A stretch of DNA of 50,123 nucleotides from Deltaproteobacteria bacterium (lineage in GTDB: Bacteria; Myxococcota; JADLHZ01), in NCBI GenBank assembly GCA_020848545.1, contig JADLHZ010000144.1, forward strand, positions 1 to 50,123. The letters are read 5' to 3'. The notes under the pieces were generated by a model. It had not been told where the DNA came from, searched no databases, and was given only the letters and a program-made list of their open reading frames with translations. Shown here piece by piece: positions 1-50,123 of this stretch (positions are counted from its first letter, which is position 1; each line of letters starts with the position of its first letter). Both the position numbers and the translations under genes were made by a program.

Positions 1-1
1 C

Positions 2-43
2 CTGCATCGCATCGTCTCCATGCTCGTCAAGATGACCTCGTAG
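2..43 (+). CDS. C-terminal end of an unidentified gene (partial)
   Basis: The first bases read in frame 2 as a short amphipathic tail ending in MLVKMTS and a TAG stop. It can only be the 3' end of a gene that starts left of the window, and 13 residues are too few to identify it. It is convergent with the minus-strand gene that ends at 122. Chance read-through is possible. Confidence 0.3.
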   Translation: MHRIVSMLVKMTS

Positions 44-60
44 CGCACTCCCAAAAAACC

Positions 61-96
61 GGCGACGGCGACGGCGACGTCAACGCCTACGGCTAC
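61..96. repeat. degenerate GGCNAC hexamer array
   Basis: Six consecutive hexamers follow the pattern G-G/T/C-C-N-A-C (GGCGAC three times, then GTCAAC, GCCTAC, GGCTAC). They sit in the intergenic stretch between two convergent gene ends. A related array in the opposite orientation lies at 46070-46142. Function unknown. Confidence 0.6.
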
Positions 97-121
97 GAGC
101 AATCTTCATGCGGTCGAAGGA

Positions 122-598
122 CTAGAACCGCGACGCGCGCTTCATCGTCTCGGTGATCGCCGTTTCGAGCGAGGCGCGTGGCCAGGCCGGCTGCGCTTTC
201 TCCATGATGTGCGTGACGGCGTCTTCGCGATTCTTCATCGTCAGGGTCTCGTCCTTCGTCAGCATCTGCAGGCCCATGAGTACGACCCGCGCGGTGGTGG
301 CCGCCATGCCGGTGCCCTCGACCCACTGCACGCTCGTCGAGACCTTGCCCTTCATCTCGTCGCTCATCTGTTTGATGAACGCGCGCTCGTCGTCTTGCAG
401 GCGCGGGATCTTGACGACGTCGATGATGGTCATCGTGATCAACTGACGAAACTCCGTGAGCATCTCGCGGTAGCCCCAGCGAATGGCGGTCAACACCGGC
501 ACCGTCGCGTTACCGCGCATGTAGAGGATGACGACGTCCTTCCACGCGCCCATGACCATCGCATCGTGCTGCGCCAGTACCCGAAAGCCGTCGACCAT
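122..598 (-). CDS. conserved-looking hypothetical protein, 158 aa
   Basis: I do not recognise this protein. It is 158 residues with no signal peptide or membrane segment, so it is probably cytoplasmic. It starts with a short strand-like segment (VVILYMRG), has a central helix rich in aromatic and charged residues, and ends in a basic helix. The alternation of strands and helices loosely recalls small single-domain signalling folds such as SpoIIAA/STAS-like proteins, but no diagnostic motif was seen. It starts 15 bases after the purE stop on the same strand, with AGGGA upstream of the ATG, so it may be the last gene of a purK-purE transcript. No link to purine synthesis can be read from its sequence. 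Confidence 0.65.
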   Translation of the reverse strand: MVDGFRVLAQHDAMVMGAWKDVVILYMRGNATVPVLTAIRWGYREMLTEFRQLITMTIIDVVKIPRLQDDERAFIKQMSDEMKGKVSTSVQWVEGTGMAATTARVVLMGLQMLTKDETLTMKNREDAVTHIMEKAQPAWPRASLETAITETMKRASRF

Positions 599-613
599 GA
601 CCGTGCTGTTCCC

Positions 614-1126
614 TCACCGCCCGTGCGAGCGCAATTTCTCGTCCTTCGCCTCGACGAGCTCGCGCAGGCGCGTCTTGTAGCGCTCGAGCCGCCCGCGCAG
701 CGCCTTGTCGCCGCCGGCCGCGAGCATCTGCGCCGCGAGCACACCGGCGTTGAAGGCGCCGCCGATGGCGACCGTGGCGACCGGCACGCCCTTCGGCATC
801 TGCACGATCGAATACAGCGCGTCTTGGCCGGACAAGTGGCCGATCGGCACCGGCACGCCGATGACCGGCAAGGTCGTGTGCGCCGCGATCATGCCCGGCA
901 GATGCGCCGCGCCGCCCGCGCCGGCGATGATCACAGAGAAGCCACGATCGGCGGCCGTCTCGGCGAAGGTGGCCATCGCTTTTGGCGTGCGATGCGCCGA
1001 CAGGATGCCGAGCTCGTAGGGCACGGAGAATTCGTCGAGCGCCCGCGCGGCGTCGGCCATGCACGCGAGATCGGAGTCGCTGCCCATCACGATCGCGACG
1101 CGTGGTCTTGCAGCCGCCTTAGCCAT
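614..1126 (-). CDS. purE: N5-carboxyaminoimidazole ribonucleotide mutase PurE
   Basis: PurE converts N5-CAIR to CAIR in de novo purine synthesis, using the product of PurK. The class I PurE signature is clear: VMGSDSDL near the N-terminus (phosphate binding), SAHRTP in the second strand-helix unit with the catalytic His, and [10 protein letters not shown] for nucleotide binding. At 170 residues the length matches bacterial PurE. I chose the ATG that gives [10 protein letters not shown]; an upstream in-frame start at 1174 would add 16 residues reaching into purK. The start overlaps the 3' end of purK by 8 bases, so the two are very probably translationally coupled. Confidence 0.95.
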
Positions 1127-2327
1127 CGATCCACCCCTGCTCACATCGTTCCATCTCTTCGATGAGCTCGGCAAATTCCTCGATCTTGCGCACGTGGCCG
1201 TTGATGTGGCCGAGCTTTCTTCCGGGCAAGAGATCGGCCTTGCCGTACCAGTGCAGGTGCAAACGCGCGGTGATCGGCGGCAGCTTCCAGCCGTGCTTCT
1301 GCGCGGCGTTCGCTGGTCCGAGCACGTTCAACATCGCGAACGCCGGGTGCGTGCTCATCTCGCCGAGTGGCAGGCCGAGCAGCGCCCGCCAGTGATTCTC
1401 GAATTGGCTCGTGACGGCGGCGTCCTGGGTGAAGTGCCCGGAGTTGTGCACGCGCGGCGAGATTTCGTTGACCCACAAGCCGCCGTCCTTCAGCTCGAAG
1501 AGCTCGACCGCGAAGGTGCCTTGCAGCTGGAAGCCGTCGCTGATCTTCTTCGCGTAGGCGAACGCTTCTCGTTCGAGCTTTGGGTCGACGCCGAGCGCGC
1601 TCGCAGGCCCTTTGACCCACCGGCACACCCCGCCCGGCTGCTCGATGACGACGAGCGGGTACGCCTTGAACTCGCCGTTCGTGCTCTGACACGCGACGAG
1701 GGCGAGCTCGCGCACGAACGGGACATAGGGTTCGGCGAAGACGGTGCCGCCGCGCTCGAGCGACGCTTGGCAAAACTTGTCGAGCAGCTCGCGCCGGCTG
1801 GAGAGCGGCACGGGATCGTTCGCGAGGAACACGCCCTTGCCGTCGTAGCCCGTGCGCGACCACTTGAGCACGAAGCGCGAGCCGTATTCGCGATCGACTT
1901 CGTCGAGCCAAGGCTGGACGCGACCGCCCTCAGGCAGCACGAGCATCGGCGCCGTCGGCACGTTGATCGACTGCAGCGCGCGCTTCTGGCTGATCTTGTC
2001 TTGCAGCCGGCGCAAGGTCTCGAGCTCGGGCATGAAGTAGGTCTTCGCGTGCCGCGCCTTGTGCAAGAGCTCGGACGGGATGAACTCGTTCTCGAACGCG
2101 ACGAGCTCGACCTCGCCCAAGAAGCGCTTCAAGAGATCGAGATCTTCGTAGGAGCCGTAGAGCGCGTCTTTGACCAGGCGCGCCGCCGGATCGAGCGGGC
2201 CTTTGGCGAGCACCACCGGCCGCAGCCCGAGCCGCAGCGCCGCTTCTGCGAGCATCGCCGCGAGCTGGCCGCCGCCGAGGATGCCGACCTTGTAGCCGAG
2301 GGGTGGGATCGGGGGCTTCGTCGTCAC
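1119..2327 (-). CDS. purK: N5-carboxyaminoimidazole ribonucleotide synthase PurK
   Basis: PurK is an ATP-grasp enzyme that carboxylates AIR with bicarbonate and ATP to give N5-CAIR. The N-terminal [12 protein letters not shown] is the family's pre-ATP-grasp Rossmann signature. The middle carries [14 protein letters not shown] (ATP-grasp loop) and the C-terminal half carries [12 protein letters not shown] with the metal-binding Asn/Glu region. The length of 402 residues is slightly above the usual 355-390 because of insertions in the central domain (for example near residues 185-200). It lies upstream of purE and overlaps it. Many bacteria have the order purE-purK; here it is purK-purE. Confidence 0.95.
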
Positions 2328-2401
2328 GGTCGCACCCTCATAGCCCGGCCGGTGAGATCATCTCCAGCCCCGAGGACGGGCGCGAATGGAAATGGGAGCG
2401 C

Positions 2402-4033
2402 TCAGCCGCGGCGGCGGTGCAGGCGCACAGCGAGCATCATCGCGGCGACGAGCAAGGTGATCTGCACGGCGGCGGCGGTGTCGCGGCCGCTCTCGGGCGC
2501 GCCGACAGGCACGGCTGAGCCGCAGCGCATGCCGAGGTCAGGAACTTTTTCGGACTTCGGGTTGATGTCGATGACGAAGGGCTGCGTGCCGTCGGTCGAC
2601 TCGACGATCGCGTAGGTGGCGATGACGCCGCTCTCGACGGTGATCGTGACGTCGTTCTTGCCGTCCCGGCCCGCGATCTCGGTGACCGCGACGCCGCGCT
2701 GGCCTTGGCGCTGCCACACCTGCGCCACCTGCGTGCGCACATCGTCCGAGCCGCCGACCAAGCGGAAGACGTAGCTCGCGGCGCCGCCCGGGAGGATGCG
2801 ATAGTACTTGGCGCCGCGATCTTCTTGGATCTCGCCTTGATCGTTCTGGCTCGGCCCGGCGCCGACGTCGAGCTGCTTCTGCAACGCGACCGCGGGCCAG
2901 TTGCTGGCGCCGTCGCCGACCCAGTCGAACGCGCGGTTCGTGGACGGAACGGTGGGGTCGACGTTGAAGTGGCCCTTCACCGCCATCGCGACGCGGTAGC
3001 GCTTCAAGAACGCTTCGAACTCGCCGCCGGTCGCTTGCAGCGTTTGCCGCAGCGCAGACGGCGTGCCGGTGAGGCCGCTGCCACGCTTTTGCCAGAACAA
3101 GCGCATGATCTCGGAGCCGACGGTGATGCCGCGGCTCGCTTGGCCTTGGGTCGCGAGCTGCTGGATCAAGTACTTCCAGAACACCGACGAGTCGTAGCTC
3201 TGGTTCCAGAAGTCGATGTCGGTCGCCGCGAAGTGATCGTTCGGATCGTAAGGCGTCTGCGAGCCGAAGCCAGGCACGCCGAACGAGAAGTCGGCGCCGG
3301 TGTTGGCGGTGCCTTCGAGCGGGAAGGTGTCGTAGTACGCTGGGTTGTTGAGCTTCGCGAAGCTGATGCCGAAGTCGCCCGGCGTCGACGCGACTTGCAC
3401 TTGGTGGAAGAACTCGTGGGCGCAGAGCCACGGCAAGTACCACTCGGGCGCGTGGTTCGAGAGCGTGATGCCGATGATCGCCATCGAGTAGCTGCGATCG
3501 ACGTTGACGATGCGGACCTCGGTGCGGGGCGACGGGAGCTCGAGGCCAAGCGAGCCGTTCACGGCGCGCGCGTGCTCCATGTAGTGGCCGGCTTTTTCGA
3601 CGTAGTCCGGCACGCCGTTGCCCGCGACGAGCGTGCGCGTCGAGCCGTCCGGCATCGGGATCGTCGCGTTCGTGTCGGCGAGCGGCGGCACGTCGGTGGA
3701 GCTCGCGTCCTTCGTGTAAAGAAATTTGAACATCGGGGTCAGGTACTCGCTGACCTCGCCGTGGATGAGGATCTCGGCGACGATACCGTGCGCCGGGTTG
3801 TTCTCGACGAGCATATCGCGCGCGTGCATCGCTTCCGGCGTGGCGCAGCCGACACCGCTCGGGCGATTGTCTGAACCGCGCAAGGCCATGCGGAAGAAGG
3901 CGTCGGCGTCTTTGAGGGTCTCGATCTTCAGCGTTTTCGGGCTGGTGGCGATGGGCTCGCTGGGCGTGCGAAATAGAAACGAATCCGACGCGATTAATTG
4001 ACTCGTTGCGGCAAGGAGCAGCGCGATCACCAT
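2402..4033 (-). CDS. exported HExxH-containing protein with C-terminal membrane anchor, putative metallopeptidase
   Basis: This 543-residue protein begins with a short hydrophobic segment (MVIALLLAATSQ) compatible with a signal peptide. It ends with a hydrophobic helix followed by RLHRRRG, an arrangement like the sorting tails of Myxococcota, although the usual Gly-Cys pair is replaced by RCGSAVP. Residues 206-210 read HEFFH, an HExxH zinc-peptidase motif inside a hydrophobic helix, and many Tyr/Trp residues follow. A further domain near the C-terminus (KYYRILPGGAASYVF) looks beta-rich. It is probably a surface or periplasmic zinc protease of unknown substrate. The metal ligand outside HExxH was not identified, so catalysis is inferred. 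Confidence 0.8.
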   Translation of the reverse strand: MVIALLLAATSQLIASDSFLFRTPSEPIATSPKTLKIETLKDADAFFRMALRGSDNRPSGVGCATPEAMHARDMLVENNPAHGIVAEILIHGEVSEYLTPMFKFLYTKDASSTDVPPLADTNATIPMPDGSTRTLVAGNGVPDYVEKAGHYMEHARAVNGSLGLELPSPRTEVRIVNVDRSYSMAIIGITLSNHAPEWYLPWLCAHEFFHQVQVASTPGDFGISFAKLNNPAYYDTFPLEGTANTGADFSFGVPGFGSQTPYDPNDHFAATDIDFWNQSYDSSVFWKYLIQQLATQGQASRGITVGSEIMRLFWQKRGSGLTGTPSALRQTLQATGGEFEAFLKRYRVAMAVKGHFNVDPTVPSTNRAFDWVGDGASNWPAVALQKQLDVGAGPSQNDQGEIQEDRGAKYYRILPGGAASYVFRLVGGSDDVRTQVAQVWQRQGQRGVAVTEIAGRDGKNDVTITVESGVIATYAIVESTDGTQPFVIDINPKSEKVPDLGMRCGSAVPVGAPESGRDTAAAVQITLLVAAMMLAVRLHRRRG

Positions 4034-4102
4034 ATATACGCGTTATCGCTCCCGGCCTGGCATTGGTTGTGTGCGGAAGTGGGGTTTGGTAGGCAGCCGC
4101 CC
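4034..4102. promoter_or_regulatory. divergent promoter region
   Basis: This 69-base gap separates the starts of the minus-strand HExxH gene and the plus-strand outer-membrane protein gene, so both promoters should lie here. It is richer in A/T than its surroundings around 4030-4050 (CATATATACG). I cannot assign a -35/-10 pair with confidence. Confidence 0.4.
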
Positions 4103-4969
4103 GTGTTCATTGGACTTGCCGTCGCTTGGGTCGCGGCGCTGCCGGACGCAACGGCCCTGCGTCCCGAGCGCATGCTTCAGCAGACCGAGCTGACCGTCGA
4201 CGTGGGTCTGTCCGGGCTCTCTTCATCTACGACCAGGACGCCGACGGGCGGCCTCGAGCGCGACCATTACGAGACGATCACCACCCGCGTGCGCGCGGAG
4301 GTGGGGATCACCCGCTATCTGAAGCTCGAGCTGATGGTGCCGCTCGTCGACTACGTGCGCTCGCGATCGTACGGCCTCTCGGTCACGCGCTTTGGCGATC
4401 CGATGGTCGGGCTCGCCGCTGGTGGCACGCTCGGGACCGAGGGCGTGCTGGCCGATCTGCAAGTCGCCGTCTTCGGCGAGCTGTACTTCCCGACCGCGCG
4501 GCAGATCATCTCGAGCCCGATCGATCCCGAGCTGCGCCTGTCGCCGCGCGGCATCGTTGCCACGACGGGCGGCGTCATGGGCTTGCTCGGCGCGTTCCTC
4601 GGCTATCGCTACGAGCGCGATCGCACCGGCGTCGAGCTCAGCGCGCGCGGGATCTTTCGGCTGCGCTCGAACGATGCGTCGAACGGCGCCGGCTTCGACG
4701 CACGCGCGGAGCTCAGGGTCTTCACCTCGCTCCTCGTCGGCTTTCGCGTCGACGGCATGTTTGCGTTCGGCGGCTTGGGGCAGGCGTTGATCTCGGCGTC
4801 GCGCCTCGCCGACAGCGCGGGTTGGGTCGATGTCACGGTGATCGCCGGTTGGCGCTTCTTCAAAGGGCTCGACGTGATCGCGGCGTTCTCGGCGCCGGCG
4901 CATGTGGCGGCTGGGGGCTATGCGCTGCAAGGGCAGGCGTTGTTGTCGTGGACGTACATTCCGAAGTGA
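4103..4969 (+). CDS. outer-membrane beta-barrel protein
   Basis: The protein has 288 residues from the proposed GTG start, beginning with a hydrophobic stretch (VFIGLAVAWVAALPDATA) that fits a signal peptide with a cleavable Ala site. The rest is a series of amphipathic strands with alternating hydrophobic and polar residues (for example LKLELMVPLVDY, LADLQVAVFGELYFP, FTSLLVGFRVDGMFAFGG, WVDVTVIAGWRFF). This is typical of 10-14-stranded outer-membrane barrels, but no specific family was recognised. The start is a choice: an in-frame start at 3998 would overlap the divergent gene and gives an unlikely N-terminus. The TGA stop overlaps the tilS ATG by one base. Confidence 0.75.
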   Translation: MFIGLAVAWVAALPDATALRPERMLQQTELTVDVGLSGLSSSTTRTPTGGLERDHYETITTRVRAEVGITRYLKLELMVPLVDYVRSRSYGLSVTRFGDPMVGLAAGGTLGTEGVLADLQVAVFGELYFPTARQIISSPIDPELRLSPRGIVATTGGVMGLLGAFLGYRYERDRTGVELSARGIFRLRSNDASNGAGFDARAELRVFTSLLVGFRVDGMFAFGGLGQALISASRLADSAGWVDVTVIAGWRFFKGLDVIAAFSAPAHVAAGGYALQGQALLSWTYIPK

Positions 4970-5940
4970 TGCAGCCGAAGGATCTCATCGGCGAGCTTCG
5001 CCGCTTCCTGCACGACGCGCGCGTCGTTCGCTCCGCCGGCATCCTGCTCGCGGTCAGCGGTGGTCGCGACTCGATGGCGCTCGCCAAAGCGTTCACCTTC
5101 TTGAACGCGCGAAGCGATCAGCCGTGGCGCATTCACGCTGCCGTCGTCGATCACGCGCTCCGTAAAGGTTCGGCGAGGGAAGCACGCTTCGTGCGCGACA
5201 CTTTGCTCGCGTGGGGTGTCGGCTGCGAGCTCGTCACGCTGTCGCCGCCGAAGGCCATGCCGCAGGGCGCGCTCGCGTGGGCCCGAGACGCGCGCTACGC
5301 TTCGCTCGAAGCGCTGCGGCGCGCGTTGCAGCTTTCGTACGTGGCGACGGCGCACCACATGGACGACCAAGCCGAGACGCTGATCCTGCGGTTGGTCCGC
5401 GGCGCGGCCCCTGGCTCGCTCGGCGCGATGCGGCCGCGCCAAGGTGCGCTCTTGCGGCCGTTCCTCGGGGTGCGTCGCGCCGACGTCGATCGCTTCGTCA
5501 AGAAGCACGGCGTGCCGTTCGTCGACGATCCGACGAACGATGATCCTAGCCATCCACGCACCCGCGTCCGTCGCGAGGTGATGCCGCTGCTACAAGCGAT
5601 CGGCGGCGCCGACGTGGCCACGCGGCTGTCGGCGCTGGCGGCGGATCTCGCGGAGGACGACGCTGCGCTCGCGGCCGCGTTGCCTGCGCTCGGCCGCGGC
5701 GCGACCGTGGCGCTCGCGAAGCTCTCGGCGATGCCGGCGGCGCTGCAGCGGCGCGCGATTTGGACTTGGTTGCAGGCACACGCCGATCCACGCGCGCTCG
5801 GCCGGGCGCACGTCGATCAGTGCCTGGTGCTCGTTGCCGGCGCCGATCCCAAAGCAGCGGTGAAGCTCCCTGGCGGTCGGGTCGTCGTGCGCGAGCCTAC
5901 GCGGGTCCGGGTGCGAGCGCGACAGGGTCAGAAGCGATAG
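4969..5940 (+). CDS. tilS: tRNA(Ile)-lysidine synthase TilS
   Basis: TilS uses ATP and lysine to convert C34 of the CAU-anticodon tRNA-Ile to lysidine, so that it reads AUA. The PP-loop motif SGGRDS, the family signature SGGxDS, lies at about residues 30-35. VDHALRKGSAREARFV and TAHHMDDQAETLILRLVRG are the conserved tRNA-binding and catalytic segments, and DDPTNDDPSHPRTRVRREVMPLL is the conserved block after the PP-loop domain. It is 323 residues long and lacks an extended C-terminal domain, as in shorter bacterial versions. The ATG overlaps the preceding stop (TGATG). Its 3' end overlaps the convergent barrel-protein gene by 13 bases. Confidence 0.95.
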   Translation: MQPKDLIGELRRFLHDARVVRSAGILLAVSGGRDSMALAKAFTFLNARSDQPWRIHAAVVDHALRKGSAREARFVRDTLLAWGVGCELVTLSPPKAMPQGALAWARDARYASLEALRRALQLSYVATAHHMDDQAETLILRLVRGAAPGSLGAMRPRQGALLRPFLGVRRADVDRFVKKHGVPFVDDPTNDDPSHPRTRVRREVMPLLQAIGGADVATRLSALAADLAEDDAALAAALPALGRGATVALAKLSAMPAALQRRAIWTWLQAHADPRALGRAHVDQCLVLVAGADPKAAVKLPGGRVVVREPTRVRVRARQGQKR

Positions 5941-6500
5941 CCGAGCGTGAGGCTCGGCACACCGGTGTAAGCGAACAAATAATAGTACGCGATGCCGAGC
6001 GTGGTCTGAGCGATCGTCTGCGGCGCGAGCGCATAGCCGAAGATCGGCAAGCGGACGCCCAGCGAGAAGCCGCCGGGCAGCGTGAGGATGAGTGAAAAGC
6101 CGGCGCCGATCGCAAACACCGGATCGGTCTGACCCGGCGTCGGCTCGTACCGCGGATAGCCCGTGGACCCGCCGCGACTCGTCGACCAGCCGGGCGACAG
6201 GTGAAAGAAGAAGCCGAGCTTCAGCCATTGCTTTTGCGTCACGCTCCAGTGTGGACCACCGCCGAGCGCGAAGGACCCCATCTCGCCGTTGCTGACGAGC
6301 GGCAAGAGCAAGCCGCCGGAGAGGAAGACGTTGCCGTCGCCCCAGTTCACGTCGAGCGCCGGCGCCATCTGGCCGGCGCCGAAGCCGAGCGAGAAGCTCC
6401 GCCGATCGGCGCGCTCGTACGGCGTCGGCGCGGCGGCGGCGGTCGTGAAAGGATCGGCAGCACAGAGAAGGAAGATCGCGAGCAACATGAGAGACTCCAT
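5928..6500 (-). CDS. small outer-membrane beta-barrel protein
   Basis: A 190-residue protein with a signal peptide (MESLMLLAIFLLCAADP) followed by amphipathic strands (FSLGFGAGQMAPALDVNW, VFLSGGLLLPLV, FSLILTLPGGFSLGVRLPIFGYAL). It ends in LTLGYRF, and the terminal Phe is the classic recognition signal of the BAM assembly machinery. It is therefore probably an 8-stranded barrel of unknown role. I chose Met at 6500 because it opens the hydrophobic segment; 6527 is also possible. The last 13 bases overlap the 3' end of tilS on the other strand. Confidence 0.75.
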   Translation of the reverse strand: MESLMLLAIFLLCAADPFTTAAAAPTPYERADRRSFSLGFGAGQMAPALDVNWGDGNVFLSGGLLLPLVSNGEMGSFALGGGPHWSVTQKQWLKLGFFFHLSPGWSTSRGGSTGYPRYEPTPGQTDPVFAIGAGFSLILTLPGGFSLGVRLPIFGYALAPQTIAQTTLGIAYYYLFAYTGVPSLTLGYRF

Positions 6501-6585
6501 CGAAGAACGTGGCGTCCCCCAGAGCAACGCGCGTGCCAGAGCGCAGCACGCAATGGACGCGCGCGAGCGGCGATGGAATCGAAAA

Positions 6586-6620
6586 GTGACGAAGCGCGAC
6601 GAAGCGTGACGAAGCGCGAC
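6586..6620. repeat. tandem 10-bp repeat between barrel-protein and XRE genes
   Basis: The unit GYGACGAAGC occurs three times in perfect 10-base register, followed by a partial fourth unit (GCGACGTTGG). It lies about 86 bases upstream of the barrel-protein start and just beyond the stop of the XRE gene. A spacing near one helical turn would suit cooperative protein binding, but slippage during replication is a simpler explanation. Confidence 0.6.
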
Positions 6621-6628
6621 GTTGGGCG

Positions 6629-6901
6629 TTAGAGCTCGAACAGCGCCCGCACATCGACCCGCAACTTCTCGCAGAGCCGCTCGAGCGTCTGCAGCGTCGC
6701 GTTGACCTGCGCTTCTTCCAACTTCTGATAGGTCTCGACCGGCATCATCAGCGCGGTCGCGGCGTCATTCATGCTCCACCGGCGCCGCAGCCGTTGCTTG
6801 CGCAGCGTGCGGGCCAGGCGATCTTTCAAGCTCAAATTCTCTTTGCGTGGCGAAGCTTCACGCTCCGCCGGTGGAACTTCGACCAACTTCACTGCGCTCA
6901 T
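6629..6901 (-). CDS. small XRE-family helix-turn-helix regulator
   Basis: A 90-residue protein with a basic region (residues 25-42, many Arg/Lys) leading into an XRE-type HTH: RRRWSMNDAATALMMPVETYQKLEEAQVNATLQTLERLCEKLRVDVRALFEL, where the second helix and the recognition helix are separated by a turn at MMPVETY. The N-terminal 20 residues are Glu/Pro-rich and probably disordered. It is the last gene of a tight minus-strand operon, 29 bases after the carrier-protein gene, so it may control that operon or the downstream barrel-protein gene. Its target is not evident. Confidence 0.8.
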   Translation of the reverse strand: MSAVKLVEVPPAEREASPRKENLSLKDRLARTLRKQRLRRRWSMNDAATALMMPVETYQKLEEAQVNATLQTLERLCEKLRVDVRALFEL

Positions 6902-6930
6902 GATCGACGAACCGAGCGCGGCGAAAAGAA

Positions 6931-7197
6931 TCAGACCGCCGGCTTCTGCGCCGCAATATAGGACGCCAGCGCATTGACCGACGCGAACGCCGTCTTGCCG
7001 GCCTTTTCGTCAGCCACCTGCACGCCGAAGGTCTCCTCGACCGACACCGCGAGCTGCAGCGCATCGAGCGAGTCGAGGCCGAGGCCGCCGCCACCACCAA
7101 AGAGGGGCGCGCTGTCGTCGATCGACTCGGGGGTGACGCCGTCGAGCTTCAAGGCGTCGATCAGCATTTGCTTAATCCGCAGCTTCAAGTCCGCCAT
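6931..7197 (-). CDS. acyl/peptidyl carrier protein
   Basis: An 88-residue carrier protein. GLDSLDALQ contains the Ser (about residue 43) that receives the 4'-phosphopantetheine arm; helix I is LKLRIKQMLIDALKL and helix III follows ASVNALASYIAA. A run of five glycines (FGGGGGLGLDSLD) just before the Ser site is also seen in dedicated carrier proteins that work outside fatty-acid synthesis. The gene starts 13 bases after the halogenase-like flavoenzyme gene, so the flavoenzyme may act on a substrate tethered to this carrier. There is no ketosynthase, adenylation domain or phosphopantetheinyl transferase nearby, so this is not the fatty-acid-synthesis acpP by context. Confidence 0.9.
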   Translation of the reverse strand: MADLKLRIKQMLIDALKLDGVTPESIDDSAPLFGGGGGLGLDSLDALQLAVSVEETFGVQVADEKAGKTAFASVNALASYIAAQKPAV

Positions 7198-7210
7198 GTC
7201 GTTTGCCCTC

Positions 7211-8500
7211 TTACGCCGAGGCCCGGTCGATCATCGCTATCCCGCGTGACTTGGCGATGCGGCGGTTCATGTAGACGACGAACTGCATCGCCCAGATGCG
7301 CGCCTTGAACTTCAGCGACGGGAAAATGTTGCCGGCGAGCACGCCCGAGATCGCGTTCATCATGCGGAAGCGGTTCGTAGGCCGAAAGAAGATGTCGATG
7401 AACGCTTCGTCGTAGAAGCCGTAGATGAAGGTCCAGAAGGTGCCCATGCCGCGGCGCATGCGCTGCTCGTAGGGGCGAAACGCCTTCTGGTCGGTGAGCA
7501 GCTCCGGCTTGTCCTTCTTCAACGCCGGCACCGCCAGCTTCACGATCTCCTCGGCGCAGCGCATGCTCAACAGCACGCCCGAGCTGAACACTGGATCCAA
7601 GAAGCACGCCGCGTCGCCGCAGAGCACCCAGCCCGGGCCGCTGAAACGATCGCTCTTGTAGGAGAAGGTGCCCTCGGTCATCACCGGCATGAGTTGCTCG
7701 GCGCCTTCCAAGCGCGCTTTCACCGGGGCGCAGTCGGCCATTGCCGCCTTGAACATCTCTTCCGGCTTCTCCTTCTTGTCGCGCCAGTAGCTGTGGTGCA
7801 TGACGGCGCCGACGCTCGTGACGTCGCCCTTGAAAGGGATGACCCAAATCCAACCGCCCGGAAAGCAGCCGATGGTAATCGAGCCTTCGTGCTTTCCGTC
7901 GAAGCGCTTGACGTTCTTGAAGTGGGTGAACGCCGCTGCCTTGTTCAGGATCTTGTCGGCCTTCCTCAGGTTCAGCTTCTTCGAGAGGAGCGACGCGCGG
8001 CCGCTGGCGTCGACCACGAGCTTGGCTTTGATGGTGATTGGCGTTGGGTCACCGTCGAGCGCGTGGGCGACGACGCCGACCGCGCGCTCGCCTTCGAAGA
8101 GCACGTCGTCGACCTGCCAGCGCTCGCGCACGTCGGCGCCGGCCTTCCGTGTGTTGTTCAACAGGATCTGATCATGCTCGTCGCGCTTGACGTGGTACGC
8201 GTAGCCGTACGGGCAGTCCATCGCGTTCTTGAACTCGTACATGTACTCGCGCTTGCCGTCGGCGGTGACGAAGTGCGCGCCGTGCTTCTGAATGAACGTG
8301 CTCTCGATGGTGCCGGAGACGCCGAGCCGCTCGTAGAGCTCGCGCACCATCGGCAGCATCGACTCGCCGATCTTGAAGCGCGGGAACTGCTCGCGCTCGA
8401 GGACGATGACCTTCAGGCCTTCTTTGGCGAGCAGGGTGCCCGCCGTCGAGCCGCCAGGGCCGCCACCGATGACTACGACATCCACATGCAGGGTGTTCAT
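7211..8500 (-). CDS. FAD-dependent halogenase-like oxidoreductase
   Basis: A 429-residue flavoenzyme. The N-terminus has the dinucleotide-binding GGGPGGS (residues 12-18), and FKIGESMLP (42-50) and GDAACFLDPVFSSGV (about 295-309) are conserved FAD-binding segments of the tryptophan-halogenase/geranylgeranyl-reductase superfamily. Residues 217-222 read WIWVIP, matching the WxWxIP motif used to recognise flavin-dependent halogenases, where it is thought to prevent monooxygenation. The catalytic Lys of true halogenases could not be placed with certainty, so a carrier-bound hydroxylase or dehydrogenase is an alternative. It is the first gene of an operon with a carrier protein (13-base gap), consistent with a tethered substrate. 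A 39-bp element repeated upstream of the FIST operon lies 16 bases above the start codon. Confidence 0.85.
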   Translation of the reverse strand: MNTLHVDVVVIGGGPGGSTAGTLLAKEGLKVIVLEREQFPRFKIGESMLPMVRELYERLGVSGTIESTFIQKHGAHFVTADGKREYMYEFKNAMDCPYGYAYHVKRDEHDQILLNNTRKAGADVRERWQVDDVLFEGERAVGVVAHALDGDPTPITIKAKLVVDASGRASLLSKKLNLRKADKILNKAAAFTHFKNVKRFDGKHEGSITIGCFPGGWIWVIPFKGDVTSVGAVMHHSYWRDKKEKPEEMFKAAMADCAPVKARLEGAEQLMPVMTEGTFSYKSDRFSGPGWVLCGDAACFLDPVFSSGVLLSMRCAEEIVKLAVPALKKDKPELLTDQKAFRPYEQRMRRGMGTFWTFIYGFYDEAFIDIFFRPTNRFRMMNAISGVLAGNIFPSLKFKARIWAMQFVVYMNRRIAKSRGIAMIDRASA

Positions 8501-8516
8501 CGCGGTGGGAGATGGT

Positions 8517-8555
8517 CGGATCGCGTCATTTCAGTCAAGGCTGCGGGGTATTTTG
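8517..8555 (-). promoter_or_regulatory. 39-bp repeated element, copy A
   Basis: This segment matches 10094-10132 at 36 of 39 positions in the same orientation. Read on the minus strand it contains CAAAATACCCCGC, CCTTG and GAAATGACGCGAT. It lies between the end of the 74-residue protein gene and the ATG of the halogenase-like gene. A TTGACT is present but has no good -10 at the right distance, so its role as a promoter or operator is inferred from conservation and position only. Confidence 0.55.
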
Positions 8556-8609
8556 CCTCCGGGACACCATGAACATCTCGTTGGTGTCGACCGCAGCGGA
8601 TCAAGCCCA

Positions 8610-8834
8610 CTACTCGTTGAGCAAGTGAAAACGGCTCTTGGCAAAGCGCGCGCTGATGCCGACGAGGCCAGGTTGCTTGGCGATGACCTCGAGCACTTGC
8701 AGGCATTGCTCGGTTTCGAGCCGCTCACCCGACATGCCGAGCGCCTGCGCGGTTTCCGCCACCAGCGCACGCGCCTTTTCTTCCCCCACTGACGGGGAAA
8801 TCAGCGCGGCCACCTCGTGGAGTGAACGAGCCAT
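8610..8834 (-). CDS. small hypothetical protein, 74 aa, downstream of FIST gene
   Basis: A small helical protein (HEVAALISPSVGEEKARALV...) with no signal peptide or metal motif. It starts four bases after the stop of the FIST-domain gene, so it is almost certainly co-translated with it. A longer frame extends to 9161 but is antisense-like low-complexity Arg/Ser sequence inside the FIST gene, so I use the ATG at 8834. I do not recognise the family; a small partner or output protein of the FIST sensor is an inference from linkage. Confidence 0.6.
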   Translation of the reverse strand: MARSLHEVAALISPSVGEEKARALVAETAQALGMSGERLETEQCLQVLEVIAKQPGLVGISARFAKSRFHLLNE

Positions 8835-8838
8835 CGAA

Positions 8839-10017
8839 TCACTCTTTTCCGAAGGCGAGCACCACCGATGTCGTGTTGTGGAACCCTGAGAAGTCCGAAG
8901 AGTCCAGGGCGATCTCTCCGTACGTTTCAAAACCACCGATCGGCGCTTTATCGAGCGCGTCGTGCATTTGTCCGAGCGCCTGCACGAAGCGGTCGCCCAA
9001 GATGAGATTGCGGCAGATGCAGTCGAAAACCAGCGCGCCGCCCACCGTGCGACCCAAACGTTCGCGGGCTTGCTCTGCGGCGCGCCGCGCGCTGAGCACT
9101 TGGCCATCCGGATCGCCTTGCATGATTCGGAACGACGTTCCGCGAGGAATACCGCACGCAAAGTTGAGCGATCCGTTTTGTCCTACGGACAACGGCGCTC
9201 GCACTTTGAAGGCTGATCCGCTGGCCAGGCCGGCCTCGAAGCGCAGCAGGAATGACCCTTCTTTGTCGGCGGGCAGGCGGTCTGCGTCGATCCCTGCGTT
9301 GCGCGCGGCGTCACGCGCCTGCTCGCGCCAAACGTCCCAGGCGGGGCGCCCGTCTATCGTGTGCACGACGTTGCCCTCTGCGCTCGTGACCTCGAGCGGC
9401 TGGGTCAGTGGTTGATGTCCGTGTGCGATGCCCACGGCCGTCGGATGCTTGGTGAACAGCTTCACGGCGACGATGGCGTCTTCGTGTGACTCCTCGTTCA
9501 CCCCCACGCGGCAGTGCTGGAGCTTGAGGTCATCGCCCGCTGCGCCGCCAGCGAGCCTCACGTGCTCGCCGAGCATGCTCGCCAGGCAAAGCGTGCTTTC
9601 TTCGCTGACGCCGGCGAGTGGGTCGAGCAACACCACGCCCGTTTGCTCCGGCAATCCCGCGACCTGCTTGGGCAAGCGCTCGGAGGCCGCGCGCGCGGCG
9701 TTTTCCGGGCTCTGTTTGAGACCGCGCCCGAGCGCTGCGTGCGCTTCGATGTCCCCGCCCAAGGCGAAGAGAGAGGTTGCCGATTTCATCTCCTCGCGGT
9801 TGCTGAACTCGCCTGCGCTCGACGCACCGACGACCAGCGTGCGGGGATACTTCTGTCGCAATCCGGCGAGCACTTGCCCCAAAGGCTGCGCGACCGAAGC
9901 GAAGGCAAAAACGACCTCCGGCTTCGTTCCCAGTTGGGCGTCGAGCTGAGTCACCCCGCTCTTGATGACTTGCTCCACACTTCCCGCTGCCAAGGCTGAT
10001 GCGCTTTTCAATGTCAT
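8839..10017 (-). CDS. FIST-domain sensor protein
   Basis: The FIST N domain covers roughly residues 10-215 and the FIST C domain about 220-375. Recognisable features are VVFAFASV, the LVVGASSAGEF turn, the LAGGAAGDD loop and GFETYGEI near the C-terminus. FIST proteins are believed to bind small ligands, possibly amino acids, and usually signal through linked kinases or chemoreceptors; none is adjacent here. At 392 residues it is a standalone FIST protein. The start MTLKSASALA at 10017 has a GGGAG ribosome-binding site. A frame start at 10098 would run back into the repeated element. The next gene (74 aa) begins four bases after the stop. Confidence 0.85.
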   Translation of the reverse strand: MTLKSASALAAGSVEQVIKSGVTQLDAQLGTKPEVVFAFASVAQPLGQVLAGLRQKYPRTLVVGASSAGEFSNREEMKSATSLFALGGDIEAHAALGRGLKQSPENAARAASERLPKQVAGLPEQTGVVLLDPLAGVSEESTLCLASMLGEHVRLAGGAAGDDLKLQHCRVGVNEESHEDAIVAVKLFTKHPTAVGIAHGHQPLTQPLEVTSAEGNVVHTIDGRPAWDVWREQARDAARNAGIDADRLPADKEGSFLLRFEAGLASGSAFKVRAPLSVGQNGSLNFACGIPRGTSFRIMQGDPDGQVLSARRAAEQARERLGRTVGGALVFDCICRNLILGDRFVQALGQMHDALDKAPIGGFETYGEIALDSSDFSGFHNTTSVVLAFGKE

Positions 10018-10093
10018 GGTGTTCTCCCGTGTCGAATGTTGCCGGAGATTGATAAATCCGCACTGGAAAGATGGCGCGCTCAGGCAGGGGCAT

Positions 10094-10132
10094 CGCATCG
10101 CGTCATTTCAGCCAAGGCCGCGGGGTATTTTG
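10094..10132 (-). promoter_or_regulatory. 39-bp repeated element, copy B
   Basis: The partner of 8517-8555, with three mismatches. It lies 77 bases upstream of the FIST start codon, in the 202-base divergent region shared with the caspase-like gene at 10220. It could therefore act on either side. The rest of this gap (10018-10093 and 10133-10219) shows no convincing promoter to me. Confidence 0.55.
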
Positions 10133-10219
10133 TCGGTCTGCGTCAGGTCATGTGACGCTTGGCGCCGGTCTGGAGGCGGGTGGCGTCCGGGTCGCCTTGA
10201 CGATGCCGAGAACCGGGGC

Positions 10220-13165
10220 ATGAGGGTACCGGTTCGCGTTTCCATGTTCGCGGGCGCAAGTCCGTCTGTTCCCACGCGCGCGGTCGAGGCGGAGGCGAAG
10301 AAGCTCACGCCGCTGCGGGACGTTCGCTACGATGAGTACGTCGTCGGGCCGAGCGGCAGCACCTATCACGGGCTGGCGATGCGCTACGTGGCGCCGATCC
10401 TCGCGACCGGCAGCCTGCCGGCTTTGCCTGACGTACCGAAGGGCGGTCTTCGGCTGGCGACGGCGCAGACGAGCGCCGGCGACAAGGCGCTGCTCGTCGG
10501 CGCCGACGGGCGCCTGTGGGTCGGGCAGGAGAACGCTGGTGGCAGCGGTGACGAAGTCTCGGCGATCGTCATGCTCGCGCAGCAAGGGCTCGTGCAGCCG
10601 TTCTTTGCCGTGAACGATGCGCCCACGCTGCAAGCGATCGCCGGCCGTCTCGCGCAGGTGCACCGCGCGCTCGTCCTGTCGCCCTACATCACGCCGCCCG
10701 GGATTCCCGCCGATGCGGCGCAAGTGCGGGCCGCGACCTTGACCTTGTTGCTCGCTGCCGCCGTACGGGCACACGCGCTCGGTGCGGCTGATGTGCACAC
10801 AGCTCTCGCGCGCACGTTCGAAGAGCGCCTCGCGGCCGAGCCCAACACGCGCGACTTCTATGGCGCGCAAGCGACTGCGGCGGCCGCGCGTGGCGAGGCG
10901 CCGGCGTTCGCGAGCTCTGCCGAGGTCGCTGACGTGTCGAAGCTGCCCTATGCGAAGTGGGAGCGCGACGGCGTCGCTCGCCTGTTGATTTATCCCGACG
11001 ACATGGGCTCGCCGCGCACGAGAGTGGCCCAAGCCATCGTCGCCATGGACTTCGGTGCCGAGGGCATGGCCGATGGTTGGACGCGCTTTCGGCCGAACGA
11101 GACCGTCGCCGGCGAGCTGCCGATCGAGATCGACTTGGCGCCGGGCGGGAGCCACAGCCAGCTGCTCGGGCGTATCGACGAGGACGCCGTCGACGGTGTC
11201 GTCTACACTGGTCACGCCGGCTACGGCGCGTTCGTCGATCGCTTGGACGCGACGGCAACCGCCGGCGACGGCAAGCTCATCGTCATCCTGCAGTGCAGCG
11301 GCGTGCATAGCGCCAACACGATCAAGCAGAAGCTGCCGGCGGCGCAGCTCGTGTCGACGACGGCCTCGAGCAACGATGACTACGACATGATCATGCTCGC
11401 TGCGCTGGTCGCAGGCGTTCGCAAGCGGGTCGACTGGCGCACGATCCACGCGAGCACGCAGAGTAAGCTGCGCGAGGCCTTTCCAAGCGCCGACCTCAGC
11501 CAGCAGTACTTCTATCCGAACCAGGTCGAGAGGGGCGAGACGTCGGTCGATCGCGATCGCGACGGCGTCTCGGACGAGCGCGACAGCGTCTTCAGCAGCG
11601 TAGCGCCCACCAGCATGTCGGATCTGTCGTCCGTCCGCGCGGCTTCACCTCCGCTCGCGAGCTATCGGCTCAGCGGTGAAGCGTTGATGCGCGCCGTCGA
11701 CAACGTGGCCCTCGTGCTTCGCAACTCGCACATGCTGACCGCCGCCGCCGAGGCGAAGAGCGCGTGGAGCGCGAGCGCGATCGTGGCGGAAGGTTACTTC
11801 ACGCCTGCCGCCGGCCAGCAGGACGCGTTTCGCTTTTCCTTCGACGCGAAGCGGACGTTCTCCGTCGCGCTGAGCACGCACCTGAGCCACATCGACGAGT
11901 GGACGTTGAGCCAAATGCTCGCGCTCGAAGCCGCGCGCTTCATTGCCGCGCGAGCCGGACTGACACCGGCGCAGGAGACGACGCTCGCGCTCGGGATGCT
12001 CGAGCGCCTGGTGCACCAGACGGCCGCGCGTTATGCGGGCGTCCTCATCGCGTCGCGTATTCCGCGCGACGCATCGATGCTCACGCGCTACGGCCTCGAT
12101 CCCGGGGCTGCGATCGAGGCGATGGAGGCCGCGCAAGATCCGGAGGACTTCGAAGTCTCGCACCTGACGAAGATCGGCACCATCGTCACAGCGCGCGGCT
12201 TGCGCATCGGCGCCGCGCGCGAAGCGGGGCGGGATCTCTGGCGCGACGGAATGCGGCGCTCCAGCTGGAGCGCCGACGGGCTGGCAGAAGCACTGGGCTT
12301 ACCCGGCCAGCTCTCCGGCGAGTACCCGTTCTACCGCTGGGAGCATGACGGGATCGAAGAGCGCCTCGACGCCGAGATGGAGTCAGGCACCGGCCGCGTC
12401 TTGCACGTCTGGGCGCAGCGCTTCGACTTCGAGGTCCTGCGCCAAGTCGAGCTGCAGTGGTTGCTCGTCGGCTCCGGGTTCATGCCCGCTCGGGTCGCGA
12501 CGCTCATGGAGATCTACAAACAGGCGCGCCGCGACGGGCGAGATCGCTATGCCGCGGCCGATCGGGTGGCCGCCGCTTTCCAGGTGGCGGATGGAACGGC
12601 GCCGTCAACATTTCTCAACTCTGGGCCGTCGCGCGACGTTGCGTGGGGCTGGAGCGATGAGCAGAAGCTCAAGGCGCGGAACCTCGCCTACCTCCTCGAT
12701 CTCGGCCTGCCGTCGTCGCGCATCGGCGAGTGCTTGCGTGTCTATCGAAGGTTGCCGGAAGAGGTGAAGGCCGACTCGGCGCGCGTCGCGGTCGCCTGTC
12801 TCGCCGAGATCGACGACGCGGCCGTGCGTTCGCTGCCGATCGTCGGGCGCTTCGGCCTCGTTGCGAGCGCGCTGGCGGCCTCGGTGGACGAGGCGGGCTA
12901 CGCGCGGGAACGAGCCGCGGCCTTGCGCGCCGTGCGGATGACGCTGGTGCAGTGGCTCATCGAGGAGAACCGCTCGCAGATGCCCGCGCTGGACGCGCGC
13001 GCCGAGCGGGCGTTGATCGAAGCCGCGGGCTCGACCACGGATGCGGTCGTCGCGATGCAGCGCATGCGCCGCGTGGCGCTCGCGCGCCACCTCGATGCGT
13101 TCGGCAACGTCTTCACGGCGTCGTCGTTGCTCACGCCGGCCGAGCGGGAGCGGTCGTCCCGATGA
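10220..13165 (+). CDS. large protein with candidate caspase-like domain, paralogue 1
   Basis: A 981-residue protein that I could not assign to a named family. N-terminal part (about 60-130) contains GGLRLATAQTSAGDKALLV and DGRLWVG. Residues about 250-400 resemble a caspase/gingipain-type (clan CD) fold: a strand ending GVVYTGHAGYG with His332, then 27 residues later a strand ending KLIVILQCSG with Cys359. These resemble the His-Gly and Gln-x-Cys sites of caspases, although spacing is shorter than in caspase-3. A DxDxDGxxD motif, VDRDRDGVSDERD (about 443-455), follows and is like a thrombospondin type 3 calcium-binding turn. The C-terminal half is helical and of unknown function. No signal peptide is visible. 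It overlaps its paralogue by four bases (ATGA). Start chosen at ATG 10220; an upstream extension to 9962 is unlikely. Catalysis is inferred. Confidence 0.85.
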   Translation: MRVPVRVSMFAGASPSVPTRAVEAEAKKLTPLRDVRYDEYVVGPSGSTYHGLAMRYVAPILATGSLPALPDVPKGGLRLATAQTSAGDKALLVGADGRLWVGQENAGGSGDEVSAIVMLAQQGLVQPFFAVNDAPTLQAIAGRLAQVHRALVLSPYITPPGIPADAAQVRAATLTLLLAAAVRAHALGAADVHTALARTFEERLAAEPNTRDFYGAQATAAAARGEAPAFASSAEVADVSKLPYAKWERDGVARLLIYPDDMGSPRTRVAQAIVAMDFGAEGMADGWTRFRPNETVAGELPIEIDLAPGGSHSQLLGRIDEDAVDGVVYTGHAGYGAFVDRLDATATAGDGKLIVILQCSGVHSANTIKQKLPAAQLVSTTASSNDDYDMIMLAALVAGVRKRVDWRTIHASTQSKLREAFPSADLSQQYFYPNQVERGETSVDRDRDGVSDERDSVFSSVAPTSMSDLSSVRAASPPLASYRLSGEALMRAVDNVALVLRNSHMLTAAAEAKSAWSASAIVAEGYFTPAAGQQDAFRFSFDAKRTFSVALSTHLSHIDEWTLSQMLALEAARFIAARAGLTPAQETTLALGMLERLVHQTAARYAGVLIASRIPRDASMLTRYGLDPGAAIEAMEAAQDPEDFEVSHLTKIGTIVTARGLRIGAAREAGRDLWRDGMRRSSWSADGLAEALGLPGQLSGEYPFYRWEHDGIEERLDAEMESGTGRVLHVWAQRFDFEVLRQVELQWLLVGSGFMPARVATLMEIYKQARRDGRDRYAAADRVAAAFQVADGTAPSTFLNSGPSRDVAWGWSDEQKLKARNLAYLLDLGLPSSRIGECLRVYRRLPEEVKADSARVAVACLAEIDDAAVRSLPIVGRFGLVASALAASVDEAGYARERAAALRAVRMTLVQWLIEENRSQMPALDARAERALIEAAGSTTDAVVAMQRMRRVALARHLDAFGNVFTASSLLTPAERERSSR

Positions 13166-16059
13166 AGACACGTCTCGTGACCAAGGCGAAGCCGCCACTG
13201 CCGCCTCCGGAGGCAGTGCGACGCGCGCCGCTGCGCACCGTGCGCGTGGATCCCGCCGCGGAACCACGCTGTGGCGCGCGCGCCCGAGAAGAGACGGCGA
13301 AGACGATCTCGGCGCTGCCTGCGTCGTCGGTCATGCTCGCGGTCCCCGAGGGTGGCCTTCGTCTCACGGCCGCGAAGACGCGCGCCGGTGAAGCGGCGAT
13401 CAGCATCGGCGGCGATGGTCGGCTGGGCATCGGCACGGCTAGCGGCGACGAGCTCTTCGCGATCAACGCGCTCGCGGTGCAAGGGCTCGTTTCGCCGTTC
13501 GCGTCCCTCACCCGGACCGAGGAGCTCGTGGCAGTCGCGGCGCGCCTCGAGCAGATCCACCGTGCGCTCATCGTTCCGCAGCCGACGTGCGACTCTCACG
13601 AGATCCGCGCCGCGGTGCTCGCCCTGCACCTCGCGCTCGTCGTCCGGGCGCGGGAGATCGATTTGGCGTTGCACAAGACGATCGGCGAGCGCCACCGCCA
13701 GCGCGTGGAGGCCGAGCCGCTGATCGCCGTGCGCAACTTTGCCAAGGCGCAGGCGCTGTCGACCTTTCGTCGTGGCGAGGCGCCGGCCTTCGCCGAGTGG
13801 GCCAAGATCGCGGACGTCTCAAGGCCGCCCTACGAGCGCTGGAGGAAAAACGGCGCCCACCTCCTCTATTATATAGATGACGCGGGCTCGACCCGCGATC
13901 GGGCAACGAAACAGCTGTGCGACATGGGCTTTCCGCCAGGCGTCGACGTGAACGGCTGGACCCGCTTCACGATGCCCGCGGAGAACGGAGCGCTGCCGAT
14001 CGTCATCGATCTGGCGCCCAAGGGCGAGCATCGAAAGCTCTTCGAGCGCTTGACCGATGACGACATCGACGGCGTCATCTACAGCGGCCACGCGGGCTAC
14101 GGCCAATATGTGCACGAGCTCACCAAGAACGGTGCGAAGTCCACGGGCGAAGGCAAGCTCATCGTTCTCTTGCAGTGCACCGGGATCGCGAGCGCCGGCG
14201 CCATCCACGAGGTCCTGCCGAACGCGCAGCTCGTGTCGACGAACGCGATGACCTACGATCAATACGACCAGCACCTGCTCGGGGCGATGGTGAGTGGCTT
14301 CCAACGCGAGGCCGACTGGCAGTCGATCCGCGCCGACGCGCAAGCCCGGCTCACCAAGGAGTTTGCGGCGAAGAACCTGAAGACGCAGTATTTCTATCCG
14401 GATCAGAGCGGCGGCGCCGAGCGCGACATCGATCGCGACAAGGACGGCGTCGCTGACGAGCGCGATCCGCTCTATTCGTTCGTGACCGGCGCTGATCAGG
14501 CGGTGACGATCGCCGTCTCGCGCGTCGTGCAGGCGCAGCCCGCGCACGCGTTGCGAGGCACGGGCGCGCTGCAAGCGATCGACGACTTCACGCTCGTCAT
14601 CCGCAACGCGAACATGCTGCCGGAGAAGAGCGAGGCGGCGACGCCGTGGCAGACCGAGCGTGTCATCTCGGACGGCCTCTTCGATCCTGCGATGGGCGAG
14701 ACGGCGGCGTTTCGCTTCGCGTACGATCGAGAGACGAGCACGCTGTCGATCGCGTTGAACGCGGAGCTCGCGCACTTGGACGAGCTCACCCTCGGCGAGC
14801 TCATCGCGATCGATGGCGCGCGCTTCTTCGCGGCGCAAGCGAAGCTCGACACGGTACAGACGGCGGCGCTCGCGTTGGCGTTCGTCGAGCGCGTGCGGCA
14901 CCAGACCGCCGAGCGCAGGAAAGAGCTCTGGCGTTCGCCGCACCGCCAGCACCTCGCGCTCCTTCGCTATGGTCTCGCTCCTGCGGCCGCAGAGCGCGTG
15001 ATGACGAGCCTTGCCGAGCCCGAAGACTTCGAGCGCAAGCACTACGATGCGTTGGTGAAGCGCGTGCGGGCCGAGCGGCTCGTATTGCAGGCGCCGCGCG
15101 ATCTCGTTGGGCGCGACGTGTGGCTCGGCCAGGTGTCGGCGTCGCTGCCGTTCTCGGACCTCGCCAGTGTGTGGAAGCTGCCCGGCACGGTCACGGGCGA
15201 GGCGCCGGTCTTGCGCTGGGAGCACGACGGCAAGGAGGAGGCGCTCGAGATCGTCTTCGGTGAAGACAACACGATCGTCGCGGCGCGCGCGTTCCCGGCA
15301 GACTTCGAGCGGATTCGCCGCGCTGATCTTCGCGCCGGCCTGGCGCGGGCGAAATTTTCGCAGGAGCGCATCGAGCAGCTCACCGCGGCTTACGACGCCG
15401 CGCGAAAGCAACGCCTGCGACCGGAGGCGGCGATCGATCGCGTCGTCGCTTCGTTCACCGAGGCCGACGGCGACGCGGCCCTCGAGTTCGTCAACGGCGG
15501 CGGGGTCAGCTCGTCGCGGTCGGGCTGGAGTGGGCAAGTCATCGCGCGCTTCATGAGCGGACGCGCGCTCCAGCTGCGGCGGCTCGGCTTCGACTGGAGC
15601 ACCGTCGCCTCCTATCTCGGCCACGCGCGCGCGAGCACCGCCCACTACGTGCGGGCCGACGCGCTCGCTGTCGTGGCGACGATGCGAGCGATGCCTGTCG
15701 CTGCAGTCGCGACGATCCCGCTCGCCGTGCGCGAGAAGCTCTTCCTCGACGTGCTCGAGACGCTCGCGCCGCGCAACGAGCATGCCCTGCGAGCGAAAGA
15801 GCGGCGCTCGCTCGCGCAAACGTTCCGGCTCACCGACGCCGGCGCGTTCGTCGCTGCGATCGCGGCAGAAGTGAACGGCAACCTGGCGCCGGCGCTACGC
15901 AGCGAATTGCAGACCGCGGTCGACGGGGCAGCGGATCCGGTGAGCGCGATGATCGCCGCGCGGCCGGTCTTGAAGCGCGCCGGCTACGAGCCACGGCTGC
16001 TGGAGCCGTCCGGAATCTTGTCGCTAGAGGAGCGCGCGTTCTTGGCCGTGGTGCGCTGA
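13162..16059 (+). CDS. large protein with candidate caspase-like domain, paralogue 2
   Basis: A 965-residue paralogue of the preceding gene, collinear over nearly its whole length: EGGLRLTAAKTRAGEAAI, GVIYSGHAGYG with His310, LIVLLQCTG with Cys339 (29 residues later), then DIDRDKDGVADERD, the same long helical C-terminal part and the WEHDG turn near the middle. Both candidate catalytic residues are kept, so neither copy looks like an obvious pseudoenzyme. The N-terminus (MKTRLVTKAKPPLPPPEAV) is basic and proline-rich and differs from that of copy 1. The ATG overlaps the preceding TGA (ATGA), so the two are very probably made in fixed proportion. Two divergent paralogues suggest a heterodimer or a two-step system, but this is speculation. 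The convergent gene ends 43 bases downstream. Confidence 0.85.
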   Translation: MKTRLVTKAKPPLPPPEAVRRAPLRTVRVDPAAEPRCGARAREETAKTISALPASSVMLAVPEGGLRLTAAKTRAGEAAISIGGDGRLGIGTASGDELFAINALAVQGLVSPFASLTRTEELVAVAARLEQIHRALIVPQPTCDSHEIRAAVLALHLALVVRAREIDLALHKTIGERHRQRVEAEPLIAVRNFAKAQALSTFRRGEAPAFAEWAKIADVSRPPYERWRKNGAHLLYYIDDAGSTRDRATKQLCDMGFPPGVDVNGWTRFTMPAENGALPIVIDLAPKGEHRKLFERLTDDDIDGVIYSGHAGYGQYVHELTKNGAKSTGEGKLIVLLQCTGIASAGAIHEVLPNAQLVSTNAMTYDQYDQHLLGAMVSGFQREADWQSIRADAQARLTKEFAAKNLKTQYFYPDQSGGAERDIDRDKDGVADERDPLYSFVTGADQAVTIAVSRVVQAQPAHALRGTGALQAIDDFTLVIRNANMLPEKSEAATPWQTERVISDGLFDPAMGETAAFRFAYDRETSTLSIALNAELAHLDELTLGELIAIDGARFFAAQAKLDTVQTAALALAFVERVRHQTAERRKELWRSPHRQHLALLRYGLAPAAAERVMTSLAEPEDFERKHYDALVKRVRAERLVLQAPRDLVGRDVWLGQVSASLPFSDLASVWKLPGTVTGEAPVLRWEHDGKEEALEIVFGEDNTIVAARAFPADFERIRRADLRAGLARAKFSQERIEQLTAAYDAARKQRLRPEAAIDRVVASFTEADGDAALEFVNGGGVSSSRSGWSGQVIARFMSGRALQLRRLGFDWSTVASYLGHARASTAHYVRADALAVVATMRAMPVAAVATIPLAVREKLFLDVLETLAPRNEHALRAKERRSLAQTFRLTDAGAFVAAIAAEVNGNLAPALRSELQTAVDGAADPVSAMIAARPVLKRAGYEPRLLEPSGILSLEERAFLAVVR

Positions 16060-16102
16060 AGCCCGAAGTCTTCAGTGAGGACGTCGTCGGCCTCTGCCCG
16101 CT

Positions 16103-17293
16103 TCACTCGACGCCGTCGAACTCGCCGAGCACGTAGACCGGCTCGTCGTGGATCGTGTTGGCGTTCGGCGTGAGGTCGACGTGGAAGTGGTTCGCGTGCG
16201 CTGCGTTGAACTCGGGCGTCAGGATGATGTTGAAGACGCGCTGATCGTGCAGCGCGTGCGCGAGATCGTAGAGCACCTTTCCGGCCGCGGTCTTCGGCGC
16301 CGCTACGCCTTTCTCCCAGTGATCGAGCACGGTGTAGACCTCGCCCGTCTTCATCTTCACGCCGCCGATGTCGATCGCGCGCCCGTAGCCGTGCTGGCTG
16401 ATCGTCGTCGTGCCGGCGATGACGCGGCAGTTGTACGTTCCGATGTGGTGGATCTCGGCGATGTTCAGCGTCTTGGCGATCGCCATCATCTTCATGATCG
16501 CGCTCGCGAGCTCACAGCGCATGCGCAGCGGCAGATCCTGCGTCTGATCGTAGAGCAAGCGTAGCCCCTCGACCGGCGAGTTAATCGAGATCGGGTCAAC
16601 GATGTCGCACGTCTTCGGCGGGCTCGTGCCGGGCGCCACGTTACCGCTCGGCTTCCACGCGGTGTACGTGTTGCCGGCGCGCGCGAAGCTCATGCGGCAC
16701 TCGCTGACTTGCGGCTTCTTGTCGGCGGCCGGCACGCACACGTCCTGCACCGCGCTCGCGTCGGTGTAGCGCTCGACCGTCGAGCACGTGTAGCCCGGAC
16801 GGCAGCCGGTCATCTGAAAGCCGCTGAACGAGCAGCGGCTGACGCACACGGGGCCGCTCGGCGCGCCCGACACGGCGCAGAACGTGGCCGTCGTGTTCGG
16901 CGCGTCGGTGTCGGCGCAGAATTTTCCGTCGCATTCGAGCGAGCACATGCCGCCGGGGAAGCCCGCGCTCTCCTGCCGGCAAAACGCGCCGTCGATCGTG
17001 CAGTCGGAGGCGCCGGTGCACGCGTCGCCGACCCAGCCGTCGTTCATCGGCGCCGGCGGTGGGGGCGGCGGATCCGGCGGCGGCGGATCGGGGGTCGGCA
17101 CCGGCGTTGGTGTCGGGTCGGGCGCAGGCGCCGGCTCCGGCGACGGGTCGGGCGTCGAGACGATCGGCGTCGGCTCGTTCGGCGGCTCGTGAGTCGGCGG
17201 CGCTGCGCGAGGGACGCACGCGACGAAGGCGAAGAGCAGAAGTGGCATTAGCGCGAAGCCTGTGCGAAGCCCGTGGCGAGGGAGGCGACTCAT
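16103..17293 (-). CDS. lipoprotein with extensin/M15-like peptidase domain
   Basis: The N-terminus has a lipoprotein signal ending FVAC (Cys about 26), followed by a long Pro-rich spacer (PDPTPTPVPTPDPPPP, about residues 55-85) that could span the periplasm or cell wall. Next come cysteine pairs (GDACTGASDC, FCRQESAGFPGGMCSLEC), a disulfide-rich module seen in Myxococcota proteins. The C-terminal 180 residues contain SQHGYGRAIDI and HANHFHVDL, the zinc-ligand pattern of extensin-like/M15 D-Ala-D-Ala carboxypeptidases. It is probably a murein-active outer-surface or periplasmic peptidase. The start is uncertain: ATG 17293 gives the best signal peptide, while ATG 17305 and GTG 17335 are alternatives. 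If 17293 is right, its start codon overlaps the divergent tldD-like start. Confidence 0.85.
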   Translation of the reverse strand: MSRLPRHGLRTGFALMPLLLFAFVACVPRAAPPTHEPPNEPTPIVSTPDPSPEPAPAPDPTPTPVPTPDPPPPDPPPPPPAPMNDGWVGDACTGASDCTIDGAFCRQESAGFPGGMCSLECDGKFCADTDAPNTTATFCAVSGAPSGPVCVSRCSFSGFQMTGCRPGYTCSTVERYTDASAVQDVCVPAADKKPQVSECRMSFARAGNTYTAWKPSGNVAPGTSPPKTCDIVDPISINSPVEGLRLLYDQTQDLPLRMRCELASAIMKMMAIAKTLNIAEIHHIGTYNCRVIAGTTTISQHGYGRAIDIGGVKMKTGEVYTVLDHWEKGVAAPKTAAGKVLYDLAHALHDQRVFNIILTPEFNAAHANHFHVDLTPNANTIHDEPVYVLGEFDGVE

Positions 17294-18989
17294 GGGGCCG
17301 CGCATGTTAGTGATTTGCCTGGTCCTGGCAAGCACGAAATTTTCCGAGGCGAATGCGAGCGAAGCTCAGGTTTCTGCGCTCGACAGCAAGGCGATCTTCG
17401 ACGCGCTCGACCAGGAGCTCACACGCACGCGCGCGATGCGCCTCGAGTCGTATCCGCCGCCGTACTTCGTGGCGTTCGCCGTCGAAGACATGCAGTCGGT
17501 CGACGTCATCGCGCGCTTCGGCGAGGTGAGCCGCAGCGAGAGCCAAACGAGCCGGCCGATCCACGTCGAGGTGCGCGTCGGCGACTACGCCTTCGACAAC
17601 ACGGCCGGCGCCGGGGAGACGAGCGACCTCTACGATCTCACGTACACCGCGCCGCGCCTCGGCCCGCTCGTGTTCGAGCCCCGCGCGCTGCGCTCGGCGT
17701 TCTGGCTGCTCGCCGATGAGCAGTACAAGGGCGCGACGAGCGTGTTCCTGAAGAAGAAGGGCGCGCGCGCGTACCAGATCGATCCTTCCGACAAAGACGG
17801 CTGCTTCACCCGCGAGCGGCCGAGGACCGACGACCGGCCTGTGCCCGCGCTCGCCTGGAACGAAGGGAACGAGAGCGCGCTCGCGAAGAAGCTGTCGCGG
17901 ACGCTCGGCAAAGACAGCCACGTCTTCGACAGCACGGTCGCCCTGAGCGCGCAGCGCCGCCACCGCTTCTTTGCGTCGAGCGAAGGTGCGCGTCTGGCGT
18001 TCGGCCGCGTGATCTACGCCGTGCAGCTCTCGGCGATGACGCGCGCCAAGGATGGCATCCTGCTCGAGTCGAGCCGCGCGTTCTACGCCGGGAGCCGCGA
18101 TCGCTTGCCGAACGAAGCGGCGCTCGAAACAGAAGCGAAGGATCTCGCCGGCGATCTGAAGGCGCTCGCTGCGGCGCCGATGATCGATCCGTACACCGGG
18201 CCGGCGATCCTGGCGCCGGAAGCGGCCGGCGTGCTCTTTCACGAAGCGCTCGGGCATCGGCTCGAAGGCGAACGCCAGAAGGACTCGGGCGACGGGCAGA
18301 CCTTCAAGGGCCAAATCGGCCAGCGCATCTTGCCGGCGTTCCTCGACGTCATCGACGATCCGACGATCATGGCGAGCGGCGATCACGATCTGAACGGCCA
18401 CTACCTCTATGACGAAGAGGGCGTCCCTGCCGAGCGCGTGACGCTCGTCGAGAAGGGCCTGTTGAGGAGCTTCCTCCTTTCGCGCACGCCGGTCGAAGGC
18501 TTCTCGCGCTCGAACGGCCACGGCCGCGCCGAGACGGGGCAGAAGCCGCAGGCGCGCATGGGCACGACGATCGTCAACGCGCGCACGACCGTGAGCGATC
18601 AAGAATTGCGGCGCATGCTGATCGAAGAGGCGAAGAAGCAAGGAAAGCCCTACGGCCTCATCTTGCGCGACGTCTCCGGCGGCCAGACGAGCACCGAGAC
18701 CGGCGGCTATCAAGCGTTCAAGGGCGCGCCGCGCATGGTGTTCACTGTCGACGTGAAGACCGGCGAAGAGAAGCTCGTGCGCGGCGTCGAGATCGTCGGC
18801 ACGCCGCTGTCGGCCCTCGCGCGGATCATCGCAGCGGGCAACACGCCCAAGGTCTTCAACGGCTACTGCGGCGCCGAGAGCGGCTACGTGCCGGTGTCGA
18901 CGATCGCGCCGGCGCTGCTGCTCAGCGAGATCGAGCTGCAACGATCGAGCAAGGAGCGACAACGGGCGCCATTGTTGCCAAGGCCTTAG
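17292..18989 (+). CDS. exported TldD/PmbA-family metallopeptidase
   Basis: A 565-residue member of the TldD/PmbA family. HEALGHRLEGER at about 317-328 matches the TldD HExxxH zinc site, and Cys in NGYCGAESGYVPVS near the C-terminus matches the third ligand. TldD proteins normally form cytoplasmic heterodimers with PmbA, but here the N-terminus (MLVICLVLASTKFSEANA) looks like a signal peptide, so an exported role is likely. The start at 17292 has GGAGG six bases upstream; ATG 17304 is a weaker alternative. No PmbA partner is adjacent. Substrate unknown. Confidence 0.85.
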   Translation: MGPRMLVICLVLASTKFSEANASEAQVSALDSKAIFDALDQELTRTRAMRLESYPPPYFVAFAVEDMQSVDVIARFGEVSRSESQTSRPIHVEVRVGDYAFDNTAGAGETSDLYDLTYTAPRLGPLVFEPRALRSAFWLLADEQYKGATSVFLKKKGARAYQIDPSDKDGCFTRERPRTDDRPVPALAWNEGNESALAKKLSRTLGKDSHVFDSTVALSAQRRHRFFASSEGARLAFGRVIYAVQLSAMTRAKDGILLESSRAFYAGSRDRLPNEAALETEAKDLAGDLKALAAAPMIDPYTGPAILAPEAAGVLFHEALGHRLEGERQKDSGDGQTFKGQIGQRILPAFLDVIDDPTIMASGDHDLNGHYLYDEEGVPAERVTLVEKGLLRSFLLSRTPVEGFSRSNGHGRAETGQKPQARMGTTIVNARTTVSDQELRRMLIEEAKKQGKPYGLILRDVSGGQTSTETGGYQAFKGAPRMVFTVDVKTGEEKLVRGVEIVGTPLSALARIIAAGNTPKVFNGYCGAESGYVPVSTIAPALLLSEIELQRSSKERQRAPLLPRP

Positions 18990-19094
18990 GGACCTGGGAC
19001 CATTTTTCAAGCGCCGAATTCACGCCACGAGGCTGGTGGAGGGGCCAAGCGCGCTCGAAGGAACCGAGTCACGCGAAAAATGGTCCCTGGTCCC
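18989..19094. repeat. inverted repeat pair of the GGGACC/TTTTTC family
   Basis: The arms are 18989-19008 (GGGACCTGGGACCATTTTTC) and 19075-19094, which is its reverse complement with one mismatch; the arms are 20 bases and the spacer is 66 bases. It fills almost all of the convergent gap between the tldD-like stop and the Kelch gene stop at 19103. In both arms the T-run points inward, after the GGGACC repeats. A bidirectional terminator is possible, but the same arm design occurs inside the MBOAT reading frame at 47278-47348, so it behaves like a mobile repeat. Confidence 0.75.
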
Positions 19095-19102
19095 GCGGTT
19101 CC

Positions 19103-22060
19103 TTAAGGACAATCGGCGGCGCAATTCGCCGTCGTCTCGAAGCCATCGCAAACGGCGTTCGGGCACGTGCACGCGAGCAAGTACGCGCAATCCGGATCGG
19201 CGCAGCCAACGAGGCCGTCAGCGTCGGCATCGCTCGCTCCCGCGCAGGACTCGTCGGGCGTCTCGCTGCGATAGTCGAGCAGCGCCGTCTCGCCGTTGTA
19301 GCCGCCGCCATCGAAGCCACCGAACACGAAGAGTCGCCGGCGCCAGGCGTCGTAAGCCATGCCTAGCCCGTAGCGGGCGACGATCGCTTGGCCCGAGAGC
19401 ACGACGCGCCGCCAGTCGCTGCCGTCGTACTCCCAGACGTCGTCGTTGAGCGCCGGCACCCCGTCGTATCCGCCATAAAGCACGATGCGCTTCCTCAGCG
19501 AATCGTAGGCCAACACCGGGGCGACGATGCCGCTCGGGCGCGTCGCCGTCGCGATCGAGCGCCAGTCGAGCCCGTCGAACTCCCAGGTGAGCGTGTCGTA
19601 GCCGTTGCCGCCGTAAAGGACTGTGCGGTGGCGTGTCGCATCGTATGCGATGCCGGCGTGGAGGCGGGCCGGCGGCGACGTTGTCAGCGGTGTCACCGGG
19701 TTCCACGCTGTGCCGTTGTGCTCCCAGGTGTCGGCCAGCGTCGTCCGCGCAGGGTTCGATGCGCCGCACCACGAGCCGGCGCCGGCGGTGGGCGTCGCGC
19801 CACCGAAGAGCACGACGCGATCGCGATCGCGATCATAGGCCATCGCGTGGCCGTAGCGCGCGTCAGGTCCAGGCGTCACCGGGCATCCGGCGTCGGCGCC
19901 GGACTTCGAGCTCACGCACGTCCAGCTCGCCCCGTTGTAGGCCCAAAGGTCCGACTTGAAGCAGCCGCTATTGAAGCTGCTGATGCTCTGCGTATAGCCG
20001 CCGAAGAGGAGCGTGCGTCCCCTCTTTGTATCGAAGACGAGCTGGTGCACTTGTCGCCCGGTGGAGCCAGCCGGGGCGTTCATGTTTCGCCAAACGTCGC
20101 CGTCGTGCTCCCAGGTGTCGTTCGTCAGGTTGAAAGAAAGTGGGCCAGTCTGGCCGCCGTGCATCACGACGCGACCGCGCGCGGAGTCGTAGCTCATCGC
20201 GGGGTACATGCGCGGGCGGGGGCTTCGTATCGCCTCGGTCCAGGCGCCGGCGCTGAAGGTCCAGGTGTCGTCGAGCAGGACGGCGCTCTGATCGCGGCCG
20301 CCGCTGACCACGAGGCGGCTGCGCGTCGTGTCCCAAAACGCCGCGAAGTTCTGTCTCGCCGGCGGCTTCGTTGCCGTCGGCGCCGTCGGGCCGGTGATGC
20401 CCCAGACGTAGCCGGCAGGCGCGTAGATCGCGACGTCATTAAAGTAGAGGTCGGATCCCATGAAGTGGTGACCGCCGAACGAGATCACGCCGAGCGCGCC
20501 GCCGGCGTAGGCGAGGCGAATCCGATCGGACGCGGGCGGCGACCCGGCGCCGGTGTTCTCGATCCAATTGATCGGTTGCACGCCGCCGCCGTCGGGATCG
20601 TAGAGCTCCCACGTCTCGCGCGCACCGGAGTCGGCGCCGTAGAGCACGACGCGTTGCCTCGTCGCGTCGTACGCCATCGCGAAGGCGTCGTTGCGCATCG
20701 GCGGCTGGCCGACGGTGCTGCGCGACGTCCACGTCCCGGTCACGCCGTTGTACTCCCAGGTGTCCTGCAAGTCCTGCCCGCCGAACAAGACGACGCGCGC
20801 GCGCACAGAATCGTAGACCATCTCGACGCGCGTTCGCGGCGAAGGTCCGCTCGCGCTGCGCTGCACCCAGGTGATCCCGTCGTACTCCCAGGTGTCGCCG
20901 AGCAGACCAGCCAGTCCCCTGCCGCCGAAGAGCACGACGCGATCGCGCGCAGAGTCGTAGGTCATCGCGGCCTCACGGCGGCCCGGCGGCGAGGCGATCG
21001 GCCGGGCGCGGTACCACACGTAACCGTCGAACTCCCAGGTCTCGTCCGACACCAAGATGCCCGATGCCACGCCGCCGAAGATCACTCCGCGATCGCGCGC
21101 ATCGTCGTAGGCGGCCGCGTGGTTCGTGCGCGGCAGGAAGCGCGTCTCGACATCGGTCCATCCCGCGGGCTCGACGACGCAGGTGCTCGAGCAGCCGTCG
21201 TGGCTCTCACGGTCGCCGTCGTCGCAGGTTTCGCCCGCGGCGGCGTCGACGATCGCGTTGCCGCAGATCTCGTTCGACAAGCAGCCGGCCGAGCACTGAT
21301 CGCCGGCGTCGAAGTTGCCGTCGTCGCACACTTCGCCGGCCGTCATGATCCCATTTCCGCACTGGGTCGACGTGCAGCGGCGCGCAAACATCTCCGAGGT
21401 CGGCGCGGTGTCGCAGCCGTCGCCGCTCACCAGGTTGTTGTCATCGCACTCTTCGCCGAGGGTGACGACGCCGTTGCCACACGCGGTCGGCGTGCAGTTG
21501 CTGTCGCAGCCGTCGCCCGAGAAGGAATTGCCGTCGTCGCAGGCTTCGCCCGGCTGCAGGTAGCCGTCGCCGCAGGCCTGCGTGCACTTCGGGGAGCACG
21601 CTGCGCCGTCTTGGTTCAGCGCGCCGTCGTCGCAGCGCTCGCCGCGCGCGGTGTCGACGACGCCGTCGCCGCAGCGCGCTGGGTGGCAGTCCGTACGGCA
21701 CGCCTCTGGCGTGGCGTCGCTGTTCAGGGCGCCGTCGTCGCAAAGCTCACCGGCGACCGCGGTGTCGACGAAGCCGTCGCCGCAGAGCGAGCCGACGCAT
21801 CCGCCGGCGAGGCAGATGCCGCGGCCCTCGCCGAGCGGACACGAAGTGCCGGTGGCGACGCCGAGATACACGTCGCCGCGCAGCTCGATGCACGGATTGT
21901 CAGCGCGCGCGCAGACGCCGAGGTCGCCGACGCAGATCTTGTCGTCGAGGCAGTCGCTCGTGCTCGCGCAGAGGACGAGCAGATCTTCGTCGAGCGGCGG
22001 CAAGCGCACGATGCAGCCAGCGACGAGCGCCGAGAGCGTGATGACCAAGGTTGTTCGCAA
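19103..22060 (-). CDS. lipoprotein with Myxococcus cysteine-rich repeats and Kelch propeller repeats
   Basis: A 985-residue lipoprotein with signal peptide ending LVAGC (Cys16). Residues about 85-300 hold six DUF4215-like Myxococcus cysteine-rich repeats of the form CGDGxxxxGExCDDG...C. From about 310 onward I count twelve Kelch-type repeats (YDxxRxRVVLFGG...DTWEYDGxxW), enough for two six-bladed propellers or one atypical one. A final cysteine-rich tail (CTCPNAVCDGFETTANCAADCP) may bind calcium or form disulfides. Such fusions are a typical surface-exposed Myxococcota architecture. Role in adhesion, glycan binding or motility is inferred only. Confidence 0.9.
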   Translation of the reverse strand: MRTTLVITLSALVAGCIVRLPPLDEDLLVLCASTSDCLDDKICVGDLGVCARADNPCIELRGDVYLGVATGTSCPLGEGRGICLAGGCVGSLCGDGFVDTAVAGELCDDGALNSDATPEACRTDCHPARCGDGVVDTARGERCDDGALNQDGAACSPKCTQACGDGYLQPGEACDDGNSFSGDGCDSNCTPTACGNGVVTLGEECDDNNLVSGDGCDTAPTSEMFARRCTSTQCGNGIMTAGEVCDDGNFDAGDQCSAGCLSNEICGNAIVDAAAGETCDDGDRESHDGCSSTCVVEPAGWTDVETRFLPRTNHAAAYDDARDRGVIFGGVASGILVSDETWEFDGYVWYRARPIASPPGRREAAMTYDSARDRVVLFGGRGLAGLLGDTWEYDGITWVQRSASGPSPRTRVEMVYDSVRARVVLFGGQDLQDTWEYNGVTGTWTSRSTVGQPPMRNDAFAMAYDATRQRVVLYGADSGARETWELYDPDGGGVQPINWIENTGAGSPPASDRIRLAYAGGALGVISFGGHHFMGSDLYFNDVAIYAPAGYVWGITGPTAPTATKPPARQNFAAFWDTTRSRLVVSGGRDQSAVLLDDTWTFSAGAWTEAIRSPRPRMYPAMSYDSARGRVVMHGGQTGPLSFNLTNDTWEHDGDVWRNMNAPAGSTGRQVHQLVFDTKRGRTLLFGGYTQSISSFNSGCFKSDLWAYNGASWTCVSSKSGADAGCPVTPGPDARYGHAMAYDRDRDRVVLFGGATPTAGAGSWCGASNPARTTLADTWEHNGTAWNPVTPLTTSPPARLHAGIAYDATRHRTVLYGGNGYDTLTWEFDGLDWRSIATATRPSGIVAPVLAYDSLRKRIVLYGGYDGVPALNDDVWEYDGSDWRRVVLSGQAIVARYGLGMAYDAWRRRLFVFGGFDGGGYNGETALLDYRSETPDESCAGASDADADGLVGCADPDCAYLLACTCPNAVCDGFETTANCAADCP

Positions 22061-22079
22061 GCGACCCCCCCCTTCGGAC

Positions 22080-22532
22080 TTACTTCCCGCTTTGCTCCGC
22101 GCGCATGATCAGGAGCCGGGCTTTCGCCCCCGACGGATGGCGCGCTTCCGGATCGAGCTCGAGCGCCAAGGTGAGCAGCTCCTTCGCCTTGTCGAGCTCG
22201 ATACGGTTCAGACACAGCTCGGCGAAGCCGACGATCACGTTCAGATCCTTCGGGAACGCCTCGTACGCCGCTGGATAGTGTCGCCACGCCGCGTCTTCAT
22301 CGCCGAGCTGGTGCGACGCGATCGCCAAGATCTTCGCGCCTTCGGGTGAGCCTTCGACGTCGTGCAGGTACTTGCCGAGCATGCGCGCGCGCTCGAACTG
22401 GCCGCGGCGAAATTCATAAGTGGCGCGTTGGGCGAGCGCTTCGATCTGCTTTTGCTTGCGCTCGGCGAGCGACGACGACGGGCCTTTGTCCTCGCCCTTC
22501 AACGGCTGCTTGAAGCCGACGCCGACGGTCAC
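22080..22532 (-). CDS. small TPR-like protein
   Basis: A 150-residue protein with a polar N-terminus (LAERKQKQIEALAQRATYEFRRGQFERARML) and three or more TPR-like helix pairs: RGQFERARMLGKYLHDVEG, GDEDAAWRHYPAAYEAFP, NRIELDKAKELLTLALELDPEA. It resembles small TPR chaperone-like proteins, but no secretion-system gene is near, so I give no specific name. Its ATG overlaps the stop of the upstream 152-residue gene by four bases, so the two form an operon. Confidence 0.75.
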   Translation of the reverse strand: MTVGVGFKQPLKGEDKGPSSSLAERKQKQIEALAQRATYEFRRGQFERARMLGKYLHDVEGSPEGAKILAIASHQLGDEDAAWRHYPAAYEAFPKDLNVIVGFAELCLNRIELDKAKELLTLALELDPEARHPSGAKARLLIMRAEQSGK

Positions 22533-22987
22533 GACTTCACCTTCTCGTCGACTTCGACGCCGTGCAAGGCTTCGACGCCGCCCGGGTACGCCGCGAACAA
22601 CGCTTGCGCCGCGGCGGCCTTCGCCGGATCGGTCTCTTCGGAAAGCATCGCGTGAAGATCGAGCCCGAGCAGCTCAGCGTTCGGCGTGCCGCCTGGATAA
22701 TCAAGGCCCTGTTCGCCGGGCCGGTACGGCGTGCAGCGTGCGCCGGTGCCGAACAAAGGATCTGCGCGCAGCTCGCCGATCTCACGGAGGCTCACGCTGC
22801 TTTCGCTGGGCGCGATCGCGGGCGCCGTCGCCACACCGCTCGCAGGCACCGGCGCTTCCGGGGTGCTCGCGGCCGGCGCGCCCGCTTGTGCACGCGCGAC
22901 CTCCGTCACCGGCTTGGCGGCGTCGGCTTCCTGCGTCGTGAGCTCCGGCGGGACGCCGGGGCCGCGGGGGGCTCCGATCTTCGGCAT
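22529..22987 (-). CDS. hypothetical protein with Pro/Ala-rich N-terminus
   Basis: A 152-residue protein I do not recognise. The first about 60 residues are low-complexity (PRGPGVPPELTTQEADAAKP, many Ala/Pro/Val) and probably disordered. The rest has short helices (EIGELRADPLFGTG, NAELLGLDLHAMLSEETDPAKAAAA) and ends in a charged tail. No signal peptide or membrane segment. It is co-transcribed with the TPR protein, so the two probably work together. Confidence 0.6.
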   Translation of the reverse strand: MPKIGAPRGPGVPPELTTQEADAAKPVTEVARAQAGAPAASTPEAPVPASGVATAPAIAPSESSVSLREIGELRADPLFGTGARCTPYRPGEQGLDYPGGTPNAELLGLDLHAMLSEETDPAKAAAAQALFAAYPGGVEALHGVEVDEKVKS

Positions 22988-23009
22988 ATCGTTTAGAAAA
23001 TCTATCAGA

Positions 23010-24959
23010 TCACGGCGTCGCGAGCGCGCCGGTCTTCGCGCCTGGTGCCTCGGCCTTCGCCGGCCCGTCGAGCAAGTGTTTTTCGAAGAACAGCGCCGTC
23101 GCCTGCATGAAGAAGTCGCGGTTCACCCGCTTCTGAAAGCCGTGACCCTCGTCTTTGGCGAGCAGGTACCACACCTTCTTGCCTTGGCCGCGCACGGTGC
23201 TGACGATCTGTTCGGCCTCGGTCACTGGCACGCGCGGATCGTTCTTGCCTTGGACGACGAAGAGCGGCGCTTTGATCTTCTTGGCGTTCGTCGTCGGCGA
23301 GATGCGCTGCAGGATCTCGCGCATTTTTGGATCGCGCTCGTCGCCGTACTCGACGCGGCGCAGGTCACGGCGGTACGCCTCGGTGCGCTCCAAGAAGGTG
23401 ACGAAGTTGCTGATGCCGACGATGTCGACGCCGCACTTGATGCGCTCGGGAAACATGGCCAGCGACGCGAGCACCATGAAGCCTCCGTAAGATCCGCCGT
23501 AGACGGCGACGCGCTTCGGATCGAGCGCGGGCTGCGTGGCGATCCAGTCGAGCGCAGCGCCGATGTCCTTCACGGAGTCCTCGCGCTTCTCGGCGTTGTC
23601 GAGCGTCAGGTAGCTCTTGCCGTAGCCCGCCGAGCCGCGCACGTTCGGCACGAGCACCGCGAGGCCGAGCTCGTTCACCCAGTATTGCTGCGACGCATTG
23701 AAGTCCGCCTTCGACTGCGCCTCTGGCCCGCCGTGGATCGCGACGACGACCGGCACCGGGCCCTTGGCATCCCTCGGCTTGTACAGCCACGCCGGGATCA
23801 TGCGCCCGTCGAAGGTCTTGTACTCGACGAGCTCCGGCACGACGAAGCGCTTCGGATCGAGGCCGCCGACCTCGCTCTCGGTCCAGCGCTCGACCTTCTT
23901 GTCCTTCATCGCGACGACGTAGGCGTCGCTCGAGCTGTCGCTCGACGTGAGCGTGAGGCCGAGGCGCTCGCCTTGATCGTCGAACTCGATGCCCCAGACG
24001 ACGCCGACCGGGAGCGCGATCTTCTCGTGCGCGAGCGGCGTCTTCACCGGCGCGCGATAGACGGCGCTCCTGCCGCCTTCGTTGACCGCGAACGCGATCC
24101 ACTTGGCGCTCACCGCGAGCCCGTGCACGTCCCACGCGATCTTCTCGGTCAAGACCGTGCGCTTGCCGCTGGCGAGATCGTGCTGCACGAGGCATAGAAA
24201 TTCGCTCTCGTGATCGCTCGTGTAGAAGATCGACTTGCCGTCCTTGCTGAACGCGGCGTCACCGTAGGCGACCTTCAGATCCTTATTGAGCGGCTCGCTG
24301 GCGCCGGTCTCGGCGTCGATGAGGTGCAGGTAGCTCTCGGTGATCGAGATGTACTGGCGCGCGAGCAAGCGCTTGTCGTCCGGCGACCAGTCGACGACAT
24401 GCCACGAGCCTTGCACTTCCTTCAGTAGCTTCGGCTTCTCCGCGCCCTGCTGGGTGTAGAGGTCGAGATCTTTGCCGTTCCTCGCGTTGCCCGAGAACGC
24501 GAGGCGCTTGCCTTTGTTCGCGAGCGACGGGCTCTCGTGGCGCGACTTGCCGTCGGTGAGCAGCGCCGGCGTGCCGCTCGCGAGATCGTACCAATAGTAT
24601 TGATAGAACTCGCCGCCGCCCGAATCCATCGCGAAGTAGAAGCCCTCCTTCGGGCGCGCCGGATCGAAGAACGCGTTCGAGATCGGCTCGTTGAAGAAGG
24701 TGAGCTGGCGGCGATCGCCGAGCGCGCTTTTGACGCGGTGGATTTGCGAGGTCTCACCGAAGCGCGTGCTGATGAGTAGGCCGGTGCCATCGGGCGCGAA
24801 GTCTTGCAGCATCGCGCCGCGGGCCGCGCTGTACTGCGCGACGCGATCTCTGATCCGCGGCGGCACGTCGTCGATGTCGTCGAGGACGAGGTTGCCGATC
24901 TCTCTTTGTGCGGCGAAGGCGGGCGTCGACAGAAGCAAGAGGGCGAGCAGAGTTCGCAT
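23010..24959 (-). CDS. exported prolyl oligopeptidase-type (S9) serine peptidase
   Basis: A 649-residue S9-family enzyme. The N-terminus (MRTLLALLLLSTPAFAAQ) is a clear signal peptide; I chose this ATG over 24995 for that reason. An N-terminal beta-propeller part (repeated LxxxDxxSxxxxxL and SPDDKRLL-type segments) is followed by an alpha/beta-hydrolase domain with GGSYGGF (Ser490), KNDPRVPV (Asp574) and DEGHGF (His606) as the triad. It is probably a periplasmic or secreted peptidase acting on short peptides. It is a single minus-strand unit downstream of glpD (about 108 bases). Confidence 0.93.
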   Translation of the reverse strand: MRTLLALLLLSTPAFAAQREIGNLVLDDIDDVPPRIRDRVAQYSAARGAMLQDFAPDGTGLLISTRFGETSQIHRVKSALGDRRQLTFFNEPISNAFFDPARPKEGFYFAMDSGGGEFYQYYWYDLASGTPALLTDGKSRHESPSLANKGKRLAFSGNARNGKDLDLYTQQGAEKPKLLKEVQGSWHVVDWSPDDKRLLARQYISITESYLHLIDAETGASEPLNKDLKVAYGDAAFSKDGKSIFYTSDHESEFLCLVQHDLASGKRTVLTEKIAWDVHGLAVSAKWIAFAVNEGGRSAVYRAPVKTPLAHEKIALPVGVVWGIEFDDQGERLGLTLTSSDSSSDAYVVAMKDKKVERWTESEVGGLDPKRFVVPELVEYKTFDGRMIPAWLYKPRDAKGPVPVVVAIHGGPEAQSKADFNASQQYWVNELGLAVLVPNVRGSAGYGKSYLTLDNAEKREDSVKDIGAALDWIATQPALDPKRVAVYGGSYGGFMVLASLAMFPERIKCGVDIVGISNFVTFLERTEAYRRDLRRVEYGDERDPKMREILQRISPTTNAKKIKAPLFVVQGKNDPRVPVTEAEQIVSTVRGQGKKVWYLLAKDEGHGFQKRVNRDFFMQATALFFEKHLLDGPAKAEAPGAKTGALATP

Positions 24960-25046
24960 GGCGGCGGCGATGCCACGAAGGGCGGCGCTTGTCACTTGCG
25001 CGGCGGGACGTCCCAGGCCCGGCGCAGATGGCGCGGAATGTCGAAG

Positions 25047-25060
25047 CAGGGACCTTTTTC
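25047..25060 (+). repeat. single arm of the GGGACC/TTTTTC repeat family
   Basis: CAGGGACCTTTTTC here is identical to part of the left arm at 47278-47303. It lies in the 108-base gap between the glpD stop and the S9 start. A possible degenerate partner arm (AGAAGGCCCCAGGGACT) occurs at about 25101-25116, inside the glpD 3' end. No perfect second arm is present. Confidence 0.45.
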
Positions 25061-25067
25061 GTCGAGC

Positions 25068-26723
25068 TCACATCGCCGCGACCGAGCGACGTTCGCTCAA
25101 AGAAGGCCCCAGGGACTCGAAGTACTCGGCGTAGCGCGCGTCGGCGTCGTCGCCGAACAGGATCCGGCACGCTTCCTTCAAGCCGGCGGCGTCGCGCAGG
25201 TCCTCGTGCTTCGTCACCAACGCGATCTTCGAGCGGCGGCGCATGAAATCATCGAGCTTCGTGACCATCTCTCGGCGCGCGGCGTGCTCGATCTCGCAGC
25301 GGATGTACTCGGCGCCGTCGATCAGCACCTCGGCCATGCGCGGATCGGCGCGGATGTTCTCCAAGAGGCCGATCGCTTGGCCAGCATAGCGCCGCCAGAG
25401 CCGCGTGCTCAGGAGCTCGCTCGACTTCGGCGACGTGAGCTTGTCGAGCTCCATGAGCCGCGCTTGGTGGAAGAACTCCTCGCGTATCTCGGGCGCCGGC
25501 TCGCCGTACCAGCGCCGCGACGCAAACGGCGGCTCGAGGCCGAGGCGCGTCACTTCGTCGCAGATCTCTTCGCCAACGTTCAGACAGTCGGTGAGCTTGC
25601 CGCCGAAGACGCTGATGTGCGCCTGATCCGTGCTGGTCTCGATCGCGTGCTTCCTGCTGAGCTGCAGCCAGTCGTTCTGCGCCTGCGACGCGCGCGAGAC
25701 GACCAGCGGCCGCACGCCGCAGCGCTCGGCGATGATGTCGCTCGTCGTGAGCGGCGAAGCGAGCGCGAGCCGCTTGTTGATGTTGTCGAGCACGAACGCG
25801 CGATCTTGGTCGGTGATCGCGACCTCGGGCGCCTCCACACGCGTGTCGGTCGTGCCGATGCACGTGCGCGGGCCCATCGGGATCACGAAGAACAAGCGCC
25901 CATCGTCGGCGAAGAAGGTGAGGACGCGCCGGTGCGCGGTGAGCCGCCGTACGATGATGTGGATACCCTTGGAGAAGACGTGCTTGTGCTTGGTCCCGAC
26001 GCCGCTCGCGACGTTGTGCGTGTCGACCCACGGCCCGCAGGCGTTGACGACGACGCGCGAGCGAACCACGAGCTCTCTTTCACGCATCACGTCGCGCGCG
26101 CGCGTGTGCCAGAGCTGGCCGTCGCCGCCGGTCGTGCGCGTGCCCCCGAGCGACTCCGTGTAGTTCGCGGCGACGCAGCCGTAAGACAACGCCGAGCGCA
26201 CGAAGTTGAAGACGAAGCGCGCGTCGGTGTCGTGCAAGTAGGCGTCGGAATACTCGAAGCCGCCGTCGAGCCCGTCGCGCGCGATGATCGGCTCCTCTTT
26301 CGCGATGTCGTCGAGCGAGAGCAGGCGCGGTCGGTCGGTGAAGGCGTTGCCCATGAGCCAATAGAGCCAGCCGCCCGCGTACAGCTTGAAGCGCGAGTGC
26401 CGGAAGGTCTTCGAGTGCGCCATGTAGAAGCGGATCTCTTGCACGGTCGACGGATACGCGCGGATCAGTCGGTTGCGCGACATGCACAGCTTGCGCACCA
26501 GGCCGAGCTCGAAGGTCTCCAGGTACTTGATGCCGCCCCAGGCGAGGTTCGACGAGTGCTGCGAGGTCTCGCCAGCGAAGTCGCCGCGATCGATCAGCGC
26601 CACCTTCAGGCCGCGCGCGGTCAACGCCGCCGCCGCCACCGCGCCGTTGATGCCGCCGCCGATGACGAGCACGTCGAAGATTTGCGTGCCGAGCTTTTGC
26701 AAGTTGGTCTGGCGCAGCTTCAT
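25068..26723 (-). CDS. glpD: FAD-dependent glycerol-3-phosphate dehydrogenase
   Basis: A 551-residue glycerol-3-phosphate dehydrogenase that oxidises G3P to dihydroxyacetone phosphate and passes electrons to quinones. LVIGGGINGA is the FAD-binding Rossmann site; DFAGETSQHSSNLAWGGIKYLE corresponds to the conserved GlpD active-site segment, and GPRTCIGTTDT and GGKLTDC are further conserved motifs. No membrane helix is visible, consistent with peripheral membrane attachment. It is monocistronic by context, with no glycerol kinase or facilitator nearby, so glpD serves lipid or glycerol metabolism in general. It is divergent from the M3 peptidase gene with only 25 bases between start codons. Confidence 0.93.
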   Translation of the reverse strand: MKLRQTNLQKLGTQIFDVLVIGGGINGAVAAAALTARGLKVALIDRGDFAGETSQHSSNLAWGGIKYLETFELGLVRKLCMSRNRLIRAYPSTVQEIRFYMAHSKTFRHSRFKLYAGGWLYWLMGNAFTDRPRLLSLDDIAKEEPIIARDGLDGGFEYSDAYLHDTDARFVFNFVRSALSYGCVAANYTESLGGTRTTGGDGQLWHTRARDVMRERELVVRSRVVVNACGPWVDTHNVASGVGTKHKHVFSKGIHIIVRRLTAHRRVLTFFADDGRLFFVIPMGPRTCIGTTDTRVEAPEVAITDQDRAFVLDNINKRLALASPLTTSDIIAERCGVRPLVVSRASQAQNDWLQLSRKHAIETSTDQAHISVFGGKLTDCLNVGEEICDEVTRLGLEPPFASRRWYGEPAPEIREEFFHQARLMELDKLTSPKSSELLSTRLWRRYAGQAIGLLENIRADPRMAEVLIDGAEYIRCEIEHAARREMVTKLDDFMRRRSKIALVTKHEDLRDAAGLKEACRILFGDDADARYAEYFESLGPSLSERRSVAAM

Positions 26724-26748
26724 CGTTCTATTTTATACCCCCTCCACC
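26724..26748. promoter_or_regulatory. very short divergent promoter region with near-symmetric TATTTTATA
   Basis: Only 25 bases separate the ATGs of glpD (minus) and the M3 peptidase (plus). In its middle is TATTTTATA (26729-26737), which reads TATAAAATA on the other strand. Thus each strand has a -10-like box close to its own start codon, giving leaderless or very short-leader messages. A -35 for the peptidase may be TTGGTC at 26704, 19 bases before. No ribosome-binding site is well placed. Confidence 0.45.
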
Positions 26749-28776
26749 ATGCTCATTTCCATCTTCGCCCTCCTGGTCTCCGTCGACGCTGCTCCGCTCG
26801 AATCCGCCTTCAAGCCAGACGAGATCACCGTCGCCTGCGAACGCATCGAGAAAGTGAACGAGACGAAGCTCAGCGAGATCGTCGCGGTGCCGAACGACAA
26901 GCGCACCTTTCAGAACACCGTCCTCGCCATCGAGAACGCGAGCACCGACTACTACGACGCCGTCAGCCGCATCACGTTCATGAAGGAGGTGCACGAAGAT
27001 CCTGCCGTGCGCGCGGCCGCGGCGAAGTGCGAGGAGCGCAGCGGCAAGTACCTCGTCAACGTCGGCGCCCGCAAGGACCTGTACCTGGCGATGAAGGCTT
27101 ATCTCGATGACGCGGGAAAGACCGACACGCTCGATCCGCAAGACAAGCGCCTGATCGACGTGACGATGCGCGACTTCAAGAAGAACGGCCTCGAGCTCAG
27201 CGACAAGGATCGCGACAAGCTCATCGGCCTGCGCTCGCGCCTGACCACCTTGCAGACGAAGTACTCGCACAACTTGGACGAGTCGAAGCTGCAGCTCGAA
27301 GTCACGAAAGAAGAGCTCGACGGGCTGCCGGAAGCGTTTATCGCGCGCCTGAAGCCGGCGAAGAACCCGAAGAAGCTCGTCGTGACCACGCAGTACCCGG
27401 ATTACTTCCCCGTGATGGAGAACGCCAAAAAGGAAGCGATACGGAAGAAAATGCAGATCGCGTTCATGAGCCGCGGCGCCAAGGAGAATACGAAGCTCCT
27501 CGAGGAAGCCGTGAAGATCCGTTCCGAAGCTGCACGCTTGCTCGGCTACACGACGCACGTCGACTTCGTGACCGCGGATCGGATGGCGAAGAGCGCGACC
27601 AACGTCGAGCAGTTCGAGAACCGCCTGCGCGAAGGTTTGAAGCCGCGCCTGAGCGCCGAGAACGAGAAGCTCCGCGCGCTGAAGGCCGAAGAGACCAAGC
27701 AGAAGAACCCGAAGCTCTTCTCGTGGGACTGGCGCTACTACCTGAACCAGATGAAGAAGAAGGACTACGCGCTCGACGACGAGGCGATCCGCCAATACTT
27801 CCCGGCCGACAAAGTCTTCGCCGGCATGTTCGAGGTCTACGCGACGCTCTTCGGCGTGAAGATGGCCGAGGTGCCGGGCGCCAAGGTCTGGTCGAAGGAA
27901 GGCGTCAAGCTCTACGAAGTGAAGGATGCGAAGAGCAACGCGCCGATCGCGAAGTTCTACGTCGACCTCTACCCGCGCGAAGGCAAGTACGGCCACGCCG
28001 CGTGCTTCCCGCTCGGCCTCGCGCGGCAGACGGGCGAGGGCTATCAGATCCCGATGAGCGTGCTCGTCACGAACTTCAATCCGCCCAAAGACGGCAAGCC
28101 CGCGTACTTGAGCGTCAACGAAGTGACCACGCTCTTTCACGAGTTCGGTCACGTGATGCACGCGTCGCTGACGACCGCCAAGTACGCCGCGCTCGCCGGC
28201 ACCAACGTCTCGACCGACTTCGTCGAGGCGCCGTCGCAGATGCTCGAGAACTGGGTGTTCCGCCCCGAAGTCTTGGCGAAGATCAGCGTCGATCCTGCGG
28301 ACGCGACGAGAGCCATGCCCGAGGATCTCGCCAAGCGCATCATCGAGGCGCGCAAGTTCGACGCCGGCATCAAGTACAGCCGGCAGGTCTTCTTGGGCAC
28401 CTTCGACTTCAAGATCCACACGGGCAGCGGCAAGGTCGACACCGATAAGGTCGCCAAGCAGCTGTGGAAGGAGATCATGGGCACCGAGCAGGATCGCAAG
28501 GAGCGCTTCAGCGCGAGCTTCGGCCACATGATGGGCGGCTACGACGCCGGTTACTATGGTTATCTTTGGAGTGAAGTCTTCGCCGCCGACATGTTCACCC
28601 GCTTCGAGAAGGAGGGCGTCTTGAACCCGTCGGTCGGCCGCGCTTATCGCGACACGATCTTGGCCAAGGGGCGCAGCGAGGAAGCCTCGGCGCTGCTCGA
28701 GCAGTTTCTTGGCCGAGCGCCCAATGAGTCGGCATTCTTAGAGGGCTTGGGGATACAAGGAGCAGCCAAGAAGTGA
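26749..28776 (+). CDS. exported M3-family oligopeptidase
   Basis: A 675-residue zinc oligopeptidase of the thimet/oligopeptidase A family. HEFGHVMH (His464, Glu465, His468) is the HExxH site, and EAPSQMLENW supplies the downstream Glu. The family's KFYVDLYPREGKYGHAACF segment precedes it. The N-terminus (MLISIFALLVSVDAAPLES) is a signal peptide, so it is probably periplasmic and trims short peptides. The start at 26749 is used; a frame going back to 26473 overlaps glpD. The TGA overlaps the next gene's GTG (GTGA), so the two are coupled. Confidence 0.93.
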   Translation: MLISIFALLVSVDAAPLESAFKPDEITVACERIEKVNETKLSEIVAVPNDKRTFQNTVLAIENASTDYYDAVSRITFMKEVHEDPAVRAAAAKCEERSGKYLVNVGARKDLYLAMKAYLDDAGKTDTLDPQDKRLIDVTMRDFKKNGLELSDKDRDKLIGLRSRLTTLQTKYSHNLDESKLQLEVTKEELDGLPEAFIARLKPAKNPKKLVVTTQYPDYFPVMENAKKEAIRKKMQIAFMSRGAKENTKLLEEAVKIRSEAARLLGYTTHVDFVTADRMAKSATNVEQFENRLREGLKPRLSAENEKLRALKAEETKQKNPKLFSWDWRYYLNQMKKKDYALDDEAIRQYFPADKVFAGMFEVYATLFGVKMAEVPGAKVWSKEGVKLYEVKDAKSNAPIAKFYVDLYPREGKYGHAACFPLGLARQTGEGYQIPMSVLVTNFNPPKDGKPAYLSVNEVTTLFHEFGHVMHASLTTAKYAALAGTNVSTDFVEAPSQMLENWVFRPEVLAKISVDPADATRAMPEDLAKRIIEARKFDAGIKYSRQVFLGTFDFKIHTGSGKVDTDKVAKQLWKEIMGTEQDRKERFSASFGHMMGGYDAGYYGYLWSEVFAADMFTRFEKEGVLNPSVGRAYRDTILAKGRSEEASALLEQFLGRAPNESAFLEGLGIQGAAKK

Positions 28777-29690
28777 TCGCAGTCAACGACACCGTGATCC
28801 ATCGCATGGCGGGAGAGCGCGTCTTCGGGCCCGGTCGCGACCGCCATTTTCATCTCGACCAGTTCGTCGCGTCCGTCGGCGGCGTGCCGATGGCGTTCTT
28901 CGACGACGGCCCGCGGGACGGAGAGGTCATCTTCTTCACCCACGGCCTCGCCGGCAACGTGACGCACTGGGTGCACATCGCGCCCGGGTTCGTCGATCGC
29001 TACCGCGTGGTCGGGGTCGACCTGCCGGGGTGTGGCGAAACGCCCCCGCTCGCCAGCGGCTACTCGATCGAGGCCTACACGGAGCAAGTGCTCGGCCTGC
29101 TCGACTTGCTCGACATCGAGAAGGCGTACTTCGTCGGCCACTCGCTCGGCGGCATGGTGTCGATGGAGCTCTACGGCAAGGCCAAGGAGCGCGTGCGGGG
29201 CATGCTGCTCGTCGGTTCGGCCGGATTCATGCCGGTGCCGAAGCCTGCGCGCGCGGTCGGCAAGCTGATCTTGCGTGAAGGCTTGCTGAAGACCTTGCTC
29301 CCTCGGGTTTGGCAAAGCATCTTGGGCACGGTGTTCGAACGGGACAACGAATATACGCGCCAGTTCAGGCAGTCGATTGCCGACACTTACGATCCCGTGG
29401 CGGACGTGGCGCCCATTGCGGCGGTGATGAGCGGGCTGAAGCAGGACTTTCTCTATCGCAATTACGAGTCGATGCTCGACGATCTCCAGGTGCCGCTGCA
29501 CCTGATGTGGGGACAGAAAGATCGGCTGACGCCCGCGGCGCTTCTGCCACGGCTCGCGGCGCGCTCAGAGCACATTCGTGTGGAGCTCGTCGCCGAGTGC
29601 GGTCACATGCCGATCATCGAAACGCCGCACCTCGTCGTGCAGGCAGTGGAGCGATTGATTCGTGAGACCCGTCGAAGCGCACGGTCGTAA
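28773..29690 (+). CDS. alpha/beta hydrolase
   Basis: A 305-residue alpha/beta-hydrolase fold protein: HGLAGNVTHW near residue 55 forms the oxyanion region, GHSLGG contains the nucleophile Ser124, GQKDRLTP carries the acid, and AECGHMPIIE the catalytic His. It resembles esterases and lipases of small substrates. No signal peptide. It starts with GTG overlapping the M3 stop and has AAGGAG upstream. The next gene encodes an acyltransferase, so a role in lipid turnover is plausible. Exact substrate is unknown. Confidence 0.88.
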   Translation: MIAVNDTVIHRMAGERVFGPGRDRHFHLDQFVASVGGVPMAFFDDGPRDGEVIFFTHGLAGNVTHWVHIAPGFVDRYRVVGVDLPGCGETPPLASGYSIEAYTEQVLGLLDLLDIEKAYFVGHSLGGMVSMELYGKAKERVRGMLLVGSAGFMPVPKPARAVGKLILREGLLKTLLPRVWQSILGTVFERDNEYTRQFRQSIADTYDPVADVAPIAAVMSGLKQDFLYRNYESMLDDLQVPLHLMWGQKDRLTPAALLPRLAARSEHIRVELVAECGHMPIIETPHLVVQAVERLIRETRRSARS

Positions 29691-29706
29691 GAAGGAGCCC
29701 TACGAC

Positions 29707-30585
29707 ATGAACGCGCCGATGCCGAGCGTGGCAGAGGTGTGGCAGCGCATCATGAGCGGGCCAGAGCCGCGCATCGGCGACGTCGACATGGACGCGGTGC
29801 GCATCGTGCACCACTACCTGGATCCGATGTCGAAGTATTTTCGCTACGAAGCGCGTGGCCTGGAGCGCATCCCGAAAGAGCACACGCTCGTCGTTGCCAA
29901 CCACTCCGGCGGCAAGCTGCCGATCGACATGTTCCTCTTCGGCCACGCGTGGTTCAACCACTTCCGTTTTCAGCGCGGCATCTTTCCGTTGCTCCACGAC
30001 GTGCTCTTCTCCGCGCCGCCTTTGCGGCGATCGTTCAGGCGCTTGGGGTGCATTCCGGCCCATCCGAAGAACGCGCGCGTCGTCCTCGACATGGGTGAGA
30101 GCGTGCTCGTCTTGCCCGGCGGCGACTACGAGACCTTTCGGCCGTACAGCGAGCGCTACAAGGTCGACTTCGGGCGGCGCACCGGCTTCATCGACGTGGC
30201 GATGAGGGCGCACGTGCCGATCACGCCGCTCGTGACCATCGGCAGCCACGAGATCTTCTTCGTGCTGACGCGCGGCGAGCGCTTGGCGAAGTGGTTCGGC
30301 ATGAAGGCCTTGTTTCGCTACAACGCGTTCCCGATCATTTTCGGCTTGCCCTTTGGGCTCTACTTCGGCCCGGTGCCGTCGCCGTTTCCGCTGCCGTCGA
30401 AGATGGTGTCCGAGGTGATCGAGCCGATCTATTTGCACAAAGAGGAGGCCGATCACCGCGCCTACGACGAGGGCGACCTCGAGCACACGCACGCGCGGCT
30501 CGAGATGCAGCACGTCGTCGTCAAGCGCATGCAGGAAGCGATGACCCGCTTGGCCGCCGAGCGCAAGCTGCCGATCATCGGCTGA
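29707..30585 (+). CDS. lysophospholipid acyltransferase-family protein
   Basis: A 292-residue protein of the PlsC-like acyltransferase superfamily, closest in pattern to the diacylglycerol/monoacylglycerol-type branch: VVANHSGGKLPIDMF holds the His and Asp that usually appear as NHxxxxD, but here with a longer spacing (N-H-S-G-G-K-L-P-I-D), and VLPGGDYE is the phosphate-binding block. RYNAFPIIFGLPFGLYFGP looks like a membrane-surface hydrophobic segment. The ATG (29707) follows AAGAAGGAG. It probably acylates a glycerolipid or glycerophosphate. The hydrolase upstream is co-transcribed. Confidence 0.8.
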   Translation: MNAPMPSVAEVWQRIMSGPEPRIGDVDMDAVRIVHHYLDPMSKYFRYEARGLERIPKEHTLVVANHSGGKLPIDMFLFGHAWFNHFRFQRGIFPLLHDVLFSAPPLRRSFRRLGCIPAHPKNARVVLDMGESVLVLPGGDYETFRPYSERYKVDFGRRTGFIDVAMRAHVPITPLVTIGSHEIFFVLTRGERLAKWFGMKALFRYNAFPIIFGLPFGLYFGPVPSPFPLPSKMVSEVIEPIYLHKEEADHRAYDEGDLEHTHARLEMQHVVVKRMQEAMTRLAAERKLPIIG

Positions 30586-30672
30586 GCTTCCACTCTGACA
30601 GCTTGCCGCCACGCAGGGTCCCTTGACCGTGCCGGCGTGGGGTGCCCATCTTGCCGCGCGAAAGGATTCCAC

Positions 30673-31731
30673 ATGCTGCTGCAACGCTCGCTCGTCCTCG
30701 CCTCGCTCTTCGCCGTCGCTTGCTCGAACGGAGGCGCGAAGGCGAACGTCGAGAGCGCCGTCGCGTTGTCGACGCAGGATCCGAGCACCACCGTCGCCAC
30801 GATCGGCGCGGACAAAGTGACCGCCGGCGAGGTCGACACCGTCGCCAAGGACAAGCTGAAGAAGCTGAACCAGGACTACACGAAGCAAGTCTACGAGGCG
30901 CGGCGCGCGGCGATCGAAGAGATCATGATCAAGCGCATCGTCGGCGGCGAAGCGAAGAAGGCGAACCAGGACGAAGAGGCGTATATCCGCGGCCTCGTCG
31001 AAGCGCAGGTGAAGGCGCCGCCGGACGCCGAGGTGAAAAAGTTTTTCGATGAAAACCAGGATAAAATGCGCGGCGCCACCTTCGACCAGATCAAGCCGCG
31101 CATCAGCGACTACTTGATGAACCAGAAGCGCCAAGAGACGGCGCAGAAGATCGTCGAGGACCTGAAGAAGAAGGCGAACGCGCAGGTGCTCTTGAAGGAG
31201 CCGGAAGAGGAGCGCTTCACCGTCGAGGCGGTCGGCCCGAGCAAGGGCCCGGCGAGCGCCAAGGTGACCATCGTCGAGTTCTCGGACTTCCAATGCCCGT
31301 ACTGCAGCAAGGCCACCGAGACCGTCGAGCAAGTGATGAAGCAGTACGAAGGCAAGGTGCGGCTCGTGTTCCGCGACTATCCGCTGCCGTTCCACGACAA
31401 GGCGCAGAAGGCCGCCGAGGCCGGGCTGTGCGCGAACGCTCAGGGCAAGTTCTGGGCGATGCACGATCACATGTTCAAGAACCAAGCGGCGCTCGACGTC
31501 GAGGCGCTGAAGAAGGCGGCCAAGACGCAGGGGCTCGACCAGAAGAAGTTCGACAGCTGCCTGGACGGCGGCGAGTTCGCCAAGACCGTTCAGGACAACA
31601 TGAAGGCGGGCCAAGCGGTGGGCGTCAACGGCACGCCGGCGTTCTTCATCAACGGCCGCATGCTCTCGGGCGCGCAGCCGATCGAGAAGTTCAAGAGCGT
31701 CATCGACTCGGAGCTGGCGTCGGCGAAGTAG
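30673..31731 (+). CDS. lipoprotein with SurA-like N-domain and DsbA-like thioredoxin domain
   Basis: A 352-residue lipoprotein (signal ending FAVAC, Cys17). Residues about 40-185 are charged helices like the N-terminal domain of SurA chaperones. The C-terminal half is a DsbA-like thioredoxin fold: FSDFQCPYCSKA with the CPYC active site (Cys208, Cys211) and the cis-Pro loop GTPAFFING. It probably catalyses disulfide formation or folding in the periplasm while tethered to a membrane. This fusion is known in Myxococcota and related bacteria. It has an AAAGGA site upstream of the ATG. Gap 30586-30672 holds no obvious gene. Confidence 0.9.
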   Translation: MLLQRSLVLASLFAVACSNGGAKANVESAVALSTQDPSTTVATIGADKVTAGEVDTVAKDKLKKLNQDYTKQVYEARRAAIEEIMIKRIVGGEAKKANQDEEAYIRGLVEAQVKAPPDAEVKKFFDENQDKMRGATFDQIKPRISDYLMNQKRQETAQKIVEDLKKKANAQVLLKEPEEERFTVEAVGPSKGPASAKVTIVEFSDFQCPYCSKATETVEQVMKQYEGKVRLVFRDYPLPFHDKAQKAAEAGLCANAQGKFWAMHDHMFKNQAALDVEALKKAAKTQGLDQKKFDSCLDGGEFAKTVQDNMKAGQAVGVNGTPAFFINGRMLSGAQPIEKFKSVIDSELASAK

Positions 31732-31762
31732 GCGCGTCCCGCGAGCGCGATGGCGCCGTCGC

Positions 31763-31791
31763 TTGATTCTTCGCACGGGTGCTCCTAAGAC
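31763..31791 (+). promoter_or_regulatory. candidate sigma-70-type promoter of aconitase
   Basis: TTGATT (31763-31768), a 17-base spacer and TAAGAC (31786-31791) lie just upstream of the acnA ATG at 31803. The predicted start site would give a leader of only a few bases. The pattern is similar to the candidate tRNA promoter at 49203. Confidence 0.5.
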
Positions 31792-31802
31792 CCGTAGCCC
31801 TC

Positions 31803-34502
<2,700 letters not shown>

Positions 34503-34521
34503 TTTCGGGTATGCTCTTTGG

Positions 34522-35073
34522 GTGGCGACGATCACCCGCTTCGCAGCGCTCCTCGGACATCTGCCCGTGTTTCGTGGCTTGAACGATCTCGAAGCCGGTG
34601 AGATCGCCGCGTTGATGCACCTCGAGCAGAAGCCGGCCGGCGCCGTGCTCTGCAAAGAAGGCGAGGCTGGCGACGCGATCTTCGTGCTCGAGACCGGCGT
34701 CGCCGTCGCGTCGAAGAAGACGGCGCAGGGCGACGAGCAGGAGCTCGCGACGATCGAAGCGCCGAGCGTCATCGGCGAGCTCGCGTTGATCGACGGTGCG
34801 GCGCGATCGGCGACGGTGCGCTTGAAGACCGCGGCGCAGGTGTATCGGATCAGCGTGAAGGACTTCGACGCCTTGCGCGCGAAGTTTCACCCGGGCGCGT
34901 ACAAGGTGATGCGCAACCTGGCGTTGATGCTGTGCGAGCGGCTGCGTGACACCAACGAGCGCGTCTCCGAGTTCTACGCGAACCCGGAGGCCTCGCTGCA
35001 GGCGATGCAGAAGCGGCAGAAGGAGCTGTGGGCGAAGCGCCAGGCCGCGGCGGCTCAGGGAGCGCCCAAGTGA
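34522..35073 (+). CDS. cyclic nucleotide-binding-domain protein 1
   Basis: A 183-residue single cNMP-binding domain: LPVFRGLNDLEAGEI, EGEAGDAIFVLETG and IGELALIDGAARSATV, the last being the phosphate-binding cassette with its conserved Arg. The C-terminal tail is a charged helix (QKRQKELWAKRQAAAA), and there is no DNA-binding domain, so it is not a CRP-type transcription factor. The start is GTG (34522), 19 bases after the acnA stop. It overlaps the next cNMP gene by four bases (GTGA). Ligand not determined. Confidence 0.9.
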   Translation: MATITRFAALLGHLPVFRGLNDLEAGEIAALMHLEQKPAGAVLCKEGEAGDAIFVLETGVAVASKKTAQGDEQELATIEAPSVIGELALIDGAARSATVRLKTAAQVYRISVKDFDALRAKFHPGAYKVMRNLALMLCERLRDTNERVSEFYANPEASLQAMQKRQKELWAKRQAAAAQGAPK

Positions 35074-35675
35074 GCGCACCGCCGATCCCGATCGAGAAGC
35101 AGGTGCAGTTTCTGAAGCACGTAGCGCTCTTCAAAGGCCTCGGCGACGGCATGATCGCGGTGCTCGCGTCGGTGATGCAGATGCGTAAGCAGAAGAGCGG
35201 CACGCTCATCTGCGAAGAAGGCGGGCCGGGCAACGCGTGCTTCATCTTGGCGAGCGGCCAAGCAGAGGTGTTCACCGGCAAGGCGCCGAGCGAGCAGATG
35301 ATCTGCACGCTGAACTACACGTCGATCGTCGGCGAAGTGGCCTTGATCGACGGCAAGCGGCGGAGCGCGTCCGTGCGCTGCAAGGGCGACGTCACCTACT
35401 TCGTGCTGATGCGCGACGAGTTCGAGCGCATGGTGAACGGGGGCAATCAGGCCGGGCTGCGCTTGCTCGACAACCTCACGCGGATGCTCGCGTCGCGCGT
35501 GCGCAGCGTGAACCAGAAGTACGCGGACATCTTTTCGCAGTCGGGTGAGACGATCGCGAAGCTGAACGAGAAGATGAAGGCGCTGCAGGCGACGGTCGAA
35601 GGCGAAGGCGAGGCGGCCGAAGACGGCGAGGACCTGATGAAGATGATCGGCTACAAGGACGGGCGCACGACCTAG
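35070..35675 (+). CDS. cyclic nucleotide-binding-domain protein 2
   Basis: A 201-residue paralogue of the previous protein, with LKHVALFKGLGDGMI, EEGGPGNACFILASG and VGEVALIDGKRRSASV (phosphate-binding cassette). A coiled helix follows (IAKLNEKMKALQATVEGEGE) and ends in an acidic tail. The GTG at 35070 has GGGAG upstream and overlaps the stop of the first gene. Two tandem cNMP proteins without output domains suggest they act through partner proteins. The convergent LpxL-type gene ends three bases downstream. Confidence 0.9.
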   Translation: MSAPPIPIEKQVQFLKHVALFKGLGDGMIAVLASVMQMRKQKSGTLICEEGGPGNACFILASGQAEVFTGKAPSEQMICTLNYTSIVGEVALIDGKRRSASVRCKGDVTYFVLMRDEFERMVNGGNQAGLRLLDNLTRMLASRVRSVNQKYADIFSQSGETIAKLNEKMKALQATVEGEGEAAEDGEDLMKMIGYKDGRTT

Positions 35676-35678
35676 CCC

Positions 35679-36575
35679 TCATGGCAACGGCGGCTTCCCG
35701 TCCGGCTGCACCTTCCAGCGTCGATGCAACCACAGCCACTGCTCGGGATGCTCGCGCACCGCCGCCTCGATCAACGACGTATAGCGCTGCGTATTGTGCA
35801 CGACGTCCGCGTGCGGATCGTCGCTCGCCACGAACTCCCACTCGAGCGGCGGCAGGATCTTCGTGTAGTGCGTGCCGTCCGGCCGCCGATGCGTGAAGCA
35901 CACGACGACCGCCGCGCCTGTTCGCTTCGCCAACACCGCCACGAGATCCAAGGTACACGCCGGCTTGCCGAAGAACTGCACGAACACGCCCTTGTCGGCC
36001 GCCATGTTCTGATCGAGCACGATGGCGACGCCTTCGTTGTTCTTCAGCGCCTGGAGCATCTGCTTCAGCCCGCCTTGGCGCCGCTTCGCGCTGATCTGCT
36101 TGAGCCCGCTGCTCTCCCGCAGCGAGATCCACAGCTTGTTCGCGCTCTTGTTCTTGATGTCGCGCGCGACGATGTTCAGCTTCACGCCCATCAACGAATA
36201 GAGCACGCCCAAGAGCTCCCAGTTGCCGATGTGCGCGGTGACGATGAGCGTGCCTTTGCCGAGCGCGCGCGCCTTTTCGAAGTTTTCGAAGCCTTCGTGC
36301 GCGAACACCGGCGGCAGCGTCGTGCGCGGACCCTCTTGCGCGAGCTGGTGCAAGAGGCCGCCTTCGATCACCGTCGTCGCGAGGTTCTGGTAGCACGCCT
36401 TCAGCACGCGGCGGCGCTCCGCGGCCGACCAGTCCGGGAAGCACATGGCGAGCTGCCGATCGCCGAGGCGGCGGCGAATCCGCAGCACGTGGAAGATGAA
36501 GGCGCCGACGAAGCGGCCGAGCCGCACGCGCGCCGGCTGCGACATCTTCGCGAAGAGCCAGACGAGAAAGCTCAT
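35679..36575 (-). CDS. LpxL/HtrB-type lipid A acyltransferase
   Basis: A 298-residue member of the lysophospholipid/lipid A acyltransferase family. VTAHIGNWELLG carries the HxxxxE catalytic motif, VLDQNM and FFGKPA are conserved in LpxL-like enzymes, and the C-terminal WLWLHRRWK is the family hallmark. The N-terminal helix likely anchors it in the inner membrane. It probably adds a secondary acyl chain to a lipid A precursor, but related enzymes acylate other lipids, so no symbol is given. It ends close to the convergent cNMP gene. Its ATG overlaps the stop of the AraC-type gene by four bases. Confidence 0.88.
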   Translation of the reverse strand: MSFLVWLFAKMSQPARVRLGRFVGAFIFHVLRIRRRLGDRQLAMCFPDWSAAERRRVLKACYQNLATTVIEGGLLHQLAQEGPRTTLPPVFAHEGFENFEKARALGKGTLIVTAHIGNWELLGVLYSLMGVKLNIVARDIKNKSANKLWISLRESSGLKQISAKRRQGGLKQMLQALKNNEGVAIVLDQNMAADKGVFVQFFGKPACTLDLVAVLAKRTGAAVVVCFTHRRPDGTHYTKILPPLEWEFVASDDPHADVVHNTQRYTSLIEAAVREHPEQWLWLHRRWKVQPDGKPPLP

Positions 36576-37567
36576 GGCCGAGCGTGGTCTCGGAAGGCCG
36601 CTGGCGTCCGCCCGGTCCAGCGCTTGAACGCGCGCGTGAAGTTGGCCGCGTCCGAGTAGCCGAGCGCGGCGGCGACTTCCTCGACGCCGAGATGCGGCCC
36701 GCGCAGCAAGGTCATCGCGCGCTGCGATCGCGCTTCGTCGAGGAGCTCCGAGAACGTCGTCCCTTGCGCCGCGAGCCGTCGCTTCAACGTTCGCGCGGAC
36801 ACTGCGAGCGCGCGTGCGACTTCCTCCTCCGAGCGAAACGCGCCGTCCTCGTGGTTGAGGGCGTGGCGCGTGCGGGCCACGTCATCCGGCGTGAACAACG
36901 CGTCGAGCTCGCGCTCGCATTGCGCTCGGGCCAGGCGCTGCGCTTCGACGTCGGCGCGGACGAGCGGCAGATCGAGGATCGCGCGCGGGAAGATCAGCCG
37001 AGTGCGGGCGGCGGCGAAGGTGGTCTCGCCGGGCAGGACCGCGGCGAAGCGTTGGAACCCGGCGAGTGGCGCGATCGCCATCTCGGCGGTGCCGGTGAGC
37101 TCTTTGCCGGTGAGATCATTGCCGATCTGCCAAAGCCCGATGAGCAGCGCGACCAGGATCGCCTCGCGGGCGCTGCCGAGGTCTACGTGCTCCAAGATCT
37201 CGAGCGCGACCTCGCCGTCTTCGGGTCCGCGATCGAGGCGCAGCGAGATCGCTGTCGTCCGTGTCGGCGCGAAGCGGACGGCGAGATCCAACGCCTCGCC
37301 GAGGGTGCGCGCGGTCATCGCAGCGAAGCCCAAGTAGCCGTGCGCCGACACGCGCATCTGCATGCCGTAAAAGAACGCAAGCGCCGGCTCGTGTGTGAGC
37401 GCCGTCGCGCGCGCGATGAAGTGCTCACAGTCCGCGACGGTGAGGCGCGCGCCGCGTTCGAGGTCGCGCCGTGACAAGCGCGCGCCGGCGAACAACGCGC
37501 CCTCGCGCACGCTGAAGCGCTCTTCGATGAGCTCGGCCAAGTGGAGCGCATGCACGCCCGGAAGCAT
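36572..37567 (-). CDS. AraC-family transcriptional regulator
   Basis: A 331-residue AraC-type regulator. The first about 190 residues resemble the arabinose-binding-like domain of the VirS/OruR branch; the C-terminal 100 residues have two HTH motifs, one at EEVARALAVSARTLKRRLAAQG and one at GVEEVAAALGYSDAANFTRAFKRW. I placed the start at Met 37567; the frame goes on to 37672 but the extra N-terminus looks non-coding. It is divergent from the PF10118/BVMO/SDR operon, which it probably controls. Its stop overlaps the LpxL-type gene's start, so the two share a transcript. Confidence 0.88.
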   Translation of the reverse strand: MLPGVHALHLAELIEERFSVREGALFAGARLSRRDLERGARLTVADCEHFIARATALTHEPALAFFYGMQMRVSAHGYLGFAAMTARTLGEALDLAVRFAPTRTTAISLRLDRGPEDGEVALEILEHVDLGSAREAILVALLIGLWQIGNDLTGKELTGTAEMAIAPLAGFQRFAAVLPGETTFAAARTRLIFPRAILDLPLVRADVEAQRLARAQCERELDALFTPDDVARTRHALNHEDGAFRSEEEVARALAVSARTLKRRLAAQGTTFSELLDEARSQRAMTLLRGPHLGVEEVAAALGYSDAANFTRAFKRWTGRTPAAFRDHARP

Positions 37568-37586
37568 CTCTGAAGCCACGCCCGGC

Positions 37587-37624
37587 GCTGTAGATGATGT
37601 GGCCCGAAATGACAATTCGTTGTC
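37587..37624 (-). promoter_or_regulatory. candidate promoter and dyad of the AraC-type gene
   Basis: On the minus strand TTGTCA (37615-37610), a 17-base spacer and TACAGC (37592-37587) make a fair sigma-70 promoter for the AraC gene starting at 37567. The -35 overlaps a dyad, GACAA-TTCG-TTGTC (37611-37624), suited to autoregulation or to control of the divergent operon starting at 37671. Confidence 0.45.
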
Positions 37625-37670
37625 CCGGGCGAACCTGTGGCTTTGGCGCGGGCTCTGCGACGACGCACGC

Positions 37671-38459
37671 ATGCAGATCCGAAACCTTCGCTTCCTCTTC
37701 GATGTGCCTCGCTATTGGCATCCCGCGGGCCGCGCCGTGACCATCTATACGAACAACCTGTCGATCTTCTTTCCGGCCGGCGAGCGTTTCTTCATCGCCA
37801 GCGTGAAGGCGCACGAGCGCTTCGTCACCGACGCAGGCTTGAAGGAAGACGTGCGCGGGTTCTGCGGCCAAGAAGCGATCCACCGGCGCGAGCACGAGGC
37901 ATACAATCGCATGCTCGCCGCGCAAGGCTACCCGGTCGCCGAGCTCGAGCGTGGCGTCGAGCGCATCCTCGCCTTGGTCACGCGCGTGCTCCCGAAGCGC
38001 TGGCAGCTCGCAGCGACGGTGGCGCTCGAGCACTTCACTGCGAGCATGGGCCATGGGCTCCTCGCCGACGCGCGCATCCTCGCCGGCGCTCATCCAGAGA
38101 TGGCGGCGCTCTGGCGCTGGCACGCGATCGAAGAGAACGAGCACAAGGCCGTCGCCTTCGACGTCTTCCGCGCGGCCGGCGGCACGCGCTTCGAGCGATC
38201 GTTCATCATGCTGGGAGCGACGATCATCTTCTGGCTCAAGGTGATCGAGCAGCAATGGCGCATGATGCACGCCGACGGCATCGCGTGGGATCTCGCCGAG
38301 TGGAAGCAGCTCGCGCGCTTTCTCTTCGTGACGCCTGGTCCGATGCGTGAGCTGTTCTCACTCTATCTTCCGTACTTTCGCCGCGACTTTCATCCGTGGG
38401 ACTTCGACAACCGCGCGCTCGTCGCCCGCGCTGCTGCCGCGACGTGGGAGGCTGCATGA
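37671..38459 (+). CDS. predicted metal-dependent hydrolase (PF10118-like)
   Basis: A 262-residue helical protein with metal-ligand patterns of the PF10118 family: FCGQEAIHRREHEAYN, ALEHFTASMGHGLL and WHAIEENEHKAVAFDVF, i.e. E/H pairs on four helices as in diiron ferritin-like proteins. A hydrophobic helix (SFIMLGATIIFWLKVI) may contact the membrane. It is first in an operon with a BVMO-type monooxygenase and an SDR, joined by ATGA overlaps. The start ATG 37671 is preferred to upstream positions that overlap the AraC gene. The reaction is unknown; lipid or sterol metabolism is likely from family context. Confidence 0.85.
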   Translation: MQIRNLRFLFDVPRYWHPAGRAVTIYTNNLSIFFPAGERFFIASVKAHERFVTDAGLKEDVRGFCGQEAIHRREHEAYNRMLAAQGYPVAELERGVERILALVTRVLPKRWQLAATVALEHFTASMGHGLLADARILAGAHPEMAALWRWHAIEENEHKAVAFDVFRAAGGTRFERSFIMLGATIIFWLKVIEQQWRMMHADGIAWDLAEWKQLARFLFVTPGPMRELFSLYLPYFRRDFHPWDFDNRALVARAAAATWEAA

Positions 38460-39940
38460 TCGACTTCATCGTCATCGGCACCGGCTTCTCCGGCCTCGGC
38501 ATGGCGATGCGCCTGAAGCGTGAAGGGCGATCGTTCGTCGTGCTCGAGAAGGCCGCGAGCGTCGGCGGCACTTGGCGGGAGAACACCTACCCAGGCTGCG
38601 CTTGCGATGTGCCTTCGCACTTGTACTCGTACTCGTTCGAGCCGCACGCAGGCTGGACGCGCATGTACGCGCCGCAGCCGGAGATCCGCGCGTACCTCGA
38701 AGGGTGCGCCGAGAAGTATGGCGTCATGCCGCACGTCCGTTTTGGCCGCGAGGTGATTCGCGCCGTGTTCGACGAGCGGCAGAACGCGTGGTTCGTCGAG
38801 ACCGCGACGAAGGAAACGTTCGTCGCGCGCTATCTCGTGTTCGGCATCGGCGCGTTGCATCGCCCGGCGTATCCGAAGATCGCCGGGCTCGAGCGCTTCG
38901 CCGGCCGTGCGTTCCATTCCGCGCGCTGGGATCACGCGTACGATCTTCGCGGCAAGCGCGTCGCGGTCATCGGGAGCGGCGCGAGCGCTGTGCAGCTCGT
39001 CCCGCCGGTCGTCGCCAAGGCGCGCGCGGTGACGGTGTTTCAGCGGACGCCGCCGTGGGTGCTGCCGAAGCCGGATCGCCCGTTCACTTCGGCGGCGCAA
39101 CGCTTTTTCGCCGAGCATCCGTGGGCGATGCGCGCGTTTCGCGGTGGCCTCTATGCGCTGCTCGAGGCGGCGACGGCGGGCTTCGTCGTCGAGCCGAAGA
39201 TCCTCGCGCAGGCGGAGCGGCTGGGCCGCCGGCACATCGCCGCGCAGATCTCAGACGCCGAGCTGCGCGCGAAGGTGACGCCGGACTACCGCGCCGGCTG
39301 CAAGCGCATCCTCATCTCGGACGACTACTATCCGGCGCTCGCGGCCCCCAGCGTCGAAGTCGTGACAGAAGCGATCGCAGCGGTGGATGAGCGCGCGGTG
39401 ATCACTGTTGATGGCCGCCGCCACGAGGTCGATGCGATCATCTTCGGCACCGGCTTTCACGTGACGGACGCGTTGACGGCGCTCGACGTGCGCGGCCGCA
39501 ACGGGCTCTCGATCAACGCCGCGTGGAAGGACGGCATCCGAGCGTACTTGGGCACCACGATCGCCGGCTTTCCGAACGCGTTCATGCTGATGGGCCCGAA
39601 CACCGGTCTCGCGAGCAACTCGATGGTGTTCATGATCGAGGCGCAGATCGACTACGCCATGAAGTGCGTGCGCGAGGCGGACCAGCGCGGCGCCCAGGCG
39701 ATCGAAGTTCGCGCGAACGCGCAGTCAGCGTTCAACGATCGCTTGCAGCGGCGGCTCGCGGGCCGCGTCTGGTCGAGCGGCTGCCAGAGTTGGTACCTCG
39801 ACGAGAACGGCAGAAACTCGACGCTCTGGCCCGGCATGACGCTCGAGTACTGGGCGCGCACGCGACGGATCATCGCGACCGACTATCTCTTCGACACCTT
39901 GCAAGCGCAGGCGCCGAGAGTGCTATCGAGGGCCTCATGA
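38456..39940 (+). CDS. flavin monooxygenase, Baeyer-Villiger type
   Basis: A 494-residue class B flavin monooxygenase. IVIGTGFSGLG binds FAD, VAVIGSGASAVQ binds NADPH, and FAGRAFHSARWDH fits the Baeyer-Villiger fingerprint FxGxxxHxxxW(P/D). ATG overlaps the preceding TGA. The family includes EthA/MymA enzymes that oxidise ketones, sulfides and thioamides with NADPH and O2. Its partner genes (diiron-like hydrolase, SDR and an AraC regulator) point to ketone or lipid breakdown, but the substrate cannot be named. Confidence 0.93.
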   Translation: MIDFIVIGTGFSGLGMAMRLKREGRSFVVLEKAASVGGTWRENTYPGCACDVPSHLYSYSFEPHAGWTRMYAPQPEIRAYLEGCAEKYGVMPHVRFGREVIRAVFDERQNAWFVETATKETFVARYLVFGIGALHRPAYPKIAGLERFAGRAFHSARWDHAYDLRGKRVAVIGSGASAVQLVPPVVAKARAVTVFQRTPPWVLPKPDRPFTSAAQRFFAEHPWAMRAFRGGLYALLEAATAGFVVEPKILAQAERLGRRHIAAQISDAELRAKVTPDYRAGCKRILISDDYYPALAAPSVEVVTEAIAAVDERAVITVDGRRHEVDAIIFGTGFHVTDALTALDVRGRNGLSINAAWKDGIRAYLGTTIAGFPNAFMLMGPNTGLASNSMVFMIEAQIDYAMKCVREADQRGAQAIEVRANAQSAFNDRLQRRLAGRVWSSGCQSWYLDENGRNSTLWPGMTLEYWARTRRIIATDYLFDTLQAQAPRVLSRAS

Positions 39941-40746
39941 GTCGTTTTCCCAAAGGGCCCCGCGCCGTCATCAGCGGCGCCGGCAGCGGGCTCGGTCGCG
40001 AGCTCGCGCTGCAGCTCGCCGATCGCAAAGCCCGCGTGCTCGCGCTCGACATCAACGAGGCGTCAGCCGAGGAGACCGTTCGCCTCGTGAAGGCGCGCGG
40101 CGGTGACGGCTTCGCGCTGCGTTGCGACGTAGGCGAGCTCGCCGATTGGCAGCGCGCCGCGACCGAGATGCAGGCGCGCTTTTCTGGCGTCGACATCTTG
40201 ATCAACAACGCGGGCGTCGCCGGCGCAGGGCAGATCGGCGCGATGCCGATCGAGGACTGGCGCTGGCTCATGCGCGTGAACCTCGAGGGGACGATCCATG
40301 GCTGCCACGTGTTTGCGCCGATTCTGCGCGCGCAGAAGAGCGGCTTCGTTCTCAACGTGGCGTCGATGGCCGGGATCGCGAGCTTGCCGATGATGGGCGC
40401 GTACAACGCATCGAAGGCCGCGGTGATCGCGCTGTCAGAGACGCTGCTCTTCGAGGGCGAGGCGGACGGTGTCTCGGTGACGGTCATCTGTCCCACGTTC
40501 TTTCCTACGAACTTGATGCAGGCGTTTCGCGGGGGGCCGAAGGAACGCGCGATCGCGGAGCAGCTGTTTGCGCGATCGACGGCGACCGTTGCCGGCGTCG
40601 CGCGTGATGCCATCCATGGGCTCGAAGCCGGCGCGCCGCTCGTCATCACCCAGGCCGACGGCCGCCTCGTGTGGCGGATGAAGCGCTTGGTGCCGGCGCT
40701 CTATCGCCGCTTCGTGCGCGAGGGCTTCGCGCGCAAGCTGCGCTAG
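39937..40746 (+). CDS. short-chain dehydrogenase/reductase
   Basis: A 269-residue classical SDR: ISGAGSGLGRE (TGxxxGxG-type cofactor loop), NNAGVAGAG, and SMAGIASLPMMGAYNASKAA with the catalytic Ser, Tyr and Lys (YxxxK). It is NAD(P)(H)-dependent and probably oxidises or reduces an alcohol or ketone in the same pathway as the monooxygenase. The ATG overlaps the BVMO stop (ATGA). A C-terminal basic helix (MKRLVPALYRRFVREGFARK) may contact membranes. It is followed after 46 bases by a convergent gene; the gap holds GAAAAGGG repeats. Confidence 0.92.
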   Translation: MSRFPKGPRAVISGAGSGLGRELALQLADRKARVLALDINEASAEETVRLVKARGGDGFALRCDVGELADWQRAATEMQARFSGVDILINNAGVAGAGQIGAMPIEDWRWLMRVNLEGTIHGCHVFAPILRAQKSGFVLNVASMAGIASLPMMGAYNASKAAVIALSETLLFEGEADGVSVTVICPTFFPTNLMQAFRGGPKERAIAEQLFARSTATVAGVARDAIHGLEAGAPLVITQADGRLVWRMKRLVPALYRRFVREGFARKLR

Positions 40747-40792
40747 TCCGAGGACCCACGAAAAGGGCCACGAAAAGGGACCGGGGAGGAAT

Positions 40793-41539
40793 TCAGCGGC
40801 GCCGGCGCCAGAGCACGATGCCCACGGCGGCGATCCACAGCCAGGCGCTCGCCGGTGTCTGCCCGCAGCAACCGGGCTGCAGACACTCCGGCGACTCGGC
40901 GATCGGCCGCACGACACGGACGCTCGCCAAGGTGACCGCCGGCGAGAAGCGCGCTTCGCCCAGGTATTCGGCGCGGAGCACGTGCTGGCCCGGGCGCAAG
41001 TCCTGCGTCGAGAAGCGCGCGCCGCCCAGCGCGATCGTCGCGCGGCCGAGCTCCGTCGCATCTTCGTACAACACGACCTCGCCGTCGGGCGTGCCGTCAC
41101 CGGGTGGCTCGGCGCTGACGATCACCGAGATCGCCGTGTCGGCGCCGAGCTCGACGCGCTCGGCCTCGAAGGTCACGGACAAGCGCGCGCCGGCCGCGGT
41201 CACCAGCTGCGTCGGCGTCAAAGAAGCGCTCGATGCGCCAAAGGCTGCATCGCCAGCGTACGCCGCGCGCAACGCGTACTCGCCCGGCACGAGCGTCCCG
41301 CGGACATCGTAGTCGGCGCGCGCATTCAGCACCGGCGCGCTTCCGAGCGGCACTTCGGCGGCGCCACTGGGCGTCGCGAAGAAGCTCACGTTGCCGGTCG
41401 GTACCGATCCGTCGTCCGTCCACACAAACGCGGTCAGGGTGATCGTGCGGCCGAACACCGCGGGATTCTGTGCGCTCGCGAGCCCGACGTGGGTCGGCGT
41501 TTGCGCAAGCAGGAACGAAGAAAGAACGGCACACCACAT
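40793..41539 (-). CDS. MYXO-CTERM-anchored Ig-like surface protein
   Basis: A 248-residue exported protein. It has a short signal peptide (MWCAVLSSFLLAQ), then two beta-sandwich Ig-like repeats: PAVFGRTITLTAFVWTDD...YALRAAYAGDAAFG and RVELGADTAISVIVSAEP...HVLRAEYLGEARF. The C-terminus reads PGCCGQTPASAWLWIAAVGIVLWRRRR, i.e. a Cys-containing motif, a transmembrane helix and an Arg cluster, the MYXO-CTERM sorting signal typical of Myxococcota. This is the clearest taxonomic marker in the window. It is probably sorted to the surface after cleavage. Ligand unknown. Confidence 0.9.
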   Translation of the reverse strand: MWCAVLSSFLLAQTPTHVGLASAQNPAVFGRTITLTAFVWTDDGSVPTGNVSFFATPSGAAEVPLGSAPVLNARADYDVRGTLVPGEYALRAAYAGDAAFGASSASLTPTQLVTAAGARLSVTFEAERVELGADTAISVIVSAEPPGDGTPDGEVVLYEDATELGRATIALGGARFSTQDLRPGQHVLRAEYLGEARFSPAVTLASVRVVRPIAESPECLQPGCCGQTPASAWLWIAAVGIVLWRRRR

Positions 41540-41647
41540 GAGGTCGGCGCCTTACATCGGACACGTGTCGATAAAAAGCATCGGCTTCGGTCGCCCTATG
41601 CAAATTGGCGTTGACGCGACGCGTTGTATGGCTTAGCCGGCGCACCC

Positions 41648-42805
41648 ATGAAGAAGATATCTCTCTTGTCTCTCGCCCTTTTCGCCGCCTGCCAGGCGAG
41701 CACTCCGATGAACATCGAGCCCGCCGCCGACGAGCCCGATGACATCGCCACCGTCGAACAAGCAGCCACCGCCGTCGATTGGCTGCCGCTGCAAACAGGC
41801 AACAACTGGGCGCTCGAGAACAAGCAAGACTCGCGCTTCGTCAATGTCGAGTACACAGAAGATCGCGTCGCCTACGTGACCGGCCTCTTCAATGGCGAAG
41901 ACGGCCGCTGGCTCGGTTGGTCGAAGACGAAGCCGAGCGAGCTGTACGTGTGGGACGACGCCGCGAGCGAGTGGCGCGTGTTCGTGCGCTTCGGCCGCGC
42001 GACCGGCACGACGTGGCAGTTGAAGGGCGGCGCGTGCGGCAGCTTCACCGCGAAGGTCACGGCGAAGAACGCCACGGTGAAGACGCCCGCCGGCGACTTC
42101 AAGAAGGGCTACACTGTCAGCTTCGCGTTCAAGCCGTCGCCGACCGCTCGTTGCGCGGCTCCGGCGTTCTCTACGCTCACCTTCGTCGAGGGCGTGGGCC
42201 TCGTGAAGATCGCAAGCCCTGCCTTTCCGCAAGCACCGTTCTTGCTGAAGAGCGCGGCGGTCAACGGAACGAAGTATCCGCAGGCGCAGACGATCAAGGT
42301 CGCAGACCTCGAGAAGAACGCGGCGGCCTACGACGGCAAGACGATCACCGTCGTCGCCGAGCCGCGCGCGGGGTCGCCGATCTGCACGAAGATGGCGTGC
42401 AGTCCGCAGAACCCGTGCTGCAACAGGTGCGGCGCCAACTTCGTCATCGGCACCACGCCGATCCGCCTGCTGAACGCCGACCCGAACGCGGCGTTCGGTT
42501 GCAGCGGCAACGACTGCGGCCTCGACACCTGCACGCCCTTTGGTCAGGACCACAACGGCGACTACGCGTTCACCGGCGTCTTCAACGCGACGAACGTCGA
42601 GCTCACCGTGCAGTCGTTCCGTGCGAACACCTGCCAGAAGTCGGGCTGCGGCGGCGAAGTGTGCGACAACACCCCGCGCTTCACAGCGTGCGTCGTGCGC
42701 CCCGAGTTTGCCTGCTACGCGACGGCGACTTGCGATGTCGCCGCGAGCGGTCTCTGCGCCTTCGGCCCCGAAGCCGACGTCGCTGCGTGCCTCGCGCAGT
42801 ACTGA
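41648..42805 (+). CDS. cysteine-rich lipoprotein of unknown function
   Basis: A 385-residue lipoprotein with signal ending LALFAAC (Cys15). The first domain (to about 210) is beta-rich with Trp/Tyr (NWALENKQDSRF, YVWDDAASEWRVFVRF). The second holds many Cys residues (CTKMACSPQNPCCNRC, CSGNDCGLDTC, CQKSGCGGEVC), probably in disulfides, and the last Cys are near the C-terminus (CYATATCDVAASGLC). No catalytic motif was seen. It is divergent from the MYXO-CTERM protein with 108 bases between. Confidence 0.8.
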   Translation: MKKISLLSLALFAACQASTPMNIEPAADEPDDIATVEQAATAVDWLPLQTGNNWALENKQDSRFVNVEYTEDRVAYVTGLFNGEDGRWLGWSKTKPSELYVWDDAASEWRVFVRFGRATGTTWQLKGGACGSFTAKVTAKNATVKTPAGDFKKGYTVSFAFKPSPTARCAAPAFSTLTFVEGVGLVKIASPAFPQAPFLLKSAAVNGTKYPQAQTIKVADLEKNAAAYDGKTITVVAEPRAGSPICTKMACSPQNPCCNRCGANFVIGTTPIRLLNADPNAAFGCSGNDCGLDTCTPFGQDHNGDYAFTGVFNATNVELTVQSFRANTCQKSGCGGEVCDNTPRFTACVVRPEFACYATATCDVAASGLCAFGPEADVAACLAQY

Positions 42806-42848
42806 TTCTGTCGGCCGCGCCGCAACTCAAAGACTTTTGCGGACCCGA

Positions 42849-42874
42849 GACCCCAGTGTTAACACTTTAGGGTC
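42849..42874. promoter_or_regulatory. dyad upstream of the RRM-protein gene
   Basis: AGTGTTAACACT (42855-42866) is a perfect 12-base palindrome, flanked by GACCC on the left and GGGTC on the right. It lies 55 bases upstream of the RRM ATG and 44 bases after the lipoprotein stop. It could be an operator or an RNA hairpin; there is no T-run, so it is not an obvious terminator. Confidence 0.5.
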
Positions 42875-42928
42875 ACGGTGATTCGCATCGCCGATGCGGC
42901 CGTCAGAACAGAAAGGCACCTGCTGCAC

Positions 42929-43288
42929 ATGGCAACCAAGCTCTACGTCGGAAACCTCAACTACCAGACCACAGAAGATTCCCTCCGCGAGGCGTTCTCG
43001 GCCGATGGACGATCCGTGACGGACGTCTTCATCGTCACCGATCGCGCCACCGGGCAGCCGCGAGGTTTTGCGTTCGTGGAGATGGGCAGCGATCAGGACG
43101 CGCAGTCGGCGATCAACGCGTTGAACGGCGCCCAGTTGGACGGCCGCACCTTGCGGGTGAGCGAAGCCCGCGAGCGTGAGCCGCGTGGCCCGGGTGGCGG
43201 CGGGGGTGGTGGCCGAGGTGGCTTCGGTGGGGGCGGCGGCGGCGGCGGGGGACGCGATCGCGATCGCCCGCGCGGTAATCGTTACTGA
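42929..43288 (+). CDS. glycine-rich RRM RNA-binding protein
   Basis: A 119-residue protein with one RRM: RNP2 is LYVGNL at residues 5-10 and RNP1 is RGFAFVEM at about 47-54. The C-terminal 35 residues are Gly/Arg rich (GGGGGGGRGGFGGG, then RDRDRPRGNRY), as in cyanobacterial and myxobacterial Rbp proteins. These bind RNA and are often cold-induced. ATG at 42929 with AAAGG ahead of it. It is likely controlled by elements in its leader, including the dyad at 42849. Confidence 0.95.
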   Translation: MATKLYVGNLNYQTTEDSLREAFSADGRSVTDVFIVTDRATGQPRGFAFVEMGSDQDAQSAINALNGAQLDGRTLRVSEAREREPRGPGGGGGGGRGGFGGGGGGGGGRDRDRPRGNRY

Positions 43289-43298
43289 GATTTTTCTT

Positions 43299-43317
43299 CG
43301 GAGGCAGCCTGCCTCCG
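43299..43317. repeat. 19-base palindrome after the RRM gene
   Basis: CGGAGGCAG-C-CTGCCTCCG forms a 9-base perfect stem with a one-base centre. It follows the RRM stop by ten bases and is preceded by TTTTT on the plus strand. The T-run is on the wrong side for an intrinsic terminator of the RRM gene. It could still act as an mRNA 3'-end hairpin. The next gene begins 17 bases later. Confidence 0.5.
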
Positions 43318-43333
43318 TGCTCTAATCCTTCCG

Positions 43334-46060
43334 TTGCGTTCATCGCTTTACGACACAGCGCTCACTGTCGCCTGCACGTTGGCGCTCGCCCTCGCGCTGT
43401 CGTACTCTCCCTTGCCTGAAGCCTTCCGTCCGATCCCCGATCTGAAAGAACGCGGCCTCAAGGAAGTCGCCGCGCAGCTCGTGCTCAAGCAGCGGCCCGG
43501 CAAGGTGGCCGCCGTTCCGCTCGAAGGTGAAGGGCCGGATGGACCCGAGCCAGAGTCGCAGCCGGTCGACGATGAGCCCGGGTCGGCATCGGCGCTGAGC
43601 CAAAGCGGCATGCAAGCGCAGGTCGAAGTCGAGAAGGCGCTGCAGCTCGACCAGCTCGCCAAGGCCGTCGGCGCCAAGCACGTCGACATCATCGAGCCCT
43701 GCGGGTCGAGCACGCCGAGCGCCTGCGATCGTTACGCGCTCGATCCCTTCTTCGACGCGCTCGACAAGGTGGCGGCGGGCGAGCGCAAAGACTCGGTGCG
43801 CATCGTTCACTTCGGCGATTCGTTGATCGCGTCCGACTACATCTCGGATCTGATCCGACGGCGCATGCAGAAGCGCTTCGGCTCGGCAGGCGCCGGCTTC
43901 CTCTACATCGATCGGCCGAGCCGCTTCTCCGGGCTCAAGTCACGCGCCGGTGACGCGAGCGGCGGTTGGGACATCACGAAGCTGCCCGAGCCGCCGGCGC
44001 CCGACGCGATCTACGGCTTCTCGGGCGTCTCGTTCACGACCGGCAAGCGGAGCGAGAGCACGCGCTATCAGGTGAAGGGCGCGCGCCGGGCCGACGTGTT
44101 CTACGTCGCGCAGGAAAAAGGCGGGATGATCGAGATCGCCGGCGACGAGCGCGCGCTCTGGAAGATCGACACGCGCGGCAGCAAAGAGGCGAAGAAGCAG
44201 AGCGTGCAGATCCCCGAGGGCACGAAGGTGCTGACGCTGACGACGCGCGGCCCCGTGCGCGTGTTCGGCGTGGCGCTCGACAACGAGAGCGGCGGCGTCA
44301 CGCTCGACTCCGTCGGGCTTCCGGGCGCGTTCGCCGGCGCCTACCTGAAGGCGGAGCTGCAAACGTTCAGCGCCTCGCTCCAGCAGCGTGATCCGGCGCT
44401 CGTCTTGGTGATGCTCGGCGGCAACGAAGCGCTGCGCCTCGACAACGGCTGGACGAACCTCGACGCGATCAAGCAGGACGCGGCCGCCTTCATCGAGCGC
44501 GTGAAGACCGCAACGCCCGACGCCGCATGCCTCGTGACCTCACCGCTCACCTCCGGCGTCACGACGGCGAGCGGAGAGATGCGCGTGCGCAAGGTGACGC
44601 GGCCGATTGGCGACGTGTTCAAGGCCGTCGCGATCGATCACGGCTGCGCGTACTGGGACATGCTCGACGCGGTCGGTGGTGAAGGCGCGATCGTGCGCTG
44701 GTCGGAAGCGCGCCTGATGAACCAAGATCTCGTGCACCCCGTGCGCCGCGGCGCCGATCTCATCGCCCACTTGCTCGACGCGGCGTTGCAGCGCGCGTAC
44801 TTCGTGCGCCATGGGCCGGACGCGCTCGCCGATCCGTCGGGCCTCATCGATCCCTCGGGCGTCGCGTTCCAGCGCGTGTTCAAGAAGCTCGAGCGGCTCG
44901 AGAAGGAGAAGAAGGGCCGCGTCGCGATCGTGCAGCTCGGCGCGTCGCACACCGCCGGGCACATGTTCACCGACGAAGCGCGCGCCGTCCTGCAAGCGCG
45001 CTTCGGCGACGCGGGGCGTGGCTTCGTCGCGGCGGGCGCACCGTCGGCGCGGTTGAAGCGGGCGAAGGTCGTGCGCTCGTTGAGCAAAGGTTGGCGGATT
45101 CAAGACGCGTTGCAGGCGCCACCGGGCGAATATTGGGGCCTCACCGGCATTCGGGCGGCCGGGCAGCCGGGCGCGAGCATGGAGATCACCTTCTGCGAAG
45201 GGTGTCCGCCTGCGCGCACACCGGCGGTGCTGCAATTTCACTACTTGGAAGAGCCCGGCATGGGGCGCATCGAGCTGCGCATCGACGGGCAGCGCGTGAC
45301 GACCTTGCCGGAGAAGCCGAAGCGCGGCGCGCCGCCGATCGAGCTGCCGACCGCGCGCGTTTACACCTTCAAGACGAAGGGTGCGGCGCATACGGTGAAG
45401 GTGAAGAACGTGGGCGAGTCGGAGATCACGATCTTCGGCGTGGCCGAGGAGCTCGATCGATCCGGCCTCGTCTACGACGCGCTCGGCTTGCCCGGCGCGA
45501 CGGCGATCACCGCCGATGGCTTCGACAAGACCACCTTCGCGGCGCAGCTCGCGGAGCGTGCGGCCGATCTCTACGTGTTCTTCTATGGCACCAACGAGAG
45601 CGCGCTGCAGAAGTTCGATTCGCAGCAGTACGAAGCGCACTACTCGTCGTTGCTCGCTACCCTGCGCCAGGCCTCGCCCGAGGCCGACTGTCTGATCATG
45701 GGGCCGACCGATCGCATGATCAAGAAGGACGACGGGACGTGGCAAGAGGTCGTCGCGCTGCGGCCGGTGATCGCGGCGCTGCGGCAGATCGCCGAGCGCG
45801 AAGGCTGCGCGTTCTGGTCTGCGCGCGCGGCGATGGGCGGCAAAGGCAGCATCCAGCAATGGCTCGATCGTGATCCGCCGCAGGCGCACTCGGACCACGT
45901 GCACTTGAACGAGGCAGGCTACGCGGCGCTCGCGCAGGCGTTGATGAAGGAGCTGCTCGACGCGTACGGCGCCTACCTCGTCTACGCGGCCACACCGTCG
46001 TCGGTGTCGAACTTGGACGATCAGAAGAACAAGAAGAAAAAGCGGAGCCCGAAGCAGTGA
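43334..46060 (+). CDS. protein with two tandem SGNH-hydrolase domains
   Basis: A 908-residue membrane-anchored protein. The N-terminal hydrophobic segment (TVACTLALALALSYSPL) is a signal anchor. Domain 1 (about 150-490) has HFGDSLIASD with Ser163, GGNEA and DLVHPVRRG (DxxH). Domain 2 (about 525-880) has QLGASHTAGH (Ser538), YGTNES and DHVHLNEAG (DxxH). Both domains thus keep the Ser, Asn and His/Asp blocks of SGNH esterases, although block I of domain 2 reads GAS rather than GDS. The C-terminal tail is Lys-rich. Start TTG 43334 is weakly supported. The MBOAT gene 95 bases downstream suggests it transfers or removes acetyl groups from an envelope glycan (AlgX/AlgJ- or PatB-like role). Confidence 0.85.
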   Translation: MRSSLYDTALTVACTLALALALSYSPLPEAFRPIPDLKERGLKEVAAQLVLKQRPGKVAAVPLEGEGPDGPEPESQPVDDEPGSASALSQSGMQAQVEVEKALQLDQLAKAVGAKHVDIIEPCGSSTPSACDRYALDPFFDALDKVAAGERKDSVRIVHFGDSLIASDYISDLIRRRMQKRFGSAGAGFLYIDRPSRFSGLKSRAGDASGGWDITKLPEPPAPDAIYGFSGVSFTTGKRSESTRYQVKGARRADVFYVAQEKGGMIEIAGDERALWKIDTRGSKEAKKQSVQIPEGTKVLTLTTRGPVRVFGVALDNESGGVTLDSVGLPGAFAGAYLKAELQTFSASLQQRDPALVLVMLGGNEALRLDNGWTNLDAIKQDAAAFIERVKTATPDAACLVTSPLTSGVTTASGEMRVRKVTRPIGDVFKAVAIDHGCAYWDMLDAVGGEGAIVRWSEARLMNQDLVHPVRRGADLIAHLLDAALQRAYFVRHGPDALADPSGLIDPSGVAFQRVFKKLERLEKEKKGRVAIVQLGASHTAGHMFTDEARAVLQARFGDAGRGFVAAGAPSARLKRAKVVRSLSKGWRIQDALQAPPGEYWGLTGIRAAGQPGASMEITFCEGCPPARTPAVLQFHYLEEPGMGRIELRIDGQRVTTLPEKPKRGAPPIELPTARVYTFKTKGAAHTVKVKNVGESEITIFGVAEELDRSGLVYDALGLPGATAITADGFDKTTFAAQLAERAADLYVFFYGTNESALQKFDSQQYEAHYSSLLATLRQASPEADCLIMGPTDRMIKKDDGTWQEVVALRPVIAALRQIAEREGCAFWSARAAMGGKGSIQQWLDRDPPQAHSDHVHLNEAGYAALAQALMKELLDAYGAYLVYAATPSSVSNLDDQKNKKKKRSPKQ

Positions 46061-46069
46061 TGGCGTTTC

Positions 46070-46142
46070 GTGGCCGTGGCCGTGGCAGTCGCCGTGGCAG
46101 TCGCCGTGGCCGGATGTCTTCGGCCACGTTCACGGCCACGTG
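46070..46142. repeat. GGCNAC hexamer array forming an inverted repeat
   Basis: On the minus strand seven hexamers read GGCCAC, GGCGAC, TGCCAC, GGCGAC, TGCCAC, GGCCAC, GGCCAC (46070-46111). On the plus strand GGCCAC, GTTCAC, GGCCAC follow at 46121-46138, so the two parts can pair around a short loop (GGATGTCTTC). It fills most of the gap between the SGNH and MBOAT genes. A related array lies at 61-96. Confidence 0.6.
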
Positions 46143-46155
46143 GGTGCGCTGACGC

Positions 46156-47676
46156 ATGTTGTTCCACAGCGTGCAATTCATGGTCTTTCTCGCGCTGACG
46201 CTCCTCCTCTACTGGACCGTCGCTGCGCGCCGCTTGCCGCGCCTCATCGTCCTCTTCCTCGCGAGCGTCGTCTTCTACTCGGCGTGGATGCCGCTGCCGC
46301 TGCTCCTCTTTGCCGCCCTCGCGTTGATCATGTGGCAAGCCGCTCGCGCGATTCGCCGCACAGAGAGCGATCGCACGAAGAAGATCGTGGTCGGCCTCTC
46401 GGTCACCGCGTTCCTCGCGATCCTCGGCGTCTTCAAATACGCGAACCTCTTCTACTCGACGGCGATCGATCTCGCGCGCTTGCTCGGGCGTGACGTGGCG
46501 TTTCACCGCCTCGATTGGATCTTCCCGCTCGGCATCTCCTTCGGCGTCTTCCAGGCGATCCACTACGTCGTCGACGTCTACCGCGGCCACATCAGCGAAC
46601 GGTACGGCTACTGGAAGACCTTGCTCTACTTGCTCTTCTTCCCGCACTTGATCGCCGGCCCGATCGTGCGGGCGCCGTTCTTGCTCGCGCGCTTCGACGA
46701 AGTGCCGACGATCACGAAGGACGAAGCCGCGCGCGCGATCTATCGCATCGCCACCGGCATCGCGAAGAAGCTGCTGCTCGCCGACCTCTTGAGCGTCGGC
46801 ATCGTCGATCCGGTCTTTGCGTCGCCCACGATCTACACGTCGACCGAAGTCGCGGTCGCCGTCGTGGCGTATACGTTTCAGATCTACTACGACTTCTCGG
46901 CGTACTCGGACATCGCCATCGGCGCCGCCGCGCTCTTCGGCTTCAAGTTCCCCGAGAACTTCAACAAGCCCTACGTCGCGCGCAACCTCTTCGAGTTCTG
47001 GAACCGCTGGCACATGACCTTGTCGACGTGGCTGCGCGACTACCTCTACTTCCCGCTCGGCGGCAGTAAGCTCGGCAAGTGGAAGACGCTGCGCAACGTG
47101 ATGATCGTGATGGTGCTCGGCGGGTTGTGGCACGGCGCCGGCTGGCGCTTCGCGGTCTGGGGCTTCGTGCACGGCATCGGCTTGTGGAGCGTGCGTTGCT
47201 ACTGGTGGATCACCGGCCACGAACGCCGCGAGCCCGGACCCTTCGCCGAGGATCGCTCGCGCACCGAGAAGCCGCGGCCGAAAAGGTCCCAGGGACCTTT
47301 TTCATCTTTCCTGCGCTTCGGCGAAAAAGGTCCCTGGGACCTTTTCGGGACCATCGCCGCGGTTGCGGCCACATTCACCTACGTCGTCTTGTCGCGGGTG
47401 TTCTTTCGCGCCAGCGACGTGAGCCACGCGGTCGTCGTCTTCCGCCAGCTCTTCGAGGGCACCTTCGGCGTCGTCAACGTGCCGAACGCCGTGTGGATCG
47501 CGCTCTTTTTCTCGGCGCTGCTGCATTGGCTGCCGCCGAGCCTCTACGATCGCAGCGCGCGGCTCTTCGTCTGGCTGCCGGCGCCGGCGCGGGCCGTGGC
47601 GCTCGTCTTGCTCGTGCTCTCGGTGCGCCAGATCGCCTCCTTCGAAGCGCGGCCGTACATTTACTTTCAGTTCTGA
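46156..47676 (+). CDS. MBOAT-family O-acyltransferase (AlgI-like)
   Basis: A 506-residue polytopic membrane protein with about ten or more hydrophobic segments. YYDFSAYSDIAIGAAALFGF, NLFEFWNRWHMTLSTWLRDY and GGLWHGAGWRFAVWG (the catalytic His) are the AlgI/PatA signature. It should move acetyl groups across the inner membrane for O-acetylation of a glycan, delivering them to an SGNH enzyme such as the preceding gene's product. Residues about 375-400 (RSQGPFSSFLRFGEKGPWDLFG) are encoded by a palindromic repeat (47278-47348) inserted in frame in a hydrophilic loop. Reading frame is otherwise intact. Confidence 0.93.
   Translation: MLFHSVQFMVFLALTLLLYWTVAARRLPRLIVLFLASVVFYSAWMPLPLLLFAALALIMWQAARAIRRTESDRTKKIVVGLSVTAFLAILGVFKYANLFYSTAIDLARLLGRDVAFHRLDWIFPLGISFGVFQAIHYVVDVYRGHISERYGYWKTLLYLLFFPHLIAGPIVRAPFLLARFDEVPTITKDEAARAIYRIATGIAKKLLLADLLSVGIVDPVFASPTIYTSTEVAVAVVAYTFQIYYDFSAYSDIAIGAAALFGFKFPENFNKPYVARNLFEFWNRWHMTLSTWLRDYLYFPLGGSKLGKWKTLRNVMIVMVLGGLWHGAGWRFAVWGFVHGIGLWSVRCYWWITGHERREPGPFAEDRSRTEKPRPKRSQGPFSSFLRFGEKGPWDLFGTIAAVAATFTYVVLSRVFFRASDVSHAVVVFRQLFEGTFGVVNVPNAVWIALFFSALLHWLPPSLYDRSARLFVWLPAPARAVALVLLVLSVRQIASFEARPYIYFQF
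47278..47348. repeat. perfect inverted repeat of the GGGACC/TTTTTC family inside the MBOAT gene
   Basis: Left arm 47278-47303 and right arm 47323-47348 are exact reverse complements of 26 bases, with a 19-base loop. Each arm is itself nearly palindromic (AAAAGGTCCC-A-GGGACCTTTT). The unit lies wholly inside the coding frame and adds about 24 residues. The arm structure matches the repeat at 18989-19094 (inward T-runs after GGGACC). Confidence 0.9.
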
Positions 47677-47695
47677 GCGCCGTATCTCGGCGGCC

Positions 47696-48418
47696 ATGCA
47701 GGACCAGCCGAAAGACGCCCTCTTCCTCGCGCTCGACGTCAAGGACGCGCGCGCGGCTGAGCCCTTGATCAAGCAGCTGCAGCCCGCGGTCGGCGGGTTC
47801 AAGGTCGGCGCCGAGCTCTTCCTCGAGAGCGGCCCCTCGATCTGCGATCTGATCGTTGGCCTCGGCGCGGCGTTGTTCATCGACCTGAAGCTGCACGACA
47901 TCCCGCGCACGGTCGAAGCGGGGGCGAAGCGGCTCGCGAAGCTCGGCGCGAAGTACATCACCGTGCATGCGCTCGGCGGCACCGAGATGCTCGAGGCGGC
48001 GGTGCAGGGGGCCGCGGCGAACAGCAAGACGCGCGTGCTCGCCGTCACGATGCTCACGAGCCACACGCAGCAGACCGTCACCGACCTCGGCATCGTCGAC
48101 ACCGTCGAGGGCGAAGTGCTGCGCCTCGCCGAGCTCGCGGCGAAGGCGAAGGTGCCCGGCCTCGTCTGCTCCGCGCACGAAGTGCCGGCGCTGCGCGAGC
48201 GCTTCGGCAAGCGCACCGAGCTCGTGTGCCCGGGCATTCGCTTGGAAGGCGGCACGGCGCACGATCAGAAGCGGGTGGCCACGCCGCGCGCGGCGATTCA
48301 GACCGGCGCCGACGTGCTCGTCGTTGGGCGTGCGATCTTGGATTCTCCCGATCGTCTGGCCGCGACGCAGGGTGTGCTCACGGAGATCGCCCACGGTTTT
48401 TCGGCGCGCGCGCGATGA
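47696..48418 (+). CDS. pyrF: orotidine 5'-phosphate decarboxylase
   Basis: A 240-residue PyrF, which converts OMP to UMP in the last step of de novo pyrimidine synthesis. LALDVKD near the N-terminus, FIDLKLHDIPRTVE (catalytic Asp-Lys-Asp), TVHALGG and VGRAIL near the C-terminus (phosphate binding) mark it clearly. Length is standard. The TGA overlaps the rlmB ATG by four bases (ATGA). No other pyr genes are nearby. Confidence 0.97.
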   Translation: MQDQPKDALFLALDVKDARAAEPLIKQLQPAVGGFKVGAELFLESGPSICDLIVGLGAALFIDLKLHDIPRTVEAGAKRLAKLGAKYITVHALGGTEMLEAAVQGAAANSKTRVLAVTMLTSHTQQTVTDLGIVDTVEGEVLRLAELAAKAKVPGLVCSAHEVPALRERFGKRTELVCPGIRLEGGTAHDQKRVATPRAAIQTGADVLVVGRAILDSPDRLAATQGVLTEIAHGFSARAR

Positions 48419-49206
48419 AGAAGGGCAGGGCGCACGACGACGATCGCGCCGGCGAGGGCGATGAGCGCCTCGTCCTCGGCACGCATCCGGTCGAAGAGGT
48501 GCTGCGCACGCGGCCGAAGTCGGTTCGCTCGATCTTCGTGGCTCCTCCCCCTCATCGCGGCCCGCTCGAAGCGATCGTCGCGCTCGCCAAGCAGCACGGC
48601 GTGCGGGTGACCAGCGAGCCGATGCGCGCGTTGGACGATCGCGCGCGCGGCGTACGGCACCAGGGCGTCGTCGCGGTGTGCAACGCCTACGACTACGCCG
48701 ACTTCGAGCAAACGCTCGCCGTGCTGAAGGACAAGACGCACGCGCTCGTGGTGCTGCTCGACAGCGTGCAGGACCCGCACAACGCCGGCGCCATCATCCG
48801 TTCAGCGTGTGCGTTTTCGGCTGATCTCGTGGTCGTCCCGAAGGATCGCGCCTCGCCGATCACCGCGCAGGTCGAGCGCGCCGCGGCTGGCACCACCGAG
48901 CGGATTCCGATCGCCCGGGTGACCAACCTGAAGCGGGCGATGGAGGCCTTGAAGGAGGCCGGCTTTTGGCTCGTCGGCGCCGGCACCCGCGGCGGCACGG
49001 CGCTCCCGGGCTTCACCTTCGCCGACAAGACCGGCCTGGTCATCGGCGCCGAGGGTGACGGCCTGCGCCAGGGGGTGGAAGCCGCCCTCGACTACGTCGT
49101 CACCATCCCGATCTCGGAGCGGGCCGAGAGCCTGAACGCGAGCAACGCCGCCGCTGTCATATTATATGAGCTGGCGCGCAGCCGCGGGCTCCGCGCCCAT
49201 CCTTGA
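48415..49206 (+). CDS. rlmB: 23S rRNA 2'-O-ribose methyltransferase of the TrmH/RlmB family
   Basis: A 263-residue SPOUT methyltransferase. The N-terminal substrate-binding domain (LVLGTHPVEEVLRTRPKSVRSIFVA) is followed by the SPOUT domain: LLDSVQDPHNAGAIIRSA (motif 1 with the catalytic Arg), GLVIGAEGDGL (motif 2) and ISERAESLNASNAAAVILYE (motif 3, knot). The match to RlmB is good, but related TrmH-family members cannot be fully excluded. A Lys/Asp-rich N-terminal extension of about 15 residues precedes the domain. The stop codon overlaps the candidate promoter of the tRNA array. Confidence 0.9.
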   Translation: MKKGRAHDDDRAGEGDERLVLGTHPVEEVLRTRPKSVRSIFVAPPPHRGPLEAIVALAKQHGVRVTSEPMRALDDRARGVRHQGVVAVCNAYDYADFEQTLAVLKDKTHALVVLLDSVQDPHNAGAIIRSACAFSADLVVVPKDRASPITAQVERAAAGTTERIPIARVTNLKRAMEALKEAGFWLVGAGTRGGTALPGFTFADKTGLVIGAEGDGLRQGVEAALDYVVTIPISERAESLNASNAAAVILYELARSRGLRAHP

Positions 49207-49231
49207 CAGCGCCTGCCTCGGCCTGTAGACG
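49203..49231 (+). promoter_or_regulatory. candidate sigma-70-type promoter of the tRNA-tuf operon
   Basis: TTGACA (49203-49208) is a perfect -35, followed by a 17-base spacer and TAGACG (49226-49231). Its first bases overlap the rlmB stop codon. The first tRNA starts 34 bases after the -10. A GC-rich stretch (GGCACCC) follows the -10, as in stable-RNA promoters under stringent control. Confidence 0.65.
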
Positions 49232-49264
49232 GCACCCTCGCGCAAGTGTTTCCAAAGAGACTGG

Positions 49265-49337
49265 GCTGGCGTAGCTCAGCTGGTAGAGCAACGGTTTTGT
49301 AAACCGTAGGTCGCGGGTTCAAGTCCCGCCGCCAGCT
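49265..49337 (+). tRNA. tRNA-Thr (TGT)
   Basis: A full cloverleaf: acceptor GCTGGCG pairs with CGCCAGC, D-arm GCTCAGCTGGTAGAGC, anticodon stem ACGGT/ACCGT with loop TTTGTAA (anticodon TGT), and T-loop TTCAAGT. The discriminator is T, and it is followed by AAA, so CCA is not encoded. It is first in a tRNA-tuf cluster. Confidence 0.96.
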
Positions 49338-49487
49338 AAAACGTCCGTCCATTGCGTGCAATCCGCGGCAATCCGTCGATTGAGACCCTGCTTGAACCGG
49401 CGGCAAAGCCAGTTCGAAGCACTCCCAATCCCCGGCCCCGCGGTAGAAAAACGGCGACTCCCTCAACCGAGCCGCCCACATATGATC

Positions 49488-49563
49488 GCGGGAGTAGCTC
49501 AGTTGGTAGAGCGTCAGCCTTCCAAGCTGAATGTCGCGGGTTCGAATCCCGTCTCCCGCTCCA
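49488..49563 (+). tRNA. tRNA-Gly (TCC)
   Basis: Acceptor GCGGGAG pairs with CTCCCGC, anticodon stem TCAGC/GCTGA with loop CTTCCAA (anticodon TCC), T-loop TTCGAAT, and CCA encoded at 49561-49563. The 150-base spacer between this tRNA and the first one shows no gene that I trust. Confidence 0.97.
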
Positions 49564-49695
49564 AGCTTATTCTTCTCGGTGTTCCCGATCCCTCACAAAG
49601 ATCGAACGCCACCGAGTCGAAGGGCCGAGATGGGTTGCAGCTGCAAGGCGCGAAGGAAGCAACGCAGCAGATGCGCCCATATCGGCCCTGAGCGT

Positions 49696-49781
49696 GGACA
49701 GGTGCCCGAGTGGCTAAAGGGAGCAGACTGTAAATCTGCCGTCTCGCGACTACGAAGGTTCGAATCCTTCCCTGTCCACCA
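49696..49781 (+). tRNA. tRNA-Tyr (GTA)
   Basis: Class II tRNA with acceptor GGACAGG/CCTGTCC, anticodon stem GCAGA/TCTGC with loop CTGTAAA (anticodon GTA), a long variable arm (CGTCTCGCGACTACG), T-loop TTCGAAT, discriminator A and encoded CCA at 49779-49781. Confidence 0.96.
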
Positions 49782-49782
49782 C

Positions 49783-49858
49783 GCCCACGTAGCTCAGTTG
49801 GTAGAGCACGTCCTTGGTAAGGACGAGGTCGGCCGTTCAATCCGGCTCGTGGGCTCCA
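49783..49858 (+). tRNA. tRNA-Thr (GGT)
   Basis: Acceptor GCCCACG pairs with CGTGGGC, anticodon stem CGTCC/GGACG with loop TTGGTAA (anticodon GGT), T-arm GGCCG/CGGCT with one G-T pair, discriminator T and encoded CCA. It starts two bases after tRNA-Tyr ends and lies 81 bases upstream of tuf. Confidence 0.96.
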
Positions 49859-49939
49859 TTTTTGAAAGACGCGCAGTGAAGCGCGCGATGTCGGCGGTGT
49901 CTTTTTTTGCCTTTTAGAAAGGCAGCGGAGCTGCAAGTT

Positions 49940-50123
49940 ATGTCGAAAGAAAAATTTGCTCGTACGAAGCCTCACGTCAACGTTGGAACCATCGGTCACG
50001 TCGATCACGGTAAGACGTCGTTGACCGCCGCGATCACGAAAGTGTCGGCGGATCGCAAGATGGCGCAGTTCATGGCCTACGACGCGATCGACAAAGCGCC
50101 GGAAGAGCGCGAGCGCGGCATCA
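49940..50123 (+). CDS. tuf: elongation factor Tu, N-terminal part (partial)
   Basis: The gene runs off the window. The 61 visible residues start [16 protein letters not shown] and include GHVDHGKTS (P-loop, G1) and [15 protein letters not shown], the start of the switch region. A GGAG ribosome-binding site lies at 49927-49930. EF-Tu carries aminoacyl-tRNA to the ribosome. It follows four tRNA genes in an arrangement similar to thrU-tyrU-glyT-thrT-tufB of E. coli. Confidence 0.98.

Follow-up and report, generated by a model that had tools for sequence, protein, structure and literature searches.

Organization of the locus

The window, that is, the whole stretch of 50,123 nucleotides of DNA that was analysed, contains two very large genes in tandem, P0001 and P0002, whose reading frames overlap by an ATGA (Table 1). 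Both genes were re-read, and their coordinates, lengths, overlap and His/Cys motifs are all as given in a preliminary description of the locus. The two proteins align over 973 positions with 38% identity (two-sequence comparison, E = 1e-169). P0001 plausibly starts at the ATG at 10220, although this start is unproven: the reading frame is open back to 9962, and homology to relatives starts only near residue 75. Peptidase genes of the TldD/PmbA, S9 and M3 types are clustered between 17262 and 28776 of the window. Across 50 homologous loci, no neighbour of the family members is conserved beyond close relatives.

Table 1. Features of the window, in order of position
Feature	Position	Strand	Remarks
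FAD-dependent, tryptophan-halogenase-like gene	7211-8500	-	
Gene with FIST N and FIST C domains	8839-10098	-	Divergent from the pair
P0001, family A protein, 981 aa	10220..13165	+	Intact ORF, 38% identity to P0002
P0001 N-terminal conserved domain, residues 75-235	10442..10924	+	Invariant R170; E207 in 41/42
P0001 candidate peptidase core, residues 236-440	10925..11539	+	
P0001 GHAGYG	11210..11227	+	His332 at 11213-11215
P0001 LQCSG	11288..11302	+	Cys359 at 11294-11296
P0001 DRDRDGVSDERD, residues 444-455	11549..11584	+	TSP3-type Ca2+ loop motif
P0002, tandem paralogue of P0001, 965 aa	13162..16059	+	Intact ORF, ATGA overlap, sister in tree
P0002 candidate peptidase core, residues 216-425	13807..14436	+	
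P0002 GHAGYG	14086..14103	+	His310 at 14089-14091
P0002 LQCTG	14170..14184	+	Cys339 at 14176-14178
Gene with extensin-like C-terminus	16103-17335	-	
TldD/PmbA peptidase gene	17262-18989	+	
Kelch-repeat protein gene, 985 aa	19103-22060	-	DUF4215 repeats
S9 prolyl oligopeptidase gene	23010-24995	-	
M3 oligopeptidase gene	26473-28776		
Four-tRNA cluster	49264-49858		Thr, Gly, Tyr, Thr

A lineage-specific tandem duplication

In a tree of the family, P0001 and P0002 group as sisters with a support of 100/100, and a second family gene adjoining a member was found in none of the 50 homologous loci that were read. The pair is therefore a lineage-specific duplication. The only locus with two matches, L054, looks like a single gene broken by a frame break. 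An obligate two-gene module was also considered as a conserved system, and was rejected for want of a second example among the 50 loci. The preliminary description had suggested a two-component protease pair and asked whether the two genes are conserved side by side; with 0/50 tandem pairs and a sister relation between the two proteins, this idea is left without comparative support.

The ATGA overlap makes it likely that both genes are translated together, so that their products are probably co-translated, and one may speculate that they also associate with each other. A stronger version, in which P0001 and P0002 form an obligate heteromeric protease with the pair as the functional unit, would be an addition to the peptidase reading developed below and not exclusive of it. 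The co-translation implied by the overlap is consistent with such a unit, as is the fact that both copies have remained intact while diverging to their present identity. However, no other locus holds a pair, each relative is encoded by one gene and has the same core, and the dyad is retained in both copies, which together make an obligate heteromer unlikely.

Conservation of the His/Cys dyad

Iterating a profile on the fetched loci yielded a set of 42 sequences with the candidate catalytic domain, referred to here as family A. The distance between the His and the Cys is 27 residues in P0001 (H332/C359) and 29 in P0002 (H310/C339), and ranges from 27 to 31 across the whole set. The columns of H332 and C359 are conserved in 42/42 sequences each and are the sole invariant His and Cys columns of the family, the next best His column reaching 35/40. 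The glycines G331 and G336 are equally present in all 42 sequences, and the C-x-G arrangement in 40 of them. In the full-length alignment of 41 rows, where mean column identity is 14%, the only invariant columns are R170, G331, H332, G336, C359 and P433, the first of which is located in the N-terminal conserved domain of P0001. In addition, C359 is the sole Cys within the first 837 residues of P0001.

The preliminary description had counted it as a weakness that the His of the dyad is followed by Ala and not by Gly. This is true of the pair, and Ala or Ser at this position is a trait of the whole family (Ser in 25 sequences, Ala in 16 and Gly in one); the absence of His-Gly remains a point against the clan CD reading. 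The family includes proteins of 1531 and 1971 aa from a single genome (L040 and L041, G192), the former being the one sequence with His-Gly. A helical, EF-hand-like N-terminal module (L004, L011, L031) is common among the single-gene relatives and absent from P0001 and P0002.

Directly after the core, 41/42 members of family A carry the thrombospondin type 3-like motif DxDxDGxxDxxD, which is absent from L070. This loop is a putative Ca2+ binder, and regulation of the family by Ca2+ is plausible, with the balance close to even. A Ca2+ requirement is known for clostripain (PMC4357240). The nearly invariant loop, together with the more distant copies in the host genome described in the next section, is an addition to the preliminary description.

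Distribution and a distant branch

Relatives were sought within the bacterial phylum of the host, probably Myxococcota judging from GC content, size and overall character of the genomes. A search with a two-sequence profile gave family A matches in at least 31 of the 195 genomes searched, a lower bound since at most four candidates were scored per genome. Two to four matches per genome are frequent, and the proteins range roughly from 620 to 1970 aa. Searches at the level of the host's family and class returned matches in the host genome only, which is the sole member of either in the set searched. No relative was found among genome contigs with back-translated patterns of P0001 and A1, which proved too specific, in viral contigs with two homologue alignments, or in plasmids with tblastn and two queries. 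In a full-text search of the open-licence literature, no title or abstract describing the family was found.

A search with the core profile revealed a distant copy on the host contig C118 (E = 8.7e-6). The encoded protein (L076:6569-8551, + strand) has 661 aa, a lipobox-like N-terminus, two PPC domains and the motifs YNGHAGLG...FMNGC. When its first 433 residues were used as the query, a second group emerged, family B, present in 18/193 genomes and homologous to family A (hhalign E = 1.1e-14). The members of family B appear lipoprotein-like, some of them with PPC domains, which are often found on secreted peptidases and are typical of secreted hydrolases. The dyad His and Cys are found in 24/24 family B sequences, so that the conservation check proposed in the preliminary description finds both residues kept throughout, in all 42 members of family A as well as in family B.

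Another host contig, C44, encodes around positions 249157-249441 (L077) a 717-aa protein with the motifs RGHLYDF...GGSC at a spacing of 28 and an EF-hand-like stretch near its N-terminus. It is possibly a third branch, with a score that is not significant (E = 0.83).

Profile comparison with clan CD peptidases

No Pfam or NCBIfam model, PF00656, PF01364 and PF03415 included, matches P0001 or P0002 above its cut-off; no peptidase model of Pfam, NCBIfam or PADLOC recognises the family, and a profile search of the PDB gave chance matches only. Profiles of family A, family B and both combined (A+B) were compared with profiles of C14, C25, C11, CHAT and MglA-type GTPases, all built from the same phylum, the noise level being taken from 40 column shuffles and from reversed profiles.

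Against C14 and C25, the three queries scored between 25.4 and 33.4, with a shuffled maximum of 18.1, and in each of the six comparisons 0/40 shuffles reached the real score. The single-profile E-values against these two families are modest (0.001-0.009; 0.0011-0.0086 for C25). C11 scored near noise with all three queries (E 0.13-0.35), the MglA GTPases were indistinguishable from shuffles, and reversed profiles stayed at noise level. As yardsticks, accepted clan CD families compared by the same method gave 3.4e-6 for C25-C14, 1.5e-7 for CHAT-C25, 0.001 for C11-C14 and 0.05 for C11-C25, which places families A and B at about the same remove as C11.

The motif order resembles that of C25, the gingipain-like peptidases (PF01364), with a predicted strand leading into GHxxxxG/W and then a strand leading into Cys. 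Here, both residues fall in register for two of the three queries (B and A+B), while for family A the His alone is aligned. Family A differs from C25 in giving no PF01364 match, in having His-Ala/Ser in place of His-Gly, in its shorter His-Cys spacing, and in its other flanking domains and Ca2+-type loop. With C14, which comprises caspases, metacaspases and orthocaspases (PF00656), the strand bearing the Cys is aligned when the query is B or A+B, and the Cys is likewise predicted to end the strand that follows the His; the match of family A itself covers the Ca2+ loop region, off the dyad. Differences from C14 are the lack of a PF00656 match, the His-Ala/Ser of 41/42 members instead of His-Gly, and a dyad spacing of 27-31 compared with 42 in caspase-7, whose dyad is His144/Cys186 (PMC4357240). 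In CHAT (PF12770), His and Cys are in register for all three queries, yet the score is near noise and there is no Pfam match. Finally, C11 (clostripain; PF03415) shows no profile similarity to either family, although the Ca2+ requirement of clostripain parallels the loop of family A, if this indeed binds Ca2+.

A dyad and fold signals do not by themselves establish peptidase activity, and the core could instead be a three-layer alpha/beta domain whose catalytic His and Cys serve a non-proteolytic reaction on a clan CD-like scaffold, such as that of an acyl-transfer, amidase or transpeptidase-like enzyme. This is improbable given that the closest profile matches are the peptidase families C14 and C25, and that the family B member of the host bears PPC domains.

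Predicted fold

The structure prediction called for in the preliminary description gave two AlphaFold models, built from two-sequence alignments. They are weak (pLDDT 58.8 and 61.8), and in both of them the His comes after one strand and the Cys after the next. The low-confidence model of P0002 has the order beta-alpha-beta-beta-alpha-beta(His)-alpha-beta(Cys)-alpha-beta, with His93 (H310) two residues past strand 87-91 and Cys122 (C339) one residue past strand 116-121, followed by a helix and a strand. The order around the Cys resembles that of the caspase fold, in which a 2-1-3-4 sheet carries His and Cys at the C-ends of its neighbouring parallel strands 3 and 4 (PMC4357240). If the modelled topology is right, the strands carrying the two residues are neighbours.

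The best PDB matches of both weak models are small GTPases of the Arf/MglA type (Z 8-9, TM 0.3-0.5, Foldseek and VIA-align), and no clan CD family is among the best 50 matches listed for these low-confidence queries. The 2-1-3-4 strand order of the caspase core also occurs within the GTPase sheet, so that matches of this kind are expected from topology and neither establish nor rule out clan CD. A degenerate P-loop GTPase-like core with a structural or metal-binding His and Cys, to which these top matches would point, is highly improbable, as Walker A (GxxxxGK[ST]) and NKxD are absent from both proteins, the MglA profiles score at shuffle level, and the models that produced the matches are of low confidence.

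Proposed activity and significance

P0001 and P0002 are tandem duplicates within a previously uncatalogued family, which quite likely consists of cysteine endopeptidases of the clan CD type (caspase/gingipain-like). The caspase-like interpretation of the His and Cys in the preliminary description is supported by a dyad that is invariant in both branches, by C14 and C25 scores above all shuffles, and by the predicted positions of both residues directly after consecutive strands.

In the proposed mechanism, His332 would act as the base and Cys359 as the nucleophile, each at the end of one of two parallel strands that lie side by side, in an active site shaped by the conserved glycines G331, G336 and G361. 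The core may be held or gated by its flanking domains, namely the conserved N-terminal one and the one that follows, and binding of Ca2+ at the DxDxDGxxDxxD loop right after the core could render activity Ca2+-dependent, as in clostripain. With a full dyad in each, P0001 and P0002 would each be active alone. No Sec signal was seen by eye in the proteins of family A, suggesting that they act in the cytosol or exit by another route.

A wider reading of the same family can be offered only tentatively. According to it, this would be a separate clan CD family, so far of one phylum and gated by Ca2+ through its integral loop, with large signal-less forms next to cell-surface lipoprotein forms, and with a role in lysis, predation or developmental cell death.

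The host genome is rich in clan CD proteins, with 16 C14 domains, one C25, two C11 and at least one CHAT, and none of these recognised members is P0001 or P0002. Counts of caspase-like proteases in bacteria have used profiles based on Pfam C14, one example being a survey of prokaryotic caspase homologues with a profile trained on C14 (PMC3501461). The family of P0001 and P0002 goes wholly unrecognised by the C14 model, even where that model finds 16 domains in the same genome. If the family does cut proteins, the caspase-like repertoire of these bacteria has been undercounted.
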